Shown here: piece by piece, positions 1-64,000 of the stretch
Layout: every line of letters starts with the position of its first letter
How positions within the stretch are numbered: the stretch's first letter is position 1
Source: Sphingopyxis sp.
GTDB taxonomy: Bacteria; Pseudomonadota; Alphaproteobacteria; Sphingomonadales; Sphingomonadaceae
DNA length: 64,000 bases
Direction: 5' to 3'
NCBI GenBank assembly: GCA_030145715.1
Contig: JAIXHQ010000005.1
Coordinates: forward strand, 1-64,000
Program-made: the position numbers and the translations under genes
Notes under the pieces: generated by a model
What the model was told of the DNA's origin: nothing
Database searches by the model: none
Seen by the model: only the letters and a program-made list of their open reading frames with translations

Positions 1-122
1 CCGCTTGCTAGCCGGGGCCGGGGCGCGTCGCCGCGCCTGGGGGACGGGCCGGTCGGTCCACGCGCTCCGCGAGTCCGCGCGCGGCAAGCGGCTAAGGGGG
101 GCGGAAACCAAGGGGACGGCAT

Positions 123-851
123 ATGACGAGCATCGGCGTGATCGGCAGCGAAGGACGGATGGGCGTTGCCCTGGCGACCGCGATAACCGGCGCGGGGCAC
201 CGATATTGCGGCATCGACAGGGGCGGCGACACGCTGTCGCTGGCCCGCGATAGCGACGTGCTGGTCGATTTTTCCTCGCCCGCCGCGCTGGAATCGACGC
301 TCGACGCCTGTGTGGCGGCCAAGACGCCGATCGTCATCGGCACGACGGGGCTGGAGGAACGGCACCATTATCTGATCGACGATGCCGCAAAGGACATTGC
401 CGTGCTCCAGACCGGCAACACGTCGCTGGGCGTCACGCTGCTCGCCCATCTGGTGCGCGAGGCGGCGACGCGGCTCGACGCCGACTGGGACATAGAGGTC
501 GTCGAAATGCATCACCGAATGAAGGTCGACGCGCCCAGCGGCACCGCGCTGTTGCTGGGACAGGCGGCGGCGGACGGGCGCGGCATCGACCTGGCCCGCG
601 AATCCGAACGCGGCCGCGACGGCGTTACCGGCGCGCGCGGGCACGGCGCCATCGGCTTTGCCAGCCTGCGCGGCGGCACCGTCGCGGGCGACCATGACGT
701 GATTTTCGCGGGGGCCGAGGAAATGATCACCCTGTCGCACCGCGCCGAAAACCGGATGATCTTTGCGCGCGGCGCGGTTCGCGCGGCGCTGTGGCTGATC
801 GGGCAAAAGCCCGAACGCTATACGATGCCGCAGGTGCTGGGGCTGTCGTAA
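123..851 (+). CDS. dapB: 4-hydroxy-tetrahydrodipicolinate reductase
   Basis: DapB reduces 4-hydroxy-tetrahydrodipicolinate in the diaminopimelate/lysine pathway in the cytoplasm, supplying peptidoglycan meso-DAP. The 242-residue product opens with the nucleotide-binding loop IGVIGSEGRMG (about residues 4-14) and carries the family signature EMHHRMKVDAPSGTA (about 128-142), whose His and Lys form the active site. It is somewhat shorter than the E. coli enzyme (273 residues, from memory) but has both the Rossmann and the tetramerisation halves. The ATG follows AAGGGGA. The nth gene starts 5 nt after the stop, so the two are probably co-transcribed. dapE, a later step of the pathway, is separate at 48.1 kb. 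Confidence 0.97.
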   Translation: MTSIGVIGSEGRMGVALATAITGAGHRYCGIDRGGDTLSLARDSDVLVDFSSPAALESTLDACVAAKTPIVIGTTGLEERHHYLIDDAAKDIAVLQTGNTSLGVTLLAHLVREAATRLDADWDIEVVEMHHRMKVDAPSGTALLLGQAAADGRGIDLARESERGRDGVTGARGHGAIGFASLRGGTVAGDHDVIFAGAEEMITLSHRAENRMIFARGAVRAALWLIGQKPERYTMPQVLGLS

Positions 852-856
852 GCACA

Positions 857-1513
857 ATGAAAAAGGCCGATATTTTCGAATTTTATCGCCGCCTGGCGGA
901 ACTGAACCCCAGTCCCGAAACCGAGCTGGAATATGGCAATGACTTTCAGCTTCTGGTCGCGGTCGTGCTGTCGGCGCAGGCGACCGACGTCGGGGTGAAC
1001 AAGGCGACGCGGCGCCTGTTTCAGGAGGTGACGACCCCGCAGCAGATGGTCGACCTGGGCGAAGACGGGCTGAAACAGCATATCAAGACGATCGGGCTGT
1101 TCAACGCCAAGGCGAAAAATGTCATCGCCCTGTCCGAAATTCTGGTCCGCGATTTCGGCGGCACGGTGCCCGCCGATCGCGACGCGCTGGTCGAACTGCC
1201 CGGTGTCGGGCGCAAGACCGCCAATGTCGTGATGAACTGCGCCTTTGGGGCGGAAACCTTTGCGGTCGACACGCATATCTTTCGCGTCGGCAATCGCACC
1301 GGCCTTGCCCCCGGCAAGACCGTGCTCGCGGTCGAAAAAGGGCTGGAAAAGACCACGCCCGCGCCCTTTCGCGTCGGGGCGCACCACTGGTTGATCCTGC
1401 ACGGCCGTTATATCTGCAAGGCGCGCACCCCCGAATGCTGGCGTTGTCCGGTGGCAGACCTGTGCCGGTACAAGGTGAAGACGCCAGCGCCGAAGGCGAA
1501 AAAGGCGGCGTGA
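857..1513 (+). CDS. nth: endonuclease III
   Basis: This bifunctional DNA glycosylase/AP lyase removes oxidised pyrimidines in base-excision repair. Visible features are the helix-hairpin-helix LPGVGRKTANVV with the catalytic Lys (about residue 120), the catalytic Asp in VDTHIFRVGNR (about 138) and the C-terminal [4Fe-4S] ligands spaced C-x6-C-x2-C-x5-C (about 187-203). The ORF track begins upstream at 791, inside dapB, but MKKADIFEFYRRLAELNP at 857 matches the usual N-terminus and gives 218 residues, a normal length. It lies immediately downstream of dapB. Confidence 0.96.
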   Translation: MKKADIFEFYRRLAELNPSPETELEYGNDFQLLVAVVLSAQATDVGVNKATRRLFQEVTTPQQMVDLGEDGLKQHIKTIGLFNAKAKNVIALSEILVRDFGGTVPADRDALVELPGVGRKTANVVMNCAFGAETFAVDTHIFRVGNRTGLAPGKTVLAVEKGLEKTTPAPFRVGAHHWLILHGRYICKARTPECWRCPVADLCRYKVKTPAPKAKKAA

Positions 1514-1520
1514 CCGGCCG

Positions 1521-1796
1521 TCAGCCCTCGTCGCTTTTGTCCGCCCGATCGACCATGTCCATGAAATCGCGCGCGAGGTCCCGCTCGCCCGCATCCTTGA
1601 ACGCGACGTCGAGGTCGGGGGCGACGCCGAGCATGTACATCAGCGCCCAGAGCGCGAAGCGGCGGCCGGGGTTGGTTTCCAGCCCGAAATCGACGCGCAT
1701 CCGTTCGGTGCCCGCGGCGTGCGCCTGTGGCGGGATCGCGTTGATGTCGGCGGTGCCGAAATAGCGGCGGAGCTGGTCGTCAAAATCCATCGACAT
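1521..1796 (-). CDS. small conserved-looking protein of unknown function
   Basis: I do not recognise a named family for this 91-residue protein. It starts at an ATG behind AAAGGA (reading MSMDFDDQLRRYFG) and contains an ERMRVDFGLETNPGRRFALWALM segment followed by an acidic, helical C-terminus. It has no signal peptide and no clear membrane span. The much longer ORF in the track (1521..2633) reads through the start of the HerA-like gene and its upstream part is a shadow. The gene is divergent from the HerA-like ATPase, about 135 bp away, and convergent with nth, 7 bp away. Coding character is supported by the good ribosome-binding site and the ordinary amino-acid composition. Confidence 0.7.
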   Translation of the reverse strand: MSMDFDDQLRRYFGTADINAIPPQAHAAGTERMRVDFGLETNPGRRFALWALMYMLGVAPDLDVAFKDAGERDLARDFMDMVDRADKSDEG

Positions 1797-1931
1797 TCCT
1801 TTGGACGCTTTTGCCCGATTGGCAAGCGATGGCCGGGACGCGGGCCTTTGCCGAGAAAATGCCGCCGCGCGAATCCTCGCCCGGTTGTCTTTGCCCCGGC
1901 GCCCCGATAGGGCGGCGGCGGTGAGGCAGCC

Positions 1932-3404
1932 ATGAAAACCAGCATCGACATCGGGACCGACGCCGCGGGGCAGGGGGTGCGCATCGACGTGCAGGAACTG
2001 CTGGCGACCCGCCTGCTGGTGCAGGGCAATTCGGGGTCGGGCAAGTCGCACCTGCTGCGCCGCATCCTGGAGGAAAGCGCCGCGCTGGTTCAGCAGATCG
2101 TGATCGATCCCGAGGGCGATTTCGTGACCCTGGCCGATGCCTATAGCCATGTCGTCATCAACGGCGGCGATTATAACGAGCGCGAGATCGCGGCGATGGG
2201 CGCGCGCATCCGCGAACATCGCGCGTCGATCATCCTCAGCCTCGAATCGCTGGACATAGAGGCGCAGATGACGTGCGCCGCGGCGTTTCTGAACGCGCTG
2301 TTCGATGCGCCGCGCGAACATTGGTTCCCGGCGCTGGTCGTGGTCGACGAGGCGCAGATGTTCGCGCCCAGCGTCGCAGGCGACGTCGCCGACAATGTCC
2401 GCCGCGCCAGCCTGTCGGCGATGACGAACCTGATGTGCCGGGGACGGAAACGCGGACTGGCGGGCGCGATCGCGACGCAGCGGCTCGCCAAGCTGGCCAA
2501 GAATGTCGCGGCGGAGGCGAGCAATTTCCTGATGGGCCGCACGTTCCTGGACATCGACATGGCGCGCGCCGCCGACCTGCTGGGCATGGAGCGGCGGCAG
2601 GCGGAGGCGATCCGCGACCTGGAACGCGGGCATTTCCTGGGGCTTGGCCCCGCGATTTCACGGCGGCCGATCGCGGTGCGGATCGGATCGACGCAGACAT
2701 CGACGCGGATGGGGACGCACGGCCTGATGCCGCTGCCGTCGGCGGGCGGCGAGGATATGCGTTCGATGCTGTTCACCGAGATGGAGGCGCCGGTGGCGCC
2801 GCGCGTCTTTGCCCCCGAACCCGAACCGGTGGCGGCGAGCGAGGTGATGGAACGCATCGCGGCGAGCGACGCGCTGCACGAGGATGTCGACGCGCCGCCG
2901 GTGCTCGATATTCTGGAAGCGGTCGAGGAAGCCGAACAGAATGACGCGGTGGTGATCGCGACGTTGCAGGACATGCTGACCGACCCCGACTGCGCCTTTC
3001 AGCCCGAATCCTTTCTCTATCAGGATTTTTCGGTGCGCTGCCGGATGCAGAAGCTGAAGAAGGTGCCGCTTGACCTGCCCGGTTTTCAGCGCCGTTTCGC
3101 GCTGGCCAAGGGCGGCGTGTTCGACCCCGCCGAGCCGCGCTGGCGCGAGGCTCTGATCGTCGCCGACCGTTTGCCGCACGATATGTTCGCCCCCTTTCTG
3201 CAGATCGCGCGCGCCGCGATGGAGGGTGAGCCGTGCCCCGATGACGAGATTCTTGGCCGCGCCTATGGCAGCCGATCGCCGGGGCGCATCCGCCGCCTGA
3301 TCGACTATATGGAAAAACAGGGGGTCATCGTCGTGCGCGCCGATTTCGGCGGGCGGCGGTCGATCGGCATCCCCGAACTCGGCCTGAGCACCGAGGCGGA
3401 ATAG
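1932..3404 (+). CDS. HerA-like ATP-binding protein
   Basis: A 490-residue protein with a HerA/FtsK-type ATPase core: Walker A GNSGSGKSHLLRRI (about residues 34-47) and Walker B VVVDEAQMFAP (about 134-144), followed by the MCRGRKRGLAGAIATQR segment typical of the HerA superfamily, where a conserved Gln senses ATP. The C-terminal 90 residues look like a small winged-helix (RIRRLIDYMEKQGVIVV). HerA proteins form hexameric DNA translocases. Many partner with a nuclease (NurA) or act in phage defence with SIR2 or DUF4297 partners, but no such gene is adjacent here. Its role is therefore open. The gene abuts the convergent DUF1192 gene with no gap. Confidence 0.85.
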   Translation: MKTSIDIGTDAAGQGVRIDVQELLATRLLVQGNSGSGKSHLLRRILEESAALVQQIVIDPEGDFVTLADAYSHVVINGGDYNEREIAAMGARIREHRASIILSLESLDIEAQMTCAAAFLNALFDAPREHWFPALVVVDEAQMFAPSVAGDVADNVRRASLSAMTNLMCRGRKRGLAGAIATQRLAKLAKNVAAEASNFLMGRTFLDIDMARAADLLGMERRQAEAIRDLERGHFLGLGPAISRRPIAVRIGSTQTSTRMGTHGLMPLPSAGGEDMRSMLFTEMEAPVAPRVFAPEPEPVAASEVMERIAASDALHEDVDAPPVLDILEAVEEAEQNDAVVIATLQDMLTDPDCAFQPESFLYQDFSVRCRMQKLKKVPLDLPGFQRRFALAKGGVFDPAEPRWREALIVADRLPHDMFAPFLQIARAAMEGEPCPDDEILGRAYGSRSPGRIRRLIDYMEKQGVIVVRADFGGRRSIGIPELGLSTEAE

Positions 3405-3602
3405 TCAGCTTTTGCGGAACAGCGCCTCTGCCGCCGCCTTTTGACCGGTCGCGGCGATGCGGTGCGCCTTGACGCGCGCAATCTCCCCTTCCAGCACCGC
3501 GATGCGTTCGCCCAGCTCGTCGACCGACAGCGGATCGAGCGGCTGTTTGACGAGCGCGGTCAGCACATCGTCGCGGCGGCGGGGAAGGTCGTCATCGTCC
3601 AT
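3405..3602 (-). CDS. DUF1192 domain-containing protein
   Basis: This 65-residue protein matches the DUF1192 pattern of short alphaproteobacterial proteins: an acidic N-terminus (MDDDDLPRRR), a PLDPLSVDELGERIAVLEGEI core and a short coiled-coil tail. The function is unknown to me. Its stop codon abuts the HerA-like gene's stop on the opposite strand. The following quinone oxidoreductase is divergent, with about 140 bp between the two starts. The length is normal for the family. Confidence 0.85.
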   Translation of the reverse strand: MDDDDLPRRRDDVLTALVKQPLDPLSVDELGERIAVLEGEIARVKAHRIAATGQKAAAEALFRKS

Positions 3603-3743
3603 GGCGCATCCGTCTGGTCACTCACAAGAATATCGGCGCGGACTGTTGACCCGTGTCGCCGCACTGTCAATAAGGCGGGGCAGGGGTGCGGGGACCATGG
3701 GACCAGTGGGGGATTTTCTGACGTGACCAGCTTGCCGCAAAGC

Positions 3744-4724
3744 ATGACCGCCATCGCGATCCACGCGCCGGGCGGTCCCGAAATGTTGCAACCGACGTCG
3801 CGGCCGGTGCCGCGGCCGGGGCCGGGCGAGGTTTTGATTCGCGTCGCCGCCGCAGGGGTCAACCGTCTCGACATCCTGCAGCGCATGGGTTTCTATCCGC
3901 CGCCGCCGGGCGCGTCCGACCTGCCGGGGCTGGAAATCGCCGGGACGATCGCCGAAGTTGGGCCGGACGGCGACCCCGAACATCTGGGGCAGGCGGTGTG
4001 CGCGCTGATGGCGGGCGGCGGCTATGCCGAATATTGCGTCGCGCCGGTCGGAAGCTGTCTGCCGGTGCCCAAGGGATTTTCGATGGCAGAGGCGGCGGCG
4101 CTGCCCGAAACCGTCTTTACCGTGTGGCACAATCTGTTCGAGCGCGCCTATATGCGCGAGGGCGAAACGGTGCTGGTCCATGGCGGCACCAGCGGCATCG
4201 GCACCACCGCGATCGGGCTGTGCAAGCTGTTCGACATCCGGATCATCGTGACGTGCGGCAGCGCCGAAAAATGCGCCGCCGCGACCGCGCTGGGCGCCGA
4301 CCTGGCGATCGATTATTCGCGCGAGGATTATGTCGAGGCGGTCAAGGCGTTCACCGGGGGCGCGGGCGTCCATGTCGTGCTGGACATGGTCGGCGGCGAT
4401 TATGTGCCGCGCAACCTGGCCTGCCTGGCCGATGACGGGCGCCATGTCACCATCGCGTTCCAGCGCGGCGCAAAGGTCGAGTTCGACATTGCCGACGTGA
4501 TGCGCCGGCGCCTGACGCTGACCGGATCGACGATGCGCGCGCGCAGCGCCGAGTTCAAGGCGCTGCTGGCCGATGAGATTCACCAGACGCTGTGGCCGCG
4601 ACTGGCAGAGGGCGGTTGGAAGCCCGCGATGGACCGCGCCTTTCCGCTGGCCGAGGCGAGCGCCGCCCATGCGCATATGCAGGCGGGCGACCATGTGGGA
4701 AAGATCGTGCTGATGGCGGGATGA
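3744..4724 (+). CDS. NAD(P)H-quinone oxidoreductase, PIG3/zinc-independent MDR family
   Basis: A 326-residue medium-chain dehydrogenase/reductase that probably reduces quinones with NAD(P)H in the cytosol. The N-terminal GroES-like domain (GPGEVLIRVAAAGVNRLDILQR) and the nucleotide-binding motif VLVHGGTSGIGTTA (about residues 138-151) are both present, and the zinc ligands of alcohol dehydrogenases are absent. GFYPPPPGASDLPGLEIAG is characteristic of the PIG3 branch. I chose the ATG at 3744, where homology begins. A GTG at 3723 would add seven residues. The 427-residue track ORF includes non-coding sequence opposite the DUF1192 gene. Confidence 0.92.
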   Translation: MTAIAIHAPGGPEMLQPTSRPVPRPGPGEVLIRVAAAGVNRLDILQRMGFYPPPPGASDLPGLEIAGTIAEVGPDGDPEHLGQAVCALMAGGGYAEYCVAPVGSCLPVPKGFSMAEAAALPETVFTVWHNLFERAYMREGETVLVHGGTSGIGTTAIGLCKLFDIRIIVTCGSAEKCAAATALGADLAIDYSREDYVEAVKAFTGGAGVHVVLDMVGGDYVPRNLACLADDGRHVTIAFQRGAKVEFDIADVMRRRLTLTGSTMRARSAEFKALLADEIHQTLWPRLAEGGWKPAMDRAFPLAEASAAHAHMQAGDHVGKIVLMAG

Positions 4725-4796
4725 GCCGAGGAACGTTGCGCCGGACCGGCGGTTAGTCGGGCGGGGGGGGCAATCGATAAAGGATGATTTCTCCTC

Positions 4797-5348
4797 ATGA
4801 AGATGCGCAGTCTGCTGATTTCCGCCACCACGATTTCCCTTGCCCTTGCGGCCTGCTCCGGCCCCACCGAAACCGCGACGGCACCCTCCGCCTCGTCCGA
4901 AGACAAGGCGGCGCAGCCCGCCGTTCCGGCGATCAAGCCGGTCGATATTCCCACCCGTGGCGGCGACGGTTCGCCGATCGAACTGGCGGCGCTGAGCGAA
5001 GCCGATGTCAGCGGCGCCAAGCTGAAGGGCGCACAGGCGTGCAGCTTTGCCGCCGATGCCGCCGCGCGCCCGATCCTGCTGGCGCAGGGCGATGTGGCGT
5101 CGACCGAGCCATCGCGCGGCATCGTGAAGGTCGGCGATACGATTGCGCCCGCGTCGGCGAACGGCGGTTTCGATGCGATGGCAAAGGGCACCAAATTCTT
5201 TAGCAAGGGGTTGGAGCTTCGCGTGTCGCTGGTCGGCCCGGCCGAAGCCGGCGGCGGCGAATCGCCGCCCCGTCCCGCGACCCTGACCGCCGACCGCGCC
5301 GACGGGGCGCAGCGCGTCTATGCGGGGCTGTGGCGCTGCGGTTCGTAA
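4797..5348 (+). CDS. putative lipoprotein of unknown function
   Basis: The 183-residue product has a short basic start, a hydrophobic stretch and the lipobox LAAC (Cys about residue 20), so it is probably exported, lipidated and anchored to a membrane facing the periplasm. A Thr/Ala/Pro-rich linker follows, then a folded region (SGAKLKGAQACSFAADAAARPILLAQGDV) containing two further Cys residues, one of them near the C-terminus (LWRCGS). An AAAGGA site precedes the ATG. The family is not one I can name with confidence. A strong hairpin lies downstream, before trcR. Confidence 0.8.
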   Translation: MKMRSLLISATTISLALAACSGPTETATAPSASSEDKAAQPAVPAIKPVDIPTRGGDGSPIELAALSEADVSGAKLKGAQACSFAADAAARPILLAQGDVASTEPSRGIVKVGDTIAPASANGGFDAMAKGTKFFSKGLELRVSLVGPAEAGGGESPPRPATLTADRADGAQRVYAGLWRCGS

Positions 5349-5429
5349 CCGCCGCAGCCACGGCGTCGGCGGCGGACATCCCTTCTCCCTTGCTCCGCAA
5401 GCGAAACAGGGCTACATCCGCCGCCGAAC

Positions 5430-5451
5430 GGCCGCCCCGCGAGGGGCGGCC
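5430..5451 (+). terminator. GC-rich hairpin with GNRA-type loop
   Basis: GGCCGCCCC and GGGGCGGCC form a 9-bp perfect stem closed by a GCGA tetraloop, followed by CTTATTATTT. It lies 80 bp after the lipoprotein gene and 30 bp before trcR, so it could end the former transcript or act in the trcR leader. Confidence 0.55.
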
Positions 5452-5481
5452 CTTATTATTTCCGCTTGGAGACTTTTCGTC

Positions 5482-6156
5482 ATGGCCAATGCCGACGCCA
5501 CCCCGCTGATGCCGCATGCGACCGCCGCCTGGCTGGTCGACAACACTGGCCTGACCTTTGTCCAGATCGCCGAATATTGCGGCATCCACATCCTGGAAGT
5601 GCAGGCGATCGCCGACGAGACGGCGGCGACCAAATATACCGGCCGCGATCCCGTCCGCGCGCACGAACTGTCGATGGATGAAATCGAAAAGGGTCAGAAG
5701 GACCCGAATTACAAGCTGAAGATGACGAAGCAGGCGCAGGACACGATCCGGCGGACGCGCGGCCCCCGCTATACGCCGGTCAGCAAGCGCCAGGACAAGC
5801 CCGACGGCATCGCCTGGATCCTGAAGAACCACCCCGAAGTGTCGGACGGTGCGATCGGCAAGCTGATCGGTACAACCCGCAACACCATCGGCGCGATCCG
5901 CGACCGCAGCCATTGGAACAGCGCCAATATCGTGGCCAAGGACCCGGTGACGCTGGGCCTGTGTTCGCAGCGCGAGCTTGATGCGCTGGTCGCCAAGGCC
6001 GCGAAAAAGGCGGGCATCAAGGCGCCCGAAGACAGCCGTTTCGAAGGCGACCGCGAGGCGTTGCTGGAAGAACTGCGCGCCGAACGCATCGCCGCCGCCG
6101 AAGCGCGCGCCGCCGAGGAAGCGGCCGAGGTTGCGAGCGGCGAAGCGGCGGACTGA
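5482..6156 (+). CDS. trcR: cell cycle transcriptional regulator TrcR (DUF1013)
   Basis: This 224-residue protein matches the DUF1013 family, which current pipelines name cell cycle transcriptional regulator TrcR in alphaproteobacteria. Family hallmarks are LMPHATAAWLVDNTGLTF at the N-terminus, the GRDPVRAHELSMDEIEKGQKDPNYKLKM block, and a second HTH-like segment around IAWILKNHPEVSDGAIGKLIGTT. The C-terminus is Ala/Glu-rich and probably helical. The true start is the ATG at 5482. The track's extra 54 residues run through a terminator-like hairpin. The MBL-fold hydrolase gene begins 4 nt downstream, so the two are likely co-expressed. Confidence 0.88.
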   Translation: MANADATPLMPHATAAWLVDNTGLTFVQIAEYCGIHILEVQAIADETAATKYTGRDPVRAHELSMDEIEKGQKDPNYKLKMTKQAQDTIRRTRGPRYTPVSKRQDKPDGIAWILKNHPEVSDGAIGKLIGTTRNTIGAIRDRSHWNSANIVAKDPVTLGLCSQRELDALVAKAAKKAGIKAPEDSRFEGDREALLEELRAERIAAAEARAAEEAAEVASGEAAD

Positions 6157-6159
6157 CGC

Positions 6160-7314
6160 ATGGCGTCGGCGCGCGACGACGACAATATCCCGGTGGCCAG
6201 CGGCTCGCCGGATGCGTCGTTGACGCAGGACGACAGTTTCACCGCGACCAGCCATGCCGGGCTGACCTATCCATGGGGCGACGCCGCGCCGGGCGTCGGC
6301 GAAACGATCCGCATCGCGCCGGGGATCAGTTGGGCACGGATTCCGATGCCGGGATCGCTGGGCCATATCAATAGCTGGCTGCTCGACGACGATGCCGACA
6401 GCGACGCGAGCGGCGATGCGAGCGGCGTGGCGATCGTCGACACCGGCATCTGCCTGACCCTGTGTTCGGATGCGTGGAAGGCGCTGTACGCCGGGCCGCT
6501 GAGCGGTCGGCGGATCACCCGCGTCATCGGCACCCATCTTCACCCCGACCATATCGGCCTGGCCGGCTGGATCGCCAAAAAGCAAGGCGTGAAACTGTGG
6601 ATGACGCGCGGCGAGATGCTGACCGCGCGGGCGATCGTCGCCGATTCGTCCGACACCGCGCCCGAAGAGGCGCTGGCGCAATCGCGCGCCGCGGGCTGGG
6701 ATGAAGCGGCGGTCGAAGCGGCCCGAACGCGCGGCTGGAACATGTTCCAGCGCATGATATTCCCCCTGCCGCGCAGCTATGTGCGGATCGAGGATGGCGA
6801 CCGGATCGACATGGGCGCGCACCAGTGGCGCGTCGTCACCGGATCGGGACACAGCCCCGAACATGCCTGTCTGTGGAACGAGGCAGAGGGCGTGCTGGTA
6901 TCGGGCGACCAGGTGCTGCCGCGCATCAGTTCGAACGTGTCGGTCAACATCACCGAACCCGACGCCGATCCGCTGGGCGAATGGCTGGCGTCGATCGACA
7001 AGCTGATCGCCACCGTGCCCGCCGACGTCACCGTCTGTCCGGCGCATGGCGAACCGTTTCGGGGGCTGCACGTCCGCCTGATGGCGCTGCGCGACGAGCA
7101 TCGTATGCGGCTCTATAATCTGGCCGAGGCGGCGGCAAAGGCGCCGATGCGCGCCGTCGACAGCTTTCCGCTGTTGTTCAACCGCCCGATCGGCGAACAT
7201 AATCAGGGGCTGGCCACCGGCGAGGCGCTGGCGCATCTGAAGCGGCTGGAGGTCGAAGGCCGCGTCCGGCGCGAGGACCGCGACGGGGTGTGGTGGTATC
7301 ACGGCGTCGCCTGA
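6160..7314 (+). CDS. MBL-fold metallo-hydrolase
   Basis: A 384-residue metallo-beta-lactamase-fold hydrolase. The metal ligands are visible: HLHPDH (about residues 127-132), the His of GSGHSPEH (about 229), the Asp of VSGDQVLP (about 249) and the His of CPAHGEP (about 295). This is the HxHxDH binuclear pattern of glyoxalase II-like enzymes. A low-complexity Asp/Ser insert (DDDADSDASGDASG) sits between two strands near residue 80. The C-terminal 80 residues look like an added winged-helix (LAHLKRLEVEGRVRRED). The substrate is unknown. It starts 4 nt after trcR and ends at a bidirectional hairpin. Confidence 0.88.
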   Translation: MASARDDDNIPVASGSPDASLTQDDSFTATSHAGLTYPWGDAAPGVGETIRIAPGISWARIPMPGSLGHINSWLLDDDADSDASGDASGVAIVDTGICLTLCSDAWKALYAGPLSGRRITRVIGTHLHPDHIGLAGWIAKKQGVKLWMTRGEMLTARAIVADSSDTAPEEALAQSRAAGWDEAAVEAARTRGWNMFQRMIFPLPRSYVRIEDGDRIDMGAHQWRVVTGSGHSPEHACLWNEAEGVLVSGDQVLPRISSNVSVNITEPDADPLGEWLASIDKLIATVPADVTVCPAHGEPFRGLHVRLMALRDEHRMRLYNLAEAAAKAPMRAVDSFPLLFNRPIGEHNQGLATGEALAHLKRLEVEGRVRREDRDGVWWYHGVA

Positions 7315-7336
7315 GCCGCTGACCGGCAGGGAATAT

Positions 7337-7372
7337 GGAAGGGCGGCCCCGGATATGGAGCCGCCCCTTCCC
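7337..7372. terminator. bidirectional terminator-like hairpin
   Basis: GGAAGGGCGGC and GCCGCCCCTTCC form a long stem with one bulge between the convergent MBL-hydrolase and bdcA genes. There is no clear T-run on either side, so the termination role is inferred from position. Confidence 0.5.
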
Positions 7373-7402
7373 AGCGTCAGGCACCAGCATCAGGCGCCGG
7401 CA

Positions 7403-8116
7403 TCAGGCGCCGAACGCGCCGTCGATCGTGTGCATCGCGCCGGTGACAAACCCTGCTTCGGGGCCGGCGAGCCATGCCACCATGCCGGCGACCTCTTCTG
7501 GCCGTCCATGGCGCTTGATCGCCATGAAGCTGTGCATCAATTCGCGCATCGGGCCATCTTCCGGGTTGGCGTCGGTGTCGATCGGGCCGGGTTGCACGAT
7601 GTTGATGGTGATGCCGCGCGGGCCGAAATCGCGCGCCAGCCCGCGCGCCATGCCCTGTAACGCCGATTTGCTGAGTGCATAGGATGCCATGCCGGGGATC
7701 GGCATACGGTCGCCATTGACGGATCCGATGACGATGATGCGCCCGCCCTCCGGCATCTGTCGCGCCGCTTCGACCGACGCATGATAGGGGGTGGAGACGT
7801 TGATGCGGATCAGCCGGTCGATCTCGTCGGGATCGATGTCGAGCGCGTCGCCGAACACCGCGATACCGGCGTTGACGACCAATATGTCGAGCGGTCCGCT
7901 GTCGCGCACCCGCGCGATCACGGCGTCGCGGTCGCTGCTGTCGGTCGCGACCGCGCTGGTGCCCGTGTCTGCCGCAAGCTGTTCGGCCGCTTCGCGCGAG
8001 CCATTATAGGTAAAGACGACCTTGGCGCCGTCGGATGCGAAGCGGCGCACGATCGCCGCGCCGATGCCGCGGCTACCGCCGAGGACGAGAACGGATTTTC
8101 CTTGAAAATCGGACAT
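7403..8116 (-). CDS. bdcA: SDR-family c-di-GMP-binding biofilm dispersal mediator BdcA-like protein
   Basis: This 237-residue short-chain dehydrogenase has the cofactor loop GGSRGIG (about residues 13-19), the NAG motif and catalytic Ser, Tyr and Lys (YALSK near 146-150). From memory, its sequence is strikingly close to E. coli BdcA throughout (for example EAARQMPEGGRI and FVTGAMHTIDGAFGA at the very end), and the length is identical. In E. coli, BdcA binds cyclic-di-GMP and promotes biofilm dispersal, and an NADPH-dependent reductase activity is also possible. It is divergent from a TetR-family gene, matching the E. coli bdcA/bdcR pairing. Two copies of the same operator lie between them. 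Confidence 0.9.
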   Translation of the reverse strand: MSDFQGKSVLVLGGSRGIGAAIVRRFASDGAKVVFTYNGSREAAEQLAADTGTSAVATDSSDRDAVIARVRDSGPLDILVVNAGIAVFGDALDIDPDEIDRLIRINVSTPYHASVEAARQMPEGGRIIVIGSVNGDRMPIPGMASYALSKSALQGMARGLARDFGPRGITINIVQPGPIDTDANPEDGPMRELMHSFMAIKRHGRPEEVAGMVAWLAGPEAGFVTGAMHTIDGAFGA

Positions 8117-8138
8117 TGGAAGATTCCTTGCTTATTAA

Positions 8139-8154
8139 TGTAAGGATCACTACA
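8139..8154. promoter_or_regulatory. candidate BdcR operator 1
   Basis: TGTAAGGATCACTACA has inverted ends TGTA-N8-TACA. Its reverse complement, TGTAGTGATCCTTACA, matches the second site at 8186 in 13 of 16 positions. It lies 22 bp upstream of the bdcA start. Confidence 0.6.
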
Positions 8155-8185
8155 TATAACTGCGAAGACCATCGTCAAGGTATTT

Positions 8186-8201
8186 TGTAGTGAACGATAC
8201 A
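8186..8201. promoter_or_regulatory. candidate BdcR operator 2
   Basis: TGTAGTGAACGATACA, extendable to TTTGTA-N8-TACAAA, overlaps the GTG start codon of the TetR gene. It lies 47 bp centre-to-centre from operator 1. Together they fit autoregulation plus repression of bdcA. Confidence 0.6.
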
Positions 8202-8783
8202 AATAAATCCCGCTCGCGCGGTCGGCCGCGGCGCTTCGATCCCGACGCAGCCGTCGCCACGGCGCAAAAGCTTTTCCATGCGCGCGGCTATGACGCGGTC
8301 AGCGTCGCCGACGTGACCGATGCGCTCGGCATCAATCCGCCCAGCTTTTACGCGGCCTTTGGCAGCAAGGCGGGGCTGTATCGCCGCGTGCTCGACCATT
8401 GGACGGCGACCGAGGCGGTTCCGCTGGGCGACATTCTGCGTCCTGATGTCCCGGTCGCCGACGCGCTTGCCGCCGTATTGGAGGATGCCGCGCGCCGTTA
8501 TGCGTCCGACCCGGCGGCGGGCGGCTGTCTTGTCCTCGAAGGCACGCGGTGCAACGACGATGGCGCGCGCGCGGCCGCGCATAGGCTCAACCGCGATGCC
8601 GAAGCCTTCATTCGCGATTATGTCGCCGCGCGCCATCCCGAGGTGGCGGACGAGGCGGCCGATTTTGTCAGCATGACGATGTCGGGCCTGTCGGCCAAGG
8701 CGCGCGGCGGATATGGCCTGCCCCGGCTGCTCGCGAGTGCGCGTCTGGCGGGCGGCGCGCTCGCCCGCATCCTGCCCGCCTGA
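8190..8783 (+). CDS. bdcR: TetR-family transcriptional regulator, BdcR-like
   Basis: A 197-residue TetR/AcrR-type repressor. The N-terminal DNA-binding domain reads GRPRRFDPDAAVATAQKLF then the helix-turn-helix VSVADVTDALGINPPSFYAAFGSK (about residues 32-55). The C-terminal half is the ligand/dimerisation domain. The start is a GTG within an inverted repeat, with AAGG 8 nt upstream. Divergence from bdcA and the similarity of both proteins to the E. coli pair support the BdcR name, which I give from memory of that locus. It probably represses both bdcA and itself through the two matching operators. Confidence 0.82.
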   Translation: MNDTNKSRSRGRPRRFDPDAAVATAQKLFHARGYDAVSVADVTDALGINPPSFYAAFGSKAGLYRRVLDHWTATEAVPLGDILRPDVPVADALAAVLEDAARRYASDPAAGGCLVLEGTRCNDDGARAAAHRLNRDAEAFIRDYVAARHPEVADEAADFVSMTMSGLSAKARGGYGLPRLLASARLAGGALARILPA

Positions 8784-8850
8784 TCGGCGGCGGGGGCCCG
8801 GCGCCGATCCCCCCTTGCGAAGGCGGGCGGACACGGCATAGTCCGTCGCC

Positions 8851-10224
8851 ATGCAACGATCCTGTGCCCAGCTCGCCCTTGCCGCCGCCTTGCTTGCCGC
8901 CGCACCCGTCCATGCCAAGCCCGCCGATGCCGACACGGCCAAGACGATATTGAAGGACAGCATCGCCATCCCGACGGTCGAGGGACGCGGCAAGGTGCCC
9001 GAACTCGCGGCCTATTATGCCGGTGTGCTGAAGGCGGCGGGCTATGCCGATGCCGACATCGCCATCACGCCGATGGGCGAGACCGCGACCTTTGCCGCGA
9101 CGCTGCATGGCACGACCAAGCAAAAGCCGATCGTGCTGCTGGGCCATATGGACGTCGTCGAAGCCGATCCAAAGGATTGGACGCGCGACCCGTTCGTGCC
9201 GGTCGAGGAAAATGGCTATATCTTTGGCCGCGGGTCGGAGGACAATAAGTTCGACGTGTCGATGATGGTCGCGACGATGGCGCAGCTCAAGAAGGATGGA
9301 TTCAAGCCGAAGCGTTCGATCATCCTGCTGCTGTCGGGCGACGAGGAAACGTCGATGACGACGACGCGCGCGCTTGCCGCCCAATATAAGGACGCCGAAT
9401 TCGCCCTGAACGGCGATGGCGGCGGCGGGACGATCGGCGATGACGGCAAGCCGAAATATTACGGGTTGCAGGCGGGCGAAAAGACCTATGCCGACTTTAC
9501 GCTGGAGGTGACAAACCCCGGCGGCCACAGTTCACGCCCGTCGGCCACCAACGCGATCGTCCAGCTTTCGAACGCGCTGGCAAAGGTCGGCGCCTATCGT
9601 TTTACACCGCAACAGAATGAACTGACCAAAGTCGGGATGCCGATCGTCGCCGATCAGGTCGGCGGCGACATCGGCGCGGCGCTGAAGGCCTTTGCCGCCA
9701 ACCCGGCCGATGCCAAGGCGATCGCCGCGATCCGCGCCGACCCCGAATATGTCGGACAGATCGGGACGACCTGTGTCCCCACGCTGACCAAGGGCGGCCA
9801 TGCCGAAAATGCCCTGCCCCAGCGCGCGACGGCGAACATCAACTGCCGCATCTTTCCCGGCGTGCCGGTCGAAACGGTGCGCGCGGAACTGGAAAAGGTC
9901 ATCGGCGATCCCGCCGTCAAGGTGAACAGCGATCCCGACGCGAGCGCCAGCGATGCATCGCCGCTGCGTCCCGACGTCGTCGCGGCGGTGACCAAGGCGG
10001 TCCATGCCCGCGCGCCGGGGCTGCCGATCATCCCGTCGATGAGCGCGGGCGCGACCGACAGCTTTCATTTCCGCGCGCAGGGCGTACCCAGCTATGGCGT
10101 CGCCGGTCTTTTTTCCAAGGCCAGCGACAGTTTCGCCCACGGCCTGAATGAGCGCGTGCCGGTCGATGCGATCGTACCGGCCCTCGCGCATTGGGACTAT
10201 TTGCTGAGAAACCTGTCGAAATAG
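8851..10224 (+). CDS. exported M20-family metallopeptidase
   Basis: A 457-residue zinc peptidase of the M20 (dipeptidase/ArgE/DapE) family. A cleavable signal peptide (about residues 1-22, ending VHA) directs it to the periplasm. Metal-site motifs are LLGHMDVVEAD (His about 98), GRGSEDNKF (Asp about 130) and SGDEETSM (Glu about 164). A lid/dimerisation domain begins near GGHSSRP (about 229). Family members hydrolyse dipeptides or N-acyl amino acids, and the exact substrate cannot be read from sequence. It is convergent with the TetR gene that follows, with stop codons 3 bp apart. Confidence 0.9.
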   Translation: MQRSCAQLALAAALLAAAPVHAKPADADTAKTILKDSIAIPTVEGRGKVPELAAYYAGVLKAAGYADADIAITPMGETATFAATLHGTTKQKPIVLLGHMDVVEADPKDWTRDPFVPVEENGYIFGRGSEDNKFDVSMMVATMAQLKKDGFKPKRSIILLLSGDEETSMTTTRALAAQYKDAEFALNGDGGGGTIGDDGKPKYYGLQAGEKTYADFTLEVTNPGGHSSRPSATNAIVQLSNALAKVGAYRFTPQQNELTKVGMPIVADQVGGDIGAALKAFAANPADAKAIAAIRADPEYVGQIGTTCVPTLTKGGHAENALPQRATANINCRIFPGVPVETVRAELEKVIGDPAVKVNSDPDASASDASPLRPDVVAAVTKAVHARAPGLPIIPSMSAGATDSFHFRAQGVPSYGVAGLFSKASDSFAHGLNERVPVDAIVPALAHWDYLLRNLSK

Positions 10225-10227
10225 GGG

Positions 10228-10818
10228 TCAGACGAGCGCGTCGACCGCGCGTTCGATCATCGCCGCCGCCGCTTCCGCCCCGAAGCTGGCGGCGTCGAGC
10301 GACAGTTCCAGCCATAGGCCGTCGACCATCGCGGTCAGCATGATCGCCAGCCGGTCGGCATCGCGCGCGCCACAGGCGGTCAGCAATTCCGTCAACCGCT
10401 GGCGATAACCGGCATAGCTGTCCGCATGGATCGCCGCCATGCGCGCGTCGCTGCGCGCCAGCGCCCAGAATGCGGTCCAGGCGCCCAGCAGTTCGGGATC
10501 GGTCACCGGGGCGCGAAAGCTGGCGGTCAGATAGGCGCTCAGCCGTCTTCGCGGGTCGTCGCCCGCCGCATCGACCGCGCCCGCGAACACGCCGTCCATC
10601 CGATCGCTCGTCGCCTGATAGGTCGCGGCGACCAGATCGTCGATGCCGCCGAAATAATGGCGCAGCAATCCCGGTGAGACGCCGGCCATCGCGCAGATCG
10701 CCCGAACATTGGTGCCCGCCAGCCCATGGGCGGCCAGACATGCCGCCGTCGCATCGATCAGCGCCGTCCGGCGGGCATCGGCGCTTTCGCGCGTAAAGGC
10801 TTGGCGAGCGGCGGGCAT
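10228..10818 (-). CDS. TetR-family regulator, BetI-like
   Basis: A 196-residue TetR repressor whose HTH (TNVRAICAMAGVSPGLLRHYFGG) closely follows the BetI pattern of choline-responsive regulators. The C-terminal BetI-type domain (GAWTAFWALARSD) is also present. I chose the ATG at 10818 (MPAARQAF). An ATG at 10830 would place the start codon inside the 22-bp palindrome. Most of the 586-residue track ORF lies antisense to the Rieske gene and is shadow. Divergent position suggests control of the Rieske/FAD operon, and the ligand may be choline- or betaine-like, which is inference only. Confidence 0.85.
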   Translation of the reverse strand: MPAARQAFTRESADARRTALIDATAACLAAHGLAGTNVRAICAMAGVSPGLLRHYFGGIDDLVAATYQATSDRMDGVFAGAVDAAGDDPRRRLSAYLTASFRAPVTDPELLGAWTAFWALARSDARMAAIHADSYAGYRQRLTELLTACGARDADRLAIMLTAMVDGLWLELSLDAASFGAEAAAAMIERAVDALV

Positions 10819-10819
10819 G

Positions 10820-10841
10820 TTGTTATACATATGTATAACAA
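10820..10841. promoter_or_regulatory. 22-bp perfect palindrome, probable TetR operator
   Basis: TTGTTATACATATGTATAACAA reads identically on both strands. It fills nearly all the 33 bp between the TetR and Rieske oxygenase start codons and overlaps possible upstream ATGs of both genes. Repressor bound here would block both promoters. Confidence 0.75.
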
Positions 10842-10851
10842 GGAACGATCC

Positions 10852-12018
10852 ATGGCAACTGCACCGCTTCGCGATTCGAATATCGACCCTCTGGACGGCT
10901 GGTCGCTGCCTGCCTGGACCTATAGCGATCCCGATTTCCATGCCGCGGAAATGGAGCGGATCTTTCGTCCGAGCTGGCAGGTCGTGTGCCACGACAGCGA
11001 CATTCCGAACGTCGGCGACTGGCACAGCATCGATTATTGCGGCGAAAGCGTCATTCTGGTCCGCGGCGCCGACCGGACGGTGCGCGCCTTTACCAATGTC
11101 TGCCGCCACCGGGGTTCGCGCCTGGTCGATGGGGCGACGGGCTGTGCGAAGAAACTCGTCTGCCCCTATCATGCCTGGACCTATGAACTCGACGGGCGGC
11201 TGACCGGGGTGCCCGATTCGGCCAGCTATCCGGCGCTGGACAAGGGGAAGGCGGGGCTGGTCCCCGTCGGGCTGGAACGGTGGCGCGGCTTTTGGTTCGT
11301 GCGGCTGGCCGACGATGGCGGCCCGTCCGTCGCGGCGATGATGGCACCCTATGAAGCGATGATCGCGCCTTACCGGTTCGAGGAACTGGGCGCGCTGGGC
11401 CGCGTCACGCTCCGCCCGCGTGCGGTGAACTGGAAGAATGTCGGTGACAATTATTCGGACGGGCTGCACATCCCCGTCGCGCATCCCGGCCTGACGCGGC
11501 TGTTCGGCAAAAGCTATGGCGTCGAGGCCGAGGATAATGTCGATCGCATGTGGGGCGACCTGATCGACCGGCCATCGGTCAATTGGTCCGAACGCATGTA
11601 TCAGCGGTTGCTGCCCCCGGTCCCGCATCTTCCGCAGGCGAACCAGCGCCACTGGCTTTATTTCAAGCTGTGGCCGAACGTCGCCTTTGACATCTATCCC
11701 GACCAGGTCGATTTCATGCAGTGGCTGCCGACCGGCCCGACGACCTGCCTGATCCGTGAAATATCCTATGTGCTGCCCGATGATCGGCGCGAAATGAAGG
11801 CGGCGCGCTACCTCAACTGGCGGATCAATCGTCAGGTGAACGCAGAGGACACCGAACTCATCACCCGCGTTCAGATGGGGATGCAATCGAAAAGCTTTTC
11901 GATGGGGCCGCTCAGCGACAAGGAAGTCTGCCTCAAGCATTTCTGTGCGCGGATGCGCGCGATCATTCCCGAATCCCGCCTTGAACAAGCCCCGCGTGCG
12001 GGATGGAGCAGAGCATGA
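10852..12018 (+). CDS. Rieske [2Fe-2S] oxygenase, alpha subunit
   Basis: A 388-residue ring-hydroxylating-type oxygenase subunit. The Rieske cluster ligands are C-R-H (about residues 84-86) and CPYH (about 104-107), spaced C-x-H-x17-C-x2-H. The mononuclear iron site is seen in NYSDGLHIPVAHPGL (His about 205 and 210), and a later Asp (YPDQVDFMQWLP) may be the third ligand. The family includes aromatic dioxygenases and N-demethylating enzymes such as glycine-betaine and stachydrine demethylases. No beta subunit, ferredoxin or reductase gene is adjacent. The ATG at 10852 follows AAGGA. The last four bases overlap the next gene's start (ATGA). Confidence 0.9.
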   Translation: MATAPLRDSNIDPLDGWSLPAWTYSDPDFHAAEMERIFRPSWQVVCHDSDIPNVGDWHSIDYCGESVILVRGADRTVRAFTNVCRHRGSRLVDGATGCAKKLVCPYHAWTYELDGRLTGVPDSASYPALDKGKAGLVPVGLERWRGFWFVRLADDGGPSVAAMMAPYEAMIAPYRFEELGALGRVTLRPRAVNWKNVGDNYSDGLHIPVAHPGLTRLFGKSYGVEAEDNVDRMWGDLIDRPSVNWSERMYQRLLPPVPHLPQANQRHWLYFKLWPNVAFDIYPDQVDFMQWLPTGPTTCLIREISYVLPDDRREMKAARYLNWRINRQVNAEDTELITRVQMGMQSKSFSMGPLSDKEVCLKHFCARMRAIIPESRLEQAPRAGWSRA

Positions 12019-13619
12019 CCAAAGCCTATGACGCCCTGATTATCGGTGCCGGCCACAACGGCCTTGTCTGTGCCTTTTATCTTGCGAAGGCGGGGCTGAA
12101 GGTCCGCATCGTCGAGGCGCGCGACGTCGTCGGTGGTGCCGCCGTGACCGAGGAATTCGCGCCGGGGTTCCGCAATTCGGTCGCAAGCTATACCGTCAGC
12201 CTGCTCCAGCCCAAGGTGATCGCCGACATGAAGCTGGCCGATCATGGCTATCGCGTCATCGAACGGCCGATCAGCAATTTCCTGCCGCAGGAGGATGGCG
12301 GCTATCTGAAGCTTGGTGGCGGGTTGGAGCGGACGCAGGCCGAGTTCAGCAAATTTTCCGCCCGCGATGCGGCGATGCTGCCCGCTTATTACGACGCGCT
12401 CGAAAATGTCGCCGAATTGCTCCGCGACCTCGCGCTGCGCGTGCCGCCCAATGTCGGCGAAGGGCTGCGCACGCTGTTCGACGGCGCGCGGCAGGGGCGG
12501 CGCTTTGCGACCCTGAACCTCGATCAACAGCGCGACGTGCTCGACCTGTTCACAAAATCGGCGCGCACGATGCTGGACGCCTGGTTCGAAAGCGAGGCGG
12601 TCAAGGCCGCCTTTGGCTTTGACGCGGTCGTCGGCAATTATGCCAGCCCCGACACGCCGGGCAGCGCCTATGTCCTGTTGCATCACGTCTTTGGCGAAGT
12701 GAACGGCAAAAAGGGGGCATGGGGCCACAGCGTCGGCGGGATGGGCCGGATCACCGAGATCATGGCCAAGGTGTGCCGCGCCATGGGGGTCGAGATCAGC
12801 CTGGAAAGCCCGGTCGCGAAAGTGCTGGTCGATGGCGGCAAGGCGGTCGGCGTCAGGCTGGTCGGCGGCGAGGAAATCGCCGCGGCGCGCGTGATCGCGA
12901 ACGTCGGGCCCAAGCTGCTGTACGAACGGATGATGGACGCATCCGACCTGCCCACCGGTTACGACCGCCGGATCCGGGGATTCAAGGCGGGCAGCGGCAC
13001 GTTCCGCATGAATGTCGCGCTGTCGCAGTTGCCGAAATTCACCTGCCTGCCCGAACCGGGCGAGCATCATCAGTCGGGCATCATCCTGGCCCCCACGCTC
13101 GACTATATGGACCGCGCCTTCCTCGACGCCAAACAGCATGGCTGGTCCAAGGCGCCGATCGTCGAGATGCTGATCCCCTCGACCGTCGACGACAGCCTGG
13201 CCCCCGCCGGTCAGCATGTCGCGAGCCTGTTCTGCCAGCAATTCGCGCCCGAACTGCCCGACGGCCGCGACTGGGACGATGAAGAGGAAGCCGCCGCCGA
13301 CTGCATCATCGACACGGTCGAAAAACATGCGCCCGGTTTTCGTGCGAGCATCATCGCCCAGACGCGCCTGTCGCCAAAGGGGCTGGAACGCAAGTTCGGG
13401 CTGGTCGGCGGCGACATCATGCACGGCAACATGAGCCTCGATCAATTGTGGGCCGCGCGCCCGGTGCTGGGCAATGGCGGTTATCGCGGCGCGGTGAAGG
13501 GCCTGTATATATGCGGGGCGGGGACGCATCCGGGCGGCGGCGTCACCGGGGCGCCGGGGCATAATGCGGCCCAGGTGATCCTGCGCGACCGGGGCCTGTT
13601 CGCGCCGCGCTGGCGTTAG
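12015..13619 (+). CDS. FAD-dependent oxidoreductase, phytoene-desaturase/PYROXD2-like
   Basis: A 534-residue flavoprotein with the N-terminal dinucleotide fold DALIIGAGHNGLVCAFYL (about residues 5-22) followed by the EARDVVGGAA motif, and the C-terminal FAD signature GAGTHPGGGVTGAPGHNA shared by CrtI-like enzymes. It resembles the PYROXD2/NAD(P)-FAD oxidoreductase branch rather than true carotenoid desaturases, and no carotenoid genes are nearby. The ATG overlaps the Rieske stop codon as ATGA, so the two proteins are translationally coupled and probably act on the same substrate. It ends within a triple palindromic repeat. Confidence 0.88.
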   Translation: MTKAYDALIIGAGHNGLVCAFYLAKAGLKVRIVEARDVVGGAAVTEEFAPGFRNSVASYTVSLLQPKVIADMKLADHGYRVIERPISNFLPQEDGGYLKLGGGLERTQAEFSKFSARDAAMLPAYYDALENVAELLRDLALRVPPNVGEGLRTLFDGARQGRRFATLNLDQQRDVLDLFTKSARTMLDAWFESEAVKAAFGFDAVVGNYASPDTPGSAYVLLHHVFGEVNGKKGAWGHSVGGMGRITEIMAKVCRAMGVEISLESPVAKVLVDGGKAVGVRLVGGEEIAAARVIANVGPKLLYERMMDASDLPTGYDRRIRGFKAGSGTFRMNVALSQLPKFTCLPEPGEHHQSGIILAPTLDYMDRAFLDAKQHGWSKAPIVEMLIPSTVDDSLAPAGQHVASLFCQQFAPELPDGRDWDDEEEAAADCIIDTVEKHAPGFRASIIAQTRLSPKGLERKFGLVGGDIMHGNMSLDQLWAARPVLGNGGYRGAVKGLYICGAGTHPGGGVTGAPGHNAAQVILRDRGLFAPRWR

Positions 13620-13660
13620 GGTCCTGACCCTAGGGTCCTGACCCTTAGGGTCCTGACCCT
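13618..13660. repeat. three tandem palindromic units between convergent genes
   Basis: AGGGTCCTGACCCT occurs at 13618-13631, 13632-13645 and 13647-13660. Each unit is an inverted repeat (AGGGTC-ct-GACCCT), and adjacent units also form GACCCTAGGGTC. The array covers the flavoprotein stop codon at one end and overlaps the permease stop codon at the other. It may act as a bidirectional transcription barrier. Confidence 0.85.
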
Positions 13661-14987
13661 AGGCGGCGGGCCGGGCGCGCCGCCGCATCGCGAGAAAAAT
13701 CGGCAGGCCCGCGGCGGTCAGCCCCAGGCTCCACAGGCCGGCTTCCAAGCCCGCCCCGTAAAAGGCCCAGCAGCTATAGAGAAAGCCGAGGATGGTCAGC
13801 GCCGCGAAACCGGGCGAGGCGCGGATGTCGCCGTCATTCTCCAGCTTTAGCGCCGCGAGCGCCCCGACGATGTAAAAGATGATCGCGGTCGACGTCGTCA
13901 CCTTGACCATGAAACTGAACAGGTCGGCCAGCCCGCGCGAAAAATTGGCATAGACGATGATGCTGGCGCAGGTGCTGGAAATCAATTGCGTGATCCACGG
14001 CGATGCAAAGCGATTGTCGCGCGCGAACATCGCGGGGAGCAAGCGGCGATGGGCAAGGTCGCGGGGAATTTCACCCTGTAGCAGGACAAAGCCGTTGAGC
14101 GCGCCCAGCGCGGCGATCGCGGCGAACAGCGCGACAACCTGTCCCGCCGATGGGCCGATCAGCGTCCCGAAAAAAGCGGCATAGGCGGCGTTGGACTCCT
14201 GAAGCGTCGCCAGCGGCAGCATCAGCGTGACGGTGGTGCTGGACAGAAGATAGAGAAGGCCGGTCGCGGCGGCGGCGATCAGCATCGAACGCGGGATCGT
14301 CCGTTCGGGATCGCGGACCCGGTCGCTGACGACGGCCGCGCTTTCAAAGCCCAGCAGCGCAAAAAGGGTCAGCGTCGCGGCGGCGCCGACATTGTTCAGG
14401 CTGACCGGCTGTGTCCCCGCCAGCGTCGGCGCGTCGGCGCGTCCCGTCGCGAGCGCCCAGATGGCGACGAGGATCGCGCCGACGATCGGTATCAGCTTGA
14501 GCGCGAGGGTCAGCATCTGCGCATTGCCCGCGCGGCGGACCCCGAACAGGTTGACGATGGTGAACAGCCAGATGAAGCCGATGGCGATCAGCGCGGGACC
14601 GGCCCCGCCGGCCGCCAGCGCCGGCGCCAGGATCGACAGGTTGCTGATCGCTGCGACGGCCAGCGTCGCGACGACCGTCCAGCAACTGATCCAATAGCTC
14701 CACGACACGACGAACCCGGTGCCGGGACCGAACGCCGCCGCGCCATAGGTAAAGGATGCGCAGCCCGTCGGCAGCCGCTTTGCCAGTCGGGCAAAGGCGA
14801 GCGCGAGGCACAGCGTCCCCGCGATCGACACGCCCCAGCCGATGATCGCATTCCAGCCAAGCGGCGCCAGGTCGCGGGGAAGCAGGAACACCCCCGACCC
14901 GATCATATTGCCCATGCCCAGCGCGACGCACATCAAAAGGCCGAGCTTTTGGCCCGGCCTTTCGCTGTTGGTCGTCGTCGCGGTCAC
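13659..14987 (-). CDS. APC-superfamily amino acid/amine permease
   Basis: A 442-residue inner-membrane transporter with about 12 hydrophobic spans. The first span carries the APC signature GLLMCVALGMGNMIGSGVFLLP, where the GSG substrate-binding loop sits, and the VVSDRVRDPERTIPRSM loop is also typical. APC members move amino acids or small amines, often by exchange or proton symport. The start is a GTG 4 nt after the TonB receptor stop, so the two are probably one operon. That suggests the same solute crosses first the outer, then the inner membrane. Confidence 0.9.
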   Translation of the reverse strand: MTATTTNSERPGQKLGLLMCVALGMGNMIGSGVFLLPRDLAPLGWNAIIGWGVSIAGTLCLALAFARLAKRLPTGCASFTYGAAAFGPGTGFVVSWSYWISCWTVVATLAVAAISNLSILAPALAAGGAGPALIAIGFIWLFTIVNLFGVRRAGNAQMLTLALKLIPIVGAILVAIWALATGRADAPTLAGTQPVSLNNVGAAATLTLFALLGFESAAVVSDRVRDPERTIPRSMLIAAAATGLLYLLSSTTVTLMLPLATLQESNAAYAAFFGTLIGPSAGQVVALFAAIAALGALNGFVLLQGEIPRDLAHRRLLPAMFARDNRFASPWITQLISSTCASIIVYANFSRGLADLFSFMVKVTTSTAIIFYIVGALAALKLENDGDIRASPGFAALTILGFLYSCWAFYGAGLEAGLWSLGLTAAGLPIFLAMRRRARPAA

Positions 14988-14991
14988 CCGG

Positions 14992-17451
14992 TCAGAACTT
15001 GGCGCCCAATCGCGCCCCGACTGTGCGGGGCTGGCTTACCAGTATCTGCGCCCGGTCGTTGCACTGGCCGCAGTTCGAATAGCGCGCCAATTGCGCCCGT
15101 TCATCAAAGGCGTTCGCTAGGAACAACTCGAAGCTGTAGGAGCTCCATTCGAACCCGGCCGCGAAATCGACCGTCGTCGATCCCTTGATCCGGCCAAGAT
15201 CGGTGGCCTGAGCGACGCGGACATCGGCGCTGGCCGAACTGCGATGCGCGATCACTGACTGGAAATGCATCTCGCCGGGTCCGACTGGGAACTGATACCG
15301 CACCGTGGCATTGCCGTTGAACTTTGGCGTCACCGGCAGCCGCGTTCCAGCCGGCGCCGCAATGGAATTGCCCGGGCCGGTGCATGTGTAGGTCGGATCG
15401 TCGATCGCACAAAGGTCATTCTTGGTCTTTGCATCGGTGTAGGACGCCGCGGCGGTAAAGGTCAGACCGTCAGTCGCGCGAATATTGACGTCCGCCTCGA
15501 CCCCCTTGATCCGCGCGTTGGGACCATTGTGAATCTCGGTAAAGCTGTTCGCGCCAAGGAAAGAGAATTGGAAGCGCTTCCATTCCTGCTGATAGATGGC
15601 GGCGTTGAACCTGACCCGTCCATCGGCCAACGTCGTCTTGATGCCGAGTTCATAGTTGGTCAGGAAGTCGGCTTCATAAGGCATGATCGTGGCGCGGCGA
15701 TTGATGCCGCCGGGCCGGAAACCGCGCGACCATGTCGCATAAGTGAGAATATTCTCGTTCGGCTTCCAGGTCAGGTTGAGCCGATGGGTGAACCCATTGT
15801 CCTTGGTGCGCTTGGGCACCAGGCTGCCGCCGACGAAATCGGCCAGATTGGTACAGGGGCTGCGGTCAACTGCAGCGGGCAGCAAGGTGCCCCCGGGATT
15901 GTTGCGCAGGAGGGCGCCGGTGGTCGTGTAACAGCCCGCAACGCCGGTCTGCGAACTGCCGGCGCCGTTGAACGGCGTCCCGGCCGGGTTGCGGCCAAAG
16001 CCAAAGAAGCCGATCAGGCTGTTGTCATATTTATAATAGCGACCTCCGCCGGTCAGGGTAATCGTTGGGGTGATGTCGAAGCTTGCTTCGCCGAACGCGG
16101 CATAGTCCTTGTCGACGCGCTTTTGATCAGTCAACCACAGTGTGCCCGGCCGTCCGTTGACGGACAGCGCGGGGGCCAGGCCCGGCACGACATAATCCTG
16201 GAAAATCTCGTTGCTCTGGCGCTGATAGAACAACCCCGCAACGACCCGGAAGCGCTCGTCCTGTGGCGATGCGATGCGCAGTTCTTGGCTTATCTTGCGA
16301 AAATGGTCGGTCCCGACGATGAACTGGCGCGGGTCGATGTCATTGCCGGCACCATCCTCGAGATAGAAATAGCCTGCGAGGCCGCCAGAGGAAGCATAAA
16401 GCGAGTCATAGGCTTCCGAATAATCGGTATAGTCGCTGATCTGATATGTCTTGCGGTTGAGATAGGCGCCCGCATAGGTCAGGTCGAAATTGCCGATCTT
16501 ACCCTCGATCGTCAGCGCCGCCTGCATGAACTTGTCGCGTCGCGCGTCGGGGTAGAAGCGCTGAACCTGCAGGTCGCCTACGCGTGGATCCTGCGCGAAC
16601 GCGCCGTTGCTTTTCTGATTCTGATAAAGAACCGTCGGCGTCACGGTCCAATTGTCGTCGAGATCGACCTTCAACGCGGCGCGGCCGCCATAGATTTCGG
16701 CATCGTTGAAATTCTTTTTGACCAGTGCGGCGTTGTTGACGGTGATGCCGCCCGGCTGTGGTAGGAAGCTGCGCGTTCCCGCGACATTATCGATATATCC
16801 CGCGTTGCGCTGATACCAGCCGACCACGCGCAGCGCCACCATGTCACTGATCGGCGCGTTGATCATGCCATCCAGTCGGCCACCGATGCCGCCGCTCTTG
16901 ACGCTGTTGATTTCGCCGTCGACGCGGCCTTCAAAACCGGCGGTACTGGGTTTGTTGGTGATGATGCGGATCGTGCCGGCCTGCGAGGAGGCGCCATAGA
17001 GCGTGCCCTGCGGCCCGGCGAGCGATTCGATGCGCGCGATGTCATAAATATGGACGTCAAGCGTGCCGCCGATCGTCGTCACCGGCTGTTCGTCCAGATA
17101 GACGCCGACACTGGGCAGTGAACCCGAATGATTGCCGTCGCCGCCGCTAGCGACGCCGCGCATATAGACCGTCGTTACGCCGGGCTGGCTCGACTGAAAC
17201 GACACGCTGGGCAGCAGTTTCGAAAAATCTTCAAAATTGCTGATATTGAGCTGGTCCAGCTTTCTTGTGCTCAGCGCCTGGATACTGATCGGCACATTCT
17301 GCAGATTTTCCTCGCGCTTTTGCGCGGTCACGACGATTTCGTCGTCATATTTGCTGTCGGCGGCTTCCTGGGCCAGCAGCGGAGCCGATGACAATATGCT
17401 GCCCGACAAGGATGCCAAGAGCAACGCGCGGTGAGATAAGCGAACCGACAT
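14992..17451 (-). CDS. TonB-dependent receptor
   Basis: An 819-residue outer-membrane gated porin. A signal peptide (about 1-27, ending LLAQ) precedes the TonB box-like segment EIVVTAQKREENLQNVPIS. The plug domain follows (VYMRGVASGGDGNHSG, about 100; YDIARIESLAGPQGTLYGASSQAGTIRIIT, about 137-170), then the beta-barrel, ending in the expected aromatic residue (GAKF). It belongs to the large sphingomonad class that imports diverse organic compounds rather than only siderophores. It precedes the APC permease gene by 4 nt and follows the TPR-sulfotransferase gene on the same strand, about 150 bp away. Confidence 0.95.
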   Translation of the reverse strand: MSVRLSHRALLLASLSGSILSSAPLLAQEAADSKYDDEIVVTAQKREENLQNVPISIQALSTRKLDQLNISNFEDFSKLLPSVSFQSSQPGVTTVYMRGVASGGDGNHSGSLPSVGVYLDEQPVTTIGGTLDVHIYDIARIESLAGPQGTLYGASSQAGTIRIITNKPSTAGFEGRVDGEINSVKSGGIGGRLDGMINAPISDMVALRVVGWYQRNAGYIDNVAGTRSFLPQPGGITVNNAALVKKNFNDAEIYGGRAALKVDLDDNWTVTPTVLYQNQKSNGAFAQDPRVGDLQVQRFYPDARRDKFMQAALTIEGKIGNFDLTYAGAYLNRKTYQISDYTDYSEAYDSLYASSGGLAGYFYLEDGAGNDIDPRQFIVGTDHFRKISQELRIASPQDERFRVVAGLFYQRQSNEIFQDYVVPGLAPALSVNGRPGTLWLTDQKRVDKDYAAFGEASFDITPTITLTGGGRYYKYDNSLIGFFGFGRNPAGTPFNGAGSSQTGVAGCYTTTGALLRNNPGGTLLPAAVDRSPCTNLADFVGGSLVPKRTKDNGFTHRLNLTWKPNENILTYATWSRGFRPGGINRRATIMPYEADFLTNYELGIKTTLADGRVRFNAAIYQQEWKRFQFSFLGANSFTEIHNGPNARIKGVEADVNIRATDGLTFTAAASYTDAKTKNDLCAIDDPTYTCTGPGNSIAAPAGTRLPVTPKFNGNATVRYQFPVGPGEMHFQSVIAHRSSASADVRVAQATDLGRIKGSTTVDFAAGFEWSSYSFELFLANAFDERAQLARYSNCGQCNDRAQILVSQPRTVGARLGAKF

Positions 17452-17601
17452 AGAACCCCCCCTGTTGATCGCGCGCGGGTGTTGCAGCGTAGCGATACAC
17501 GAAGTTTCACCTATTTTGCCGCGTCGTCAATCGACGCCGATGGGGAATAGTCTGCCAAACGACGGTTTCGCAGAGAGTATGGCAAAATTGCCACAATTGG
17601 A

Positions 17602-19197
17602 TCAGCGCGTCGCAGGATATTGCGTCAGTGCCGGCCCCAAAGCATCTTTCAAAGGCTGGAGATGCGCCTCAACGGCCCGCCATTGGCCAACCCCGTCGCT
17701 GTTGATCGGGCGCCGGACCTGTTCCGAACTGGCCGTGCGGACGGCGCGGTCGTTGGCGTAGAAATGTAAACAAGCCTCTTCGAACGGCAGGTCCAGATAA
17801 GCGAGCAGGGCGCGCACTTCCGCTTCCAGATCGTCGATCAGCCGTTCATGGATCACGCGATGGATGCGGCCTGGCATGACATGGTCGAAGTGGTTCAGCA
17901 GATCGGTGTAGTCGGCATAATAGCGTCCCACGTCCGTCAGGCTGTAACTGAACGCCTGACCACGCGCGAAATGCTGTTTGAAGTTCGAAAAACAGCAATC
18001 CAGCGGGTGGCGTCGGGCGTCGATGATTTTCGCGCGGGGGAGGATCAGGTGGATGAAGCCGATGTGCAGCCAGTTGTTAGGCAGCTTGTCGATGTAAAAG
18101 GGCTTGCCGCTTTTGCGCTGAACGCTGGTGTCGCGCAGAAATTGTTCGCCAAGTGCCTTCGCGTCATCGGCGGTCAGTTTGGCGATGCCGCCCTGATTGC
18201 GCGCCGCGGCGAACAGCTTGGGGATGTCGGGCAGTTCCATCGTGCCCTCGACCATTGAATGGCTCGCCAATATCTGTTCGATCAGGGTCGATCCCGCGCG
18301 CGGCATACCGATGATGAAGATTGGATCGGGAATATCGGCGCCAAAATTGAGGCGCGCCTCGAAAAAGGCGGGGACATAAAGACTCTTGGCATGATCGACC
18401 GCTGCCCGCGTTTGATCTGCGTCATAGTCGATCTGCGTCTTTCTCAGCGCGTTGCCATTGGCATAGTGATGAAAGGCCGAGTCGGGCGCGCGGCGATCCT
18501 CATGGGCTTTGCCGAGCGCAAAATGCAGGTGGAAGCGGTCGGTGATGGGGAGGTCGGGCTGGTCGAGCGCGGCCAGCATCGTGGCGACATCAGCCTCGTC
18601 GAATGCGACGGTCTTGAGGTTAGCGAGGCTCCACCACACTTCCCCCAGCGTCGGTGCCAGCATCAGCGCCTGACGATAGGCGGCGACCGCATCTGCCTGC
18701 CGCCCCACCGTTTTCAGCATGTGCCCGTAGGACATCCATATCTTGGGCTGTTTGGCGAATTGCCGCAGCACCTGGTCGTACAGCGCAAGAGCTTCGTCGA
18801 ACTCACCGACCCGTCCAAGCGCCGCGGCCTTCAGATTGGCATGCATCAGATTGTCGGGGTCGATTTGTTGCAACAGCTCCAGTTCTTCGACTGCTTCGCT
18901 CGATTTGCCCTGTCGATGCAGAACCATTGCCAGATTGGACCGCGCCGCGCCGAAATCGGGCGCGATTTCAAGCGCGCGGCGCAGCAGGTTTTCGGCGTCG
19001 CGATAGCGTTCGATGCGAGCTGCCAGTTCGGCCAGCATGCGGATCGCGGCGACATCGAAGGGATCGCGTTTAAGCTGCGCCTTCAGCAGCGGCTCGGCGT
19101 CGTGCAGGCGGCCTTCGTAAAGCGCGAGGGCGGCCTCCATCATCTGGGGGTTGGCCAGTGCTTGCGCGATGGATTGCCGGGCCGGGTCGATCGCCAC
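17602..19197 (-). CDS. TPR-containing sulfotransferase-family protein
   Basis: A 531-residue fusion of an N-terminal tetratricopeptide array (about residues 20-250) to a C-terminal sulfotransferase domain. The PAPS 5'-phosphate loop is FIIGMPRAGSTLIEQIL (about 295). The region RAKIIDARRHPLDCCFSNFKQHF carries the expected Arg/Ser 3'-phosphate contacts. Such proteins commonly sit next to TonB receptors in sphingomonads (from memory), but their acceptors are unknown. The start is a GTG 4 nt after the DsbA-like gene, while an ATG at residue 19 is an alternative. A TGGCAA-N2-TTGCCA inverted repeat (17580-17593) lies just past the stop. Confidence 0.88.
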   Translation of the reverse strand: MAIDPARQSIAQALANPQMMEAALALYEGRLHDAEPLLKAQLKRDPFDVAAIRMLAELAARIERYRDAENLLRRALEIAPDFGAARSNLAMVLHRQGKSSEAVEELELLQQIDPDNLMHANLKAAALGRVGEFDEALALYDQVLRQFAKQPKIWMSYGHMLKTVGRQADAVAAYRQALMLAPTLGEVWWSLANLKTVAFDEADVATMLAALDQPDLPITDRFHLHFALGKAHEDRRAPDSAFHHYANGNALRKTQIDYDADQTRAAVDHAKSLYVPAFFEARLNFGADIPDPIFIIGMPRAGSTLIEQILASHSMVEGTMELPDIPKLFAAARNQGGIAKLTADDAKALGEQFLRDTSVQRKSGKPFYIDKLPNNWLHIGFIHLILPRAKIIDARRHPLDCCFSNFKQHFARGQAFSYSLTDVGRYYADYTDLLNHFDHVMPGRIHRVIHERLIDDLEAEVRALLAYLDLPFEEACLHFYANDRAVRTASSEQVRRPINSDGVGQWRAVEAHLQPLKDALGPALTQYPATR

Positions 19198-19201
19198 CCG
19201 T

Positions 19202-20812
19202 TCAGCTCTTGCCCGCGCGGGCCTTTGCCACCGCCCGTTTCAACCCGTCATAGCCGATCTGTCCTTGCAGCAGTTGGTCGCCGATGATCCAGGTCGGGGT
19301 GGCGTTGAGTTGCAACTGGGTCGCGATCGCGAGGTTGCTGTCGATTTCGCGCTGGAACAGGGCTTCGTTCGCGGTTGCGTCGGCGGTGCCGTCGGTGACG
19401 ACGCCGACCCGGTTGGCGACGGCGGCGATCACCGGCTTGTCGAGCGATCCGGCGGCGAACATCGCGTGGTGGAAGGCGTCATATTTGCCCTGCCGCGCGG
19501 CGGCGAGCGCCATCAGCGCGGCATCGCGGCTTTGCGGCGCGATGATCGGCAATTCGCGGAACACCACCTTTACCCGCCGGTCCTCGCGGATCAGCCGATC
19601 GACGTCGGGCACGCTCGCGCGGCAAAAGCCGCAGGCATAATCGGTAAAGACGACCACGGTGACGTCGCCGTCGGCGTTGCCCGCCCAGGCACCGGCATAG
19701 GGTTTTTCCAGCGCCGGTCGAATCGCGTCGATCGCCTTGCTGATCTCTCCGTTTCGCTGTGCTTCCAGCGCCTCGGGAATGATTTGCGGGTTCGCCTTGA
19801 TATAATCGGCGACGATCGTTTCGACGTCGCTCTTGCTCATGCCCCCGCCCAGGCGGCCGCCAAGCCAGAACACCATCGCGAGCAGGATGATGCCGCCAAG
19901 GCCGATCGCCCAGCTGCGCGTCGATACGCCGTCCATTCCCATCCCCTTAACCTGCGGCAGCCGTGCCGACGACATCGCTTTGGCGCCCGCAGCCTGTGCC
20001 GCCGTCGGCGGTACGTGCGGCGATCGGTCGTCGTCCTGTGCAGCCATCGCCAACGGCGCCCTTGCCGCGGCCATCGCCGCATCGCCCGCGAACAGCGGCA
20101 GGTCGGGCGCGCCGCTTTCGCTCGTCCGCGCGGCGGCGGCTTCCTCTCGCGCCAGCAATTGTTCCAGGCCCGACGGCGGCGGCGTCAATTCCTCGCGGGG
20201 GGCGGGGCGCAGCTTGGTCGCGGCGTCGCCGATGCTGTCGCGCAGGCTTTCGGTGCCGGCCTTGGCCATGTTGCCGACCCCGGCCCTGGTCTTGCCCGCC
20301 ACCTCTCCGATCCCGCGACCGGCTTCGCTCGACAGCTTTGCGACCTTTTCGCCCAGCGCCATTTTTTCCCATGTCTCGCCGCCCGCTTTGGCGGCGGCGC
20401 GACCGGCCTGTGCCGATCCGCGCCCGGCCGCGCGGGCGGCATGGGCGGTCAGCGCCGCGGCCTTTGCGGCGAAGGCGCGCGAACGGCGCGGGATTTCCAT
20501 CGCCTCGATGCGCGCGGGAATGTCGGCGCGCTCGCCGATACGGATCGTCCAGTCGGCAAAGGCGCTGGCGCCTTCCTGCAACGCGCGCCACAGATTGGCG
20601 GCACCGGTCTTCCACCGATCCGATTTCGCCATGGGTCCATGGGTGGGCCGGTCGCTGGCCGAATAGCGCGACAGGTCGATGCCGACCGGCGGCGTGTCGC
20701 GCGGCTTGGCCAAACCTTCGTCAAAGGTCGCCGTCGGCGGGGGCGCCGGCTGCGACGGCGGCGCGGGATCGCGCAGCCAGGGCTGGTAATAATCGTCTTT
20801 CTTGTCAGTCAC
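19202..20812 (-). CDS. DsbA-family thiol-disulfide protein with long N-terminal extension
   Basis: The C-terminal part is a DsbA-like thioredoxin fold with active site DYACGFCRAS (Cys about residues 393 and 396) and a cis-Pro loop NATPTWIIG. It is preceded by a membrane anchor (SWAIGLGGIILLAMVFWLG, about 298-316), so the thioredoxin domain should face the periplasm. The first 290 residues are predicted cytoplasmic, Ala/Arg-rich and helical, starting VTDKKDDYYQPWLRD. I chose the GTG at 20812. An internal ATG near residue 288 would give a conventional anchored DsbA. It probably shares a transcript with the sulfotransferase. Confidence 0.8.
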   Translation of the reverse strand: MTDKKDDYYQPWLRDPAPPSQPAPPPTATFDEGLAKPRDTPPVGIDLSRYSASDRPTHGPMAKSDRWKTGAANLWRALQEGASAFADWTIRIGERADIPARIEAMEIPRRSRAFAAKAAALTAHAARAAGRGSAQAGRAAAKAGGETWEKMALGEKVAKLSSEAGRGIGEVAGKTRAGVGNMAKAGTESLRDSIGDAATKLRPAPREELTPPPSGLEQLLAREEAAAARTSESGAPDLPLFAGDAAMAAARAPLAMAAQDDDRSPHVPPTAAQAAGAKAMSSARLPQVKGMGMDGVSTRSWAIGLGGIILLAMVFWLGGRLGGGMSKSDVETIVADYIKANPQIIPEALEAQRNGEISKAIDAIRPALEKPYAGAWAGNADGDVTVVVFTDYACGFCRASVPDVDRLIREDRRVKVVFRELPIIAPQSRDAALMALAAARQGKYDAFHHAMFAAGSLDKPVIAAVANRVGVVTDGTADATANEALFQREIDSNLAIATQLQLNATPTWIIGDQLLQGQIGYDGLKRAVAKARAGKS

Positions 20813-20868
20813 TTCTTGCCCTCGAGCATTGCCTGTCCGCAACGCAACGCCCCTATATTCAATCGAAA

Positions 20869-22272
20869 CTAACGCCGTTTGCGCCCGCGTTCCACCTCGG
20901 CGCGAGCCACCAGCGAAATATCCTGTGCACGGATCCAGTCGGGCGAGCCCTGCGGCAGGCCCTGCATCGCGGCTTCGGCATTACGCAGCGCGAGCGCCGC
21001 CTGTCTACCCTCCAGGCTGTAACGCTCCGCCGAGGCGAGCGCCGCGCGCGGTTGATCGCCCTTGTTCGCATAGACGATGCCAAGCTGATACCAGGCGAAG
21101 GGGTTTTGATTGTCGAGCGCGACCGCGGTTTTCAGCACCTGTTCGGCTTCGGCGAAATTGGCCGGGTCCTCGGTCGCGATCAGCGCGTGGCCCAGCGTCG
21201 CGCTGATCAGCGGCTGCGACCGGGAATTGAGCACCGCCTTGCGCAGCGCGGGAATCGCGTCCTTTGGACGTCCCGATTCGAGCAGCACCTGACCCTCCAG
21301 TTCCAGGAAATAGGGGTCGTTGGGGTCGATGGCCAGCAGCCCCTCGACCTCCGACAGCGCCTTTTGCGGATAGGCGCTTTTGTGCCAGGCATAGGCGCGG
21401 GCATAGCGCGCGGGGATGCTGGAATTGCTTTCGGGGAATTTGCGCAGCGTCCGTTCGGGCTCGGTCATGAATCCCGACAATTTCGCCTTGATGCGCTGAA
21501 ACCGTTTTTCGATCGCGGCATCGGCGGGCTTTTGCCACGCCGGGTCGATGACATAGACTTCGCGCAGCGCCTGGATGCGGTCGCCCGACATCGGATGGGT
21601 GCGGCCATAGGTCTGATCGTCGTCCTGTTTGACGCCGTAGCGAAATTCCATGTTCTGGAGTTTCTTGAAAAAGGCGAGGCTGCCGCGTCCGCTGATCCCC
21701 GCCTTGGCCAGATATTGCGCCCCGGCGGCGTCGGCGGTCGATTCCTGCACCCGCGAAAAGGCAAGCATCTTGCCCAGTGCGGCCTGTTGCCCAGCCATCA
21801 TGATGCCCATGCCGGCTTCACCACCCCCGGCGGCGATCGCGGCGGCGCCCAGCAACAGGCTGAGCAGCGAGATATTCGTCGCCTTGCTGTACCCTTCATT
21901 CGCGCGAATGGCGTGGCCGCCCATCACATGGCCTAGTTCGTGGGCGAGGACGCCCTGCACCTCCTCGGCGCTGTCGGCGGCCTCGATCAGCCCGCTAAAG
22001 ACATAGACATCCTGGCTGCCGGCGACAAAGGCGTTGAGGCTGCGGTCGCCCAGCAGGTGGACGCGGACCTGTCCGGCTTTCAACCCCGCCGCGACCAGCA
22101 ACGGGTCCATCATGTCCTGAAACAGCGCCTCTGTCTCGGCATCGCGCAGGATCGATTGCGCCATCGCCGGGCGGATGGCGATGGAAAATATCGCGAGCAA
22201 TGTCAGCGCGATACGAAAAATTAGGCGCAGCCGTGGCGGCCCGAACGCGGGTTGGCGCGGGGGAGCGGTCAT
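20869..22272 (-). CDS. M48-family metalloprotease with TPR repeats, BepA-like
   Basis: A 467-residue exported zinc protease. A signal peptide or anchor (about residues 10-36, ending AMAQ) leads to the M48 domain with the catalytic HELGH (about 110-114) and a downstream Glu ligand in ESTADAAGAQYL. The second half (about 270-450) holds TPR-like helices. This layout matches BepA/YfgC, a periplasmic protease and chaperone for outer-membrane protein assembly. The start MTAPPRQPAF at 22272 replaces the track's upstream extension, which is out of character. It lies between the DsbA-like gene and rne, all on the same strand. Confidence 0.9.
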   Translation of the reverse strand: MTAPPRQPAFGPPRLRLIFRIALTLLAIFSIAIRPAMAQSILRDAETEALFQDMMDPLLVAAGLKAGQVRVHLLGDRSLNAFVAGSQDVYVFSGLIEAADSAEEVQGVLAHELGHVMGGHAIRANEGYSKATNISLLSLLLGAAAIAAGGGEAGMGIMMAGQQAALGKMLAFSRVQESTADAAGAQYLAKAGISGRGSLAFFKKLQNMEFRYGVKQDDDQTYGRTHPMSGDRIQALREVYVIDPAWQKPADAAIEKRFQRIKAKLSGFMTEPERTLRKFPESNSSIPARYARAYAWHKSAYPQKALSEVEGLLAIDPNDPYFLELEGQVLLESGRPKDAIPALRKAVLNSRSQPLISATLGHALIATEDPANFAEAEQVLKTAVALDNQNPFAWYQLGIVYANKGDQPRAALASAERYSLEGRQAALALRNAEAAMQGLPQGSPDWIRAQDISLVARAEVERGRKRR

Positions 22273-22423
22273 CGCCGTTTCTCTTGCGCCGTGCGCCTGA
22301 ACCCCGAATGAAGCCATGGAAGGCTTATTGGGGTCCAGCACGCGCGGACGCAAGGACAGCTTGCGATTTCTGCGACAAGAGGCCGTCGCCGGGCAATGAT
22401 CGGCCGACCGCTCGACCGCCCGA

Positions 22424-25075
22424 TCAGTTACCGAATGTACGCTGCCACCAGCCGCGGCGCGGTTCTCCGTCGGGGCTGCTTTCCTCTTCGCCATCGGCGG
22501 CGACCGGCTCGGCCTCGCGCGTCGCTTCGGGAGCGGCTTCGGCGGCAACCGCCTTTTTGGCGCGGCTTGCGCGCTTTTTCGGCGCGGGCTTTGGGGGCTC
22601 GGCTTCCGGTTCGGGCGCGGCGTCGGCGACCGGTGCCGCCTCGACCGCTTCCGTCGCAGCGGCGGCTTCGGCTTCGGCTGCTGCCGCTGCCTTGGTCTTG
22701 CGTGGCGCGCGCTTGCGCTTCGGCTTTTCCTCGGCGGCGGGCGCTTCGTCGGCGGCGGGTTCGGGGGCCACGGGTTCGGCGGTTTCGATCACCTCGGCCG
22801 GAGCTGCTTCGGCCGGACCCGCTTCGGCTTCGGTGGCGGCATCCGCTGCGTCAGCCTTTTTGCGGCCGCGCCCACCCCGGCGGCGGCGCGGCTTGGCTTC
22901 TTCCTGCTCGGCGTCCTGCTCGGCAGCGACCTCGGCGGGCGCCTCGGCAACGTCGCCCTCGTCACCCGCTTCGGCTTCAGCTTCGGGCGCGTCGCCTTCG
23001 CGATCCTCTCTGCCTTCGCCATTTTCACCGCCTTCTTCGTCGCGGCGTCCGCGGCGTCCGCGGCGGCGGCGGCGGCGGCGTTTGCGTCCGTCGCCATCGC
23101 CTTCGCTGTCGCCTTCCTCGCGTTCGCGCGCGCGGGCGGGCCGTTCGTCGCCGGCGTCCTCTTCGGTTTCTTCTTCTTCCTCTTCGGGGAAGTCGTCGTC
23201 GTCTTCATCCTCGATCGGCGCGATCGGGGCAAAGCTGCGGCGGGCGATCGGCGGCGGACCGCTGACCTCGACCGCCATGCGCGCGCCCTCCGTCTCGCCG
23301 TCGGGCAGGATTTCGACCGTGACGCCGTATAGTTCCTCGATCTCGCGCAGTTCGCGGCGCTTTTCGTTGAGCAGGTAGAAGGTCGCTTCCTGGCTTGCGC
23401 GCAGGGTGATCTTGTTGCCCTTGCCGCGCGCGGCTTCCTCTTCGATCAGGCGCAGCGCGCTGAGGCCCGCCGAACTGGCGGTGCGGACAAGCCCGGTGCC
23501 TTCGCAATGCGGGCAGGGGCGCGTCGAGGCTTCGAGAACGCCGGTGCGCAGCCGCTGGCGGCTCATCTCCATCAGGCCAAAGCCCGAGATGCGGCCGACC
23601 TGAATCCGCGCGCGGTCGTTTTTCAGCGCATCCTTCATCGCGCGCTCGACCTTGCGGACGTTCGAGCCATGATCCATGTCGATGAAATCGATCACGACGA
23701 GGCCGGCCATGTCGCGGAGGCGAAGCTGGCGCGCGATTTCATGCGCGGCCTCAAGGTTGGTGCTGACCGCCGTCTGCTCGATATTATGCTCGCGCGTCGA
23801 ACGGCCCGAGTTGATGTCGATCGACACCAAGGCCTCGGTCGGATTGATCACCAGATAGCCGCCCGATTTCAACTGGACGACGGGATTAAGCATCCCCGCC
23901 AACTGATCCTCGACGCCGTAACGCTGATAGAGCGAGACAGGGTCCGCATATTGCTTCACCCGGCGCGCGTGGCTGGGCATCAACAGCTTCATGAACTGCT
24001 TGGCGGCCTTATAGCCCTCGTCGCCCTCGACCAGGACTTCCTCTATATCCTTGTGATAGATGTCGCGGATCGCGCGCTTTACCAGGTCGCTGTCCGAATG
24101 GATCAGCGCCGGGGCCGAACTGCCCAGCGTGTTTTCGCGAATTTCGTCCCACAGGCGCGCGAGATAGTCGAAGTCGCGCTTGATCTCGACCTTCGTGCGG
24201 CTCATCCCCGCGGTGCGGACGATGCAGCCCATCGTCGGCGGCAGCGCGAGTTCGTCGATCATCGCCTTCAGCTTGCGGCGATCGGCGCCGTTCGAAATCT
24301 TGCGGCTGATCCCGCCGCCATGCATCGTGTTCGGCATCAGCACGCAATAGCGGCCGGCGAGCGAAAGATAGGTGGTGAGCGCCGCACCCTTGTTGCCGCG
24401 TTCTTCCTTGACGACCTGGACCAGCATCACCTGACGGCGACGGATGACGTCCTGAATCTTGTAACGGCGGCGCAGCGACATGCGGTTTTCGCCGTCCTCG
24501 TCGTCATTGCGGCGGCTGCGCCCACGGCCACCCTTGCGATTGTTGTTGCCGCGCCCACGGCCACGCCCGCGGCGGTCGCCACGGCCGCCCTTGGCTTCTT
24601 CCGAGCCCTCGGCCCCATCTTCGGCATCGCCGTTTTCGGCGTCGCCATCTTCATGGTCGTGATCATGGTCATCGTCGCGATCGGCGTGGCTGTCGCCATG
24701 CTCGTCCTCGTCATGATATTCGACGTCGGCGACATCGCCTTCCAGCTCGTCAAGGTCTTCCTCGGCGCGCTGGGCGGCGGCGGCGGCATGTTCCGCCTCT
24801 TCGCGGAGCAGGGCTTCGCGATCTTCCTTTGGAATCTGGTAATAGTCGGGGTGGATTTCGCTGAACGCCAGAAAGCCGTGGCGATTGCCGCCATATTCGA
24901 CGAAGGCCGCCTGAAGCGACGGTTCGACACGGGTAACCTTGGCCAGATAGATATTGCCCTTGAGCTGCTTATGCTCGGCGGACTCGAAATCAAACTCCTC
25001 GATGCGATTTCCCTTGGTGACCGCGACCCGGGTTTCTTCCCGGTGCCGCGCGTCGATCAACATGCGCGTGGTCAT
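22424..25075 (-). CDS. rne: ribonuclease E/G
   Basis: An 883-residue endoribonuclease that initiates mRNA decay and processes rRNA and tRNA precursors. It starts MTTRMLIDARHREETRVAV, with an S1 RNA-binding domain interrupted by a His/Asp/Glu then Arg/Gly-rich insertion (about residues 85-185). The catalytic DNase I-like part includes VVIDFIDMDHGSNVRKVERA, and the zinc-link is STRPCPHCEGTGLVR. The last 300 residues are low-complexity acidic and Ala-rich, ending GWWQRTFGN. A C-terminal GWW motif is the PNPase-binding site in Caulobacter RNase E, so a degradosome is likely. A roughly 460-nt leader precedes it. Confidence 0.96.
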   Translation of the reverse strand: MTTRMLIDARHREETRVAVTKGNRIEEFDFESAEHKQLKGNIYLAKVTRVEPSLQAAFVEYGGNRHGFLAFSEIHPDYYQIPKEDREALLREEAEHAAAAAQRAEEDLDELEGDVADVEYHDEDEHGDSHADRDDDHDHDHEDGDAENGDAEDGAEGSEEAKGGRGDRRGRGRGRGNNNRKGGRGRSRRNDDEDGENRMSLRRRYKIQDVIRRRQVMLVQVVKEERGNKGAALTTYLSLAGRYCVLMPNTMHGGGISRKISNGADRRKLKAMIDELALPPTMGCIVRTAGMSRTKVEIKRDFDYLARLWDEIRENTLGSSAPALIHSDSDLVKRAIRDIYHKDIEEVLVEGDEGYKAAKQFMKLLMPSHARRVKQYADPVSLYQRYGVEDQLAGMLNPVVQLKSGGYLVINPTEALVSIDINSGRSTREHNIEQTAVSTNLEAAHEIARQLRLRDMAGLVVIDFIDMDHGSNVRKVERAMKDALKNDRARIQVGRISGFGLMEMSRQRLRTGVLEASTRPCPHCEGTGLVRTASSAGLSALRLIEEEAARGKGNKITLRASQEATFYLLNEKRRELREIEELYGVTVEILPDGETEGARMAVEVSGPPPIARRSFAPIAPIEDEDDDDFPEEEEEETEEDAGDERPARAREREEGDSEGDGDGRKRRRRRRRGRRGRRDEEGGENGEGREDREGDAPEAEAEAGDEGDVAEAPAEVAAEQDAEQEEAKPRRRRGGRGRKKADAADAATEAEAGPAEAAPAEVIETAEPVAPEPAADEAPAAEEKPKRKRAPRKTKAAAAAEAEAAAATEAVEAAPVADAAPEPEAEPPKPAPKKRASRAKKAVAAEAAPEATREAEPVAADGEEESSPDGEPRRGWWQRTFGN

Positions 25076-25540
25076 TGGTAACACTCCAAGCGCGCTTTGG
25101 CGCGCCATCAAAAAATCCCGCGAACCTGCCCGAGGGCGGGCCGCGGCGGATATGGGTGAAAAGAAAAAAGACGTTATTGCCGTGGGGGGCCTGCGTCCGG
25201 TCGTGGACGCGCATGCGGTCCGCATATCCGGCGACGGCCGGGGCGAAAGCGCCCGCGTCGGGATATGAAGAGGGCATGGCAAGCCTCATGCGGCATCAAC
25301 CTGTTGCGGGATGAGCGGATGGGCAGGGCGGGCGTCATGCGAACGCCCCGACTGTCCGGTCAACCGGGTGAACCGACGGCAGGTCGTCCTTCCCCGCATG
25401 TCCGGCGCCAAGGCGGCCATGTTCCGCGGATTCGCGGAGCAGGCCTTCCCCTCAAAAGGCCGGACGGCACCGGGAACGACACCGTCAGTGATCATGTGCT
25501 AGCATCGGCATGTGCCGACGGCAACTGTCACGACCATAGA
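25076..25540 (-). promoter_or_regulatory. long structured 5' leader of rne
   Basis: About 600 bp separate rne from the divergent amidase gene and hold no convincing ORF. On the minus strand a promoter candidate at 25541-25568 would give a leader of about 460 nt. It contains a hairpin bounded by CATATCC and GGATATG (25223-25267) with a GGGGCGAAAGCGCCC centre, ATGCGG-T-CCGCAT (25213-25225) overlapping it, and TCCGCG-GATT-CGCGGA (25423-25438). E. coli rne is autoregulated through leader hairpins, so these are candidates for the same role. Confidence 0.5.
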
Positions 25541-25568
25541 AAGATAGGATCGCGCGAACCTGTTGCAA
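25541..25568 (-). promoter_or_regulatory. candidate rne promoter
   Basis: On the minus strand TTGCAA and TATCTT are separated by 16 bp, near the sigma-70-type optimum. The position is consistent with a long rne leader. The call rests on pattern alone. Confidence 0.35.
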
Positions 25569-25681
25569 GAAAGACGCGCGACGCCGAACATGTTGAATCG
25601 CCGGTTAACCTTGCCGGTTGACGCGCATTTGACGCGCGATGGCTAATTTCCGGTTCATGACATTCCGTCGCCGGGGGCCTC

Positions 25682-26944
25682 ATGTTTTCGAATAAGCACT
25701 GGACCAGTGCGCGCGCTGGGCGGCATAGACGGGCCATGGGCCTTTTGCTCGTCCTGTTCGGCATCATCGCGTCCCCCTCGGCTGTGCTGGCGGGGCAGAT
25801 CGGCGCGGTCGAAATCACCGAATCGGAAATCACGCTGCGTTTCGACGGCCTTGTCGCCGGAGCCTCGTCCTTCATGCTCGCCGGTCCCGACCGCATCGCG
25901 CTCGACATCGCGGGCGCAGAGGTCGGCCGTTCGCCGCAAGGCATGGGCCTGGTCCGCGCCGTGCGACAGGGCCAGCCGAGCGCCGACACGGCGCGCGTCG
26001 TGCTCGACCTTGTCCGCCCCGCCATCGTCGCCGATGCGCGGTTCGCCGCCGACGGGCGCAGCATGTCCTTTCGCCTGCAACCCGTGTCGGCCAGCGAGTT
26101 CGAACGGGCGTCGCGCAGCCCGCGCGCGCGGTTGCACCCCCCCGCCGGTTTTCGCGCGAAGCCGCCCGAAAAGCGGTACAGCGTGACCGTCCCGATCGGA
26201 AAGCCAAGGCCCGCGGTGGCGTTGCCGCGCATCGAGGGGCCGGGCAACGCTCGCTTGCCGCTGGTGGTGATCGACGCCGGCCATGGCGGGCACGACCCCG
26301 GCGCGATCAGCCCGCACAGCGGACGGCATGAAAAGGACATCACCCTGTCGCTCGCGCGCGCGATCCGCGACGATCTGTTGTCGTCGGGCCGGGTGCGCGT
26401 CGCACTGACCCGCGCCGACGACCGCTATCTGGTGCTGGAGGAACGATTCGGGATCGCCCGGCGGCTGAAGGCCGATCTGTTCATTTCGGTCCACGCCGAC
26501 GCGGCCGAGAATCAGGCCGCCAGCGGTGCGTCCGTCTATACGCTGTCAGAGGTGGCGTCCGACCGCGAGGCCGCACGGCTCGCGGCGCGCGAGAACAAGG
26601 CGAATATCATCAACGGCGTCGATCTGGGCGCGCACAGCGGCGATGTATCGTCGATCCTGCTCGACCTGACGCAGCGCGAAACGATGAATGTCGCGTCCGA
26701 TTTTGCCCGGCTGCTGCAACGCGAGGCGAGCGATACGGTCAAGTTCCGCACCAACGCGCATCGCTTTGCGTCCTTTGTGGTGCTGAAGGCGCCCGATACG
26801 CCATCGGTCCTGTTCGAAACCGGATTCATCTCGAACAAGGACGACGGCGCGTTTCTTGCCTCGGCAGACGGGCAAAAAAAGGTCGCGCGCGGGGTGCGCG
26901 ACGCGGTTCAGATCCATTTCGCGCGGCAGATCGCGGCGCGCTGA
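25682..26944 (+). CDS. N-acetylmuramoyl-L-alanine amidase
   Basis: A 420-residue periplasmic enzyme that cleaves the amide bond between MurNAc and the stem peptide, usually during daughter-cell separation. A signal peptide (about residues 15-38, ending VLAG) precedes an AMIN-like domain (about 40-135) that targets peptidoglycan. The Amidase_3 catalytic domain begins at VVIDAGHGGHDPG (His about 199) and includes the zinc Glu in GRHEKDI, the second His in ISVHADA and the catalytic Glu in VLFETGFISN. A direct repeat of TTGACGCGC (25618 region) lies just upstream and may contain its promoter. PBP1A follows in the same direction. Confidence 0.93.
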   Translation: MFSNKHWTSARAGRHRRAMGLLLVLFGIIASPSAVLAGQIGAVEITESEITLRFDGLVAGASSFMLAGPDRIALDIAGAEVGRSPQGMGLVRAVRQGQPSADTARVVLDLVRPAIVADARFAADGRSMSFRLQPVSASEFERASRSPRARLHPPAGFRAKPPEKRYSVTVPIGKPRPAVALPRIEGPGNARLPLVVIDAGHGGHDPGAISPHSGRHEKDITLSLARAIRDDLLSSGRVRVALTRADDRYLVLEERFGIARRLKADLFISVHADAAENQAASGASVYTLSEVASDREAARLAARENKANIINGVDLGAHSGDVSSILLDLTQRETMNVASDFARLLQREASDTVKFRTNAHRFASFVVLKAPDTPSVLFETGFISNKDDGAFLASADGQKKVARGVRDAVQIHFARQIAAR

Positions 26945-27034
26945 ATCCCCTGTCAGGCCCTTTTCGCGGACGCCTGCCGCCTTGCCGCAACTATGCTTCC
27001 CTTTCGACGACACAGGCTCTAGAGGCGGGGGAAT

Positions 27035-29548
27035 ATGGTCGCCGACAGTCCGCCCAACCTCCGCCTGCGCCTGCGCCGCGACGGCAATGCCGTCATCGCA
27101 TGGTTTCGCGACATGTGGACGCGGCGCTGGTTCCGCTGGCTGGGCTATCTGGCGCTGGCGGGCCTTTTGTGCCTTGCGCTCATGTGGGCGTTGTTCGCGC
27201 GCGATCTTCCCTCGGTCGACCAGTTGCGCGACTATGAACCGCCGCTGCCGACGATGGTTCGCGATGGCGAGGGCAAGCCGGTCCACAGCTATGCCCGCGA
27301 ACGGCGCGTTCAGCTTGAATATAGCGAATATCCCCAGCTTCTTGTCCGCGCCTATCTGGCGGCGGAGGACCGCACCTTTTTCAGCCATGGCGGCATCGAT
27401 TATCCGGGGATCGCCAGCGCGATCGTCACCAATCTCAGCAACAGCGGCCGCCCGATCGGCGCGTCGACGATCACGCAGCAGGTGGCCAAGAATCTGCTGC
27501 TGACCAACGAGGTCAGCTATACCCGCAAGATCCGCGAGGCGATCCTGGCGATGCGGATCGAGGATGCGCTGACCAAGGAACAGATTCTCGAACTCTACCT
27601 CAACGAAATTCCGCTCGGTCGCCGCAGTTTCGGCGTTCAGGCGGCCAGCCGGGCCTATTTCGACAAGGACGTCGACCAGCTTCAGCTTCATGAAATGGCG
27701 TTTCTGGCCATCCTGCCCAAGGCGCCCGAAACCTATGGTCGGGCGCGCAACGCCGAAAAGGCGATGGCGCGGCGCAATTTCGTGCTCGACGAAATGTATC
27801 GCAACGAATGGATCACCGCGGGGCAGCGTGACGCGGCAAAGGCGATGCCGCTTGGCCTGACCGACACCGGCAATCGCGCGGTCGCGCAGGTCGGCGGCTA
27901 TTATATGGAAGAGGTCCGGCGCCAGTTGATCGCCCAGTTCGGCGAAACCGCCGAGGACGGGCCGCTCAGCGTCTATGGCGGCGGCCTGTGGGTCCGCACG
28001 CCCTATGACGGCAAGATGCAGCAGGGCGCGACGATGGCGCTGCGCAAGGGGCTTCAGCGGTATGACGCGGGCAAGGGCTGGTCGGGGCCGATCGCGACGA
28101 TCGAGGCCGACGACCAATGGCAGAGCCGCCTGGCGTCCAGCTTTATCGGCATCGATTACGACAATTGGCGGGTCGCGGCGGTGCTGTCCAAATCGGCGGG
28201 CGCGGCGCGCATCGGCTTTGCCAATGGCGATACCGCGACGCTGCCCGCGAGCGCCGCGACGCTCGCCTATCGCAAGACCGGCGGCAGCGCCTTTTCGGCG
28301 ATGCGCCCCGGCGACCTGATCGTCGTCAAATCGGCGGGCGGCGGCAGCTATGCCCTGCGCAACATTCCCGAGGTGTCGGGCGGCATGGTGGTTGAAAGCC
28401 CGCATTCGGGCCGCATCTATGCGATGCAGGGCGGATTCGACGTCCGCCTGTCCCCGTTCAATCGCGCGACACAGGCCGAACGCCAGCCGGGATCGACGAT
28501 CAAGCCCTTTGTCTATGCCGCCGCGCTCGACAATGGCATGACCCCGGCGACGATGATCGTCGATGGGCCCTTCTGCGTCTATCAGGGTGCCAGCCTGGGC
28601 AATAAATGCTTTCGCAATTTCGGCGGCGGCGGATCGGGCGAACATACGATGCGCTGGGGCCTGGAACAGTCGCGCAACCTGATGACGGTGCGCGCCGCGA
28701 GCCAGGTCGGCATGGAACCGATCGTCGAGATGATCGACACGATGGGCATCGGCAAGCATGAACCCTATCTGTCGACCGCGCTGGGCGCCGGAACGACGAC
28801 GGTCGAAAAGATAACAAATGCCTATGCGATGCTCGCCAATCACGGCCGCCAGCTCAAGCCGCGGGTGATCGACTATGCACAGGACCGCCGCGGCAAGGTG
28901 ATCTTTCCCGCAAAGTGGAAACCGTGCGAGGGTTGCAACAAAAAGGATTGGGACGGCCGCCCGATGCCGCGCTTTGCCAAGTCGGGCAAACAGTTGATGG
29001 ACCCCATCACCGCCTATCAGGTCGTCCACATGCTGGAAGGCGTCGTCCAGCGCGGCACCGCGGTCCGGCTGCGCGACCTTGGCGTGCCATTGTTCGGCAA
29101 GACGGGGACGACCACGGGGCCGAACGATGTCTGGTTCGTCGGCGGCACCCCCGACGTGATCGCGGGCATGTATATCGGTTTCGACCAGCCGCGCAGCATG
29201 GGCGGCTATGCGCAGGGCGGCAGCTATGCCGCGCCGATCTTCAAGGATTTCGCGATCGCGGCGCTCGCCGATCGCCAGCCGGTTCCCTTTACCGCGCCAA
29301 AGGGTGTGCGGATGGTGCGGATCGATCGCCAGTCGGGCCGCCGCGTCTATGGCAGTTGGCCGGGCACCGACCCCAAGGCGTCGATCATCTGGGAAGCGTT
29401 CAAGCCCGAAAGCGAACCGCGCCGGACGATTCGCGAAGACGAGATCAAGCCGATCAAGACGCCGAAGCGGGAAGCGGCGCCGACCCAGCGCGGCGGGGCA
29501 GGGCGCAGCGACAGCGATTTCCTCGACGACCGGGGCGGCATCATCTGA
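27035..29548 (+). CDS. mrcA: penicillin-binding protein 1A (bifunctional transglycosylase/transpeptidase)
   Basis: An 837-residue class A PBP that polymerises and cross-links peptidoglycan. A cytoplasmic tail and one membrane span (about residues 38-58) precede the GT51 domain with the catalytic Glu in EDRTFFSHGGID (about 110) and GASTITQQVAKNLL. The transpeptidase has the SxxK motif QPGSTIKPF (Ser about 488), SRN in EQSRNLMTV and KTGTT (about 689). An OB-like domain lies between the two, as usual for PBP1A. The C-terminus is basic and disordered. It sits 90 bp after the amidase gene, so two wall enzymes are neighbours. Confidence 0.96.
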   Translation: MVADSPPNLRLRLRRDGNAVIAWFRDMWTRRWFRWLGYLALAGLLCLALMWALFARDLPSVDQLRDYEPPLPTMVRDGEGKPVHSYARERRVQLEYSEYPQLLVRAYLAAEDRTFFSHGGIDYPGIASAIVTNLSNSGRPIGASTITQQVAKNLLLTNEVSYTRKIREAILAMRIEDALTKEQILELYLNEIPLGRRSFGVQAASRAYFDKDVDQLQLHEMAFLAILPKAPETYGRARNAEKAMARRNFVLDEMYRNEWITAGQRDAAKAMPLGLTDTGNRAVAQVGGYYMEEVRRQLIAQFGETAEDGPLSVYGGGLWVRTPYDGKMQQGATMALRKGLQRYDAGKGWSGPIATIEADDQWQSRLASSFIGIDYDNWRVAAVLSKSAGAARIGFANGDTATLPASAATLAYRKTGGSAFSAMRPGDLIVVKSAGGGSYALRNIPEVSGGMVVESPHSGRIYAMQGGFDVRLSPFNRATQAERQPGSTIKPFVYAAALDNGMTPATMIVDGPFCVYQGASLGNKCFRNFGGGGSGEHTMRWGLEQSRNLMTVRAASQVGMEPIVEMIDTMGIGKHEPYLSTALGAGTTTVEKITNAYAMLANHGRQLKPRVIDYAQDRRGKVIFPAKWKPCEGCNKKDWDGRPMPRFAKSGKQLMDPITAYQVVHMLEGVVQRGTAVRLRDLGVPLFGKTGTTTGPNDVWFVGGTPDVIAGMYIGFDQPRSMGGYAQGGSYAAPIFKDFAIAALADRQPVPFTAPKGVRMVRIDRQSGRRVYGSWPGTDPKASIIWEAFKPESEPRRTIREDEIKPIKTPKREAAPTQRGGAGRSDSDFLDDRGGII

Positions 29549-29620
29549 CGCCGCGCACCGCCTTCCCCTCTGGCGTTTCAGGCCGTAAGGGCAGGGTCAT
29601 CATATTTCAGGAGCAACACC

Positions 29621-30748
29621 ATGCGCGCCGAAGCGCAGGATCATATTGACAAGATTGGCGCCGCGCTGGCGCTGCTGCGCCGCTTTCTCGACTGGGACCG
29701 CGCGGTGCGGCGGCTCGACGAACTGAACGCCAAGGTCGAGGACCCGACGCTGTGGAACGACGCCCGGGCGGCGCAGGAGGTCATGCGCGAACGCCGCCGG
29801 CTGGACGAAGCGATCACCGCGACGCGCGCGATCGAAACCGAATGCGCCGACACCGCCGAACTGATCGAACTGGCCGAGATGGAAGGCGACGAGGCGATGG
29901 TCGCCGAGGCGATCGCCGGCCTGGCGACGCTCGCGGCGCGGGCCGAAGAGGACAAGATCAAGGCATTGCTGGCGGGCGAGGCCGACGGCAACGACTGCTA
30001 TATTGAGGTTCATGCCGGGGCGGGCGGCACCGAAAGCCAGGACTGGGCCGAAATGTTGCAGCGTATGTACAGCCGCTGGGCCGAAAAACGGCGCATGAAG
30101 GTCGAACTGGTCGAATATCAGGCGGGCGAGCAGGCGGGCATCAAATCGGCGACGATGCTGGTCAAGGGCGAGAACGCCTATGGCTATGCCAAGACCGAAA
30201 GCGGCGTCCACCGCCTGGTCCGCATTTCGCCCTATGACAGTTCGGCGCGGCGCCACACCAGCTTTTCGAGCGTCTGGGTCTATCCGGTCATCGACGACAA
30301 TATCGACATCGAGATCAACGAAGGCGACCTGAAGATCGATACCTATCGCGCATCGGGCGCGGGCGGGCAGCACGTCAACACCACCGATTCGGCGGTGCGC
30401 ATCACGCACATCCCGACCGGTATCGTCGTCGCCAGCCAGAATGACCGGTCGCAGCACAAGAACCGCGCGACCGCGATGGGGATGCTGAAGGCCCGAATGT
30501 ACGAGGCGGAGCTGCAAAAGCGCGAGGCCGCCGCATCGGGCGAATATCAGGCAAAGACCGAGATCGGATGGGGCCACCAGATCAGATCCTATGTCCTGCA
30601 ACCCTATCAGTTGGTCAAGGATCTGCGGACCGGCGTGACATCGACCGCGCCCGGCGACGTGCTCGACGGCGCGCTCGACCCCTTCATGGCGGCGGCGCTG
30701 TCGCAGAAGGTGACAGGCGAAAAGGTCGACGTGGAAGACATCGATTGA
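29621..30748 (+). CDS. prfB: peptide chain release factor 2
   Basis: RF2 recognises UGA and UAA and triggers release of the nascent chain. The 375-residue product has the catalytic GGQ in [16 protein letters not shown] (about residue 249) and a codon-recognition tripeptide that reads SPY ([16 protein letters not shown], about 204) instead of the canonical SPF. The frame is continuous from an ATG behind AGGAG. At the place where many bacteria have CTT-TGA-C and a programmed frameshift, the sequence is CTC-GAC (29687-29692). So this gene lacks the frameshift autoregulation. The stop overlaps the next start (TGATG). Confidence 0.96.
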
Positions 30749-31467
30749 TGAAACGCGCGGCCGTCGTCCTGCTGGCGCTCATGCCGCTGCTGACCGGCTG
30801 CAACGCGCCGTGGAGCGACAGCGGCGACCGGGCGAAGACCGCGCGCGATTTCCCGCCCGCCGACCGGCCGGTGGCGCCGACAGTATCGACGAACTGGTCG
30901 ACCGAGGAAGCCCGCGACCGCGTCAACGAAGCCGACGACGTGATGGATTCGTCCGACGTCCGCCCCGGCATGACGGTCGCCGACATTGGCGCGGGCGACG
31001 GATATTATACCGTGCGGCTGGCGCAACGGGTCGGCGCGGGCGGGCGCGTGCTGGCGCAGGACATCATGCCCGAAGTGATCGAGCGGCTGGCCGACCGCGT
31101 CGGGCGCGAGCGGCTGGACAATGTGTCGCTGAAACTGGGCGCGGTCGACGATCCGCGCCTGCCCGCCGCCAGTTTCGACCGTATCTTCATGGTCCATATG
31201 TATCATGAGATCGGCGAGCCCTATGCTTTTCTGTGGCGGCTGCGCCCCGCGCTGCGCAAGGGCGGCCAGGTGCTGGTGGTCGATGGCGACCGCCCGATCG
31301 CGCAGCATGGCACGCCGTTCCGCCTGCTCGTCTGCGAGTTTGAGGCGGTGGGGTACAAGCTGCTGTCCTATGACGAAAAGCAACATGCTGGCGGCTATCT
31401 CGCGCGCTTCGTGCCCGACGGAAAGCGCCCCGACGCGGACCAGATCACGGTCTGCGACAGTCCCTAG
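30748..31467 (+). CDS. class I SAM-dependent methyltransferase with lipoprotein signal
   Basis: A 239-residue protein whose first 20 residues form a lipoprotein signal with lipobox LLTGC, followed by a methyltransferase-type Rossmann fold: motif I VADIGAGDGYYTVRLAQ (about residues 77-93) and the motif II-like GRVLAQDIMPE. The family occurs widely in proteobacteria as exported methyltransferase-like proteins. How SAM would be available outside the cytoplasm is unclear, so the in vivo reaction is uncertain. The ATG overlaps the prfB stop by one base, indicating coupling. It is convergent with dsrE. Confidence 0.85.
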   Translation: MKRAAVVLLALMPLLTGCNAPWSDSGDRAKTARDFPPADRPVAPTVSTNWSTEEARDRVNEADDVMDSSDVRPGMTVADIGAGDGYYTVRLAQRVGAGGRVLAQDIMPEVIERLADRVGRERLDNVSLKLGAVDDPRLPAASFDRIFMVHMYHEIGEPYAFLWRLRPALRKGGQVLVVDGDRPIAQHGTPFRLLVCEFEAVGYKLLSYDEKQHAGGYLARFVPDGKRPDADQITVCDSP

Positions 31468-31476
31468 GGTCAGCGT

Positions 31477-31851
31477 CTAATAGACGATCAGCCGGTCGTC
31501 GGCGCCGATGTCCGCTATGAAACTGACCAGCCCCGCGGCGCGAACATGCTGCGCGAGTTCGGTGGCGGTCATGCCGGTCAGCGCCATGCCCGACTGACAG
31601 ACGAACAGCGCGACACCCATCGCCGCCGCTTCGTCGACCAGCCATGCCAGATCGGGCAGCCCCGCGGCGCGGCGGTCCGCATCGCCGGCAAAGGATATGG
31701 GCGCGCGCAGCAATGCCGCGGCCTCGCCCTGAAGGAAGATGCGGACCCGCCGCCCCAGCGCCGCCGCCGCCATCCCCGCTTCGAGCGCGGCGTAAAAGCG
31801 CCGCCCCTCGGCGTCCGCGACGATGATGTTCAGGGCTGGCATATCGGGCAT
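31477..31851 (-). CDS. DsrE-family protein
   Basis: A 124-residue small alpha/beta protein resembling DsrE/DsrF/TusD-type sulfur-relay proteins. It has a conserved-looking Cys in ALFVCQSGMAL (about residue 86) and the GHRVRIFLQGEAA-type strand-helix (here GRRVRIFLQGEAA). It starts inside the 3' end of the moeB-like gene (22-bp overlap), which suggests coupled expression. The pairing with an E1-like sulfur-activating enzyme supports a role in sulfur transfer, though the acceptor is unknown. An alternative ATG lies three codons downstream. Confidence 0.82.
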   Translation of the reverse strand: MPDMPALNIIVADAEGRRFYAALEAGMAAAALGRRVRIFLQGEAAALLRAPISFAGDADRRAAGLPDLAWLVDEAAAMGVALFVCQSGMALTGMTATELAQHVRAAGLVSFIADIGADDRLIVY

Positions 31852-32579
31852 GACGGATCCTGCGGCACCGCGACTTCGCGCCAGCGCCGGTCGAGCATAT
31901 CGACGATCGCGAGGCGGCCGGTCAAGGGCGACCCCAGCCCGGTCAGCGCCCGCACCGTTTCCAGAGCCGCCATCGTCCCGATCATCCCGGCCAGCGCGCC
32001 CATCACGCCGGTTTCGGCGCAGTTCACCCCCTCGCGATCGGGGGCGCCGCCGACCAGGCAGGCGTAACAGGCCTGCCCCGCGCGCCAGCCTTCGTACAGC
32101 GCGACCTGCCCCTCGAACGCCCCGATGGCGGCGCTCAGCAAGGGAATGCGCAGCGCGACGGCGGCGCGGTTGGCGGCAAGGCGCGTATCGAAATTGTCGC
32201 AGCCGTCGAGAATCAGGGTCGCGCCGCCCAGTAGCGTTTCGGCGTTGGCATCCGCCAGCCGATCGACGATCGCGGCGACATCGACATGCCGATTGATCCG
32301 CCGGGCCGCGTCGGCGGCGACCATGGCCTTGGACGCACCAATATCGGCGTCGCTGAACAGCGGTTGCCGCTGAAGATTCGATAGTTCGACGCGGTCATGG
32401 TCGATGATCGTCAGCCTGCCCACGCCCGCCGCCGCCAGATAGGTAATCGCCGGACAGCCGATCCCGCCCGCGCCGATGATCGCGACATGCGCCTGTTTCA
32501 GCTTTGCCTGCCCCGATCCGCCAAAGGCCGGCAGGATGATCTGGCGCGCGTACCGGTCGAGTTCGGCGTCGCTGAGCAC
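31830..32579 (-). CDS. moeB: HesA/MoeB/ThiF-family adenylyltransferase
   Basis: A 249-residue E1-like enzyme that adenylates the C-terminus of a ubiquitin-fold sulfur carrier such as MoaD or ThiS. The ATP site is AIIGAGGIGCPAITYLAAAGVG (about residues 33-54), with the IIDHDRVELSNLQRQ loop following. Two zinc Cys pairs, CYAC (about 172) and CPIC near the C-terminus, are present. There is no rhodanese domain. The start is a GTG overlapping the dut stop by one base. moeB is the likely name, but a thiF role cannot be excluded. Confidence 0.88.
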   Translation of the reverse strand: MLSDAELDRYARQIILPAFGGSGQAKLKQAHVAIIGAGGIGCPAITYLAAAGVGRLTIIDHDRVELSNLQRQPLFSDADIGASKAMVAADAARRINRHVDVAAIVDRLADANAETLLGGATLILDGCDNFDTRLAANRAAVALRIPLLSAAIGAFEGQVALYEGWRAGQACYACLVGGAPDREGVNCAETGVMGALAGMIGTMAALETVRALTGLGSPLTGRLAIVDMLDRRWREVAVPQDPSCPICQP

Positions 32580-33127
32580 TAGTCGCCCGGACGGCGCAGC
32601 TTGATCGCCGACAGCGAGGCAAGGCCTGCCGCATCCCCGCTTTCATCGACGGCGTCGCTTTCGATCCCGGTCGATCCAAAGCCGCCCGCGCCGCGTTCGG
32701 TTTCGTCCAGCGCCGTCACTTCGGCGAACCGCGCACGCTGAACCGGCGCGGGCACAAGCTGGGCGATCCGGTCGCCGCGCCTTACCTCGAAACTTTCGTC
32801 GCCCAGATTGGCGAGGATCACCTTTACCTCGCCGCGATAGTCGCTGTCGATCGTGCCGGGGGTGTTGAGGCAGGTTATGCCATGTTTGAGCGCAAGGCCC
32901 GATCGCGGCCGCACCTGCACCTCAAAACCCGGCGGGATCGCCATCGCAAAGCCAGTCGCGACGGCGTGCCGGGTGCCGGGCCGGATCGTCAGCGATTCGG
33001 CCGCGACCACATCCATCCCCGCCGCGCCGTCGCTGGCATAGGCGGGCAGGGGCAGGCCGCCGCCATTGGGCAGGCGCTGGATCCGGATTTCAATCGGCGT
33101 CAATCGGGACACGCGCATCGAGTTCAT
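32579..33127 (-). CDS. dut: dUTP diphosphatase
   Basis: Dut hydrolyses dUTP to dUMP, preventing uracil incorporation into DNA and supplying thymidylate synthesis. The five trimeric dUTPase motifs are visible, including SDGAAGMDV (about 33), [12 protein letters not shown] (about 72), [14 protein letters not shown] (about 87), [11 protein letters not shown] (about 118) and the C-terminal arm [10 protein letters not shown] (about 146). About 28 residues after the arm ([14 protein letters not shown]...) exceed the normal family end. The start overlaps the coaBC 3' end by 38 bp. An ATG three codons later is possible. Confidence 0.95.
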
Positions 33128-34352
33128 CGGCGATCTTTTCCATCAATTTGCGGGCGACGGCTTCCTTGGGCAACCGGTCCCAACTGTCTACGCCGCCTTT
33201 GCTAACGATATGCACGCGATTCGTCTCGCCCCCCATCGGGTCGGCGGCGACATCGTTGGCGACGATCCAGTCGCACCCCTTGCGGTCCAGTTTCGCCTGG
33301 GCGTGATCCAGCACGTCGTTGGTTTCGGCGGCAAAGCCGATCAACAGCGGCGGGCGGGCGGGCGATTTGGCAAGACCGGCAAGAATGTCGGGATTTTCGG
33401 CGAGTGCGAGCGGAGCGATCGCGCCGCTGCCGTCCTTCTTGATCTTTTGCGCGGCGGTGTCGGCGGCGCGCCAGTCGGCGACGGCGGCGACCATGATCGC
33501 GGCATCGACCGGCAGCCCCTGCGCGACTTCGGCCGCCATCTCGCGCGCCGTTTCGACATCGACGCGGATCACGCCGGGCGGGGTCGGCAATGCAACGGGT
33601 CCGGCGATCAGCAGCACCTCTGCCCCCGCCTCGGCGGCGGCGGCGGCGATGGCAAAGCCCTGCTTCCCGCTCGACCGGTTGGCGATATAGCGCACCGGAT
33701 CGATCGGTTCATGCGTCGGCCCGGCGGTAATCAGGATGCGGCGACCGTGCAGCGGGCGATGATCGGCGGCCGCGAAATCGGGCTGGCCGGTCAGCGCGGC
33801 GGGCGCGCCGGATGCGCCGAGCGCCTTGTCGATCGCATTCTTGATCGCGGCGGGTTCGGGCAGGCGGCCCGGCCCATATTCGCCGCACGCCATCTCGCCC
33901 TCGTCAGGATCGATCATGGTCACGCCGTCGCCGCGCAGGGTCGCGACATTGCGCTGCGTCGCGGCGTGCAGCCACATGCGGACGTTCATCGCGGGCGCGG
34001 CCAGCACCGGCTTGTCGGTCGCCAGCAGCAATGTCGTCGCCAGGTCGTCCGCCATGCCCGCCGCCATTTTGGCGAGCAGGTCGGCGGTCGCGGGCGCGAC
34101 GACGACCAGGTCGGCCTCGCGGCTCAATTGGATATGCCCCATCTCGACCTCGTCCTTCAGGTCGAAGAGGCTGGTATAGACCTTGTTCTCGCTCAACGCG
34201 GCAAGGGTTAGGGGCGTCACAAACTGTTCGCCCGCGCGGGTCAGCACGCAGCGCACGACATAGCCGCCCTTGCGTAGCAGCCGGACAAGCTCGATCGCCT
34301 TATAGGCCGCGATGCCGCCGCCGATGATGAGCAGGATGCGTTTGGGCACCAT
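33090..34352 (-). CDS. coaBC: bifunctional phosphopantothenoylcysteine decarboxylase/phosphopantothenate-cysteine ligase
   Basis: CoaBC catalyses two consecutive steps of coenzyme A synthesis. The N-terminal flavin-dependent CoaC domain (about residues 1-185) opens [20 protein letters not shown] and contains PAMNVRMW with the substrate-binding Asn. The CoaB ligase domain begins at [20 protein letters not shown] (about 205) and has the SSGKQGFA loop. I chose the ATG at 34352. The track start is an upstream TTG. It is the first gene of the coaBC-dut-moeB-dsrE run, in which every junction overlaps. Confidence 0.95.
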
Positions 34353-34416
34353 CGTCAAACCCCCGTCAGCAACATGTCATGAGCGTCGGTAACGGCAAGG
34401 CTGCGGCGGTCAAGGT

Positions 34417-35970
34417 TCAACCCAGCCAGGTCAGCGCGGCCGCGCCCGCCGCGGCGCCGATCAGCGCGGTCAGCGCATAGCGCCACCAGCGCGATTTTTC
34501 ACCGCTTTCCCACATCAAGGGGACGTCGGGCAGCGGCGGGGCGGGGGGCGCCCCGCCCTTTTTGGGAAGCTGTGCGTCGAGGCGGCGGATGATGTCGGGG
34601 ATCAGCGCCAGCGTCCGGCCCTGTTCGCGCAGGCCGTCGGCAAGCGCCGCCTCCGGCCCCAGTTCGTCGCGGATCCATTCGCTGACGAACGGCCCCGAAA
34701 CGTCCCACATGTTGATTTTCGGGTTGAGCATCGTCGCGACGCCTTCGACCATCACCATCGTTTTTTGAAGCAACAGCAGGTGCGGCTGCGTCTGCATGTC
34801 GAAATCGCGGGTGATCGCGAACAAGCCGTCGAGCATCTGGCCGACGCTGAGTTCGCTGACCGCCTTGCCGCGCATCGGTTCGCCGACCGCGCGCAGCGCC
34901 GTCGCAAATTCCTCGACGCTGTGATAATCGGGCACATATTGCGCCTCGAAATGGATTTCCGCGACGCGGCGGTAATTGCCGGTGGTCAGGCCATAGAGGA
35001 TTTCGGCCAGCCAATATCGCGCCTGCCGGTTGATCCGCCCCATGATGCCGAAATCGACCGCGGCGATCGTGCCGTCGGCCTTCACGAACAAATTGCCCTG
35101 ATGCATGTCGGCGTGAAAGAAACCCTCGGCGATCGCCTGGCGCAGAAAGGCGTTGACGAGGTTGGCCGACAGCGCCTCCATATCATGCCCGGCGGCGATC
35201 AGTTCGTCGCGGCGCGAAATCTTGATCCCGTCGATCCAGTCGAGCGTCATCACGCGCGACGCGGTGCGGTCCCAGTCGATCGCCGGAACCTGATAGGTCG
35301 GCACCCCGACCATGGCATCGGCCAGTTCGGATGCCGACGCCGCCTCGCGCCGCAGGTCGAGTTCGCGCAGCGTCCAGCGGCGGAAATTGGCGATCACCTC
35401 GCGCGGGCGCAGCCGCTTGGCTTCGCCGCCGAACGCCTCAAGGTGCGCGGCCGCCCATTCATAGGTTTCGATGTCGCGCGCGAATTGTTTGTCGATGCCG
35501 GGGCGGCGGACCTTGACGGCGACCGTGCGGCCGTCGGTCGTCACCGCGCGGTGGACCTGTGCGATCGATGCCGACCCGACAGGTTCGCGATCAAATTCGC
35601 TGTAAAGGCTTTCCAGCGGAACTTCGAACACCGCCTCGATTTCCTGGCGGATGCGTTCGAACGCGACGGGCGCGAGCGCGTCCTGCAGCGTGAGCAGATT
35701 ATGCGCCGCGTCCTCGCCGACCAGGTCGGGCCGCGTCGCGAGCGTCTGGCCCAGCTTGACCGCCGCCGGGCCGATCGCCTGAAACGCCGCGGCATAGTCG
35801 GGCACCTTGGGCTGGATCGTCCCCAGCCGCGCGATCCGGCACAGGCGCTTGACCCCCGGCGGCGTCTGCGGCGCCGTTTCGATACCGCGCAGCGCCCCAT
35901 GACGCGCGAGGACGCGGCCCCATTTCAACAGGCGAAGGATGTGGGTGAAGGGGCGGGTCAAGCTTTCCAC
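34417..35970 (-). CDS. ubiB: ubiquinone biosynthesis protein UbiB
   Basis: A 517-residue ABC1/ADCK-type atypical kinase-like ATPase needed for ubiquinone biosynthesis. The signature KxGQ motif is in VKLGQTLATRPDLVG (about residue 72). Kinase-like elements include VAVKVRRPGI (about 148), the HADMHQGNLFV catalytic loop (about 290) and AAVDFGIMGRI, the DFG equivalent. Two hydrophobic spans at the C-terminus (YALTALIGAAAGAAALTWLG) anchor it in the inner membrane. The GTG start overlaps the ubiE stop by 13 bp. Confidence 0.95.
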   Translation of the reverse strand: MESLTRPFTHILRLLKWGRVLARHGALRGIETAPQTPPGVKRLCRIARLGTIQPKVPDYAAAFQAIGPAAVKLGQTLATRPDLVGEDAAHNLLTLQDALAPVAFERIRQEIEAVFEVPLESLYSEFDREPVGSASIAQVHRAVTTDGRTVAVKVRRPGIDKQFARDIETYEWAAAHLEAFGGEAKRLRPREVIANFRRWTLRELDLRREAASASELADAMVGVPTYQVPAIDWDRTASRVMTLDWIDGIKISRRDELIAAGHDMEALSANLVNAFLRQAIAEGFFHADMHQGNLFVKADGTIAAVDFGIMGRINRQARYWLAEILYGLTTGNYRRVAEIHFEAQYVPDYHSVEEFATALRAVGEPMRGKAVSELSVGQMLDGLFAITRDFDMQTQPHLLLLQKTMVMVEGVATMLNPKINMWDVSGPFVSEWIRDELGPEAALADGLREQGRTLALIPDIIRRLDAQLPKKGGAPPAPPLPDVPLMWESGEKSRWWRYALTALIGAAAGAAALTWLG

Positions 35971-36695
35971 CCGCTGTGGATCGCGACCAGCCCGCCCATG
36001 ATCGGTTCGACCTTTACCGCAGTGAAACCCGCCTCGCGGATCATCCGGGCAAAGGCGGGCATCGGCGGAAAACGGCGGATCGATTCGATCAGATAGCGAT
36101 AGCTGTCCTCGTCATCGGCGATCAGCTTGCCCAGCTTGGGCACCAGATGATGCGAATAGGCGTCATAGGCCTGTGCAAAGCCCGGCCATTCATTGGTCGA
36201 AAATTCGAGGCAGAAAAACCGCCCGCCATAACGCAGCACGCGGTGCGCTTCCTTTAACGCCGCCGGAATGTCGGTGACGTTGCGAATGCCGAAAGCGATG
36301 GTGTAGGCATCGAAAAACTGGTCGGGAAAGCTCAGCGTTTCGGCATTTTGTTCGGACCAGACCAGCGTGTCGATGCCGCGATCGGCCGCGCGTTCCATGC
36401 CGACGCCCAGCATGTCGGGATTGATGTCGGCCACCGTGATGCTGGCGCCGTGGCGTTCCATGCGAAAGGCGATGTCGCCCGTGCCGCCCGCCATGTCGAG
36501 GATCGTCTCACCCTCGCGCGGCTTGACCCGGCGCACGAAGCGGTCCTTCCAAAGCCGGTGCATACCGCCCGACATCGCATCGTTCATGATGTCATATTTG
36601 CGCGCCACCCGGCTGAACACTTCGCCCACCATCGCGGTCTTTTCGCCTGCGGGAACCTGGTCATAGCCAAAGCTGACGGTGTCGGGGGTGGCCAT
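35958..36695 (-). CDS. ubiE: ubiquinone/menaquinone C-methyltransferase UbiE
   Basis: A SAM-dependent methyltransferase for the C-methylation step of ubiquinone biosynthesis. The 245-residue product has the UbiE N-terminus (FSRVARKYDIMNDAMSGGMHRLWK), SAM motif ILDMAGGTGDIAFRM (about residues 67-81) and the family signature YTIAFGIRNVTDIPAAL. The start MATPDTVSFGYDQVP at 36695 excludes 41 residues of upstream read-through. It is divergent from mutM, about 95 bp away, an arrangement common in alphaproteobacteria. Confidence 0.96.
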   Translation of the reverse strand: MATPDTVSFGYDQVPAGEKTAMVGEVFSRVARKYDIMNDAMSGGMHRLWKDRFVRRVKPREGETILDMAGGTGDIAFRMERHGASITVADINPDMLGVGMERAADRGIDTLVWSEQNAETLSFPDQFFDAYTIAFGIRNVTDIPAALKEAHRVLRYGGRFFCLEFSTNEWPGFAQAYDAYSHHLVPKLGKLIADDEDSYRYLIESIRRFPPMPAFARMIREAGFTAVKVEPIMGGLVAIHSGWKA

Positions 36696-36789
36696 GGAGC
36701 GGTGCGCCTTTTGCGGGAGAAATTCTGTTGCGACGGCCTTTAGCCGGGCCTTGTCGTGCAAGCAAATGCCAGTTACCGCCACCGGTGAA

Positions 36790-37602
36790 ATGCCCGAACT
36801 GCCCGAAGTCGAAACCACCGTCCGCGGCCTCGCGCCCTTTCTTCAGGGGCAGCGGCTGAACGTTGTCACCACCTTTCGCGCCGACCTGCGGCGCCCCTTT
36901 CCCGTCGACCTGGCCCAGCGGCTGACCGGCGCGACGGTGACGGGGCTGTCGCGCCGCGCCAAATATGGCGTCATTTCGACCGACCGCGACGATCATCTGA
37001 TCTTTCACCTCGGCATGTCGGGGCGCTGGCGGACCGAGGGCGGCGATGCGGGAAAGCACGACCATCTGCTGATCGAAACGGGTGCGGGACACCGGCTGTT
37101 TCTGCACGACCCGCGCCGATTCGGATCGGTCGATCTGGTCAGCGGCGACCCGCTGACCCGCTTTCCGGCGTTTGTGACGCTTGGCCCCGAACCGCTGTCG
37201 GATGCGTTCGATGCCCGCTATCTGGCCGCGGCGCTCGCCGGGCGGCGCGCGCCGATCAAGGCGATGCTGCTCGACCAGACGCTCGTCGCGGGGCTGGGCA
37301 ATATCTATGTCTGCGAGGCGCTGAACATGGCGCGCATCGCGCCAACGAAGCCCGCGACCGATGTGTCAAAGGCGAAACTCGCTATATTGGTGCCCGCGAT
37401 CAAGCAGGTGCTGATCGCCGCGATCGCGGCCGGCGGATCGACCCTGCGCGATTTCCTCAGCCCCGAAGGCGATCTTGGCTATTTCGCCAAGGACTGGCGC
37501 GTCTATGGGCGCGAAGGCGAACGATGCGAATGCGGCGGCACGATCGCGCGGATCGTGCAGTCGGGCCGCTCGACCTTTTACTGCCCGAAATGCCAGCGGT
37601 AA
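36790..37602 (+). CDS. mutM: formamidopyrimidine-DNA glycosylase
   Basis: MutM removes 8-oxoguanine and formamidopyrimidines and nicks the abasic site. After removal of Met the N-terminus PELPEVETTVRGL supplies the catalytic Pro and Glu. The H2TH region (LLDQTLVAGLGNIYVCEAL, about 158-176) and the C-terminal zinc finger (CECGG...YCPKCQR, about 240-270) complete the enzyme. The total is 270 residues. The ATG at 36790 fixes the start, because the N-terminal Pro is the nucleophile. rpsT and dnaA follow. Confidence 0.97.
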   Translation: MPELPEVETTVRGLAPFLQGQRLNVVTTFRADLRRPFPVDLAQRLTGATVTGLSRRAKYGVISTDRDDHLIFHLGMSGRWRTEGGDAGKHDHLLIETGAGHRLFLHDPRRFGSVDLVSGDPLTRFPAFVTLGPEPLSDAFDARYLAAALAGRRAPIKAMLLDQTLVAGLGNIYVCEALNMARIAPTKPATDVSKAKLAILVPAIKQVLIAAIAAGGSTLRDFLSPEGDLGYFAKDWRVYGREGERCECGGTIARIVQSGRSTFYCPKCQR

Positions 37603-37627
37603 TGCCCGCACCGCGGCGCAATAGGCA

Positions 37628-37656
37628 TTGACCAAAAGGGCCAAGCTGGCTATGCG
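37628..37656 (+). promoter_or_regulatory. strong promoter candidate for rpsT
   Basis: TTGACC and TATGCG are separated by exactly 17 bp, 134 bp upstream of the rpsT start. The sequence lies after mutM with no competing ORF, and strong expression is expected for a ribosomal protein gene. Confidence 0.5.
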
Positions 37657-37789
37657 CGCACCCTTCGAGCAGGGTCCGGGTTACCGGAACCGGCCGTATC
37701 CGGACATTGATTCGCCTCTTTGCGCGATTCGGCTGCTCCGGTGACGCTGCGCTCCGACTGACTTAGACCGTTTGGAAACCGAGGAATTT

Positions 37790-38053
37790 ATGGCCAATAC
37801 GCCGCAGGCAAAAAAGCGCATCCGCCGCAACACCGCGCGCACCATCGTGAACAAGAATCGCGTTTCGCGTATTCGCACGCTGGTGAAGAAGGTCGAGAAC
37901 GCCGTTGCCGCCGGTGACAAGGATGCCGCGGCGACCGCGCTGAAGGCCGCCCAGCCCGAAATGGCGCGCGGCGTTGCCAAGGGCGTGCTGCACAAGAACA
38001 CCGTGGCTCGCAAATTCTCGCGCCTGACCAAAAGCGTCAACGCGATCGCCTGA
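37790..38053 (+). CDS. rpsT: 30S ribosomal protein S20
   Basis: An 87-residue basic, helical protein that binds 16S rRNA during 30S assembly. [30 protein letters not shown] is diagnostic. GAGGAA precedes the ATG at 37790, so the six extra residues in the track (METEEF) are leader. It is followed by a clear intrinsic terminator. It lies between mutM and dnaA, a frequent alphaproteobacterial order. Confidence 0.98.
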
Positions 38054-38076
38054 TCATTCGTCCCGAAAGGGACCAG

Positions 38077-38114
38077 AAAGGACCCGTTGGCACCTTGCCC
38101 GCGGGTCCTTTTTT
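38077..38114 (+). terminator. rho-independent terminator of rpsT
   Basis: AGGACCCG pairs with CGGGTCCT across a short loop and is followed by TTTTT, 24 bp after the rpsT stop. Confidence 0.88.
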
Positions 38115-38555
38115 GCGTCCGATATTGTGACACTGCGATGGCAATAGTGTTGCAACGCGGTAAGTGACGGAATTACCGCGATTCGTTATTTGGTCTTGGC
38201 AATGTAACATTTAAGTATTTGAAAAAATGTCACAAAATGACAGTTTGGCGGGTTTCCGGCGCCTGTGATGAGTCAAGATTTTTATTTCAGTATTTTTACA
38301 TCGAGCGCCTTGCTCGACTCGGTCGGCGCTGACTAGACAGGGTGCGTCGTCGGCCTTCGCCGGTGGCCGCCACATCGACATGATTCGCACTTCTTCGGGC
38401 CGTTGGTCCCGGGCAGGATGCCTGCGCTCTGCGCGGGCGACGATTCGGCGTGTGGGCGGGCCGCCCTGATCGTCCGGCGGCACGGGGACCTGAGGGGGCG
38501 GTACAGAGTGACAGAGAGCGGCAATCAGCATGGGCAAGACGCAAAGGGCGGAGCA
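38115..38555 (+). promoter_or_regulatory. dnaA upstream region with five GANTC sites
   Basis: This 441-bp non-coding stretch starts AT-rich (38115-38310) and becomes GC-rich towards dnaA. GANTC occurs at 38180, 38270, 38316, 38382 and 38442, several times more often than base composition predicts. GANTC is the CcrM methylation site, and methylation of such sites affects dnaA transcription in Caulobacter. I found no convincing TTATCCACA-type DnaA boxes, so I do not call an origin here. Confidence 0.6.
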
Positions 38556-39926
38556 ATGAGCGGTGATGCCGCGGCGCTCTGGCCGCGCGTTGCCGAAGGG
38601 CTGCGCCGCGATCTGGGGGGCCGCACCTTTGACCATTGGCTAAAGCCGGTGCGCTTTGCCGATTATTGCACACTGTCGGGCGTGGTGACACTGGAAACCG
38701 TCAGCCGCTTTTCGGCCAATTGGATCAACGAACGTTTCGGCGACCGGCTCGAACTCGCGTGGCGGCAGCAACTGCCGGCGGTGCGCGGCGTGACCGTGCG
38801 CGGCGGCGCGGCGGCGGACGATCGGGCCAGCGCGCTGGCCGCATCGCCGATGCCGCGTTTCGACGCGCCGCTCGCCGCGCCGACCCCCGCCGCGAATCCG
38901 GCGCTGCTGGGTTTCGACCCGCGCCTGTCGTTCGACCGCTTCGTCGTCGCGCGCAGCAACATCCTGGCCGCCAATGCCGCGCGCCGCATGGCGATGGTCG
39001 AAGCGCCGCAGTTCAATCCGCTCTATCTCTGTTCGGGCACGGGGCAAGGCAAGACGCATCTGCTTCAGGCGATCGCACAGGATTATGCCCGCGCGCACCC
39101 GACCGCGAACATCATCCTGATGTCGGCCGAAAAATTCATGCTGGAATTCGTCGGCGCGATGCGCGGCGGCGACATGATGGCGTTCAAGGCGCGGCTGCGC
39201 GCCGCCGACCTGCTCCTCCTCGACGATCTGCAGTTCGTGATCGGCAAAAATTCGACGCAGGAAGAATTGCTGCACACGATCGACGACCTGATGACCGCGG
39301 GCAAGCGCCTGGTCGTCACCGCCGATCGCCCGCCCGCGATGCTCGACGGGGTCGAAGCGCGGCTGCTGTCGCGCCTGTCGGGCGGGCTGGTCGCCGACAT
39401 CGAGGCGCCGGAGGATGATCTGCGCGAACGCATCATCCGCCAGCGGCTGGCCGCGATGCCGATGGTCGATGTGCCGGACAATGTCGTCGCCTATCTGGTC
39501 AAGCATTTCACCCGGAACATCCGCGAACTCGAAGGCGCGCTCAATAAGCTGCTCGCCTATGCCGCGCTGACCGGCACGACGGTCGATCTGACGCTGGCCG
39601 AGGACCGGCTGGCCGAAAATGTCCGCACCGCGCGTCCGCGCATCACGATCGACGAGATTCAGCGCGCCGTCTGTTCGCACTATCGGCTCGACAAGTCCGA
39701 AATGGCATCGAAGCGCCGCGTTCGCGCGGTCGCCCGCCCACGGCAGGTCGCGATGTATCTTGCCAAGGAACTGACCCCGCGTTCCTATCCGGAGATCGGG
39801 CGCCGCTTTGGCGGGCGCGATCATTCGACGGTGATCCACGCGGTTCGGACGGTCGAGGCGCTGCGCATCGCCGACAGCGAACTCGACGCCGAAATCGCCG
39901 CGATCCGGCGCAGCCTGCACGGCTGA
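38556..39926 (+). CDS. dnaA: chromosomal replication initiator protein DnaA
   Basis: DnaA binds oriC and, in its ATP form, unwinds DNA to start replication. The 456-residue product has domain I (WPRVAEGLRRDLGGRTFDHWLKP), a short Ala/Pro linker (about 80-120), the AAA+ core with Walker A SGTGQGKTHLLQA (about 159) and Walker B LLLLDDLQFV (about 221), and domain IV with the DnaA signature GGRDHSTVIHAVRTVE (about 425). The start at 38556 (MSGDAAALWPRV) is chosen by homology. The track's upstream 51 residues are leader. The next gene, ompA-like, is 340 bp away. Confidence 0.97.
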   Translation: MSGDAAALWPRVAEGLRRDLGGRTFDHWLKPVRFADYCTLSGVVTLETVSRFSANWINERFGDRLELAWRQQLPAVRGVTVRGGAAADDRASALAASPMPRFDAPLAAPTPAANPALLGFDPRLSFDRFVVARSNILAANAARRMAMVEAPQFNPLYLCSGTGQGKTHLLQAIAQDYARAHPTANIILMSAEKFMLEFVGAMRGGDMMAFKARLRAADLLLLDDLQFVIGKNSTQEELLHTIDDLMTAGKRLVVTADRPPAMLDGVEARLLSRLSGGLVADIEAPEDDLRERIIRQRLAAMPMVDVPDNVVAYLVKHFTRNIRELEGALNKLLAYAALTGTTVDLTLAEDRLAENVRTARPRITIDEIQRAVCSHYRLDKSEMASKRRVRAVARPRQVAMYLAKELTPRSYPEIGRRFGGRDHSTVIHAVRTVEALRIADSELDAEIAAIRRSLHG

Positions 39927-40266
39927 TCGACCCGGTTTGTGGGGGTTTTTCCTTCGTAAGCCGTTAGCCATTGGTCCCGCCGATGCAACGGCATAGCGTA
40001 TGAAGGCGGGGCGGGATTCTCCCGTCCCACCCCGCTTCGCCGCTGTTCCCGAATCATAAATGAACGCGGAAAATCAATATATTCGCTCACGAAAATCGGC
40101 GTCGCGGACGGCGAAAAGACGTGGGCGAGGGCCAATGGCGTGCCTCGCCGGCCCTTCGCGGTGCCCGCGGCCGGGCGCAACCTCACCCTCCCTCAAGAGT
40201 TTCCATGTGCCAGAATGGGCCACGCCGAACGGCGGGGCGAACCGATCTTGATGAAGGAGTTGGATG
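39927..40266. other. non-coding stretch between dnaA and the OmpA-like gene
   Basis: It holds an imperfect GC hairpin at 40006-40035 (GCGGGGCGGGA...CCCCGC) that may end dnaA transcription, an AT-rich patch at 40050-40100, and a leader ending in AAGGAG before the OmpA-like ATG. A 63-codon ORF (40060-40251) is present but looks non-coding. I see nothing else. Confidence 0.5.
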
Positions 40267-41151
40267 ATGGGTGCAGTTTCCAAAAGTTCCAGAATGATGC
40301 TGCTCGCGGCGATGCTCGCCGGGTCGGCGACCGTCGGCCTCGCCGCGCAGGAGCAGCAGGACCCGGGCGCGGACGGCGACGTCATGGCGACCGTATATGG
40401 GACGATCCCGCCGGCGTCTGAAATGACCAAGGGGCCGAAGGTCGAAGGCATTATTTCTGCCCGCAGCGAAGGACGGATTCAGGTCACGACCGCCGATGGC
40501 AACAACACCATCCTCTCGCTGACCGACGAAACGCGGGTCAAGAGCAGCGGTGGCTTTCTGGGCCTTGCCAGCAGCAAGCTTGCTTCGGACTCGCTGCTCA
40601 ACGGCCTGCCGGTAACGGTTGACACGCTGCAGTGGAGCGGCGGGCTTGTCGCGAACCAGGTGTCGCTCAAGAGCAAGGATCTGCGCACCGCGTCGATGAT
40701 CCGGACCGGCACCGACCAGCGTTTCGCCGAACAGACCGCCGCGACAGAGGCGCTGCGCGGCCGCGTCGGCGACATCGACCAATATAATATCAAGGGAACG
40801 ACCAATGTGAACTTCGACACCGGCAAGGCCGTGCTGTCCGAACAGGGCAAGGCCGACCTGTGCAACGCCGCCAACACCGCCAACGGGATGGACAATGCCC
40901 TGTTGCTGGTCGTCGGCTATACCGATTCGACCGGCAGCCAGGAATTGAACCAGGAGCTGAGCGAAAAGCGCGCGGCGCGCGTCGTCAACTATCTTCAGCA
41001 GGCGTGCGGATGGAAGCCCTATCGCATGTTGACCCCGACCGGAATGGCAGAGGCTGATCCGGCGGCGGACAACAGCACGCCCGAAGGCAAGGCGCAGAAC
41101 CGCCGCGTCGCGGTGAACATCATGGTCAGCAAGGGCCTCGACGGCATTTGA
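40267..41151 (+). CDS. OmpA-family protein
   Basis: A 294-residue exported protein. The signal peptide (MLLAAMLAGSATVGLAAQ) leads to a small beta-type domain containing GRIQVTTADGNNTILSLTDETRV, then the OmpA-like peptidoglycan-binding domain: TTNVNFDTGKAVLSEQGKADL (about 180-200), VVGYTDSTGSQELNQELSEKRA and EGKAQNRRVAVNI. It should tether the outer membrane to the wall. Two in-frame ATGs occur, at 40264 and 40267. AAGGAG spacing favours the second. It lacks a membrane beta-barrel and ends at a strong terminator. Confidence 0.9.
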   Translation: MGAVSKSSRMMLLAAMLAGSATVGLAAQEQQDPGADGDVMATVYGTIPPASEMTKGPKVEGIISARSEGRIQVTTADGNNTILSLTDETRVKSSGGFLGLASSKLASDSLLNGLPVTVDTLQWSGGLVANQVSLKSKDLRTASMIRTGTDQRFAEQTAATEALRGRVGDIDQYNIKGTTNVNFDTGKAVLSEQGKADLCNAANTANGMDNALLLVVGYTDSTGSQELNQELSEKRAARVVNYLQQACGWKPYRMLTPTGMAEADPAADNSTPEGKAQNRRVAVNIMVSKGLDGI

Positions 41152-41211
41152 CGGTCGCGCGGGGCGGGCGCTGCGGCACTCGCCCCGACACCTGCCGACC
41201 GGCACCAAAGC

Positions 41212-41252
41212 AAAAAAAGGCCCGCCCTCCAAAATGGAAGGCGGGCCTTTTT
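41212..41252. terminator. bidirectional intrinsic terminator
   Basis: AAAAAAA-GGCCCGCC...GGCGGGCC-TTTTT with TCC/GGA pairing inside. The A-run and T-run flank a GC stem, so it serves both the OmpA-like gene (+) and the convergent DUF4136 gene (-). Confidence 0.92.
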
Positions 41253-41268
41253 ACGTCGGTCTGGCGCG

Positions 41269-41961
41269 TCAGCTTCTTTCAGGCGGCGCGACCGTAATGC
41301 GCACCCGTTCGCCCGAATTGCCGGGGAAGCCGGTGAACATCGCCTCGACCAGGTTCGGGACGATCGATTGCAGATTATTGTCGCGCGACTGCGCCTGGGC
41401 GTTGCCTTCGAACAGGCGCGATCCGTCGGCGGCGCGGTTGATCTGAAGGTTCAGGCCGCTGGTATAGACGGTATAGCTGCTGATGTCGTTATATCCGCCC
41501 CAGCCCCCGCCCCACATGAAGGGGTCGTTATAGCCATAGATAAAGCGGCGCCCGCCATGGCCGCCGATGATCATGGGCCGATAAAAGCCGCCACCGTGAA
41601 AGCCGCCAAAGCCGCCGTGCCAGGGGCCACCGAAGCCGGGGCTCGACACGACCCGTTCGCGGCCCTTGTCGATGCCATAATCCATGCGGACGACAAGATC
41701 GGCGCGCTCGCCGTTCGCGGCGGGGCGATAGCCGTAGCGGGTGAGTTGGCCGGCGACCAGATTGGCATATTGGCTGAATTCGATGCCGCCCGCGAGCGCG
41801 GGGTTGGCCGCTTCGACGACAAAGCTCTGCCCCTGCGGTGCAGGAAGCTGGGTCTGGAAACGCGCCACATTCGCCTTGAACGGGGTAGCGCAACCACCCA
41901 GTGCGAGCGCCGCTCCGGTGATGGCGGCAAGGCCCAGCCGCCGAAACTTCATCTTGCTCAT
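41269..41961 (-). CDS. DUF4136 domain-containing lipoprotein
   Basis: A 230-residue lipoprotein with lipobox LGGC (Cys about 24). The family pattern is visible in the FSQYANLVAGQLTRYGYRPAANGERADLVVRMDYGI segment and the C-terminal SSYTVYTSGLNLQINRAADGSRLFEGNAQA. A Gly/His/Trp-rich loop (PWHGGFGGFHGGGF, about 118-131) interrupts the middle. The function of DUF4136 is unknown, and the protein is expected at the envelope. It shares a bidirectional terminator with the OmpA-like gene. Confidence 0.88.
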   Translation of the reverse strand: MSKMKFRRLGLAAITGAALALGGCATPFKANVARFQTQLPAPQGQSFVVEAANPALAGGIEFSQYANLVAGQLTRYGYRPAANGERADLVVRMDYGIDKGRERVVSSPGFGGPWHGGFGGFHGGGFYRPMIIGGHGGRRFIYGYNDPFMWGGGWGGYNDISSYTVYTSGLNLQINRAADGSRLFEGNAQAQSRDNNLQSIVPNLVEAMFTGFPGNSGERVRITVAPPERS

Positions 41962-42121
41962 CGTCTTGGCTCCGTGATTCGGGTCGAGTCCAAAAATCGC
42001 ACTCTAGATACCATAGACTATATCGGCGCGACTTAACCTTGGTTGAACCCGGTTCATCGCACCGGGGTTCCATCGTCCGAATATGGGACTTTGCAAAGGA
42101 TAGGCAAGTCCCACGACGCGA

Positions 42122-43120
42122 TCAGCGACACAGCCCCAATGCGGCATAGGCGGCATCGAGCGTCGGCCGCGCCAGCGCGGCGGCGCGCGCGGCGCCCGAT
42201 TCCAGCGCGGCGTCGATCGCGGCGGGGTCCGCCTTCAGCGCGTTCAGCCGCTCGGCGATCGGGCGCAGCGTTTCGACGAGCAATTCGCCAAGCGCGGGCT
42301 TGAACGCCCCAAAACCCTGTCCGGCAAAGCGCGCCAGCACATCGTCGATGCTTTCGTCGGCCATCGCGGCATAGATGGCGACCAGGTTGCGGGCCTCGGC
42401 GCGTCCCTCCAGCCCCGCCGCTTCGGACGGCAGCGGCTCGGGATCGGTCCTTGCCTTGCGGATCTTGGTCATGATGGTGTCGGCGTCGTCGACCAGATTG
42501 ATGCGGCTGGCGTCACTCGGGTCCGATTTCGACATCTTCGCATTGCCGTCGCGCAGGCTCATGATCCGCGCGGCGGCCTTGGGGATCGTCGGTTCGGGCA
42601 GCGTGAAAGTCTCTGTCCCCGTATCGAGGTTGAATTTGGTCGCGATGTCGCGGGCCAGTTCCAGATGCTGTTTCTGATCGTCGCCGACGGGGACGTGCGT
42701 CGTCTGATAGAGCAGCACGTCGGCCGCCTGCAGCACCGGATAGGCATAAAGGCCGACGCTGGCGCCTTCGCGGTTCTTGCCCGACTTTTCCTTGAACTGC
42801 GTCATGCGATTGAGCCAGCCGATCCGCGCGGTGCAGAATAATAGCCACGCCAGTTCGGCATGTGCGGGGACGCGCGCCTGGTTGAACAGAATCGCTTTTG
42901 CCGGGTCGATCCCCGCCGCCATCAGCGCCGCCGCCATCTCGCGCGTGTTCGCGGCCAGTTGGGCCGGGTCGTTATGGACGGTGATCGCGTGCAGGTCGGC
43001 CAGGAAATAGAGCTTTTCACCCGGCATTTCGTCCTGCATCCGCACCCAGTTGCGGATCGCGCCCAGATAATTGCCCAGATGCAAATTTCCGGTGGGCTGG
43101 ATGCCCGATAGCGTCCGCAT
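42122..43120 (-). CDS. trpS: tryptophan-tRNA ligase
   Basis: TrpRS charges tRNA-Trp. The 332-residue class I synthetase has the HIGH-equivalent [14 protein letters not shown] (about residues 10-23), [15 protein letters not shown] (about 199) and the adenine-binding [15 protein letters not shown]. The start is [12 protein letters not shown]. It is 3 bp downstream of murJ, so co-transcription is likely. A weak hairpin (42085-42112, GGGACTT/AAGTCCC) lies after the stop. Confidence 0.97.
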
Positions 43121-43123
43121 GTC

Positions 43124-44728
43124 TTACTCCCCTGTGGCGCCCGGCTTGGCGCGCCGCCGCGTCAGCATGGCGACCAGATCCTTGTCAAGCGCGCCGACAA
43201 GAAAGGCGGCGGCGAAAAAGGCGGCGCCGCCCGCACCGACCAGCGCGGCAAGCGACCAGATGCGGTCGAACACGCCGCCGCCATAATAAGGCGTCATCAT
43301 CGGCATCATCCACCACAGCAACGCCGACATGGCCGCGACCGCGATCAACTGGCGCGCGATCTTTCCCGCCAGCCGCGCGGTGAAATGGAACCAGCCCCGG
43401 CGGTGCAGCACGGTATAGAGCAGGATGCAGTTGAGCGACGCCGACGCGGCGGTCGCCCCGGCCAGCCCGACGATGCCATAATGTTCGACGACATACAGGT
43501 TGATGGCGATGTTGACGATCAGCGCGGCCAGCGCGGTCCACACCGGGGTCCGCATATCTTCTCGCGCGAAAAAGCCGGGGTTCAATATCTTGACGATGAC
43601 ATAGGCGGGCAGGCCGGCCACCAGCGCCGCGACGATATTCGCCATGATCGCGCCGTCGGCTGCCGTGAATTTGCCGCCGACGAAAAAGGCGGTGACGAAA
43701 GCGGGGGCGCAGATCGCGAGCGCGGCGGCGGCGGGCAGCGTCAACAGCGTCGCGATCTCGAACGCATTGCCCTGTAACCGCTGCGCTTCGGCCGCGTCGC
43801 CGCTGTGGATGTGGCGCGACAGCATCGGCAGGATCGCGGTGCCCAGCGCGATGCCGACGATGCCCAGCGGCATCTGGTTCAACCGGTCGGCCAGCTTGAG
43901 CAGCGTCAGCGATCCCTGCGGCAGCGACGTCGCAAAGAATGTGTCGACGAACTGGCTGATCTGGTAAATCCCGGCGCCAAAGGTCGCGGGCAGGATCAAC
44001 AGCCCCAGCTTGCGCACTTCGGGCGTGAATTTGGGCAGCCGCCAGTGCAGCGTCAGCCCGGCACGGCGCACCGCCCAGATCAGATAGGCGAGCTGGGCCA
44101 CGCCCGCGAGGCTGACCGAAACGGCCAGCGCGACGGCGACGATGCGGTCGTCCTGGCTGTCGCCGCGCAGCCACCAGCCGGCCGTGATGCCGCCGATCAG
44201 CACGATGTTGAGCAAGACCGGAGCAAGGGCGCCGGGCGCGAAGCGCGACCGCGCGTTGAGCAGGCCCGACAGCATCGCGACAAGGCTGACGAGCGCCAGA
44301 TAGGGAAAGGTCAATCGGCTGAGGAAGACCGCAAGGTCGAATTTGCCGGGGACATCCTGAAACTCGCGCGCGAGAAGCCATACGACCCCCGGCATCGCGA
44401 TCATCATGATCGCCGAAAAGGCGAGCAGCACCCACAGGAACACCGACAGCACGTCGTCGGCGAATTTCGCGGCGGCTTCCTCGCCCGCCGCCGCGTCATC
44501 GCCCCCGTGCAGCGCGCGGCTGTACATCGGCACGAACGCCACCGAAAAAGCGCCTTCCGCGAACAGGCGCCGGAATGTGTTGGGCAGGGTGAAGGCCAGT
44601 TGGAATGCGTCGGCGGCCAGGCCCGCGCCCAACACGCGCGCAAGCAGCATGTCACGCGCGAAACCGAACACGCGGCTGACCATCGTCAGCCCGCCGATGG
44701 TCCCTACATTCTTTATCAGGCTGCTCAT
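43124..44728 (-). CDS. murJ: lipid II flippase MurJ
   Basis: A 534-residue inner-membrane protein with about 14 spans that flips lipid II to the periplasm for wall synthesis. The MOP/MVF signature is clear: GGLTMVSRVFGFARDMLLARVLG (about 12-34), TFRRLFAEGAFSVAFVPMY (about 51-69) and LKLADRLNQMPLGIVGIALGTAILPMLSRH (about 280-310). A REP-like hairpin sits between its start and the secB stop. It fits with the other wall genes in this window (amidase, PBP1A, mltA). Confidence 0.96.
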   Translation of the reverse strand: MSSLIKNVGTIGGLTMVSRVFGFARDMLLARVLGAGLAADAFQLAFTLPNTFRRLFAEGAFSVAFVPMYSRALHGGDDAAAGEEAAAKFADDVLSVFLWVLLAFSAIMMIAMPGVVWLLAREFQDVPGKFDLAVFLSRLTFPYLALVSLVAMLSGLLNARSRFAPGALAPVLLNIVLIGGITAGWWLRGDSQDDRIVAVALAVSVSLAGVAQLAYLIWAVRRAGLTLHWRLPKFTPEVRKLGLLILPATFGAGIYQISQFVDTFFATSLPQGSLTLLKLADRLNQMPLGIVGIALGTAILPMLSRHIHSGDAAEAQRLQGNAFEIATLLTLPAAAALAICAPAFVTAFFVGGKFTAADGAIMANIVAALVAGLPAYVIVKILNPGFFAREDMRTPVWTALAALIVNIAINLYVVEHYGIVGLAGATAASASLNCILLYTVLHRRGWFHFTARLAGKIARQLIAVAAMSALLWWMMPMMTPYYGGGVFDRIWSLAALVGAGGAAFFAAAFLVGALDKDLVAMLTRRRAKPGATGE

Positions 44729-44734
44729 GACATC

Positions 44735-44762
44735 GGCCCCTCCACTTTCGGGGAGGGGGCTG
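44735..44762. repeat. REP-like hairpin between secB and murJ
   Basis: GCCCCTCC-ACTTTC-GGGGAGGGGGC forms a GC-rich hairpin. It resembles the CCCTCCCGC/GCGGGAGGG elements at 54.5 and 61.05 kb and is probably a dispersed repeat acting as a transcript boundary. Confidence 0.5.
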
Positions 44763-44786
44763 GTGTCGCGGCAAAGGCGGTCGAAA

Positions 44787-45305
44787 TCAGGCTTCGCCGG
44801 CCGGTGTCATCTGGGCGACCTGTTCGGCCTGCGCCGCTTCGACCTGCTGCATGAACAGGCTGTGGAAGTCGATCGGTTCGAGCAGCAGCGGCGGGAAGCC
44901 ACCGTCGCGGACCGCATCGGCGACGACGCGGCGGGCAAAGGGGAACAGGATGCGCGGCGCTTCGGCCAGGAAAAAGGGCTGAAGCTGGTCGTCGGGGACG
45001 TTGCGGACGCCGAACAGGCCAGCATATTTCAGGTCGATCACAAAGATCGTGCCCTGATCGGCCTTCGACGTCACGTCGATTTTCAGCGACACTTCATACA
45101 GATTCTCGCCGACGCCGTCGGCGGCGATGTTGAACTGCACATCGACCTGCGGCGCGTCCTGCCACTGATAGACGGCGGGCGCGTTCGGATTTTCGAACGA
45201 CAGGTCCTTCACATATTGCGAAATCAGGCCGATCGCCGGGCTCGTATCTTCGCCGTTCGGCTGGAGGGCGGGGTTGTTGAGGTCGGCGCTGGTCTCGTCA
45301 GCCAT
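44787..45305 (-). CDS. secB: protein-export chaperone SecB
   Basis: SecB keeps precursor proteins unfolded and hands them to SecA. The 172-residue product has the family core IGLISQYVKDLSFENPNAP (about 26-44), VSLKIDVTSKADQGTIFVIDLKYAGLF (about 72-98) and PRILFPFARRVVADAVRDGGFPPLLLEPIDF (about 116-146). The start is MADETSADLNNP, at 45305. The track's preceding 19 residues are upstream of it. It is divergent from the Tim44-like gene, about 250 bp apart, as in many alphaproteobacteria. Confidence 0.97.
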   Translation of the reverse strand: MADETSADLNNPALQPNGEDTSPAIGLISQYVKDLSFENPNAPAVYQWQDAPQVDVQFNIAADGVGENLYEVSLKIDVTSKADQGTIFVIDLKYAGLFGVRNVPDDQLQPFFLAEAPRILFPFARRVVADAVRDGGFPPLLLEPIDFHSLFMQQVEAAQAEQVAQMTPAGEA

Positions 45306-45555
45306 GATGATGAAGCTTTCGTTGAAAAAAGAACAATATCCGCATCCGCGCACCTGTGCCAAGTCCGCGGCGGACGGTTGTCGCGGCGCTTAGCAGCGCC
45401 CGGCGGCAAGCACAATGGCCGCCCTGTGCCGTGGCGTGGTTAAGGGCTAATCGTTGACCCGCCCTTCGTCAGCGGTCATGGTCATTTGAAACCGGGGCGC
45501 TTATCGCCTATGTATCCACGACTATGTTGCCATTGCCCGCATTGGACTATTGCCT

Positions 45556-46221
45556 GTGACTGCTTTTTCGATCGTCTTGCTCGCCATGATTGCCGCGTTC
45601 CTTGGCATGCGGCTCTATTCGGTGCTCGGCAAGCGCACGGGGCATGAACAGGAACCCGTGCTGCCGCGCCGCGACGATCGTGCCGCGCCCTCGCCCGTCC
45701 GGCTGGGCGATGGCGACACGGGCCCGGCGACCGGCGCGGGCGCCGACGTCGCGGGCCTGGTCTATGAACCCGCCGCAGAGGCGGGGCTGCGCCAATTGCT
45801 CGCCACCGACCGCAATTTCGACGCGGGCCGTTTCATGGAAGGCGCCGAGGCGGCGTATCGCATGATCCTTGAGGCCTATTGGAAGGGTGATCGCGATACG
45901 CTTCGCGACCTGTGCGACGACGACAGCTACACCGCCTTTGCCGACGCCGTTGCGGCGCGCGAGGAACGCGGCGAAACGCTCGACAACCGCTTGATCGGGA
46001 TCGATTCGGCCAAGATCACGGCGGTCGATGTCGGCCGTGACGAAGCGCGCGTCACCGTGCGCTATCGTGCCGACATCAGCGCGGTGACGCGCGACGCCGA
46101 AGGCCGGATGATCGCCGGGTCGATGAGCGACGCGGCGCAGACCGACGATATGTGGACGTTCCGCCGCAAGATCGCCAGCAACGACCCCAACTGGCTGCTC
46201 GACGAAGCCGAATCGGCCTGA
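45556..46221 (+). CDS. Tim44/TimA-family putative adaptor protein
   Basis: A 221-residue protein with one N-terminal membrane span (FSIVLLAMIAAFLGMRLYSVLG, about 3-24), a short linker and a C-terminal Tim44-like domain: DRNFDAGRFMEGAEAAYRMILEAYWKGDRDTLRDL (about 88-122) and VTVRYRADISAVTRD. Mitochondrial Tim44 acts in protein import, and the bacterial role is unsettled. The neighbouring secB makes a link with export or membrane assembly plausible. The start is GTG 45556, or TTG at 45550. mltA follows 4 bp later. Confidence 0.88.
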   Translation: MTAFSIVLLAMIAAFLGMRLYSVLGKRTGHEQEPVLPRRDDRAAPSPVRLGDGDTGPATGAGADVAGLVYEPAAEAGLRQLLATDRNFDAGRFMEGAEAAYRMILEAYWKGDRDTLRDLCDDDSYTAFADAVAAREERGETLDNRLIGIDSAKITAVDVGRDEARVTVRYRADISAVTRDAEGRMIAGSMSDAAQTDDMWTFRRKIASNDPNWLLDEAESA

Positions 46222-46225
46222 TCGG

Positions 46226-47569
46226 GTGATCCTGTCGGGGGCGGCGGCGCGCGCACGGACTTTCGGATTCGCGCTGCTGGCCGCGCTGCCGCTGCTTTCA
46301 GGCTGCGCGTCGGTCATTCCCGAAACCGGCGGGTCCAGCCGCCCGGTCGCCACGACCCCGCCGCCGCGCCCTGCATCGACCCTCCCCGCGACCGGTGCGC
46401 CGCGCCCCTATCAGCCGCGCCCGTCGGAAACGCCGGGGGCCGCCGCCCGGCCGATCCCGGCGACCGCGCGCGCCACGCTTCCCGCCGCCCCGGTTCCACA
46501 GGGTGCCGCCACGGCCGCGGCCAGCGGCGTCGTGGCCGGACCCGATTTCGCGGCGCTGGGCGTTACCGATCAACAGGCGGCGGCGGCGCTGGCCGCATTT
46601 CGCATCAGTTGCCCCTCGGTTCAGCGGCGGGCCGACACCAGCGGCCTGACCCAGAATGCCGACTGGGCCGAAAGCTGCAACGCGGCAAAGGGCTGGTCCG
46701 ACCGGGATGCCGCGGCATTTTTCGCCCGCTATTTCGGCACCGTGCAGGTCGGGACCGGCACCGCTTTCGTCACCGGATATTATGAACCCGAAATCGCCGC
46801 ATCGCGCACCAAGCGGGCGGGTTTCGACGTGCCGATCTATCGCCGCCCCGCCGATCTTGTCGAGGTCGATCTGGGGCAGTTCGCGGATGATTTGAAGGGC
46901 CGCAAGATTCGCGGCCGCGCCGATGGTTCGAATTTCATACGCTATCATGATCGCGCGGCGATCGAGGGCGGGGCGCTTGCCGGGCGTGGGCTGGAAATCG
47001 CCTGGGCCGCCGACGCCGCCGAGTTTTTCTTTTTGCAGATCCAGGGTTCGGGACGGCTGCGCCTGCCCGACGGCGACATCATGCGGATCGGGTATGATAC
47101 CCAGAATGGCCGCGATTATGTCGGTATCGGCAAATTGCTGCTCGATCGCGGCGAGCTGAAATCGGGGCAGGCCTCGATGCAGGGAATCCTCGATTATCTG
47201 CGCGCCGACCCGGTGCGCGGCGCGGCGGTGATGAACGAAAATCCCAGTTGGGTCTTTTTCCGCGAACTCACCGGCGCCGGTCCGCTCGGCGCGCTGGGCG
47301 TGCCGGTGACGGGCCGCGCCAGCGTCGCCGCCGATCCCAAATTCGTGCCGCTTGGCGCCCCCGTCTTCCTCTCGCTCGACCGTGCCGAACCGAACGGCCT
47401 GTGGGTGGCACAGGATACCGGCGGCGCGATCAAGGGCGCCAATCGCTTCGACAGTTTTTGGGGTGCGGGCAATGATGCGCGTGCGATCGCCGGTGGCATG
47501 TCGGGGCGCGGCGCGGCGTTGCTGCTGTTGCCGCGGGCCAGCATCGCGCGGCTGATCCCGGCGCGTTGA
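46226..47569 (+). CDS. mltA: membrane-bound lytic murein transglycosylase A
   Basis: A 447-residue lipoprotein-type lytic transglycosylase. The signal ends with lipobox LLSGC (Cys about 29), a Pro-rich linker spans about 35-95, and the MltA core has GTAFVTGYYEPEIAASRT (about 174), EFFFLQIQGSGRL (about 266) and the C-terminal 3D domain with VAQDTGGAIKGANRFDSFWG (about 395-414), containing the catalytic Asp. It cleaves glycan strands to 1,6-anhydro-MurNAc ends. The start is a GTG. It belongs to the Tim44-mltA-smr run. Confidence 0.94.
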   Translation: MILSGAAARARTFGFALLAALPLLSGCASVIPETGGSSRPVATTPPPRPASTLPATGAPRPYQPRPSETPGAAARPIPATARATLPAAPVPQGAATAAASGVVAGPDFAALGVTDQQAAAALAAFRISCPSVQRRADTSGLTQNADWAESCNAAKGWSDRDAAAFFARYFGTVQVGTGTAFVTGYYEPEIAASRTKRAGFDVPIYRRPADLVEVDLGQFADDLKGRKIRGRADGSNFIRYHDRAAIEGGALAGRGLEIAWAADAAEFFFLQIQGSGRLRLPDGDIMRIGYDTQNGRDYVGIGKLLLDRGELKSGQASMQGILDYLRADPVRGAAVMNENPSWVFFRELTGAGPLGALGVPVTGRASVAADPKFVPLGAPVFLSLDRAEPNGLWVAQDTGGAIKGANRFDSFWGAGNDARAIAGGMSGRGAALLLLPRASIARLIPAR

Positions 47570-47570
47570 C

Positions 47571-48146
47571 GTGCCGCGGCGCCTGGCCCCGGATGAAAGC
47601 GCGCTGTGGAAAAAGGTCGCGGCGACCGTAACGCCGCTGCCCCGGACAAAGGCACCGCTGGCCCCCGCGTCGCCGCCGACCGTCAGCGTGCCAAAGGTGG
47701 CGCCGCGCAGTTCCGCCGCCCCCGCCGCCGCGCCGCGTCCCCCGGCGAAATTGCCGCCGCCGCGCCGCACGCATAGCCAGGCGACGCTCGACGGCCATTG
47801 GGACCGCCGCCTGCGCAAGGGCTTGGTCCGCCCTGACATCAGCATCGACCTGCACGGCCATACGCTGGTGTCTGCGCAGGCGCTGCTCAACGATGCGATC
47901 GGCCGGGGGTTGATGCGCGGCGCGCGCGTGCTGCTGGTGGTGGCGGGGCGGCTGCGGCCCGGCGCCGACCGTCTGCCGACCATGCACGGCGACCCGCGCC
48001 CGCGCGGCGCGATCCGCGCTTCGCTGCCCGACTGGCTCGCCTATTCGCCCCACGCCGACCAGATCGTCGCGCTGCGCCCCGCGCATATCAGCCACGGCGG
48101 GGCGGGCGCGGTCTATGTCATCCTGCGGCGCGGCCGCGAGGATTAG
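47571..48146 (+). CDS. Smr/MutS2-C-terminal-domain protein
   Basis: A 191-residue protein made of a Pro/Ala-rich N-terminus (about 1-70) and a Smr domain with DLHGHTLVSAQALLNDAI (about 85-102) and the RGAIRASLPDWL and HGGAGAVYVILRR elements. Stand-alone Smr proteins can nick nucleic acids, including in ribosome quality control. The bacterial alphaproteobacterial role is not established. The GTG start is 1 nt after the mltA stop, and its 3' end overlaps the convergent dapE by 4 bp. Confidence 0.88.
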   Translation: MPRRLAPDESALWKKVAATVTPLPRTKAPLAPASPPTVSVPKVAPRSSAAPAAAPRPPAKLPPPRRTHSQATLDGHWDRRLRKGLVRPDISIDLHGHTLVSAQALLNDAIGRGLMRGARVLLVVAGRLRPGADRLPTMHGDPRPRGAIRASLPDWLAYSPHADQIVALRPAHISHGGAGAVYVILRRGRED

Positions 48147-49276
48147 GCAAAGGCCCGCACCAGAATCCCGCGATAGATGGCGGCCAGCCTGTGGAGGTCG
48201 TCCAGCGCCACCGCCTCGTCCAGCTTGTGCATCGTCGCGTTGGTCAGGCCAAACTCGACCACCGGGCACAGCACATGAAGGAAGCGCGCGTCGGATGTGC
48301 CGCCCGTCGTCGACATTTCGGGCGTGATGTCGGTTTCGGCACGGATCGCCTCTGCCACCAGTTCCGACAGGTCGCCGGGCGGGGTCAGGAAGGCTTCGCC
48401 CGAAATCCTGCCCAACACCTTTGCATTGGGTTCGACCCCATGCGCGATGCGTTCGATCATCGCGACCAGGGCGGCGCCCCGGTGCTGGTCGTTGAACCGG
48501 ATCGACAGCCGCGCGCGCGCAGAGGCGGGAATGACATTCGTCGCGCCGTTGCCGACCTCGACATCGGTCAATTCGATATTCGACGGCTGGAACCAGTCGT
48601 TGCCCGCGTCGAGTTCCACCGCGTCGATCGCGGCCAATATCCGGACCAGCTTGGGGATCGGATTGTCCGCCAGGTGGGGATAGGCGACATGGCCCTGCGT
48701 CCCCGGCACGTCGATCCAGATATTGACCGATCCGCGCCGGCCGATCTTTACCATGTCGCCCAGCCGGTTCACCGACGTCGGTTCGCCGACGACGATCATG
48801 TCGGGTTTCACGCCGCGCGCGTCCATATGCTCCATCAGCGCGCGGGTGCCGAAAATCGCCGGACCTTCCTCGTCGCCGGTGATGATCAGGCTGATCGTCC
48901 CGGCATCGACCGGCATCGCGGCGGCGGCCGCGACGAAGGAGGCGATCGCGCCCTTCATATCGACCGCCCCGCGTCCAAAGAGCATGTCGCCGCGCACCTC
49001 GGGCACAAAGGCGTCGCCGGTCCATCCCACGCCCGCGGGCACGACGTCGACATGCCCGGCAAAACCGAAATGCACCGGCCCCTTGCCCGTCCGCACCGCC
49101 AGCAGATTTTCAACCGGCCCATCAGGTTCGATCCCGTCGATAAAGCGTTCGACGGTGAAGCCGATGGGGACCAGCGCCGCCTCCAGCGTGTCGAACACGG
49201 TGCCGGTGGCGGGCGAGATGCTGGGCGCGGCGATCAGCGCCTTGGCGAGTTCGACGGGGTCGATGCGATGTGTCAT
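48143..49276 (-). CDS. dapE: succinyl-diaminopimelate desuccinylase
   Basis: DapE removes succinate from N-succinyl-LL-DAP in the lysine/peptidoglycan pathway. The 377-residue M20 metalloenzyme shows HFGFAGHVDVVPAG (His about 72), FGRGAVDMKGAIAS (Asp about 105), ITGDEEGPAIFGTR (Glu about 139) and TTGGTSDARFLH (His about 349). The lid domain is RRGSVNIWIDVPGTQGHVAYPH. It is the succinylase branch partner of dapB at the other end of the window. Confidence 0.96.
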   Translation of the reverse strand: MTHRIDPVELAKALIAAPSISPATGTVFDTLEAALVPIGFTVERFIDGIEPDGPVENLLAVRTGKGPVHFGFAGHVDVVPAGVGWTGDAFVPEVRGDMLFGRGAVDMKGAIASFVAAAAAMPVDAGTISLIITGDEEGPAIFGTRALMEHMDARGVKPDMIVVGEPTSVNRLGDMVKIGRRGSVNIWIDVPGTQGHVAYPHLADNPIPKLVRILAAIDAVELDAGNDWFQPSNIELTDVEVGNGATNVIPASARARLSIRFNDQHRGAALVAMIERIAHGVEPNAKVLGRISGEAFLTPPGDLSELVAEAIRAETDITPEMSTTGGTSDARFLHVLCPVVEFGLTNATMHKLDEAVALDDLHRLAAIYRGILVRAFA

Positions 49277-49290
49277 GGCCCGCCTTTACC

Positions 49291-49375
49291 CGTTGGTGCC
49301 GCGCGAAGTCGAGACGCCAATCTTCGCCGCCCCGTCGGGCGCGCATCTCGACTTCTCGACTTCGTGCGCGACGCG
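49291..49375. repeat. degenerate sphingomonad REP-type inverted repeat
   Basis: The left arm CCGTTGGTGCCGCGCGAAG... matches at most positions the reverse complement of the right arm at 62.6 kb. The right arm contains TCTCGACTTC duplicated. It is an older, degraded copy of the same family, between dapE and the cupin gene. Confidence 0.65.
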
Positions 49376-49401
49376 CGGCAAGATGCGGGCGGAGGACCGC
49401 G

Positions 49402-49869
49402 ATGCCCAAACTCGATCTCGACACCATCCCGCAAACCAACGTCACCGGCTATCCCGCGCCCTATGACGCGCCGGTGCAGGGCCGCTGGTATCGGCGTCTG
49501 GCGCCGCCGACCGGCCTCAGCGATTTCGCCGCGAGCCATGTGGTGCTGAAACCCGGTGCCTGGTCGTCGCAGCGCCACTGGCACGACGGCGAGGACGAGA
49601 TGCTGGTGATGATCGCGGGCGAAGCGGTGCTGGTCGAGGATGACGGGCGCTGGCCGATGGGACCCGGCGATATTGCGGTGTGGCCAAAGGGCAGCACCAA
49701 CGGCCATCACCTTGTCAACGAAAGCGATGCCGACTGCGTCTTTGTCGCGCTGGGCGGCGGCAGGAAATATGACACCGGCGGCGGCTATTCGGACATCGAC
49801 ATGCTGTTCCGGCCCGACGGCTATTTCCGCAAGGATGGTACGCCCTATCCGACAAAGCGGATTCCCTGA
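49402..49869 (+). CDS. cupin-domain protein
   Basis: A 155-residue single-domain cupin. Metal-type ligands appear in WSSQRHWHDGEDEMLVMIAGE (two His and Glu, about 57-70) and in GSTNGHHLVNES (His about 103-104). GGYSDIDMLFRPDGYF towards the C-terminus is typical of a group annotated only as cupin-domain proteins. The activity is unknown. GGAGGA precedes the ATG at 49402, while the longer track ORF crosses a REP element. Confidence 0.88.
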   Translation: MPKLDLDTIPQTNVTGYPAPYDAPVQGRWYRRLAPPTGLSDFAASHVVLKPGAWSSQRHWHDGEDEMLVMIAGEAVLVEDDGRWPMGPGDIAVWPKGSTNGHHLVNESDADCVFVALGGGRKYDTGGGYSDIDMLFRPDGYFRKDGTPYPTKRIP

Positions 49870-49950
49870 TCGCGTTACGGGCGGCGACCCGGCGCCATGG
49901 CAAAGGGAGCGGGAGCGAAGCCCGCCCCCCTTGCCTCGATCGCCCAGGCT

Positions 49951-52149
49951 TTACTCGGTCGGGAAACCGCGCTTTTTCAGCAGCGCCCTGACGTCGGGGT
50001 CACGGCCGCGAAAGGCGCGATAGGCTTCGGCGCGGTCGGTCTCGTTCCCGGTCATCAGCAGGATGGTGCGGAACTTGTCGGCGACGCTGCGGTCCCACGG
50101 GCCGCCAGCCTCCGTAAAGGCCGCCCATGTGTCGGCGTCCATCGTTTCGGACCAGAGGTAGGAGTAATAGCCCGCCGAATAGGCGTCGCTGCTGAACAGA
50201 TGGCCGAACTGCGGCAGGCGGTGCCGCATGACGATTTCTTTGGACATCTTCATTTCGGCCAGCGTTTCGCGTTCGAACGTGTCGACGTCGGTGACCGGCA
50301 CCTTGCGGTCGTGCAGTTTCATGTCGACGATCGCGCTGGACAGATATTCGACCGTCTGGAAACCCTGGTTGAACTTGTCCGACGCCAGAATCTTGTCGAC
50401 CAGCGCCTGTGGGATCGGTGCCCCCGTCTTGTAATGCGTCGCGAATTTCGACAGCACTTCGGGCGTCATCAGCCAGTTTTCATTCACCTGGCTTGGATAT
50501 TCGACAAAGTCGCGCGGCACCCCGGCAAGCGCCGGGTACGTGACCTGTTGCAACAGATAGTGGATGCCGTGGCCAAATTCGTGGAACAGCGTCTGCGCGT
50601 CGTCCAGGCTGACCAGCGTCGGTTCGCCTTTGGCCGCTTCGGTGAAATTATTGTTGTTCGACGCCAGCACATTGCGTTCGCCGCCCAGCGTCTGCTGGCT
50701 GCGATAGGTCGTCATCCACGCGCCCGACCGTTTGCCGTCGCGCGCGAAATTGTCGAGATAGAGTAGGCCGACATTCTCATTCGTCTTGAGGTTATAGACC
50801 TCGAACGTCCGCACCTTTGGATCGAAGACGGGAACGGTGCCGCTATTCTCGCGGAAACCAAGGTCATAGAGGCGCCCCGCCGACCAGAACATGCCCTCGA
50901 CCAGCTTGTCGAGCTGAAGATAGGGCTTCACCTCGCTTTCATCGAGGTCATATTTCGCCTTGCGGACCTTTTCCGCATAGAAACGATAATCCCATGGCTC
51001 GATGGTGATTTTTGCCGTCTTGTTGGCCTTGGCTTCGGTGTCGGCGATCGCCTGCATGTCGGCGACCTCTTCCTTCACGCGCGCGACGGCGGCGGGCCAC
51101 ACCTTCATCATCAGGCCCATCGCGGCTTCGGGCGTCTTGGCCATCGTGTCGGCCATGCGATAGTTGGCGTGGGTCGCAAAGCCGAGCAGCACCGCGCGTT
51201 CCTGTCGCAGTTTCAGGATTTCGGCGATCGTCGCATTGGTGTCGTTGGCATCGCCATTGTCGCCGCGGTTGACGAACGCCTTATAGACTTTCTCGCGCAA
51301 GGCCCGGTTGGTCGCGTTTTGCAGCACCGGCTGCGCCGACGATCGCGTATTCTTGATCGCCCACTGGCCGGGCTTGCCATTCGCTTCCGCGGCCGAAGCG
51401 AGCGATGCGACGAAACCGGGTTCCAGCCCGGCGAGTTCGGCCTTGTCGGTGACGATGGTATAAAGTTTTTCATCGCCGAGAAGTTTCGACGAAAAGCTGG
51501 AGAACAGGCCTTCCAGCTTGGCGTTCATCGCCACCAGCTTTGCCTTGTTCTCGGGCGACAGATTGGCGCCGTCGCGCACCATTTCGTCATAGCTGCGCTC
51601 GACGATGCGGATCTGCTGGGCGTTCAGGCCGCTCGAATTGCGGGCGTCATAGACCGCCTTGTACCGCGCGAAGAGTTTGGGATCGAGGAACAGCTCGGTA
51701 TAGAAAGTGGAGATTTTGGGGCTCCACTCGGCGTCGATGTCCTCGACCCGGTCGTTCGACTTGTTCGACGATTGCACGCCCCATAGCGCGAACAGCCGGT
51801 CGGCGGTGTCACCCGCGAGCATCATCGGAACATGGGTGTTGTCGAACGTCGGCGCCGCGGGATTGTCGATCACCGCCTGAACCTGCGCCTTGGTTTCCGC
51901 CATCGCCTTGGCAAAGGCGTCGGGGAAAAGTTCGGGGTCCATCTTGTCCCACGGCGGCACCCCTTCGAACGGACCCGTCCAGGGTGCCAGCATCGGATTT
52001 GCGCCCGCGGGGGCGGAGGTCGCGGGCTTGGCGGCGGCGGCGGTCGGTTCGGCGGCGGCGATGGTCATCTGGCTATAACCCACGATCATCGCGGTGGATG
52101 CAAGCATCATCGACAGGCGGCGGGCAAAAGGGTGCGTTGGGCGCGGCAT
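49951..52149 (-). CDS. dcp: M3-family peptidyl-dipeptidase Dcp
   Basis: A 732-residue zinc peptidase that removes C-terminal dipeptides. A signal peptide (about 10-33, ending AAA) indicates periplasmic location, with an Ala/Pro-rich linker following. The catalytic motif is TLFHEFGHGIHYLL (about 520), with the third ligand in the WLMTPEVLSKF region. The family segments PEAAMGLMMKVWP and WDYRFYAEKVRKAKYDLDESEVKPY are clear. I chose the ATG at 52149, behind GGGGAG, over the track start at 52170. Confidence 0.94.
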   Translation of the reverse strand: MPRPTHPFARRLSMMLASTAMIVGYSQMTIAAAEPTAAAAKPATSAPAGANPMLAPWTGPFEGVPPWDKMDPELFPDAFAKAMAETKAQVQAVIDNPAAPTFDNTHVPMMLAGDTADRLFALWGVQSSNKSNDRVEDIDAEWSPKISTFYTELFLDPKLFARYKAVYDARNSSGLNAQQIRIVERSYDEMVRDGANLSPENKAKLVAMNAKLEGLFSSFSSKLLGDEKLYTIVTDKAELAGLEPGFVASLASAAEANGKPGQWAIKNTRSSAQPVLQNATNRALREKVYKAFVNRGDNGDANDTNATIAEILKLRQERAVLLGFATHANYRMADTMAKTPEAAMGLMMKVWPAAVARVKEEVADMQAIADTEAKANKTAKITIEPWDYRFYAEKVRKAKYDLDESEVKPYLQLDKLVEGMFWSAGRLYDLGFRENSGTVPVFDPKVRTFEVYNLKTNENVGLLYLDNFARDGKRSGAWMTTYRSQQTLGGERNVLASNNNNFTEAAKGEPTLVSLDDAQTLFHEFGHGIHYLLQQVTYPALAGVPRDFVEYPSQVNENWLMTPEVLSKFATHYKTGAPIPQALVDKILASDKFNQGFQTVEYLSSAIVDMKLHDRKVPVTDVDTFERETLAEMKMSKEIVMRHRLPQFGHLFSSDAYSAGYYSYLWSETMDADTWAAFTEAGGPWDRSVADKFRTILLMTGNETDRAEAYRAFRGRDPDVRALLKKRGFPTE

Positions 52150-52234
52150 CGGTGAATCTCCCCGGGGCAAAGGTTTCGGATGAAACCATGTAAGCGACTG
52201 TCCTAACCTGATATGACAGGGCGGCGCAAGCGGC

Positions 52235-53104
52235 CTAGCCGCCGAATTCCGGCTGAATCAGGCCCGGCACGTCGACGCGAAAAGTGAACAGCCCGCCCGC
52301 GTGGGGCTGCGCCGCGCGTTCCTGATCGGTCAGATTCTTGCCCGCGCTGGTGACAAAGGCGGTGCGCAGGTCGGCGCCGCCCAATGCGATCATCGACGGG
52401 CGCTGCACCGGCAGCTCGACGGTCTGAAGCAACTCGCCCGCGGGCGACAGGCGGACGACGCGCCAGCCGTCCCACAGGGCCGACCAGTAACAGCCCTCGG
52501 CATCGACGGTGCCGCCGTCGGGGCGGCCCTTGCCCGCCTCGAACTGGTGAAACAGCCGTCCTTCGCCCAGATCGCCGGTCGCGGGGTCGACGTCATAGGC
52601 GCGCAGCGCATGGGTCGGCGTATCGGCGTGGTAAAAGATGCGCCCGTCGGGGCTGAATGCCGCGCCGTTGCTGGTCAGCAGCCCGCCGATCATCGGCGTC
52701 AATTTGCCGTCCGGGTCCAGGCGAAAGAGCATCGCGCCCGGATTCGCCTTGTCGGTCGTGACGCTGCCGACCCAGAAGCGCCCGGCGGAATCGACGCAGC
52801 CGTCGTTGAACCGTTGTTCGGGGATGCCCGCGAGTACCGCGGGGCCAAAGGGGCGCGGGGCTGCGCCCCATGCGTCGATCAGCGCACAACCGTCCTTCAT
52901 CCCGGCGACCATCCCGCCGCCCGCGCGCGGCGCGACACAGCCGACGGGGCCGTCCAGTCGCATCGTTTCGGTCGCGCCGGTTTCGGGATCGGTGCGGTGG
53001 ATTAGATGCGCGTCGATGTCGACCCAATAGAGGCGGGCTTCGGCGGCGTGCCAGCGCGGCGATTCGCCGAGCAGGGCGCCGGCGTCAAAAAGCAATTCAA
53101 CCAT
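52235..53104 (-). CDS. SMP-30/gluconolactonase-family protein
   Basis: A 289-residue six-bladed beta-propeller of the SMP-30 family, likely a sugar lactonase. Ligand motifs are LGESPRWHAAEARLYWVDID (Glu about 13), RFNDGCVDSAGRFWVGS (Asn-Asp about 98) and AFSPDGRIFYHADT (Asp about 152), with GRPDGGTVDAEGCYW (Asp about 196) being the usual metal residue. It has no signal peptide and is probably cytoplasmic. It starts 223 bp from the divergent acyl-CoA dehydrogenase gene. Confidence 0.9.
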   Translation of the reverse strand: MVELLFDAGALLGESPRWHAAEARLYWVDIDAHLIHRTDPETGATETMRLDGPVGCVAPRAGGGMVAGMKDGCALIDAWGAAPRPFGPAVLAGIPEQRFNDGCVDSAGRFWVGSVTTDKANPGAMLFRLDPDGKLTPMIGGLLTSNGAAFSPDGRIFYHADTPTHALRAYDVDPATGDLGEGRLFHQFEAGKGRPDGGTVDAEGCYWSALWDGWRVVRLSPAGELLQTVELPVQRPSMIALGGADLRTAFVTSAGKNLTDQERAAQPHAGGLFTFRVDVPGLIQPEFGG

Positions 53105-53216
53105 CGGGGGATGCTAGCGCGACCGCCGGACGCTGCCCAGCGGCTGCAAACCTATTCGTTGCGGCGCGGCTCTGCGGGCCTTTGCCGCATCTCTGCCGCC
53201 GTGGCGGCATTTCCAC

Positions 53217-53232
53217 TTGACGTGGACGTAAA
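53217..53232. promoter_or_regulatory. LiuR-like operator candidate
   Basis: TTGACGTGGACGTAAA is a 16-bp palindrome with one mismatch, and ACGTAAG continues the pattern. It lies 95 bp upstream of the acyl-CoA dehydrogenase start. From memory, it resembles sites for LiuR, a MerR-type regulator of branched-chain amino acid degradation. Confidence 0.5.
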
Positions 53233-53327
53233 CGTAAGGCCTGTTGGCGCCGAAGCCCGTGCCGACGGCGTGGGGCGTGCTGCGTATCGGGTCGAAATCC
53301 GGGCGCTCCCTGGGAAAAGGAAATATC

Positions 53328-54482
53328 ATGTCGCTCGATCGTCTCTCCCGCTCCGCCTATACCGAGGATCATGAGGCGTTTCGTGCCACCGTGCGCCAGT
53401 TCCTTGAACGCGAAGTCGCCCCCAACCAGGCGCAATGGGCAGAGGATGGCATCGTCCCGAAAAGCATCTGGCCGAAGGCGGGCGAACTGGGCCTGTTATG
53501 CCCCACGGTGCCAGAGGAATATGGCGGGCTTGGCCTCGATTTCGGCTATAATGCGATCGTCGATGAAGAAAGCGCCTATTACGGCCGCGTGACCACCGGC
53601 TTTTCGCTGCAATCGGACATCGTCACCAATTACATCACCCGCTATGGCAGCGAAGAGCAGAAGAAGCACTGGCTGCCCAAGATGGTGGCGGGCGAAGTGA
53701 TCACCGCGATCGCGATGACCGAACCGGGGACCGGCAGCGACCTTCAGGGGATGCGGACGACGGCGAAAAAGGATGGCAATCATTATGTCATCAACGGGTC
53801 GAAAACCTATATCACCAATGGCCAGAACGCCGACCTGATCCTTGTCTGTGTCAAGACCGATACCGATGTGGAGCCGGCATGGAAGGGCGTGTCGATCGTG
53901 CTGGTCGAGGCGGATCGCGAGGGATTTCAGCGCGGCCGCAACCTCGACAAGATCGGCCAGGACGAAGCCGATACGTCGGAACTCTTCTTTAACGACGTCC
54001 GCGTGCCGATCACCAACTGCCTGGGCGAAGAGGGGCAGGGGTTCATCTATCTGATGAGCGAACTGCCGCAGGAACGCCTGTCGATCGCCGTGTCGGCCCA
54101 GGCGTCGGCGCAGCGCGCGTTCGACGACACGGTCGAATATACCCGCGACCGCAAGGCGTTCGGCAAACCGATCCTCGATTTCCAGAACAGCCGCTTCGTC
54201 CTCGCTGACCTGAAGGCCAAGTTGCAGGTCGGCTGGGCGCACCTCGACTGGGCGCTGTCGCGGCACCTGAAAAAGGAACTGACCCCCGAAGAGGGCGCGG
54301 CGGCCAAGCTGTGGCACACCGAACTGCAATGGGAGGTGATGGACAAATGCCTCCAGCTCTTTGGCGGCGCGGGCTATATGAACGAATATCCGATCGCCCG
54401 CGCGTGGCGCGCCGCCCGCGTCACCCGCATTTTCGGCGGCACGAACGAAATCATGAAGGAACTGATCGGGCGTAAGCTTTAA
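53328..54482 (+). CDS. acyl-CoA dehydrogenase
   Basis: A 384-residue flavoenzyme for the first step of fatty-acyl or branched-chain acyl-CoA beta-oxidation. Signatures are AIAMTEPGTGSDLQGM (about 130-145), YITNGQNADLILVCVKTD and the C-terminal QLFGGAGYMNEYPIARAWRAARVTRIFGGTNEIM (about 343-376). The catalytic Glu equivalent is likely in the RLS/GGTNEIMKE region. The start MSLDRLSRSAYTEDH at 53328 follows AAAAGGAA. It is the first of four beta-oxidation genes in a row. Confidence 0.95.
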   Translation: MSLDRLSRSAYTEDHEAFRATVRQFLEREVAPNQAQWAEDGIVPKSIWPKAGELGLLCPTVPEEYGGLGLDFGYNAIVDEESAYYGRVTTGFSLQSDIVTNYITRYGSEEQKKHWLPKMVAGEVITAIAMTEPGTGSDLQGMRTTAKKDGNHYVINGSKTYITNGQNADLILVCVKTDTDVEPAWKGVSIVLVEADREGFQRGRNLDKIGQDEADTSELFFNDVRVPITNCLGEEGQGFIYLMSELPQERLSIAVSAQASAQRAFDDTVEYTRDRKAFGKPILDFQNSRFVLADLKAKLQVGWAHLDWALSRHLKKELTPEEGAAAKLWHTELQWEVMDKCLQLFGGAGYMNEYPIARAWRAARVTRIFGGTNEIMKELIGRKL

Positions 54483-54483
54483 T

Positions 54484-54510
54484 TTCCCCGCCCGCTTGCG
54501 GGAGGGGAGC
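54484..54510. repeat. REP-like hairpin with CCCGC-TT-GCGGG core
   Basis: TTCCCCGCCCGCTTGCGGGAGGGGAGC lies between the acyl-CoA dehydrogenase and thiolase genes. Its reverse complement shares the 15-nt core CCTCCCGCAAGCGGG with the element after hisB. Confidence 0.65.
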
Positions 54511-54531
54511 TGATACGAAAGGAATTCTCCC

Positions 54532-55701
54532 ATGGCTACTGCATATATCGTCGACGCCGTCCGCACCGCCGGTGGCAAGCGTGGCGGTCGGCTTGCCGGG
54601 GTTCACCCGGTCGATCTGGGCGCCGCGGTCTTTGACGCGATCGCTGATCGCAATGACTTCGATACCAGGGCGATCGACGACGTCATCACCGGCTGTGTGT
54701 CGCAGGGCGGCCAGCAGACGATGGACGTCGGTCGCAACGCGGTTCTCGCCTCGAAACTTCCCGATTCGATCCCTGCCGTCACCATCGATCGCCAGTGCGG
54801 ATCGTCGCAACAGGCGATCCAGTTCGCGGCGCAGGCGGTGATGTCGGGGACACAGGACATGGTGCTCGCCAGCGGCATCGAAAGCATGACACGCGTTCCG
54901 ATGGGCAGCGTCGCGACGCTGTTCATGAAGGAAGGGCTGGGCCACTATAAGTCCGAACGGCTGGAGGAAAAATTCCCCGGCATCATGTTCAGCCAGTTCG
55001 CGGGCGCCGAAATGATCGTCAAGAAACATGGCCTGACCAAGGATGATCTGGACGCCTATGCGCTTGAAAGCCATCGGCGCGGCAAGGCGGCGACCGAGGC
55101 CGGTCATTTCAAGCGCGAAATCGTCGGAGTGGAAATCGATACGCCCGAAGGGCGTCAACTCCATCTGGTGGATGAGGGCATTCGCTTCGACGCGACACTT
55201 GAGGGCATCGCGGGCGTCAAGCTGCTTCAGGAAGGCGGATCGATCACCGCGGCGACCAGTTCGCAGATCTGCGACGGCGCTTCGGCGGCGCTGATCGTTT
55301 CGGAACAGGCGCTAAAGGATCATGGGCTGATGCCGCGCGCGCGCATCCACCATGTCTCGGTGACGGCTGGCGATCCGGTCATCATGCTGGAAGAGCCGCT
55401 GTTCGCGACCGAACGCGCGCTCAAAAAGGCGGGCATGAAGATCGCGGACATCGACGCCTATGAAGTGAATGAGGCCTTTGCGCCGGTGCCGCTGGCGTGG
55501 ATCAAATATCTCGGCGCCGACCATGCGCGGTTGAACCAGCATGGCGGCGCGATCGCGCTCGGCCACCCGCTCGGCGCCAGCGGCACAAAGCTGATGGCGA
55601 CGCTGCTCGGCGTGCTCGACGCGACCGGCGGCAAATATGGTCTGCAGACGATGTGCGAAGGCGGCGGCCAGGCCAACGTCACGATTATCGAACGGCTGTA
55701 A
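54532..55701 (+). CDS. acetyl-CoA C-acyltransferase (thiolase)
   Basis: A 389-residue type II thiolase that splits 3-ketoacyl-CoA into acetyl-CoA and a shortened acyl-CoA. The nucleophilic Cys is in IDRQCGSSQQAIQFAAQAV (about residue 88). The second His/Cys pair sits in HGGAIALGHPLGASGTKLM (about 343) and MCEGGGQANVTIIE (about 376). The strand-helix pattern is full length. It follows the acyl-CoA dehydrogenase gene across a REP-like hairpin and precedes the SDR gene. Confidence 0.95.
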   Translation: MATAYIVDAVRTAGGKRGGRLAGVHPVDLGAAVFDAIADRNDFDTRAIDDVITGCVSQGGQQTMDVGRNAVLASKLPDSIPAVTIDRQCGSSQQAIQFAAQAVMSGTQDMVLASGIESMTRVPMGSVATLFMKEGLGHYKSERLEEKFPGIMFSQFAGAEMIVKKHGLTKDDLDAYALESHRRGKAATEAGHFKREIVGVEIDTPEGRQLHLVDEGIRFDATLEGIAGVKLLQEGGSITAATSSQICDGASAALIVSEQALKDHGLMPRARIHHVSVTAGDPVIMLEEPLFATERALKKAGMKIADIDAYEVNEAFAPVPLAWIKYLGADHARLNQHGGAIALGHPLGASGTKLMATLLGVLDATGGKYGLQTMCEGGGQANVTIIERL

Positions 55702-55753
55702 TATTCTTCAAACCCCGCCCGGTCAGAGGGGGGGCTTTCATCAGGAGAGAGGC

Positions 55754-56536
55754 ATGAAACTTGATTCCACCGTATCGGCCGTCGTCACCGGCGGCGCTTC
55801 GGGCCTTGGCGCCGCGACCGCGCGCGCGCTTGCCGCAAAGGGCGTGAAGGTCGCGATCTTTGACCTGCAGGAGGAAAAGGGTCTGGCGATCGCGGCCGAA
55901 CTGGGCGGCGTCTTTTGCGAATGCAATGTCACCGACGACGCATCGGTCGATGCCGCCTTTGCCAAGGCGCGCGAAGCGCATGGGCAGGAACGCATCCTCG
56001 TGAACTGCGCGGGCACCGGCAATGCGATCAAGACCGCGAGCCGGTCGAAGGAAGACGGCAGCGTCAAGCATTTCCCGCTCGATGCCTTTAACTGGATCAT
56101 CCAGATCAATCTGGTCGGCACCTTTCGCTGCATCGCCAAATCGGCGGCGGGAATGCTGACGCTTGACCCGATGGCGGATGGCGAGCGCGGTGCGATCGTC
56201 AACACCGCCAGCGTGGCGGCGGAGGACGGTCAGATCGGTCAGGCCGCCTATTCGGCGTCAAAGGGCGGCGTCGTCGGCATGACGCTTCCTATCGCGCGCG
56301 ATCTGGGCAACGAGAATATCCGTGTGAACACGATCCTGCCGGGCATTTTCGACACCCCGCTGCTGGCGGGCGCGCCGCAGAATGTCCGCGATGCCCTGGG
56401 CGCATCGGTGCTCAATCCAAAGCGCCTCGGCAATCCGGTCGAATATGCCAATCTGGCCATGTGCATGATCGAAAATGGATATTTCAACGGCGAGGACGTC
56501 CGTCTCGACGGCGGCATCCGCATGGCGCCGCGCTGA
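55754..56536 (+). CDS. SDR-family 3-hydroxyacyl-CoA dehydrogenase (type 2, HSD10-like)
   Basis: A 260-residue short-chain dehydrogenase. The cofactor loop is VVTGGASGLGAATARALAAKG (about 11-31), Asp after FDL selects NAD, NCAG is present (about 88) and the catalytic Ser and Tyr/Lys are in VNTASVAAEDGQIGQAAYSASKGG. IRVNTILPGIFDTPLL and RLGNPVEYANLA are typical of the type 2 3-hydroxyacyl-CoA dehydrogenases. The N-terminus MKLDSTVSAVVTGG follows AGGAGAGAGG, excluding the track's extension. Confidence 0.92.
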   Translation: MKLDSTVSAVVTGGASGLGAATARALAAKGVKVAIFDLQEEKGLAIAAELGGVFCECNVTDDASVDAAFAKAREAHGQERILVNCAGTGNAIKTASRSKEDGSVKHFPLDAFNWIIQINLVGTFRCIAKSAAGMLTLDPMADGERGAIVNTASVAAEDGQIGQAAYSASKGGVVGMTLPIARDLGNENIRVNTILPGIFDTPLLAGAPQNVRDALGASVLNPKRLGNPVEYANLAMCMIENGYFNGEDVRLDGGIRMAPR

Positions 56537-56537
56537 T

Positions 56538-56975
56538 ATGCCGAAACCGGAAAGCTGGCGGCGCGATGCCGCCAGCTACCCCGTCTGTATCGAATTGCAG
56601 ACGCGATTTCAGGACATGGACATCAACGGCCACCTCAACAATGTGGCCTTTGCCGCCCTGTTCGAAAGCGGCCGCGTGCTGCTCAATCGCGACGTAAGGC
56701 CGCTGGACGAACGCCCCGTGGACGAGCGCACGATGGTCGCGGCGGTCGAGATCAACTATCTGGCAGAGGGCAATTTCCCCGATCCGGTCATGATCGCGAC
56801 AGGCATCGGCCGCCTCGGCACCTCAAGCTGGACGATCGTGCAGGCGATGTTTCAGAATGGCCGCTGCATTGCGACCTGCGACACGGTGGTCGTGTGCCGC
56901 ACCGACGGACAGGCAAAGCCGCTCCGGACAGAGATGGTGGCCGAACTGAAAGCAAAGCTCGCGCGGGCGGCCTGA
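56538..56975 (+). CDS. 4HBT-family acyl-CoA thioesterase
   Basis: A 145-residue hot-dog-fold thioesterase. The catalytic-loop region is TRFQDMDINGHLNNVAFAALFESGR (Asp about 27, His about 31), the pattern of 4-hydroxybenzoyl-CoA thioesterases, followed by VAAVEINYLAEGNFPDPV. It probably releases free acids from acyl-CoA intermediates of the preceding beta-oxidation genes. The ATG lies 1 nt after the SDR stop, so translation is closely linked. It is convergent with gmk. Confidence 0.9.
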   Translation: MPKPESWRRDAASYPVCIELQTRFQDMDINGHLNNVAFAALFESGRVLLNRDVRPLDERPVDERTMVAAVEINYLAEGNFPDPVMIATGIGRLGTSSWTIVQAMFQNGRCIATCDTVVVCRTDGQAKPLRTEMVAELKAKLARAA

Positions 56976-57014
56976 AAAAGCCGGTCACTTGCGATGGCGG
57001 GTGCCGATGAACTT

Positions 57015-57677
57015 TTACAGCTTTTTGTCCGCATCGGGGACCGAGCGGATCAGGTCGCGGGCAAAGCCGATCAGCCCGATCTGACGCCGCCGTTTCAACC
57101 GTTCGGCGCGCAGGATGGCGCGAACCTCGTCGAAACAGCCTTCGACATTGTCGTTTATCAGCACATAGTCATAGCCGTCCCAATGGCTGATCTCGTTCGC
57201 GGCGCGCTCCATCCGCGCGGCGATCACCTCGTCGCTGTCGGTGTTGCGGCTGCGCAGGCGGCGTTCCAGTTCCTCCATCGTCGGCGGCAGGACGAACACG
57301 CGCACGACATCGGGGCCGGCCTCCTGATACAGTTGCTGCGCGCCCTGCCAGTCGATGTCGAACAACACGTCGCGGCCCGCGGCGAGCAGCGCCTCCACCG
57401 GCGCGCGCGGCGTGCCATAGCGGTGGCCAAAGACGTGCGCCCATTCCAGGAACTCGCCGTCGGCGGCCATTTTCTTGAAATTCTCGGTATCGACGAAATG
57501 ATAATCCACCCCGTCGACCTCGCCGGGGCGCGGCGGGCGGGTGGTGACGGATATGGACAAAGCGATGTCCTTGTCCGCTTGCAGCATCATTCGCGAGATG
57601 GTGGTCTTTCCGGCGCCAGACGGCGAGGAAAGAACGAACAACACGCCGCGGCGGTTCAGGTGCACATTATCGACCAT
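57015..57677 (-). CDS. gmk: guanylate kinase
   Basis: Gmk converts GMP to GDP with ATP. The 220-residue product has the P-loop LFVLSSPSGAGKTTISRMM (about 13-31), the GMP-binding ISVTTRPPRPGEVDGVDYHFV (about 43-63) and HRYGTPRAPVEALLAAGRDVLFDIDWQGAQQL (about 85-117). The ATG at 57677 (MVDNVHLNRRG) is chosen over the track start nine codons upstream. It is last in the sspB to gmk run on the minus strand, about 80 bp after the preceding small gene. Confidence 0.96.
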   Translation of the reverse strand: MVDNVHLNRRGVLFVLSSPSGAGKTTISRMMLQADKDIALSISVTTRPPRPGEVDGVDYHFVDTENFKKMAADGEFLEWAHVFGHRYGTPRAPVEALLAAGRDVLFDIDWQGAQQLYQEAGPDVVRVFVLPPTMEELERRLRSRNTDSDEVIAARMERAANEISHWDGYDYVLINDNVEGCFDEVRAILRAERLKRRRQIGLIGFARDLIRSVPDADKKL

Positions 57678-57755
57678 GGGCGCTAATCGCCAAAGCTGCG
57701 CCACGGGTCAAGCTCGAAGGGGCGGGAAAGCACCGCCGCCGCCTTCACGGGAATT

Positions 57756-58145
57756 TCAGTGCAGCGCCCCGGTCCGTCCATTGGCATCGACGGGAATCGC
57801 CGGGGGCAGGGCATCGCCCATCGCCGCCCCGTCGGCCGGTGCGGCCGTCACGGGCCGGGGCGCGGGTGCGATACCGGCATAGGGATCGACGACCCCCGCA
57901 TCGACCAGCGCCGGATCATTCGCATGGGCCTCTTCGGCCACCTTGCGCGCTTCCGATCGCTCGGCCCATTTTTTGGTGAGGTATCCCGCCGCCATGGTCG
58001 CCGCCAGCACGGCATAACGCTGGGGAAACAGGCGCCGTGCCGCGAACAAAGTGCCCGCGCCGATCACCGCGCCGGCAACCGGATGATTGCCCTTGTTACG
58101 CCCGATGGCGCTGCCCAGGACGCCGCCTACGATCCGACCGATCAT
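57756..58145 (-). CDS. glycine-rich small protein of unknown function
   Basis: A 129-residue protein starting MIGRIVGGVLGSAIGRNKGNHPVAGAVIGAG, a glycine-zipper-like repeat suggesting membrane association, then a helical RRLFPQRYAVLAATMAAGYLTKKWAERSEARKVAEEA and a Pro/Ala tail. I cannot assign a family. It starts one base after the fumC stop. The track's longer form begins in fumC sequence. Confidence 0.75.
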   Translation of the reverse strand: MIGRIVGGVLGSAIGRNKGNHPVAGAVIGAGTLFAARRLFPQRYAVLAATMAAGYLTKKWAERSEARKVAEEAHANDPALVDAGVVDPYAGIAPAPRPVTAAPADGAAMGDALPPAIPVDANGRTGALH

Positions 58146-58146
58146 C

Positions 58147-59580
58147 TTATCTCTCCTTCCCCTCATCAATCCGCGAAACGGCGCGCGGGTTCCCGCCCAG
58201 CATCGCGCGGGGATCGACGACGCGATCAAAGGTCGCGGCATCGACGTAGCCCAGCGCGAGCGCCGCTTCCTTCAGCGTGGTGCCCGTATCATGCGCGTGC
58301 TTGGCGATTTTCGCCGCCTTGTCATAACCGATTTCGGGCGCCAGCGCGGTGACGAGCATCAGCGAACGGTTCATCAGTTCGTCGATGCGCGCGCGATTGG
58401 GTTCGATCCCGATCACGCAATGTTCGGTAAAGCCCGCCATGCCGATCGCCAGCAGGTCGATCGACCGCAGGACATTGGCGCCGATCAGCGGCTTGAACAC
58501 ATTGAGTTCCAGATGGCCCTGCATCCCCCCGACCGTCACCGCCTGATGATTGCCGATCACCTGCGCGGCAACCATGGTCAGCATCTCGCACTGGGTCGGG
58601 TTGACCTTGCCCGGCATGATCGAACTGCCGGGTTCGTTCGCGGGCAGGTCGATCTCGCCCAGTCCCGCGCGCGGGCCCGACCCCAGCAGGCGGATGTCGT
58701 TGGCGATCTTGGTCAGCGCGACCGCGAGCGTGTTCAGCGCGCCGGAAAAAAAGACGAGGCCGTCGTTCGACGCCAGCGCCTCGAACTTGTTGGGGGCGGG
58801 TTCGAACGCGATGCCGGTGCCTTGGGACAGTTCGGCCGCGATTGCGGCGTCAAAGCCCGCGGGGGCGTTCAGCCCGGTGCCGACGGCGGTTCCGCCCTGC
58901 GCAAGCTGACAGATGCCGTGGGCCAGTGCATCCTCGATCCGCATCCGGCACGCGACAAGCTGTGCGACATAGCCCGAAAATTCCTGTCCCAGCGTCAGCG
59001 GCGTCGCGTCCTGCAAATGGGTGCGGCCGATCTTGACGATGTGCCCCCATGCGTCGGCCTTTGCGGCCAGCGCGGCGGTCAGGGCGATCAGCGGGGGCAG
59101 GAGCCGCCCCGTCGTCTCGACCGCGACCGCGATATGCAGCGCGGTCGGGAAACTGTCGTTCGACGACTGGCCCATGTTGACATGGTCGTTGGGATGCACC
59201 GGCGCTTTTCCGCCACGTGTGCCGGCCAGCGCCTCGTTCGCGATGCCGGCGATCACCTCGTTCGCGTTCATGTTCGACTGGGTGCCGCTGCCCGTCTGCC
59301 AGATCGCGAGCGGAAACTGATCGTCATGGCGACCGGCGACCACCGCGTCGGCGGCGGCCGCGATCGCGTCGGCGATATGGGGGGCGAGGCCGTGGCCGCG
59401 ATTGACCCGCGCCGCCGCGCCCTTGATCCGCGCCAGCGCATGGACGATCGGCAACGGCATGCGTTCATGCGCCGGGAAAGCGAAATTGTGGCGGCTCCGT
59501 TCGGTCTGTGCGCCCCAATAGGCGTCGGCGGACACGGCGATGGGGCCGACGCTGTCGCTTTCGGTCCGCGTCGCGGTCAT
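58147..59580 (-). CDS. fumC: class II fumarate hydratase
   Basis: FumC hydrates fumarate to malate in the TCA cycle, without an iron-sulfur cluster. The 477-residue product has the N-terminal [27 protein letters not shown] (about 104), [20 protein letters not shown] (about 138) and the fumarase/aspartase signature [13 protein letters not shown] (about 325). The start codon overlaps the stop of the upstream membrane-protein gene as ATGA. Aspartase or argininosuccinate lyase are excluded by the GSGTQSN loop and overall length. Confidence 0.95.
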
Positions 59581-59888
59581 CCGATCAATATCCGTGTCAC
59601 GACGACGGACCCGGTCCAGATCATCGCGACGACGCCCAGCAACTGCCAATATCCGCCCTCGCCGACGCGGCGACGCAGCCAAGCGGCGGCCAGCCAGGCG
59701 AGGAGGAGCGCCGGGGTCAGGATCAGGACGCTGAAGCGGAGCAGTCCGTCGGCAATCTGTCCGCGCGGGACGTTGCCTTGCGCCAGCGCATAGCCTTCGA
59801 TCCCCCACCAGAAGGCGGCGGTCAGCAGAACCATGCCCGCCAGAGCCCAATATTGCCAGAATCGGCTGGGGGGCCAGTTGGCTCCCAC
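59577..59888 (-). CDS. small membrane protein of unknown function
   Basis: A 103-residue integral membrane protein with about three hydrophobic spans (around residues 15-34, 49-70 and 81-101). I do not recognise the family. The GTG start is 4 nt after the sspB stop and the stop overlaps the fumC start (ATGA), so it is translated between them. No ligand or catalytic motif is visible. Confidence 0.75.
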
Positions 59889-59892
59889 CGCG

Positions 59893-60372
59893 CTACCTCT
59901 TCTTGCCGAAGTCCACGGTGACGACGTTCGATCCGTCTTCTGTCGTCACTTCGGGGCGGTCATTGTCGGCCTCGTCATGCGGTTCGGGCTGCGTTTCGTC
60001 GTCGCTGACCTGAAACTGCAATCCGAAATCGACCGACGGATCGACAAAGGCGGTGATCGACGCATAGGGGATCGTCAGGATCGACGGGGTCTGGTTGAAC
60101 GACAGGCCGACACTGAAATGATCGTCCTCGACCTTCAGGTCCCAGAACCGGTTTTGCAGCACGATCGTCATTTCGTCGGGGAATTTGGCGATCAGATGCG
60201 CCGGAATGTCGACGCCGGCCGCCTGCGTCTTGAACGTGATATAGAAATGATGATCGCCGGGCAGGCTGTCATAGCCGACAATCTGGCTCAGCACGCGGCC
60301 GACCACGGCGCGCAGCGCGTCCTGCACGATTTCGTCATAGGGAATCAGGCTGTCGCGTACATCGTCACTCAT
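59893..60372 (-). CDS. sspB: ClpXP adaptor SspB (alphaproteobacterial type)
   Basis: SspB tethers ssrA-tagged and other substrates to ClpX for degradation. The 159-residue product matches the divergent alpha-type: YDEIVQDALRAVVGRVLSQIV (about 12-32), HFYITFKTQAAGVDIPAHLIAKFPDEMTIVLQNRFWDL (about 42-79) and VGLSFNQTPSILTIPYASITAFVDPSVDFGLQF (about 87-119). An acidic linker leads to the C-terminal VVTVDFGKKR, which probably is the ClpX-docking tail. It is first in the sspB, membrane-protein, fumC, gmk run and divergent from hisB. Confidence 0.93.
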   Translation of the reverse strand: MSDDVRDSLIPYDEIVQDALRAVVGRVLSQIVGYDSLPGDHHFYITFKTQAAGVDIPAHLIAKFPDEMTIVLQNRFWDLKVEDDHFSVGLSFNQTPSILTIPYASITAFVDPSVDFGLQFQVSDDETQPEPHDEADNDRPEVTTEDGSNVVTVDFGKKR

Positions 60373-60459
60373 GGGGCAGGGGGATGAACGGGCGGCGCGC
60401 GCCGGTCAAGGGGGGAGAGTGGCCTTGCAACCCGAAAAGTCGCTGCTATGGGGCATCCC

Positions 60460-61047
60460 ATGCGAACCGCCACTGTCCAGCGCACGACCAAGGAAACGGA
60501 TGTCGCGATTACCGTCAATCTTGACGGGACGGGCGAATATTCGGTGTCCACCGGAATCGGTTTCCTCGACCATATGGTCGAACAATTGTCGCGCCACTCG
60601 CTGATCGACATTTCGATGCAGGTGAAGGGCGACCTTCATATCGACCAGCATCACACGGTCGAGGATTCGGCGCTCGCGCTGGGCGAAGCGGTGGCCAAGG
60701 CGCTTGGCGACAAGCGCGGCATCGCCCGCTATGGCGAGGCGCATTCGCCGATGGACGAAACACTGACGCGCTGCGTGCTCGACATTTCGGGCCGCCCGCA
60801 CTGCGTCTATAAATCCAGCTTCTCACAGCCCCGGCTGGGTGAGATGGATACCGAGATGTTCCCGCACTGGTTCATGAGCTTCGCGCAGACCGCGGGCATC
60901 ACGCTGCACATCGAGATGCTCTATGGCGAGAACAACCATCACATCGCCGAAAGCATGTACAAGGCGCTGGCGCGCGCGCTGCGTCAGGCGGTCGAGATCG
61001 ACCCGCGCAAGGGCGACGCCATTCCCAGCACAAAGGGCGTGCTATGA
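60460..61047 (+). CDS. hisB: imidazoleglycerol-phosphate dehydratase
   Basis: HisB dehydrates imidazole glycerol phosphate in histidine synthesis. The 195-residue mono-functional form has two manganese-binding repeats: [14 protein letters not shown] (about 35-48) with DQHHTVED (about 62), and [16 protein letters not shown] (about 133) with [19 protein letters not shown] (about 154). The C-terminus is STKGVL. I took ATG 60460 ([13 protein letters not shown]). ATG 60448 adds four residues. hisH follows after a repeat-filled gap of 150 bp. Confidence 0.95.
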
Positions 61048-61050
61048 CCT

Positions 61051-61146
61051 CCTCCCTCCCGCAAGCGGGAGGGGGTGCGAGACTTGCGAACTTGTTCGCT
61101 AGTCGCAGCGGGGTGGGCAAATGAACCCGCCGCTGCTGCCCACCCC
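61051..61146. repeat. compound REP-like element between hisB and hisH
   Basis: CCCTCCC-GCAAGC-GGGAGGG (61054-61073) is followed by GGGGTGGGCA and TGCCCACCCC (61110-61146) flanking a 17-nt loop. It resembles the bipartite REP clusters of other bacteria and may set different expression of hisB and hisH. Confidence 0.65.
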
Positions 61147-61197
61147 CAGCAAGCCGGCAAGCCTTTTTGCCCCTCCCGCCTGTGGGAAGGGATTTGA

Positions 61198-61851
61198 ATG
61201 ACCGTCGCCCTGATCGACTATGGCGCGGGCAATCTTCGCTCGGTGCATAATGCGCTGGTCGCGGCGGGCGCGGCGAATGTCGCCGTCACCGCGGACCCCG
61301 ATGTCGTGGCAAAGGCCGACCGCATCGTCCTACCCGGCGTCGGCGCCTTTGCCGCCTGCATGAACGGCCTGTCGGCGATCGACGGGCTGGTCGCGGCGAT
61401 GGAGCAGCGGGTGCGCGGCGACGGCGCGCCTTTCCTTGGCATCTGCGTCGGTATGCAATTGCTCGCCGATGCGGGCGAGGAACATGGGCGGCACAAGGGA
61501 CTCGGCTGGATCGGCGGCACGGTGCGCCGTTTCGAGGAAGGGTTCGGATATCGCTTCCCGCACATGGGCTGGAACGATGTCATCCCGTTTGACGGGAAAT
61601 CGGGAAAATTAGCCATCGAGGAGTTGGCAGGTGAGTGCCATCCGGTCCTCGCACCCGGCGAAGCCTATTTTCTGCACGGCTATTATTTCGAAGTAGCCCG
61701 GCAGAGCGAGATATTGGCGATGAGCGATCACAGCGTGATGTTCGCGGCCGCTGTCGGTCGCGACAACATCCTCGGCGTCCAATATCACCCCGAAAAAAGC
61801 CAGGCCTATGGCCTCGCGACGCTCGAAAGGTTCCTCAATTGGCGGCCCTGA
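61198..61851 (+). CDS. hisH: imidazole glycerol phosphate synthase, glutaminase subunit
   Basis: HisH hydrolyses glutamine and passes ammonia to HisF. The 217-residue class I amidotransferase has the [13 protein letters not shown]-terminus, nucleophile Cys in [11 protein letters not shown] (about 82) and His/Glu in VQYHPEKSQ (about 198-200). [12 protein letters not shown] at about 43 carries the oxyanion region. It overlaps hisA by 13 bp, so the two are coupled. hisF itself lies after hisA. Confidence 0.96.
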
Positions 61852-62573
61852 CCATCTTCCCCGCGATCGACCTCAAGGGCGGGCAGGTGGTGCGGCTCGC
61901 CGAAGGGGATATGGCGCGCGCGACCGTCTATGGCGACGATCCGGCGGCGCAGGCGCGCCTCTTCGCAAACGCTGGCGCCTCGCACCTGCATGTCGTCGAC
62001 CTCGACGGCGCCTTCGCGGGCGCCAGCGTCAACGGCGCGGCGGTCGAAAGCATCATTACGGCCTTTCCGGGCAAGGTGCAGGTCGGCGGCGGGATTCGCG
62101 ACCGTGCGGGCGTCGACCGCTGGCTGTCGCTGGGCGTCGATCGCGTGATTATCGGCACCGCCGCGCTGAAGGACCCCGAATTCGTGAAGTCCGCCGCGCG
62201 CGACCTTCCGGGCCGCATCGTCGTCGGCGTCGACGCGCGCGATGGCATGGTCGCGACCGAGGGCTGGGCCGACGTGTCCGACGTCCGCGTCGAGGATCTT
62301 GCCCGCCGTTTCGAGGATGCGGGTGTCGCCGCGCTGCTGTTCACCGACGTCGGCCGCGACGGGCTGCTCAAGGGCTGCAATGTCGACGCGACGGTCGCGC
62401 TCGCGCAAACGGTGGCGATCCCGGTCATCGCCAGCGGCGGCGTTGCCGACATCCGCGACATCCATGCGCTGCGCCCGCATGTCGCCGACGGTATCGAAGG
62501 GGTCATCACCGGCCGCGCGCTCTATGACGGCCGCCTCGACCTTGCGGAAGCGATCGCGGCGGGCCGCGGATGA
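61839..62573 (+). CDS. hisA: phosphoribosylformimino-5-aminoimidazole carboxamide ribotide isomerase
   Basis: HisA performs the Amadori isomerisation before IGP synthase. The 244-residue half-barrel repeats are [18 protein letters not shown] (Asp about 10), [19 protein letters not shown] (about 85), VVGVDARDG (about 129) and [14 protein letters not shown]. No ATG is available near the homology start. A TTG at 61839, inside the hisH 3' end, gives the usual N-terminus, with CTG 61848 less likely. A REP element separates it from hisF. Confidence 0.94.
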
Positions 62574-62589
62574 AAGGCCTGCCCCTCTC

Positions 62590-62670
62590 CGTTCGTGTCG
62601 AGCGTAGTCGAGACACGTCCTGGCTGGGCGCGTCCTTGCGGCGTGTCTCGACTTCGCTCGACACCAACGG
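62590..62670. repeat. sphingomonad REP-type inverted repeat
   Basis: CGTTCGTGTCGAGCGTAGTCGAGACAC and GTGTCTCGACTTCGCTCGACACCAACGG are inverted arms around 26 nt. Each arm can also fold on itself. From memory this unit is widely dispersed in sphingomonad genomes. It lies between hisA and hisF. Confidence 0.85.
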
Positions 62671-62688
62671 GTTTGGGAGGCTGTGCTT

Positions 62689-63468
62689 GTGACCGTCCGC
62701 GTCCGCGTCATCCCCTGTCTCGACGTCGCCGACGGGCGCGTGGTGAAGGGCGTCAATTTCGTCGATCTGCGCGATGCGGGCGACCCGGTAGAGGCGGCGC
62801 GCGCCTATGACGCGGCGGGCGCCGATGAACTCTGCTTTCTGGACATCAGCGCCAGCCATCAGGGGCGCGGGACGTTGCTCGAAATGGTCGCTCGCACGGC
62901 CGAGGTCTGTTTCATGCCGCTGACCGTCGGCGGCGGGGTGCGCAGCGCCGACGATGCGCGCGCGCTGCTGCTCGCGGGCGCCGACAAGGTCGCGGTGAAC
63001 AGCGCCGCCGTCGCGCGCCCCGAACTGGTCGCCGACATCGCCGACCGCTTTGGCAGCCAGTGCGCGGTCGGCAGCATCGACGCGCGCCGCGTCGACACCA
63101 AAGGCGATCAGGCGCCGCGCTGGGAAATCTTTACCCATGGCGGACGCCAGCCGACCGGGATCGACGCGATCGACCATGCCATGCGCCTCGCCGAATTGGG
63201 CGCGGGCGAATTGCTCGTCACCAGCATGGACCGCGACGGCACCAAGGACGGTTATGACCTGACGCTCACCCGCGCGATCGCCGATGCGGTCAGCGTGCCG
63301 GTGATCGCGTCGGGTGGGGTCGGCAACCTCGACCATCTGGTCGCCGGGGTGATCGAAGGCGGGGCGAGCGCCGTCCTTGCCGCCAGCATCTTTCACTTTG
63401 GCGAAGCGACGGTCGCCGAAGCCCATGCGCGGCTGGCGGCGGCCGGATTGCCGGTTCGCGCACATTAA
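62689..63468 (+). CDS. hisF: imidazole glycerol phosphate synthase, cyclase subunit
   Basis: HisF joins HisH-derived ammonia with PRFAR to give imidazole glycerol phosphate and AICAR. The 259-residue barrel has [20 protein letters not shown] (Asp about 12), [27 protein letters not shown] (about 79), [24 protein letters not shown] (Asp about 181) and [15 protein letters not shown]. Two GTGs are possible. That at 62689 ([12 protein letters not shown]) gives the common length. It is the last histidine gene of the run. Confidence 0.96.
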
Positions 63469-63517
63469 ATAATTCTGCGGGGTGGCCATGCGGCAAGGCG
63501 GCTGCAATAGAAGCCGC

Positions 63518-64000
63518 ATGACCTCCAAACTCCGCCTCGCCGATCGCACCAACGATCTTTTCCCGATCCTTGGTTTCGTCGCCGCGCTCGCCAGTTTCGC
63601 GATGCCGCTCAATGCGTGGATCGTCGCGATCATCCTGATGGGCGCGGTCGTCGCGGCGGTCCATCATGCCGAAGTCATCGCGCACCGCGTCGGCGAACCG
63701 TTCGGCACGCTGATCCTCGCGCTCGCGGTGACGGTGATCGAGGTGGGGCTGATCCTCACCCTGATGCAGGCCGAACCGGCCAAGGCGCAGACGCTGGCGC
63801 GGGACACGGTGTTCGCGGCGGTGATGGTGATCCTGAACCTGCTCATGGGCCTGTGCCTGCTCGTCGGCAGCATCCGGCACCATGAACAGCGGTTTCAGCG
63901 CACCGGCATCGGCGCCGCGCTGGCGACGCTGACCGTGCTGACGGTGGTGACGCTGGTGCTGCCCAATTTCACGTCGAGCGTGCCCGGGCCCTTTTATTCG
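63518..64000 (+). CDS. Ca2+/H+ antiporter, ChaA-like (5' part; runs off the window)
   Basis: The open frame from ATG 63518 continues without a stop to the window end (161 codons seen) and is not in the ORF track. It encodes several hydrophobic spans. The cation/proton exchanger motif GEPFGTLILALAVTVIEVGLI (about residues 60-80) is that of ChaA/CAX calcium:proton antiporters, in which the conserved Glu residues exchange cations. The C-terminal half is missing only because the sequence ends. Confidence 0.88.
   Translation, partial: MTSKLRLADRTNDLFPILGFVAALASFAMPLNAWIVAIILMGAVVAAVHHAEVIAHRVGEPFGTLILALAVTVIEVGLILTLMQAEPAKAQTLARDTVFAAVMVILNLLMGLCLLVGSIRHHEQRFQRTGIGAALATLTVLTVVTLVLPNFTSSVPGPFYS

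Follow-up and report, generated by a model that had tools for sequence, protein, structure and literature searches.

The window, a stretch of 64,000 nucleotides, belongs to an incomplete Sphingopyxis genome (a MAG of 2.83 Mb, 87.8% complete), and the features of the locus are listed in Table 1. An earlier reading made from the letters alone (the sequence-only reading) had described a BetI-like TetR gene divergent from a Rieske oxygenase gene, and every gene it named is in place. The translational coupling that it proposed for the Rieske and flavoprotein genes is visible as an ATGA overlap of the Rieske TGA and the flavoprotein ATG; an alternative start of the flavoprotein lies at 12003. The two genes converge on an APC permease gene whose start lies 4 nt from the receptor stop, with the TPR-sulfotransferase gene before the receptor, again as described. 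The M20 peptidase and the 22-bp palindrome were absent from that reading. The peptidase matches the NCBIfam subfamily NF006596 at 613.9 bits (cut-off 349). Only one further match to the Rieske domain exists in the genome, a weaker one, so the oxygenase of the locus is the genome's one clear Rieske oxygenase.

Table 1. Genes and sequence features of the locus, with positions in the window
Feature	Position	Strand	Basis or location
M20-family peptidase with signal-peptide-like N-terminus, secreted or periplasmic dipeptidase type	8851-10224	+	PF01546, PF07687 above cut-off
BetI-like TetR-family repressor	10228-10815	-	PF13977, 86.3 bits
Predicted palindromic operator TTGTTATACATATGTATAACAA, perfect, 22 bp	10820-10841		regulator/Rieske divergent promoter
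Rieske non-haem iron oxygenase, predicted quaternary-ammonium N-demethylase	10852-12018	+	PF00355, PF00848 above cut-off
CrtI/CrtO/PYROXD2-like protein of the FAD amine oxidase superfamily, predicted N-methyl amine oxidase	12015-13619	+	PF01593 above cut-off
Three tandem AGGGTCCTGACCCT-type imperfect palindromes, terminator-like, between convergent genes	13616-13662		sequence
APC-superfamily permease, nearest basic amino acid/polyamine group	13659-14987	-	PF13520, 169 bits
TonB-dependent outer-membrane receptor	14992-17451	-	PF00593, PF07715 above cut-off
TPR-repeat protein with sulfotransferase domain	17602-19197	-	PF13469 and TPR families

The oxygenase carries the CxH...CxxH cluster motif and the two His and one Asp iron ligands of the Rieske family, and C84, H86, C104, H107, H206, H211 and D333 are invariant in 30 homologs. 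The nearest curated Rieske model is GbcA (NF058607), at 148.7 bits against a cut-off of 670, and the best match to an aromatic family, HcaE, reaches 101.8 bits against a cut-off of 830. Folds were compared using an AlphaFold model (pLDDT 89.8), whose best 18 PDB matches are the stachydrine demethylase Stc2, the carnitine oxygenase CntA and the putative oxygenase 3n0q, with aromatic enzymes ranking after them. In a tree with GbcA, CntA and Stc2, the family forms a distinct, well-supported alphaproteobacterial clade outside all three; the Stc2 sequence, a short fragment on long branches, groups with GbcA-like rows and not with the window clade. The idea of an N-demethylase-type Rieske protein stands, since the fold groups with N-demethylating oxygenases and not with aromatic dioxygenases; the comparison with the GbcA, stachydrine and carnitine enzymes gave the protein a clade of its own and no membership in those three. 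Taken together, the modelled fold nearest to Stc2 and CntA and the separate clade mark it as a predicted new subfamily of the N-demethylating kind. Asp203 occupies the aligned position of the Glu of CntA that bridges the cluster and the iron site (E205), and the residue characteristic of CntA/YeaW is therefore lacking. An aromatic dioxygenase was rejected on the fold ranking and the tree.

The gene set comprises the Rieske oxygenase, flavoprotein, BetI-like regulator, APC permease, TonB receptor, TPR-sulfotransferase and M20 peptidase. With order and orientation shuffled, it recurs in at least eight other lineages, among them Qipengyuania (L034), a Sphingobium MAG (L036), Polymorphobacter (L040), Sphingomonas (L044, L045), Caulobacter and a relative (L049, L046) and other sphingomonads (L050, L051). 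Because the genes recur in this shuffled form, their arrangement is beyond chance and they constitute a functional set conserved across Sphingomonadales and Caulobacter; shuffled neighbors are stronger evidence than plain synteny. The M20 peptidase is found in the clusters of L034, L036, L040, L043, L044, L045, L048, L050 and L150, and the TPR-sulfotransferase adjoins the receptor in all relatives that have both.

Within Sphingopyxis, the APC permease and the TPR-sulfotransferase are common to an identical 32 of 36 genomes, both being missing in G009, G015, G017 and G022. A full Rieske gene is present in 31 of these 32, and the remaining genome, G018, holds a fragment at a contig end. A carboxypeptidase resembling Caulobacter Cc2672, unlinked to the cluster, has the same pattern of presence and the same four absences. 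Since the flavoprotein tree does not place G015 and G017 within the genus and G009 is fragmentary, the four absences are not independent losses. The most telling of them is the two-sided co-loss in G022, which is nested inside the genus on that tree: its locus (L204) retains the M20 peptidase, an FAD monooxygenase and the flavoprotein, and is without the BetI-like regulator and Rieske genes on one side and without the permease, receptor and TPR-sulfotransferase genes on the other. Shuffled synteny, shared presence and absence within the genus and this co-loss all uphold the proposal that the receptor, the permease and the Rieske-flavoprotein pair form one set. The outcome named in advance as fatal to it, an aromatic Rieske protein unlinked to permease and receptor genes, was not what was found.

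The regulator contains the BetI-type C-terminal domain PF13977 and scores 106.8 bits with both NCBIfam BetI models, below the cut-offs of TIGR03384 (201.3) and NF001978 (118). The palindrome at its promoter, which can also be written TTGTTATAC-N4-GTATAACAA, was generalized to the motif TTGTTATAC-N4-GTAYAACAA. One strong site per genome occurs in 31 of the 36 Sphingopyxis genomes, always at the regulator/Rieske promoter, and the five without a strong site are those without a full-length Rieske match. An additional site with three mismatches is present elsewhere only in G000 and G024, and sites with five mismatches occur at about the control rate. The operator is recognizable at the same operon in Erythrobacteraceae, Polymorphobacter and Sphingomonas, and in Caulobacter, where the gene order differs, it lies upstream of the flavoprotein gene. 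A search of the 36 genomes and of related loci totalling about 1.1 Mb found no site above the control rate at receptor, permease or peptidase genes. From the position of the operator, the BetI-like regulator is predicted to govern the oxidation operon; uptake is tied to this operon by gene position and co-loss. To describe the system as built around the regulator, as the sequence-only reading did, is therefore too strong.

The best NCBIfam match of the flavoprotein is the carotene ketolase CrtO (NF045689; 257.6 bits against a cut-off of 1000), its score with the CrtI-family model TIGR02734 is 122.4 bits against a cut-off of 238, and its fold matches are carotenoid desaturases first, then amine oxidases. 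Its neighbors in relatives are informative about its chemistry. In L142, genes for S-(hydroxymethyl)glutathione dehydrogenase (FrmA; TIGR02818, 639.6 bits, cut-off 543.95) and S-formylglutathione hydrolase (FghA; TIGR02821, 390.1 bits, cut-off 281.7) follow directly after the Rieske-flavoprotein pair, and L141 has the same gene order (FrmA 644.1 bits, the second gene being cut by the contig end). Two families within the order show FrmA and FghA beside the Rieske-flavoprotein pair. In L199, from which the Rieske gene is absent, FrmA (647.8 bits) and FghA (414 bits) flank the flavoprotein gene, and in L200 FrmA (650.8 bits) lies 1 kb downstream of it. Because these genes adjoin the flavoprotein without a Rieske gene, the flavoprotein itself is implicated in formaldehyde release. 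More distant Rieske-flavoprotein pairs (L067, L076, L161) adjoin GCV_T-type folate proteins, which in L067 and L161 are nearest to the C-terminus of TMAO demethylase, as in flavin N-demethylases. Both kinds of neighbor indicate one-carbon loss. Gene context and fold together support demethylation well, and it is likely in the organism studied here too. FrmA is present in all 32 high-quality Sphingopyxis genomes, unlinked to the cluster, and was not found in the window MAG, which is 87.8% complete.

The flavoprotein had also been suggested as a source of electrons for the Rieske protein. It is kept without a Rieske gene in G015, G017, G022 and other families, and there it can stand beside formaldehyde-detoxification genes, so a role as electron donor is unlikely and was rejected; a second demethylase is the better reading of this protein. 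A quaternary nitrogen cannot be attacked by a flavin amine oxidase, for which reason a Rieske step followed by a flavoprotein step would be expected for a trimethylammonium compound.

Clues to the substrate come from the transport and peptidase genes. The best NCBIfam model for the APC permease, TIGR00905, gives 237.3 bits against a cut-off of 409. A carboxypeptidase of the Cc2672 type is present in ten loci of relatives (L034, L037, L040, L044, L046, L049, L060, L061, L138 and L150), for which the figure is about 2e-8 by a rough binomial estimate with close pairs merged and without correction for the number of neighbor families. It matches Cc2672 (PDB 3mtw) at 338.6 bits. The PDB names that protein an L-arginine carboxypeptidase; NF051886, whose cut-off is exceeded, is named for a Xaa-Pro dipeptidase, a name that would point to proline and count against a basic residue. 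Dimethylargininase homologs lie beside the Rieske or permease gene in L038, L062 and L138, each on a branch of its own within the Rieske clade, and in L149 an APC permease gene without a Rieske gene adjoins another. Against the NF045658 dimethylargininase cut-off of 450, the homologs of L038, L062 and L149 fall short at 202.9, 192.1 and 411.8 bits; the best solved relatives of these homologs are dimethylargininases (1.5e-49 for L038, 2.8e-17 for L138). A run of genes in L138 encodes an OPT peptide transporter, the carboxypeptidase, an M24 peptidase, the permease, the dimethylargininase homolog and the Rieske protein, and further neighbors in relatives include M16, M28, S9 and DPP-like peptidases and dipeptide ABC transporters. 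A dimethylargininase-type gene is present in 29 of 60 relatives, nearly all of them Sphingopyxis; no such gene was found beside the cluster in that genus, where most genomes carry it unlinked, as they do the carboxypeptidase. From the peptidase, carboxypeptidase and dimethylargininase neighbors, the source is probably peptides and the residue released probably basic. That this basic amino acid carries methyl groups is somewhat favored.

These observations can be assembled into a salvage pathway. The TonB receptor and its TPR-sulfotransferase partner would bring peptides across the outer membrane, and the M20 peptidase, with the Arg/Lys-type carboxypeptidase encoded elsewhere in the genome, would release a free N-methylated basic amino acid. 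The APC permease would carry this amino acid into the cell, where the Rieske oxygenase would oxidatively remove one methyl group from the quaternary (trimethylammonium) nitrogen and the PYROXD2-like flavoprotein would oxidize the remaining N-methyl groups, each being lost as formaldehyde. The methylated compound would release the BetI-like repressor, which is predicted to control itself and the Rieske operon. The observed basis is the gene order, the operator, the conservation, the fold and the link to formaldehyde genes in relatives, and for the pathway as a whole, from peptide uptake to the two successive demethylations, we estimate a probability of roughly 0.55.

The logic is that of GbcAB with dimethylglycine demethylase, in which a Rieske enzyme takes the first methyl group off a quaternary nitrogen and a flavoprotein the next. 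In contrast to that system, the window Rieske protein belongs to a separate clade and scores far below the GbcA cut-off, the flavoprotein is of another (CrtI/PYROXD2-like) family, peptide uptake genes are present and there is no adjacent reductase subunit. The gene set would be a variation on this known scheme of a Rieske and then a flavoprotein demethylation, joined to peptide uptake.

Human PYROXD2 is an orphan mitochondrial flavoprotein that presumably belongs to the same broad CrtI-like group as the window flavoprotein; we know of no Rieske partner for it in animals. Variants of PYROXD2 associate with N6-methyllysine and N6,N6-dimethyllysine (PMC9730628, PMC7803963, PMC7878905) and are linked to the N2-acetyl form (PMC13352909), and these four studies place them time after time with the strongest genetic influences on the levels of methyl-lysine. 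Such metabolite associations fit the type of reaction predicted for the window flavoprotein. Together with the basic-residue neighbors of relatives, they make trimethyl-lysine the best single guess and methylarginine the second, a ranking that we offer tentatively. The set may serve a dedicated bacterial salvage of trimethyl-lysine (and in some lineages of methylarginine) from methylated proteins, with the Rieske protein acting on the trimethyl form and the flavoprotein on the di- and monomethyl forms.

Methylarginine would instead make the pair a demethylating system for symmetric or asymmetric dimethylarginine, complementing dimethylargininase, an enzyme that cannot use the symmetric form. 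In Pseudomonas aeruginosa, methylarginine use relies on a dimethylargininase whose gene neighbors that of an amino acid permease, and APC permease genes next to dimethylargininase homologs occur likewise in L149, L062, L138 and L038; unlike in P. aeruginosa, the system here is coupled to a Rieske protein and peptide import. The PDB name of the carboxypeptidase and the frequency of dimethylargininase-type genes in Sphingopyxis agree with this reading. However, the nitrogens of methylarginine are not quaternary, so that a Rieske enzyme is chemically unneeded, the L038 and L062 homologs are below the NCBIfam cut-off and most clusters have no dimethylargininase gene, and we regard methylarginine as an unlikely main substrate.

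A classical betaine substrate (proline betaine, carnitine, glycine betaine or a choline derivative) is improbable. It would suit the BetI-like regulator, the GbcA model as best NCBIfam match of the Rieske protein and the fold ranking, and Stc2 and CntA, the solved structures closest to the Rieske protein in fold and some of the closest in sequence, share the conserved iron ligands and [2Fe-2S] motif. However, identity to these two is only 22-24%, Asp203 replaces the bridging Glu of CntA, all scores are below the equivalog cut-offs and the protein lies outside the GbcA-like, Stc2 and CntA groups on the tree. The neighbors are peptidases, a TonB receptor and APC permeases, not BCCT or ProU-type betaine transporters, and no carnitine or betaine genes lie nearby. 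The choline/betaine lead of the sequence-only reading was dropped on these grounds: the regulator falls below both BetI cut-offs, the Rieske protein far below that of GbcA, and the neighbors point to peptides and basic methylated amino acids. A choline or betaine pathway as such was rejected, with scores below all equivalog cut-offs and no betaine genes.

Plain oxidation of arginine, lysine or proline, by Rieske hydroxylation and flavoprotein dehydrogenation and with no demethylation, would account for the peptide and basic amino acid neighbors and for the amine-oxidase-like fold, but FrmA and FghA beside the pair and folate-type demethylase domains beside distant pairs call for a one-carbon product, and it is decidedly improbable. 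Modification of a carotenoid, another lipid or an aromatic compound, with the transporters adjacent by chance, has a very small likelihood despite the CrtO and desaturase matches, since the scores are far below the CrtO and CrtI-family cut-offs and the genes are both retained and lost in company with those for transporters and peptidases.

Few protein modifications are commoner than methylated lysine and arginine, and to our knowledge their recycling by bacteria after proteolysis is poorly known. In the literature searched, no bacterial Rieske demethylase was connected with trimethyl-lysine or dimethyl-lysine, nothing relevant turned up on methylarginine and Rieske enzymes, and no bacterial pathway joined peptide uptake to trimethyl-lysine demethylation. 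The gene set provides a compact, testable pathway for the recycling of methylated amino acids, and it offers a bacterial model for PYROXD2 that could help explain the human gene. If the trimethyl-lysine salvage is correct, the flavoprotein would furnish the enzyme function still missing for human PYROXD2.

Several minor observations concern the composition of the cluster. Most operon-bearing Sphingopyxis genomes encode a class A FAD monooxygenase between the Rieske protein and the flavoprotein; this flavin enzyme is absent in the window and has no role in the salvage model. The 437-aa open reading frame after the flavoprotein gene in L037 gave no match in a Pfam search. The Caulobacter enzyme Cc2672 is matched by a product of the cluster itself in relatives and is encoded elsewhere in the genome in Sphingopyxis. 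The statement that no reductase lies near the Rieske gene holds within the window; four Fer2 proteins are encoded elsewhere in the genome, and the cluster of one relative, L054, contains a Pyr_redox_2 reductase.

Within Sphingopyxis, the permease, TonB receptor and TPR-sulfotransferase each occur in two allele classes (the window compared with loci L162-L169), one with about 43-48% identity to the window and the other with 63-85%. The two classes are combined variously among the Sphingopyxis loci, and this mixing suggests cassette replacement at the permease-receptor-TPR-sulfotransferase locus. In G022, a genome nested in the genus, the flavoprotein sits on a long branch (0.16), and the Rieske, regulator, permease, receptor and TPR-sulfotransferase genes are gone from either side of it.

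The Rieske and flavoprotein genes are separated in many Sphingopyxis by a 400-aa class A FAD monooxygenase, which the window lacks. The convergent genes in the window are separated by tandem palindromes that overlap both stop codons. The SDR and second TetR genes next to the set keep that place in some members of the genus (L165, L166 and L169).

Other arrangements occur elsewhere. In genome G222, a BetI-like gene is followed by two same-clade Rieske genes in tandem, and the 20-kb locus has no flavoprotein. On an archaeal contig of a Thermoplasmata MAG, two Rieske genes stand in one row with those for a PYROXD2-like flavoprotein and a solute-binding protein of the peptide type. In loci from Gemmatimonadota, Chloroflexota and an alphaproteobacterium (L067, L076 and L161), a Rieske gene is accompanied by PYROXD2-like paralogs, two or three in number, and by a protein with the folate-type demethylase domain GCV_T, apparently a folate-coupled variant; the closest relative of the GCV_T protein in L067 and L161 is TMAO demethylase.

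Positions of the features in the window and in loci (L) of related genomes
Feature	Locus	Position	Remark
Permease, receptor, TPR-sulfotransferase	window	13659-19197	
Flavoprotein region of G022	L204	1186-5667	
FAD monooxygenase insert	L033	11152-12384	PF01494
FAD monooxygenase insert	L165	11265-12476	PF01494
Three tandem AGGGTCCTGACCCT-type palindromes	window	13616-13662	between convergent genes
MBL-fold hydrolase, SDR oxidoreductase, second TetR	window	6160-8783	adjoin the set
BetI-like gene, tandem Rieske genes	L158	7935-10273	
Thermoplasmata genes	L095	4-5921	
Rieske, PYROXD2-like paralogs, GCV_T	L067	5607-11026	
Rieske, PYROXD2-like paralogs, GCV_T	L076	10001-17158	
Rieske, PYROXD2-like paralogs, GCV_T	L161	2812-8779

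Follow-up and report, generated by a model that had tools for sequence, protein, structure and literature searches.

In the classification of Ahn et al., as summarized in PMC6790063 with AcrR as the example, Type I regulators of the TetR family are divergent from their targets and autoregulatory. The locus analyzed here resembles that arrangement: a tetR-type gene stands divergent from its target, and a palindromic candidate operator lies over the predicted promoters in a short gap. It is set apart by being very compact: a single 22-bp site occupies most of a 33-bp gap, and both predicted -35 elements fall inside the coding sequence of the opposite gene.

Described relatives of the encoded proteins provide a further point of reference. 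BetI, a choline-responsive TetR repressor, shares a TetR_N domain and a BetI-type C-terminal domain (PF13977) with our regulator. The latter, however, scored 106.7 bits against equivalog cut-offs of 201.3 (TIGR03384) and 118 (NF001978) for BetI, and it adjoins genes for a Rieske oxygenase and an FAD oxidoreductase. The best curated and PDB matches of the Rieske protein were GbcA and CntA, the oxygenase subunits of glycine betaine and carnitine monooxygenase, but its score was 148.7 bits against a cut-off of 670 (NF058607), with the best stretch confined to residues 16-246, and a substrate cannot be assigned from this likeness. Literature searches on this operator or the locus turned up no relevant study. 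For promoters, the closest reference is Zymomonas mobilis, a member of the same order, whose reported sigma-A model is TTGNNN-N17-TANNNN followed by a discriminator of 6 bp, the last base of the -10 element being left open (PMC7566282).

The tetR/Rieske module and its divergent gap

The window, by which we mean the whole 64-kb stretch of Sphingopyxis DNA that was analyzed, carries the following features at this locus.

10228 to 10818, minus strand: TetR-family regulator (TetR_N plus BetI-type C-terminal domain), start ATG at 10818 kept in 46/46 loci
10820 to 10841, no strand: palindrome and candidate operator, consensus TTRTTRTAC-N4-GTATAACAR (tetR orientation) over 46 orthologous loci
10852 to 12018, plus strand: Rieske non-haem iron oxygenase alpha subunit (GbcA/CntA-like, from protein matches), first gene of the operon
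12015 to 13619, plus strand: FAD-dependent oxidoreductase (amine oxidase/CrtO-like), its ATG overlapping the Rieske stop codon (ATGA)

The regulator scored 43.2 bits for the N-terminal TetR helix-turn-helix domain (PF00440, cut-off 24), which places it in the family. A longer reading frame for the FAD oxidoreductase, from 12003, is likewise open. Between this gene and a convergent permease gene, overlapping inverted and direct repeats (AGGGTCCTGACCCTAGG) occupy 13618-13663 and are perhaps a two-way terminator.

The sequence TTGTTATACATATGTATAACAA at 10820-10841 forms a perfect 22-bp palindrome, the only one of that length in the window against 0.04 expected from base composition. No second copy with three or fewer mismatches was found in the window or in the 2.83-Mb genome. 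A sequence check confirmed the letters, coordinates and perfect symmetry given in a preliminary description of this DNA, but that account had the palindrome filling the whole divergent gap, and it covers 22 of the 33 bp between the tetR start (10818, minus strand) and the Rieske start (10852, plus strand).

Conservation of the palindrome and its likely owner

We retrieved 45 orthologous loci from Sphingopyxis and near relatives and aligned them on the site together with the window, giving 46 loci. The preliminary description had staked its reading on conservation of the palindrome at such loci, and the consensus TTRTTRTAC-N4-GTATAACAR was indeed present in all 46. On a Rieske gene tree of 41 loci, no change at all fell on 15 of the 18 arm columns, and the four central columns had 5, 11, 9 and 9 changes, close to the fourfold-degenerate sites of tetR (mean of 7.5 changes). 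With arm columns that hardly ever change and central columns that change like neutral fourfold sites, the arms are under selection and the spacer is free to vary. Such a pattern of substitution is what marks a dyad protein-binding site. The genome searches told of the same pairing: each of the 30 searched congeners with tetR had exactly one site, and five congeners without tetR lacked both the Rieske gene and the site.

The palindrome was also found outside the genus. Polymorphobacter (TTGTTTTACACGTGTATAACAA) and Novosphingobium (TTGTTGAACATTCGTATAACAA) keep it at the equivalent tetR/Rieske junction. Caulobacter has the gene order FAD-Rieske-tetR on one strand (L077, L080-L082, L085-L087, L089), and in the eight loci having that stretch a related palindrome, CTATTNTACNNNNGTATAGCAA, lies directly 5' of the FAD gene, the new first gene. 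Two Caulobacter-type genomes searched whole had one such palindrome each. Of all the observations, this relocation along with the operon promoter speaks most strongly for the site being that of this TetR. Homologues of the amino acid permease and TonB receptor of the window are found downstream in the Caulobacter loci.

The palindrome is very probably the shared operator of the adjacent BetI-type TetR, a single site over the start region of both divergent promoters. Sharing by the two genes, as proposed in the preliminary description, draws strong support from the conservation, from the co-occurrence of the site with tetR and the Rieske gene, and from the moved Caulobacter site. Judged by these comparisons, the site is almost certainly a real, selected autoregulatory operator of a Type I (divergent) TetR regulator, a known and ordinary type of bacterial switch. 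It is most improbable that it belongs instead to another regulator, either a global one or one encoded elsewhere. The tie between TetR and the site does rest on sequence comparison, which leaves some room for another owner, but further sites would be expected for a global regulator, whereas here a single site per genome is found only with this tetR/Rieske pair and moves with the operon promoter in Caulobacter. A search for a wider regulon in the Sphingopyxis genome itself returned the one site only; the next best had three mismatches, and a reversed control pattern gave an equal count.

The association of tetR and palindrome is not a universal rule, since two Sphingobium loci encoding a TetR at ~51% identity had no good copy of the palindrome in the DNA examined and no adjacent Rieske gene. 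More remote TetR relatives (~34% identity) in the Rhodospirillales and Rhodobacteraceae have similar palindromes before neighboring catabolic-looking genes. Near distant BetI-like TetR genes, such palindromes precede an FAD/flavin oxidoreductase gene (L091, 5739-5760) and a CocE-like hydrolase gene (L092 and L093, 1951-1972). These may perhaps represent a wider operator family, and we offer them as a lead only.

Predicted promoters and translation starts

A scan of the 46 loci in both directions for a TTG-N17-TA pair identified one universal promoter-like pair per direction, each in 46/46 loci: TTGGCG-N17-TATACA ahead of the Rieske gene and TTGCCA-N17-TACATA ahead of tetR. The predicted elements are as follows.

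10801 to 10806, plus strand: predicted Rieske -35, TTGGCG, within tetR codons 5-6; 46/46 loci, synonymous sites invariant
10824 to 10829, plus strand: predicted Rieske -10, TATACA, in the left operator arm plus the first spacer base, after a 17-bp spacer; 46/46 loci, by the Zymomonas sigma-A model
10853 to 10858, minus strand: predicted tetR -35, TTGCCA, within Rieske codons 1-3; 46/46 loci, no changes on the tree at columns -17 to -10
10830 to 10835, minus strand: predicted tetR -10, TACATA (TA invariant), in the operator, after a 17-bp spacer; 46/46 loci
10840 to 10844, plus strand: Rieske Shine-Dalgarno sequence, AAGGA, which shares its two leading A with the end of the operator; GGA without variation across the 46 loci

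A scan with an E. coli sigma-70 model found no promoter because that model requires a T at the last base of the -10 element, which is absent from the alphaproteobacterial model. The conserved palindrome and the promoter-like pairs of the 46 loci together match the palindromic operator overlapping adjacent promoters that characterizes the TetR family. The operator's single asymmetry fits this map: position 6 is G or A, but the base that mirrors it, which would be the second of the putative Rieske -10 element, is invariant. From the positions of the elements, we infer that transcription would start at about 10835-10837 (plus strand) for the Rieske gene and at about 10823 (minus strand) for tetR.

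With a predicted start point near 10823, the tetR transcript would have a leader of about 5 nt, and no Shine-Dalgarno sequence was found for this gene. Transcripts starting within 5 nt of the start codon were classed as leaderless in Zymomonas, where 119 such TSS-gene pairs were reported (PMC7566282). A leaderless or nearly leaderless tetR mRNA, although unproven, is thus plausible here and the somewhat favored reading. The arrangement is not general, as the tetR start lies further from the operator in Novosphingobium and probably in Polymorphobacter.

Translation might instead begin within the palindrome, making the operator itself coding. The preliminary description suggested that the regulator may be leaderless or may start inside its operator, and pointed to upstream ATGs for both genes in the center of the palindrome (10830, minus strand; 10831, plus strand). 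Both are present and in frame in this genome, and Polymorphobacter has a GTG at the matching central position. These codons, however, fall in the free spacer and occur in just 17 (tetR frame) and 18 (Rieske frame) of the 46 loci, most others having ACG there, whereas the proximal tetR ATG at 10818 is present in every one and the Rieske AAGGA is well placed for the ATG at 10852. The predicted tetR start point (10823) would moreover lie downstream of the ATG at 10830, the Novosphingobium tetR ATG lies beyond the operator, and a later GTG in Polymorphobacter is preceded by AAGG. It is therefore very doubtful that TetR, with or without the Rieske protein, begins at these codons. Least likely of all is a role as an RNA hairpin, either a terminator or a structure in the leader, which we rejected: the strand can fold (-7.5 kcal/mol, z -3.6), as any perfect palindrome would, but the symmetry is imperfect in many orthologues (7-10 of 11 matches), a G at position 6 opposite T permits only a G-U pair, no T-run follows, and with predicted start points inside the palindrome neither mRNA would contain the whole of it.

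Taking the palindrome as the operator of TetR, both predicted -10 elements fall within it, the Rieske -10 in one arm and the tetR -10 starting in the other, so that a single repressor on the site should block the two promoters together; their -35 elements would each lie in the opening codons of the gene across the gap. In the absence of inducer, TetR on the palindrome would keep RNA polymerase from the Rieske-FAD oxidoreductase operon and from its own gene, until a small molecule, probably a substrate or product of the oxygenase, frees it from the operator. Translation of TetR would start at the ATG at 10818, which lies immediately beyond the operator, and its mRNA would have a very short leader or none. 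We infer the binding, the repression, the inducer, the start points and the leader length from sequence. The 9-4-9 arrangement of the arms could accommodate two dimers instead of one, and activation by this TetR is a possible alternative to repression.

This analysis gives a well-supported operator and promoter map for an uncharacterized TetR/Rieske/FAD-oxidoreductase module across Sphingopyxis, Caulobacter and relatives, with which the inducer, and through it the substrate of the oxygenase, can be sought using a simple reporter. It also illustrates how two predicted promoters and one operator may be accommodated in a gap of 33 bp when the opening codons of each gene are put to use, although the principle itself is textbook.

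A conserved element within tetR

The alignment of 46 loci revealed a further element inside the tetR coding sequence.

10779 to 10806, minus strand: near-invariant synonymous sites in tetR codons 5-13, a DNA-level element overlapping the coding sequence and including the predicted Rieske -35 (permutation test)

Synonymous conservation in these codons was the strongest in the gene (modal codon 0.99, against an average of 0.78), a level reached by none of 20000 permutations. The Rieske -35 accounts for codons 5-6 and leaves 21 bp, GGCGCTTTCGCGCGTAAAGGC (10780-10800, tetR codons 7-13), frozen beyond what the -35 needs. No other copy of this stretch with three or fewer mismatches was found in the genome. 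RNA structure at the 5' end of tetR was rejected as the reason for the frozen codons, as folding there is not unusual (z 0.74). The stretch may be a site for a second regulator. A fuller proposal, in which a protein binding GGCGCTTTCGCGCGTAAAGGC upstream and TetR both control the operon and a leaderless tetR mRNA starts in its own operator, is tentative and rather unlikely as a whole.
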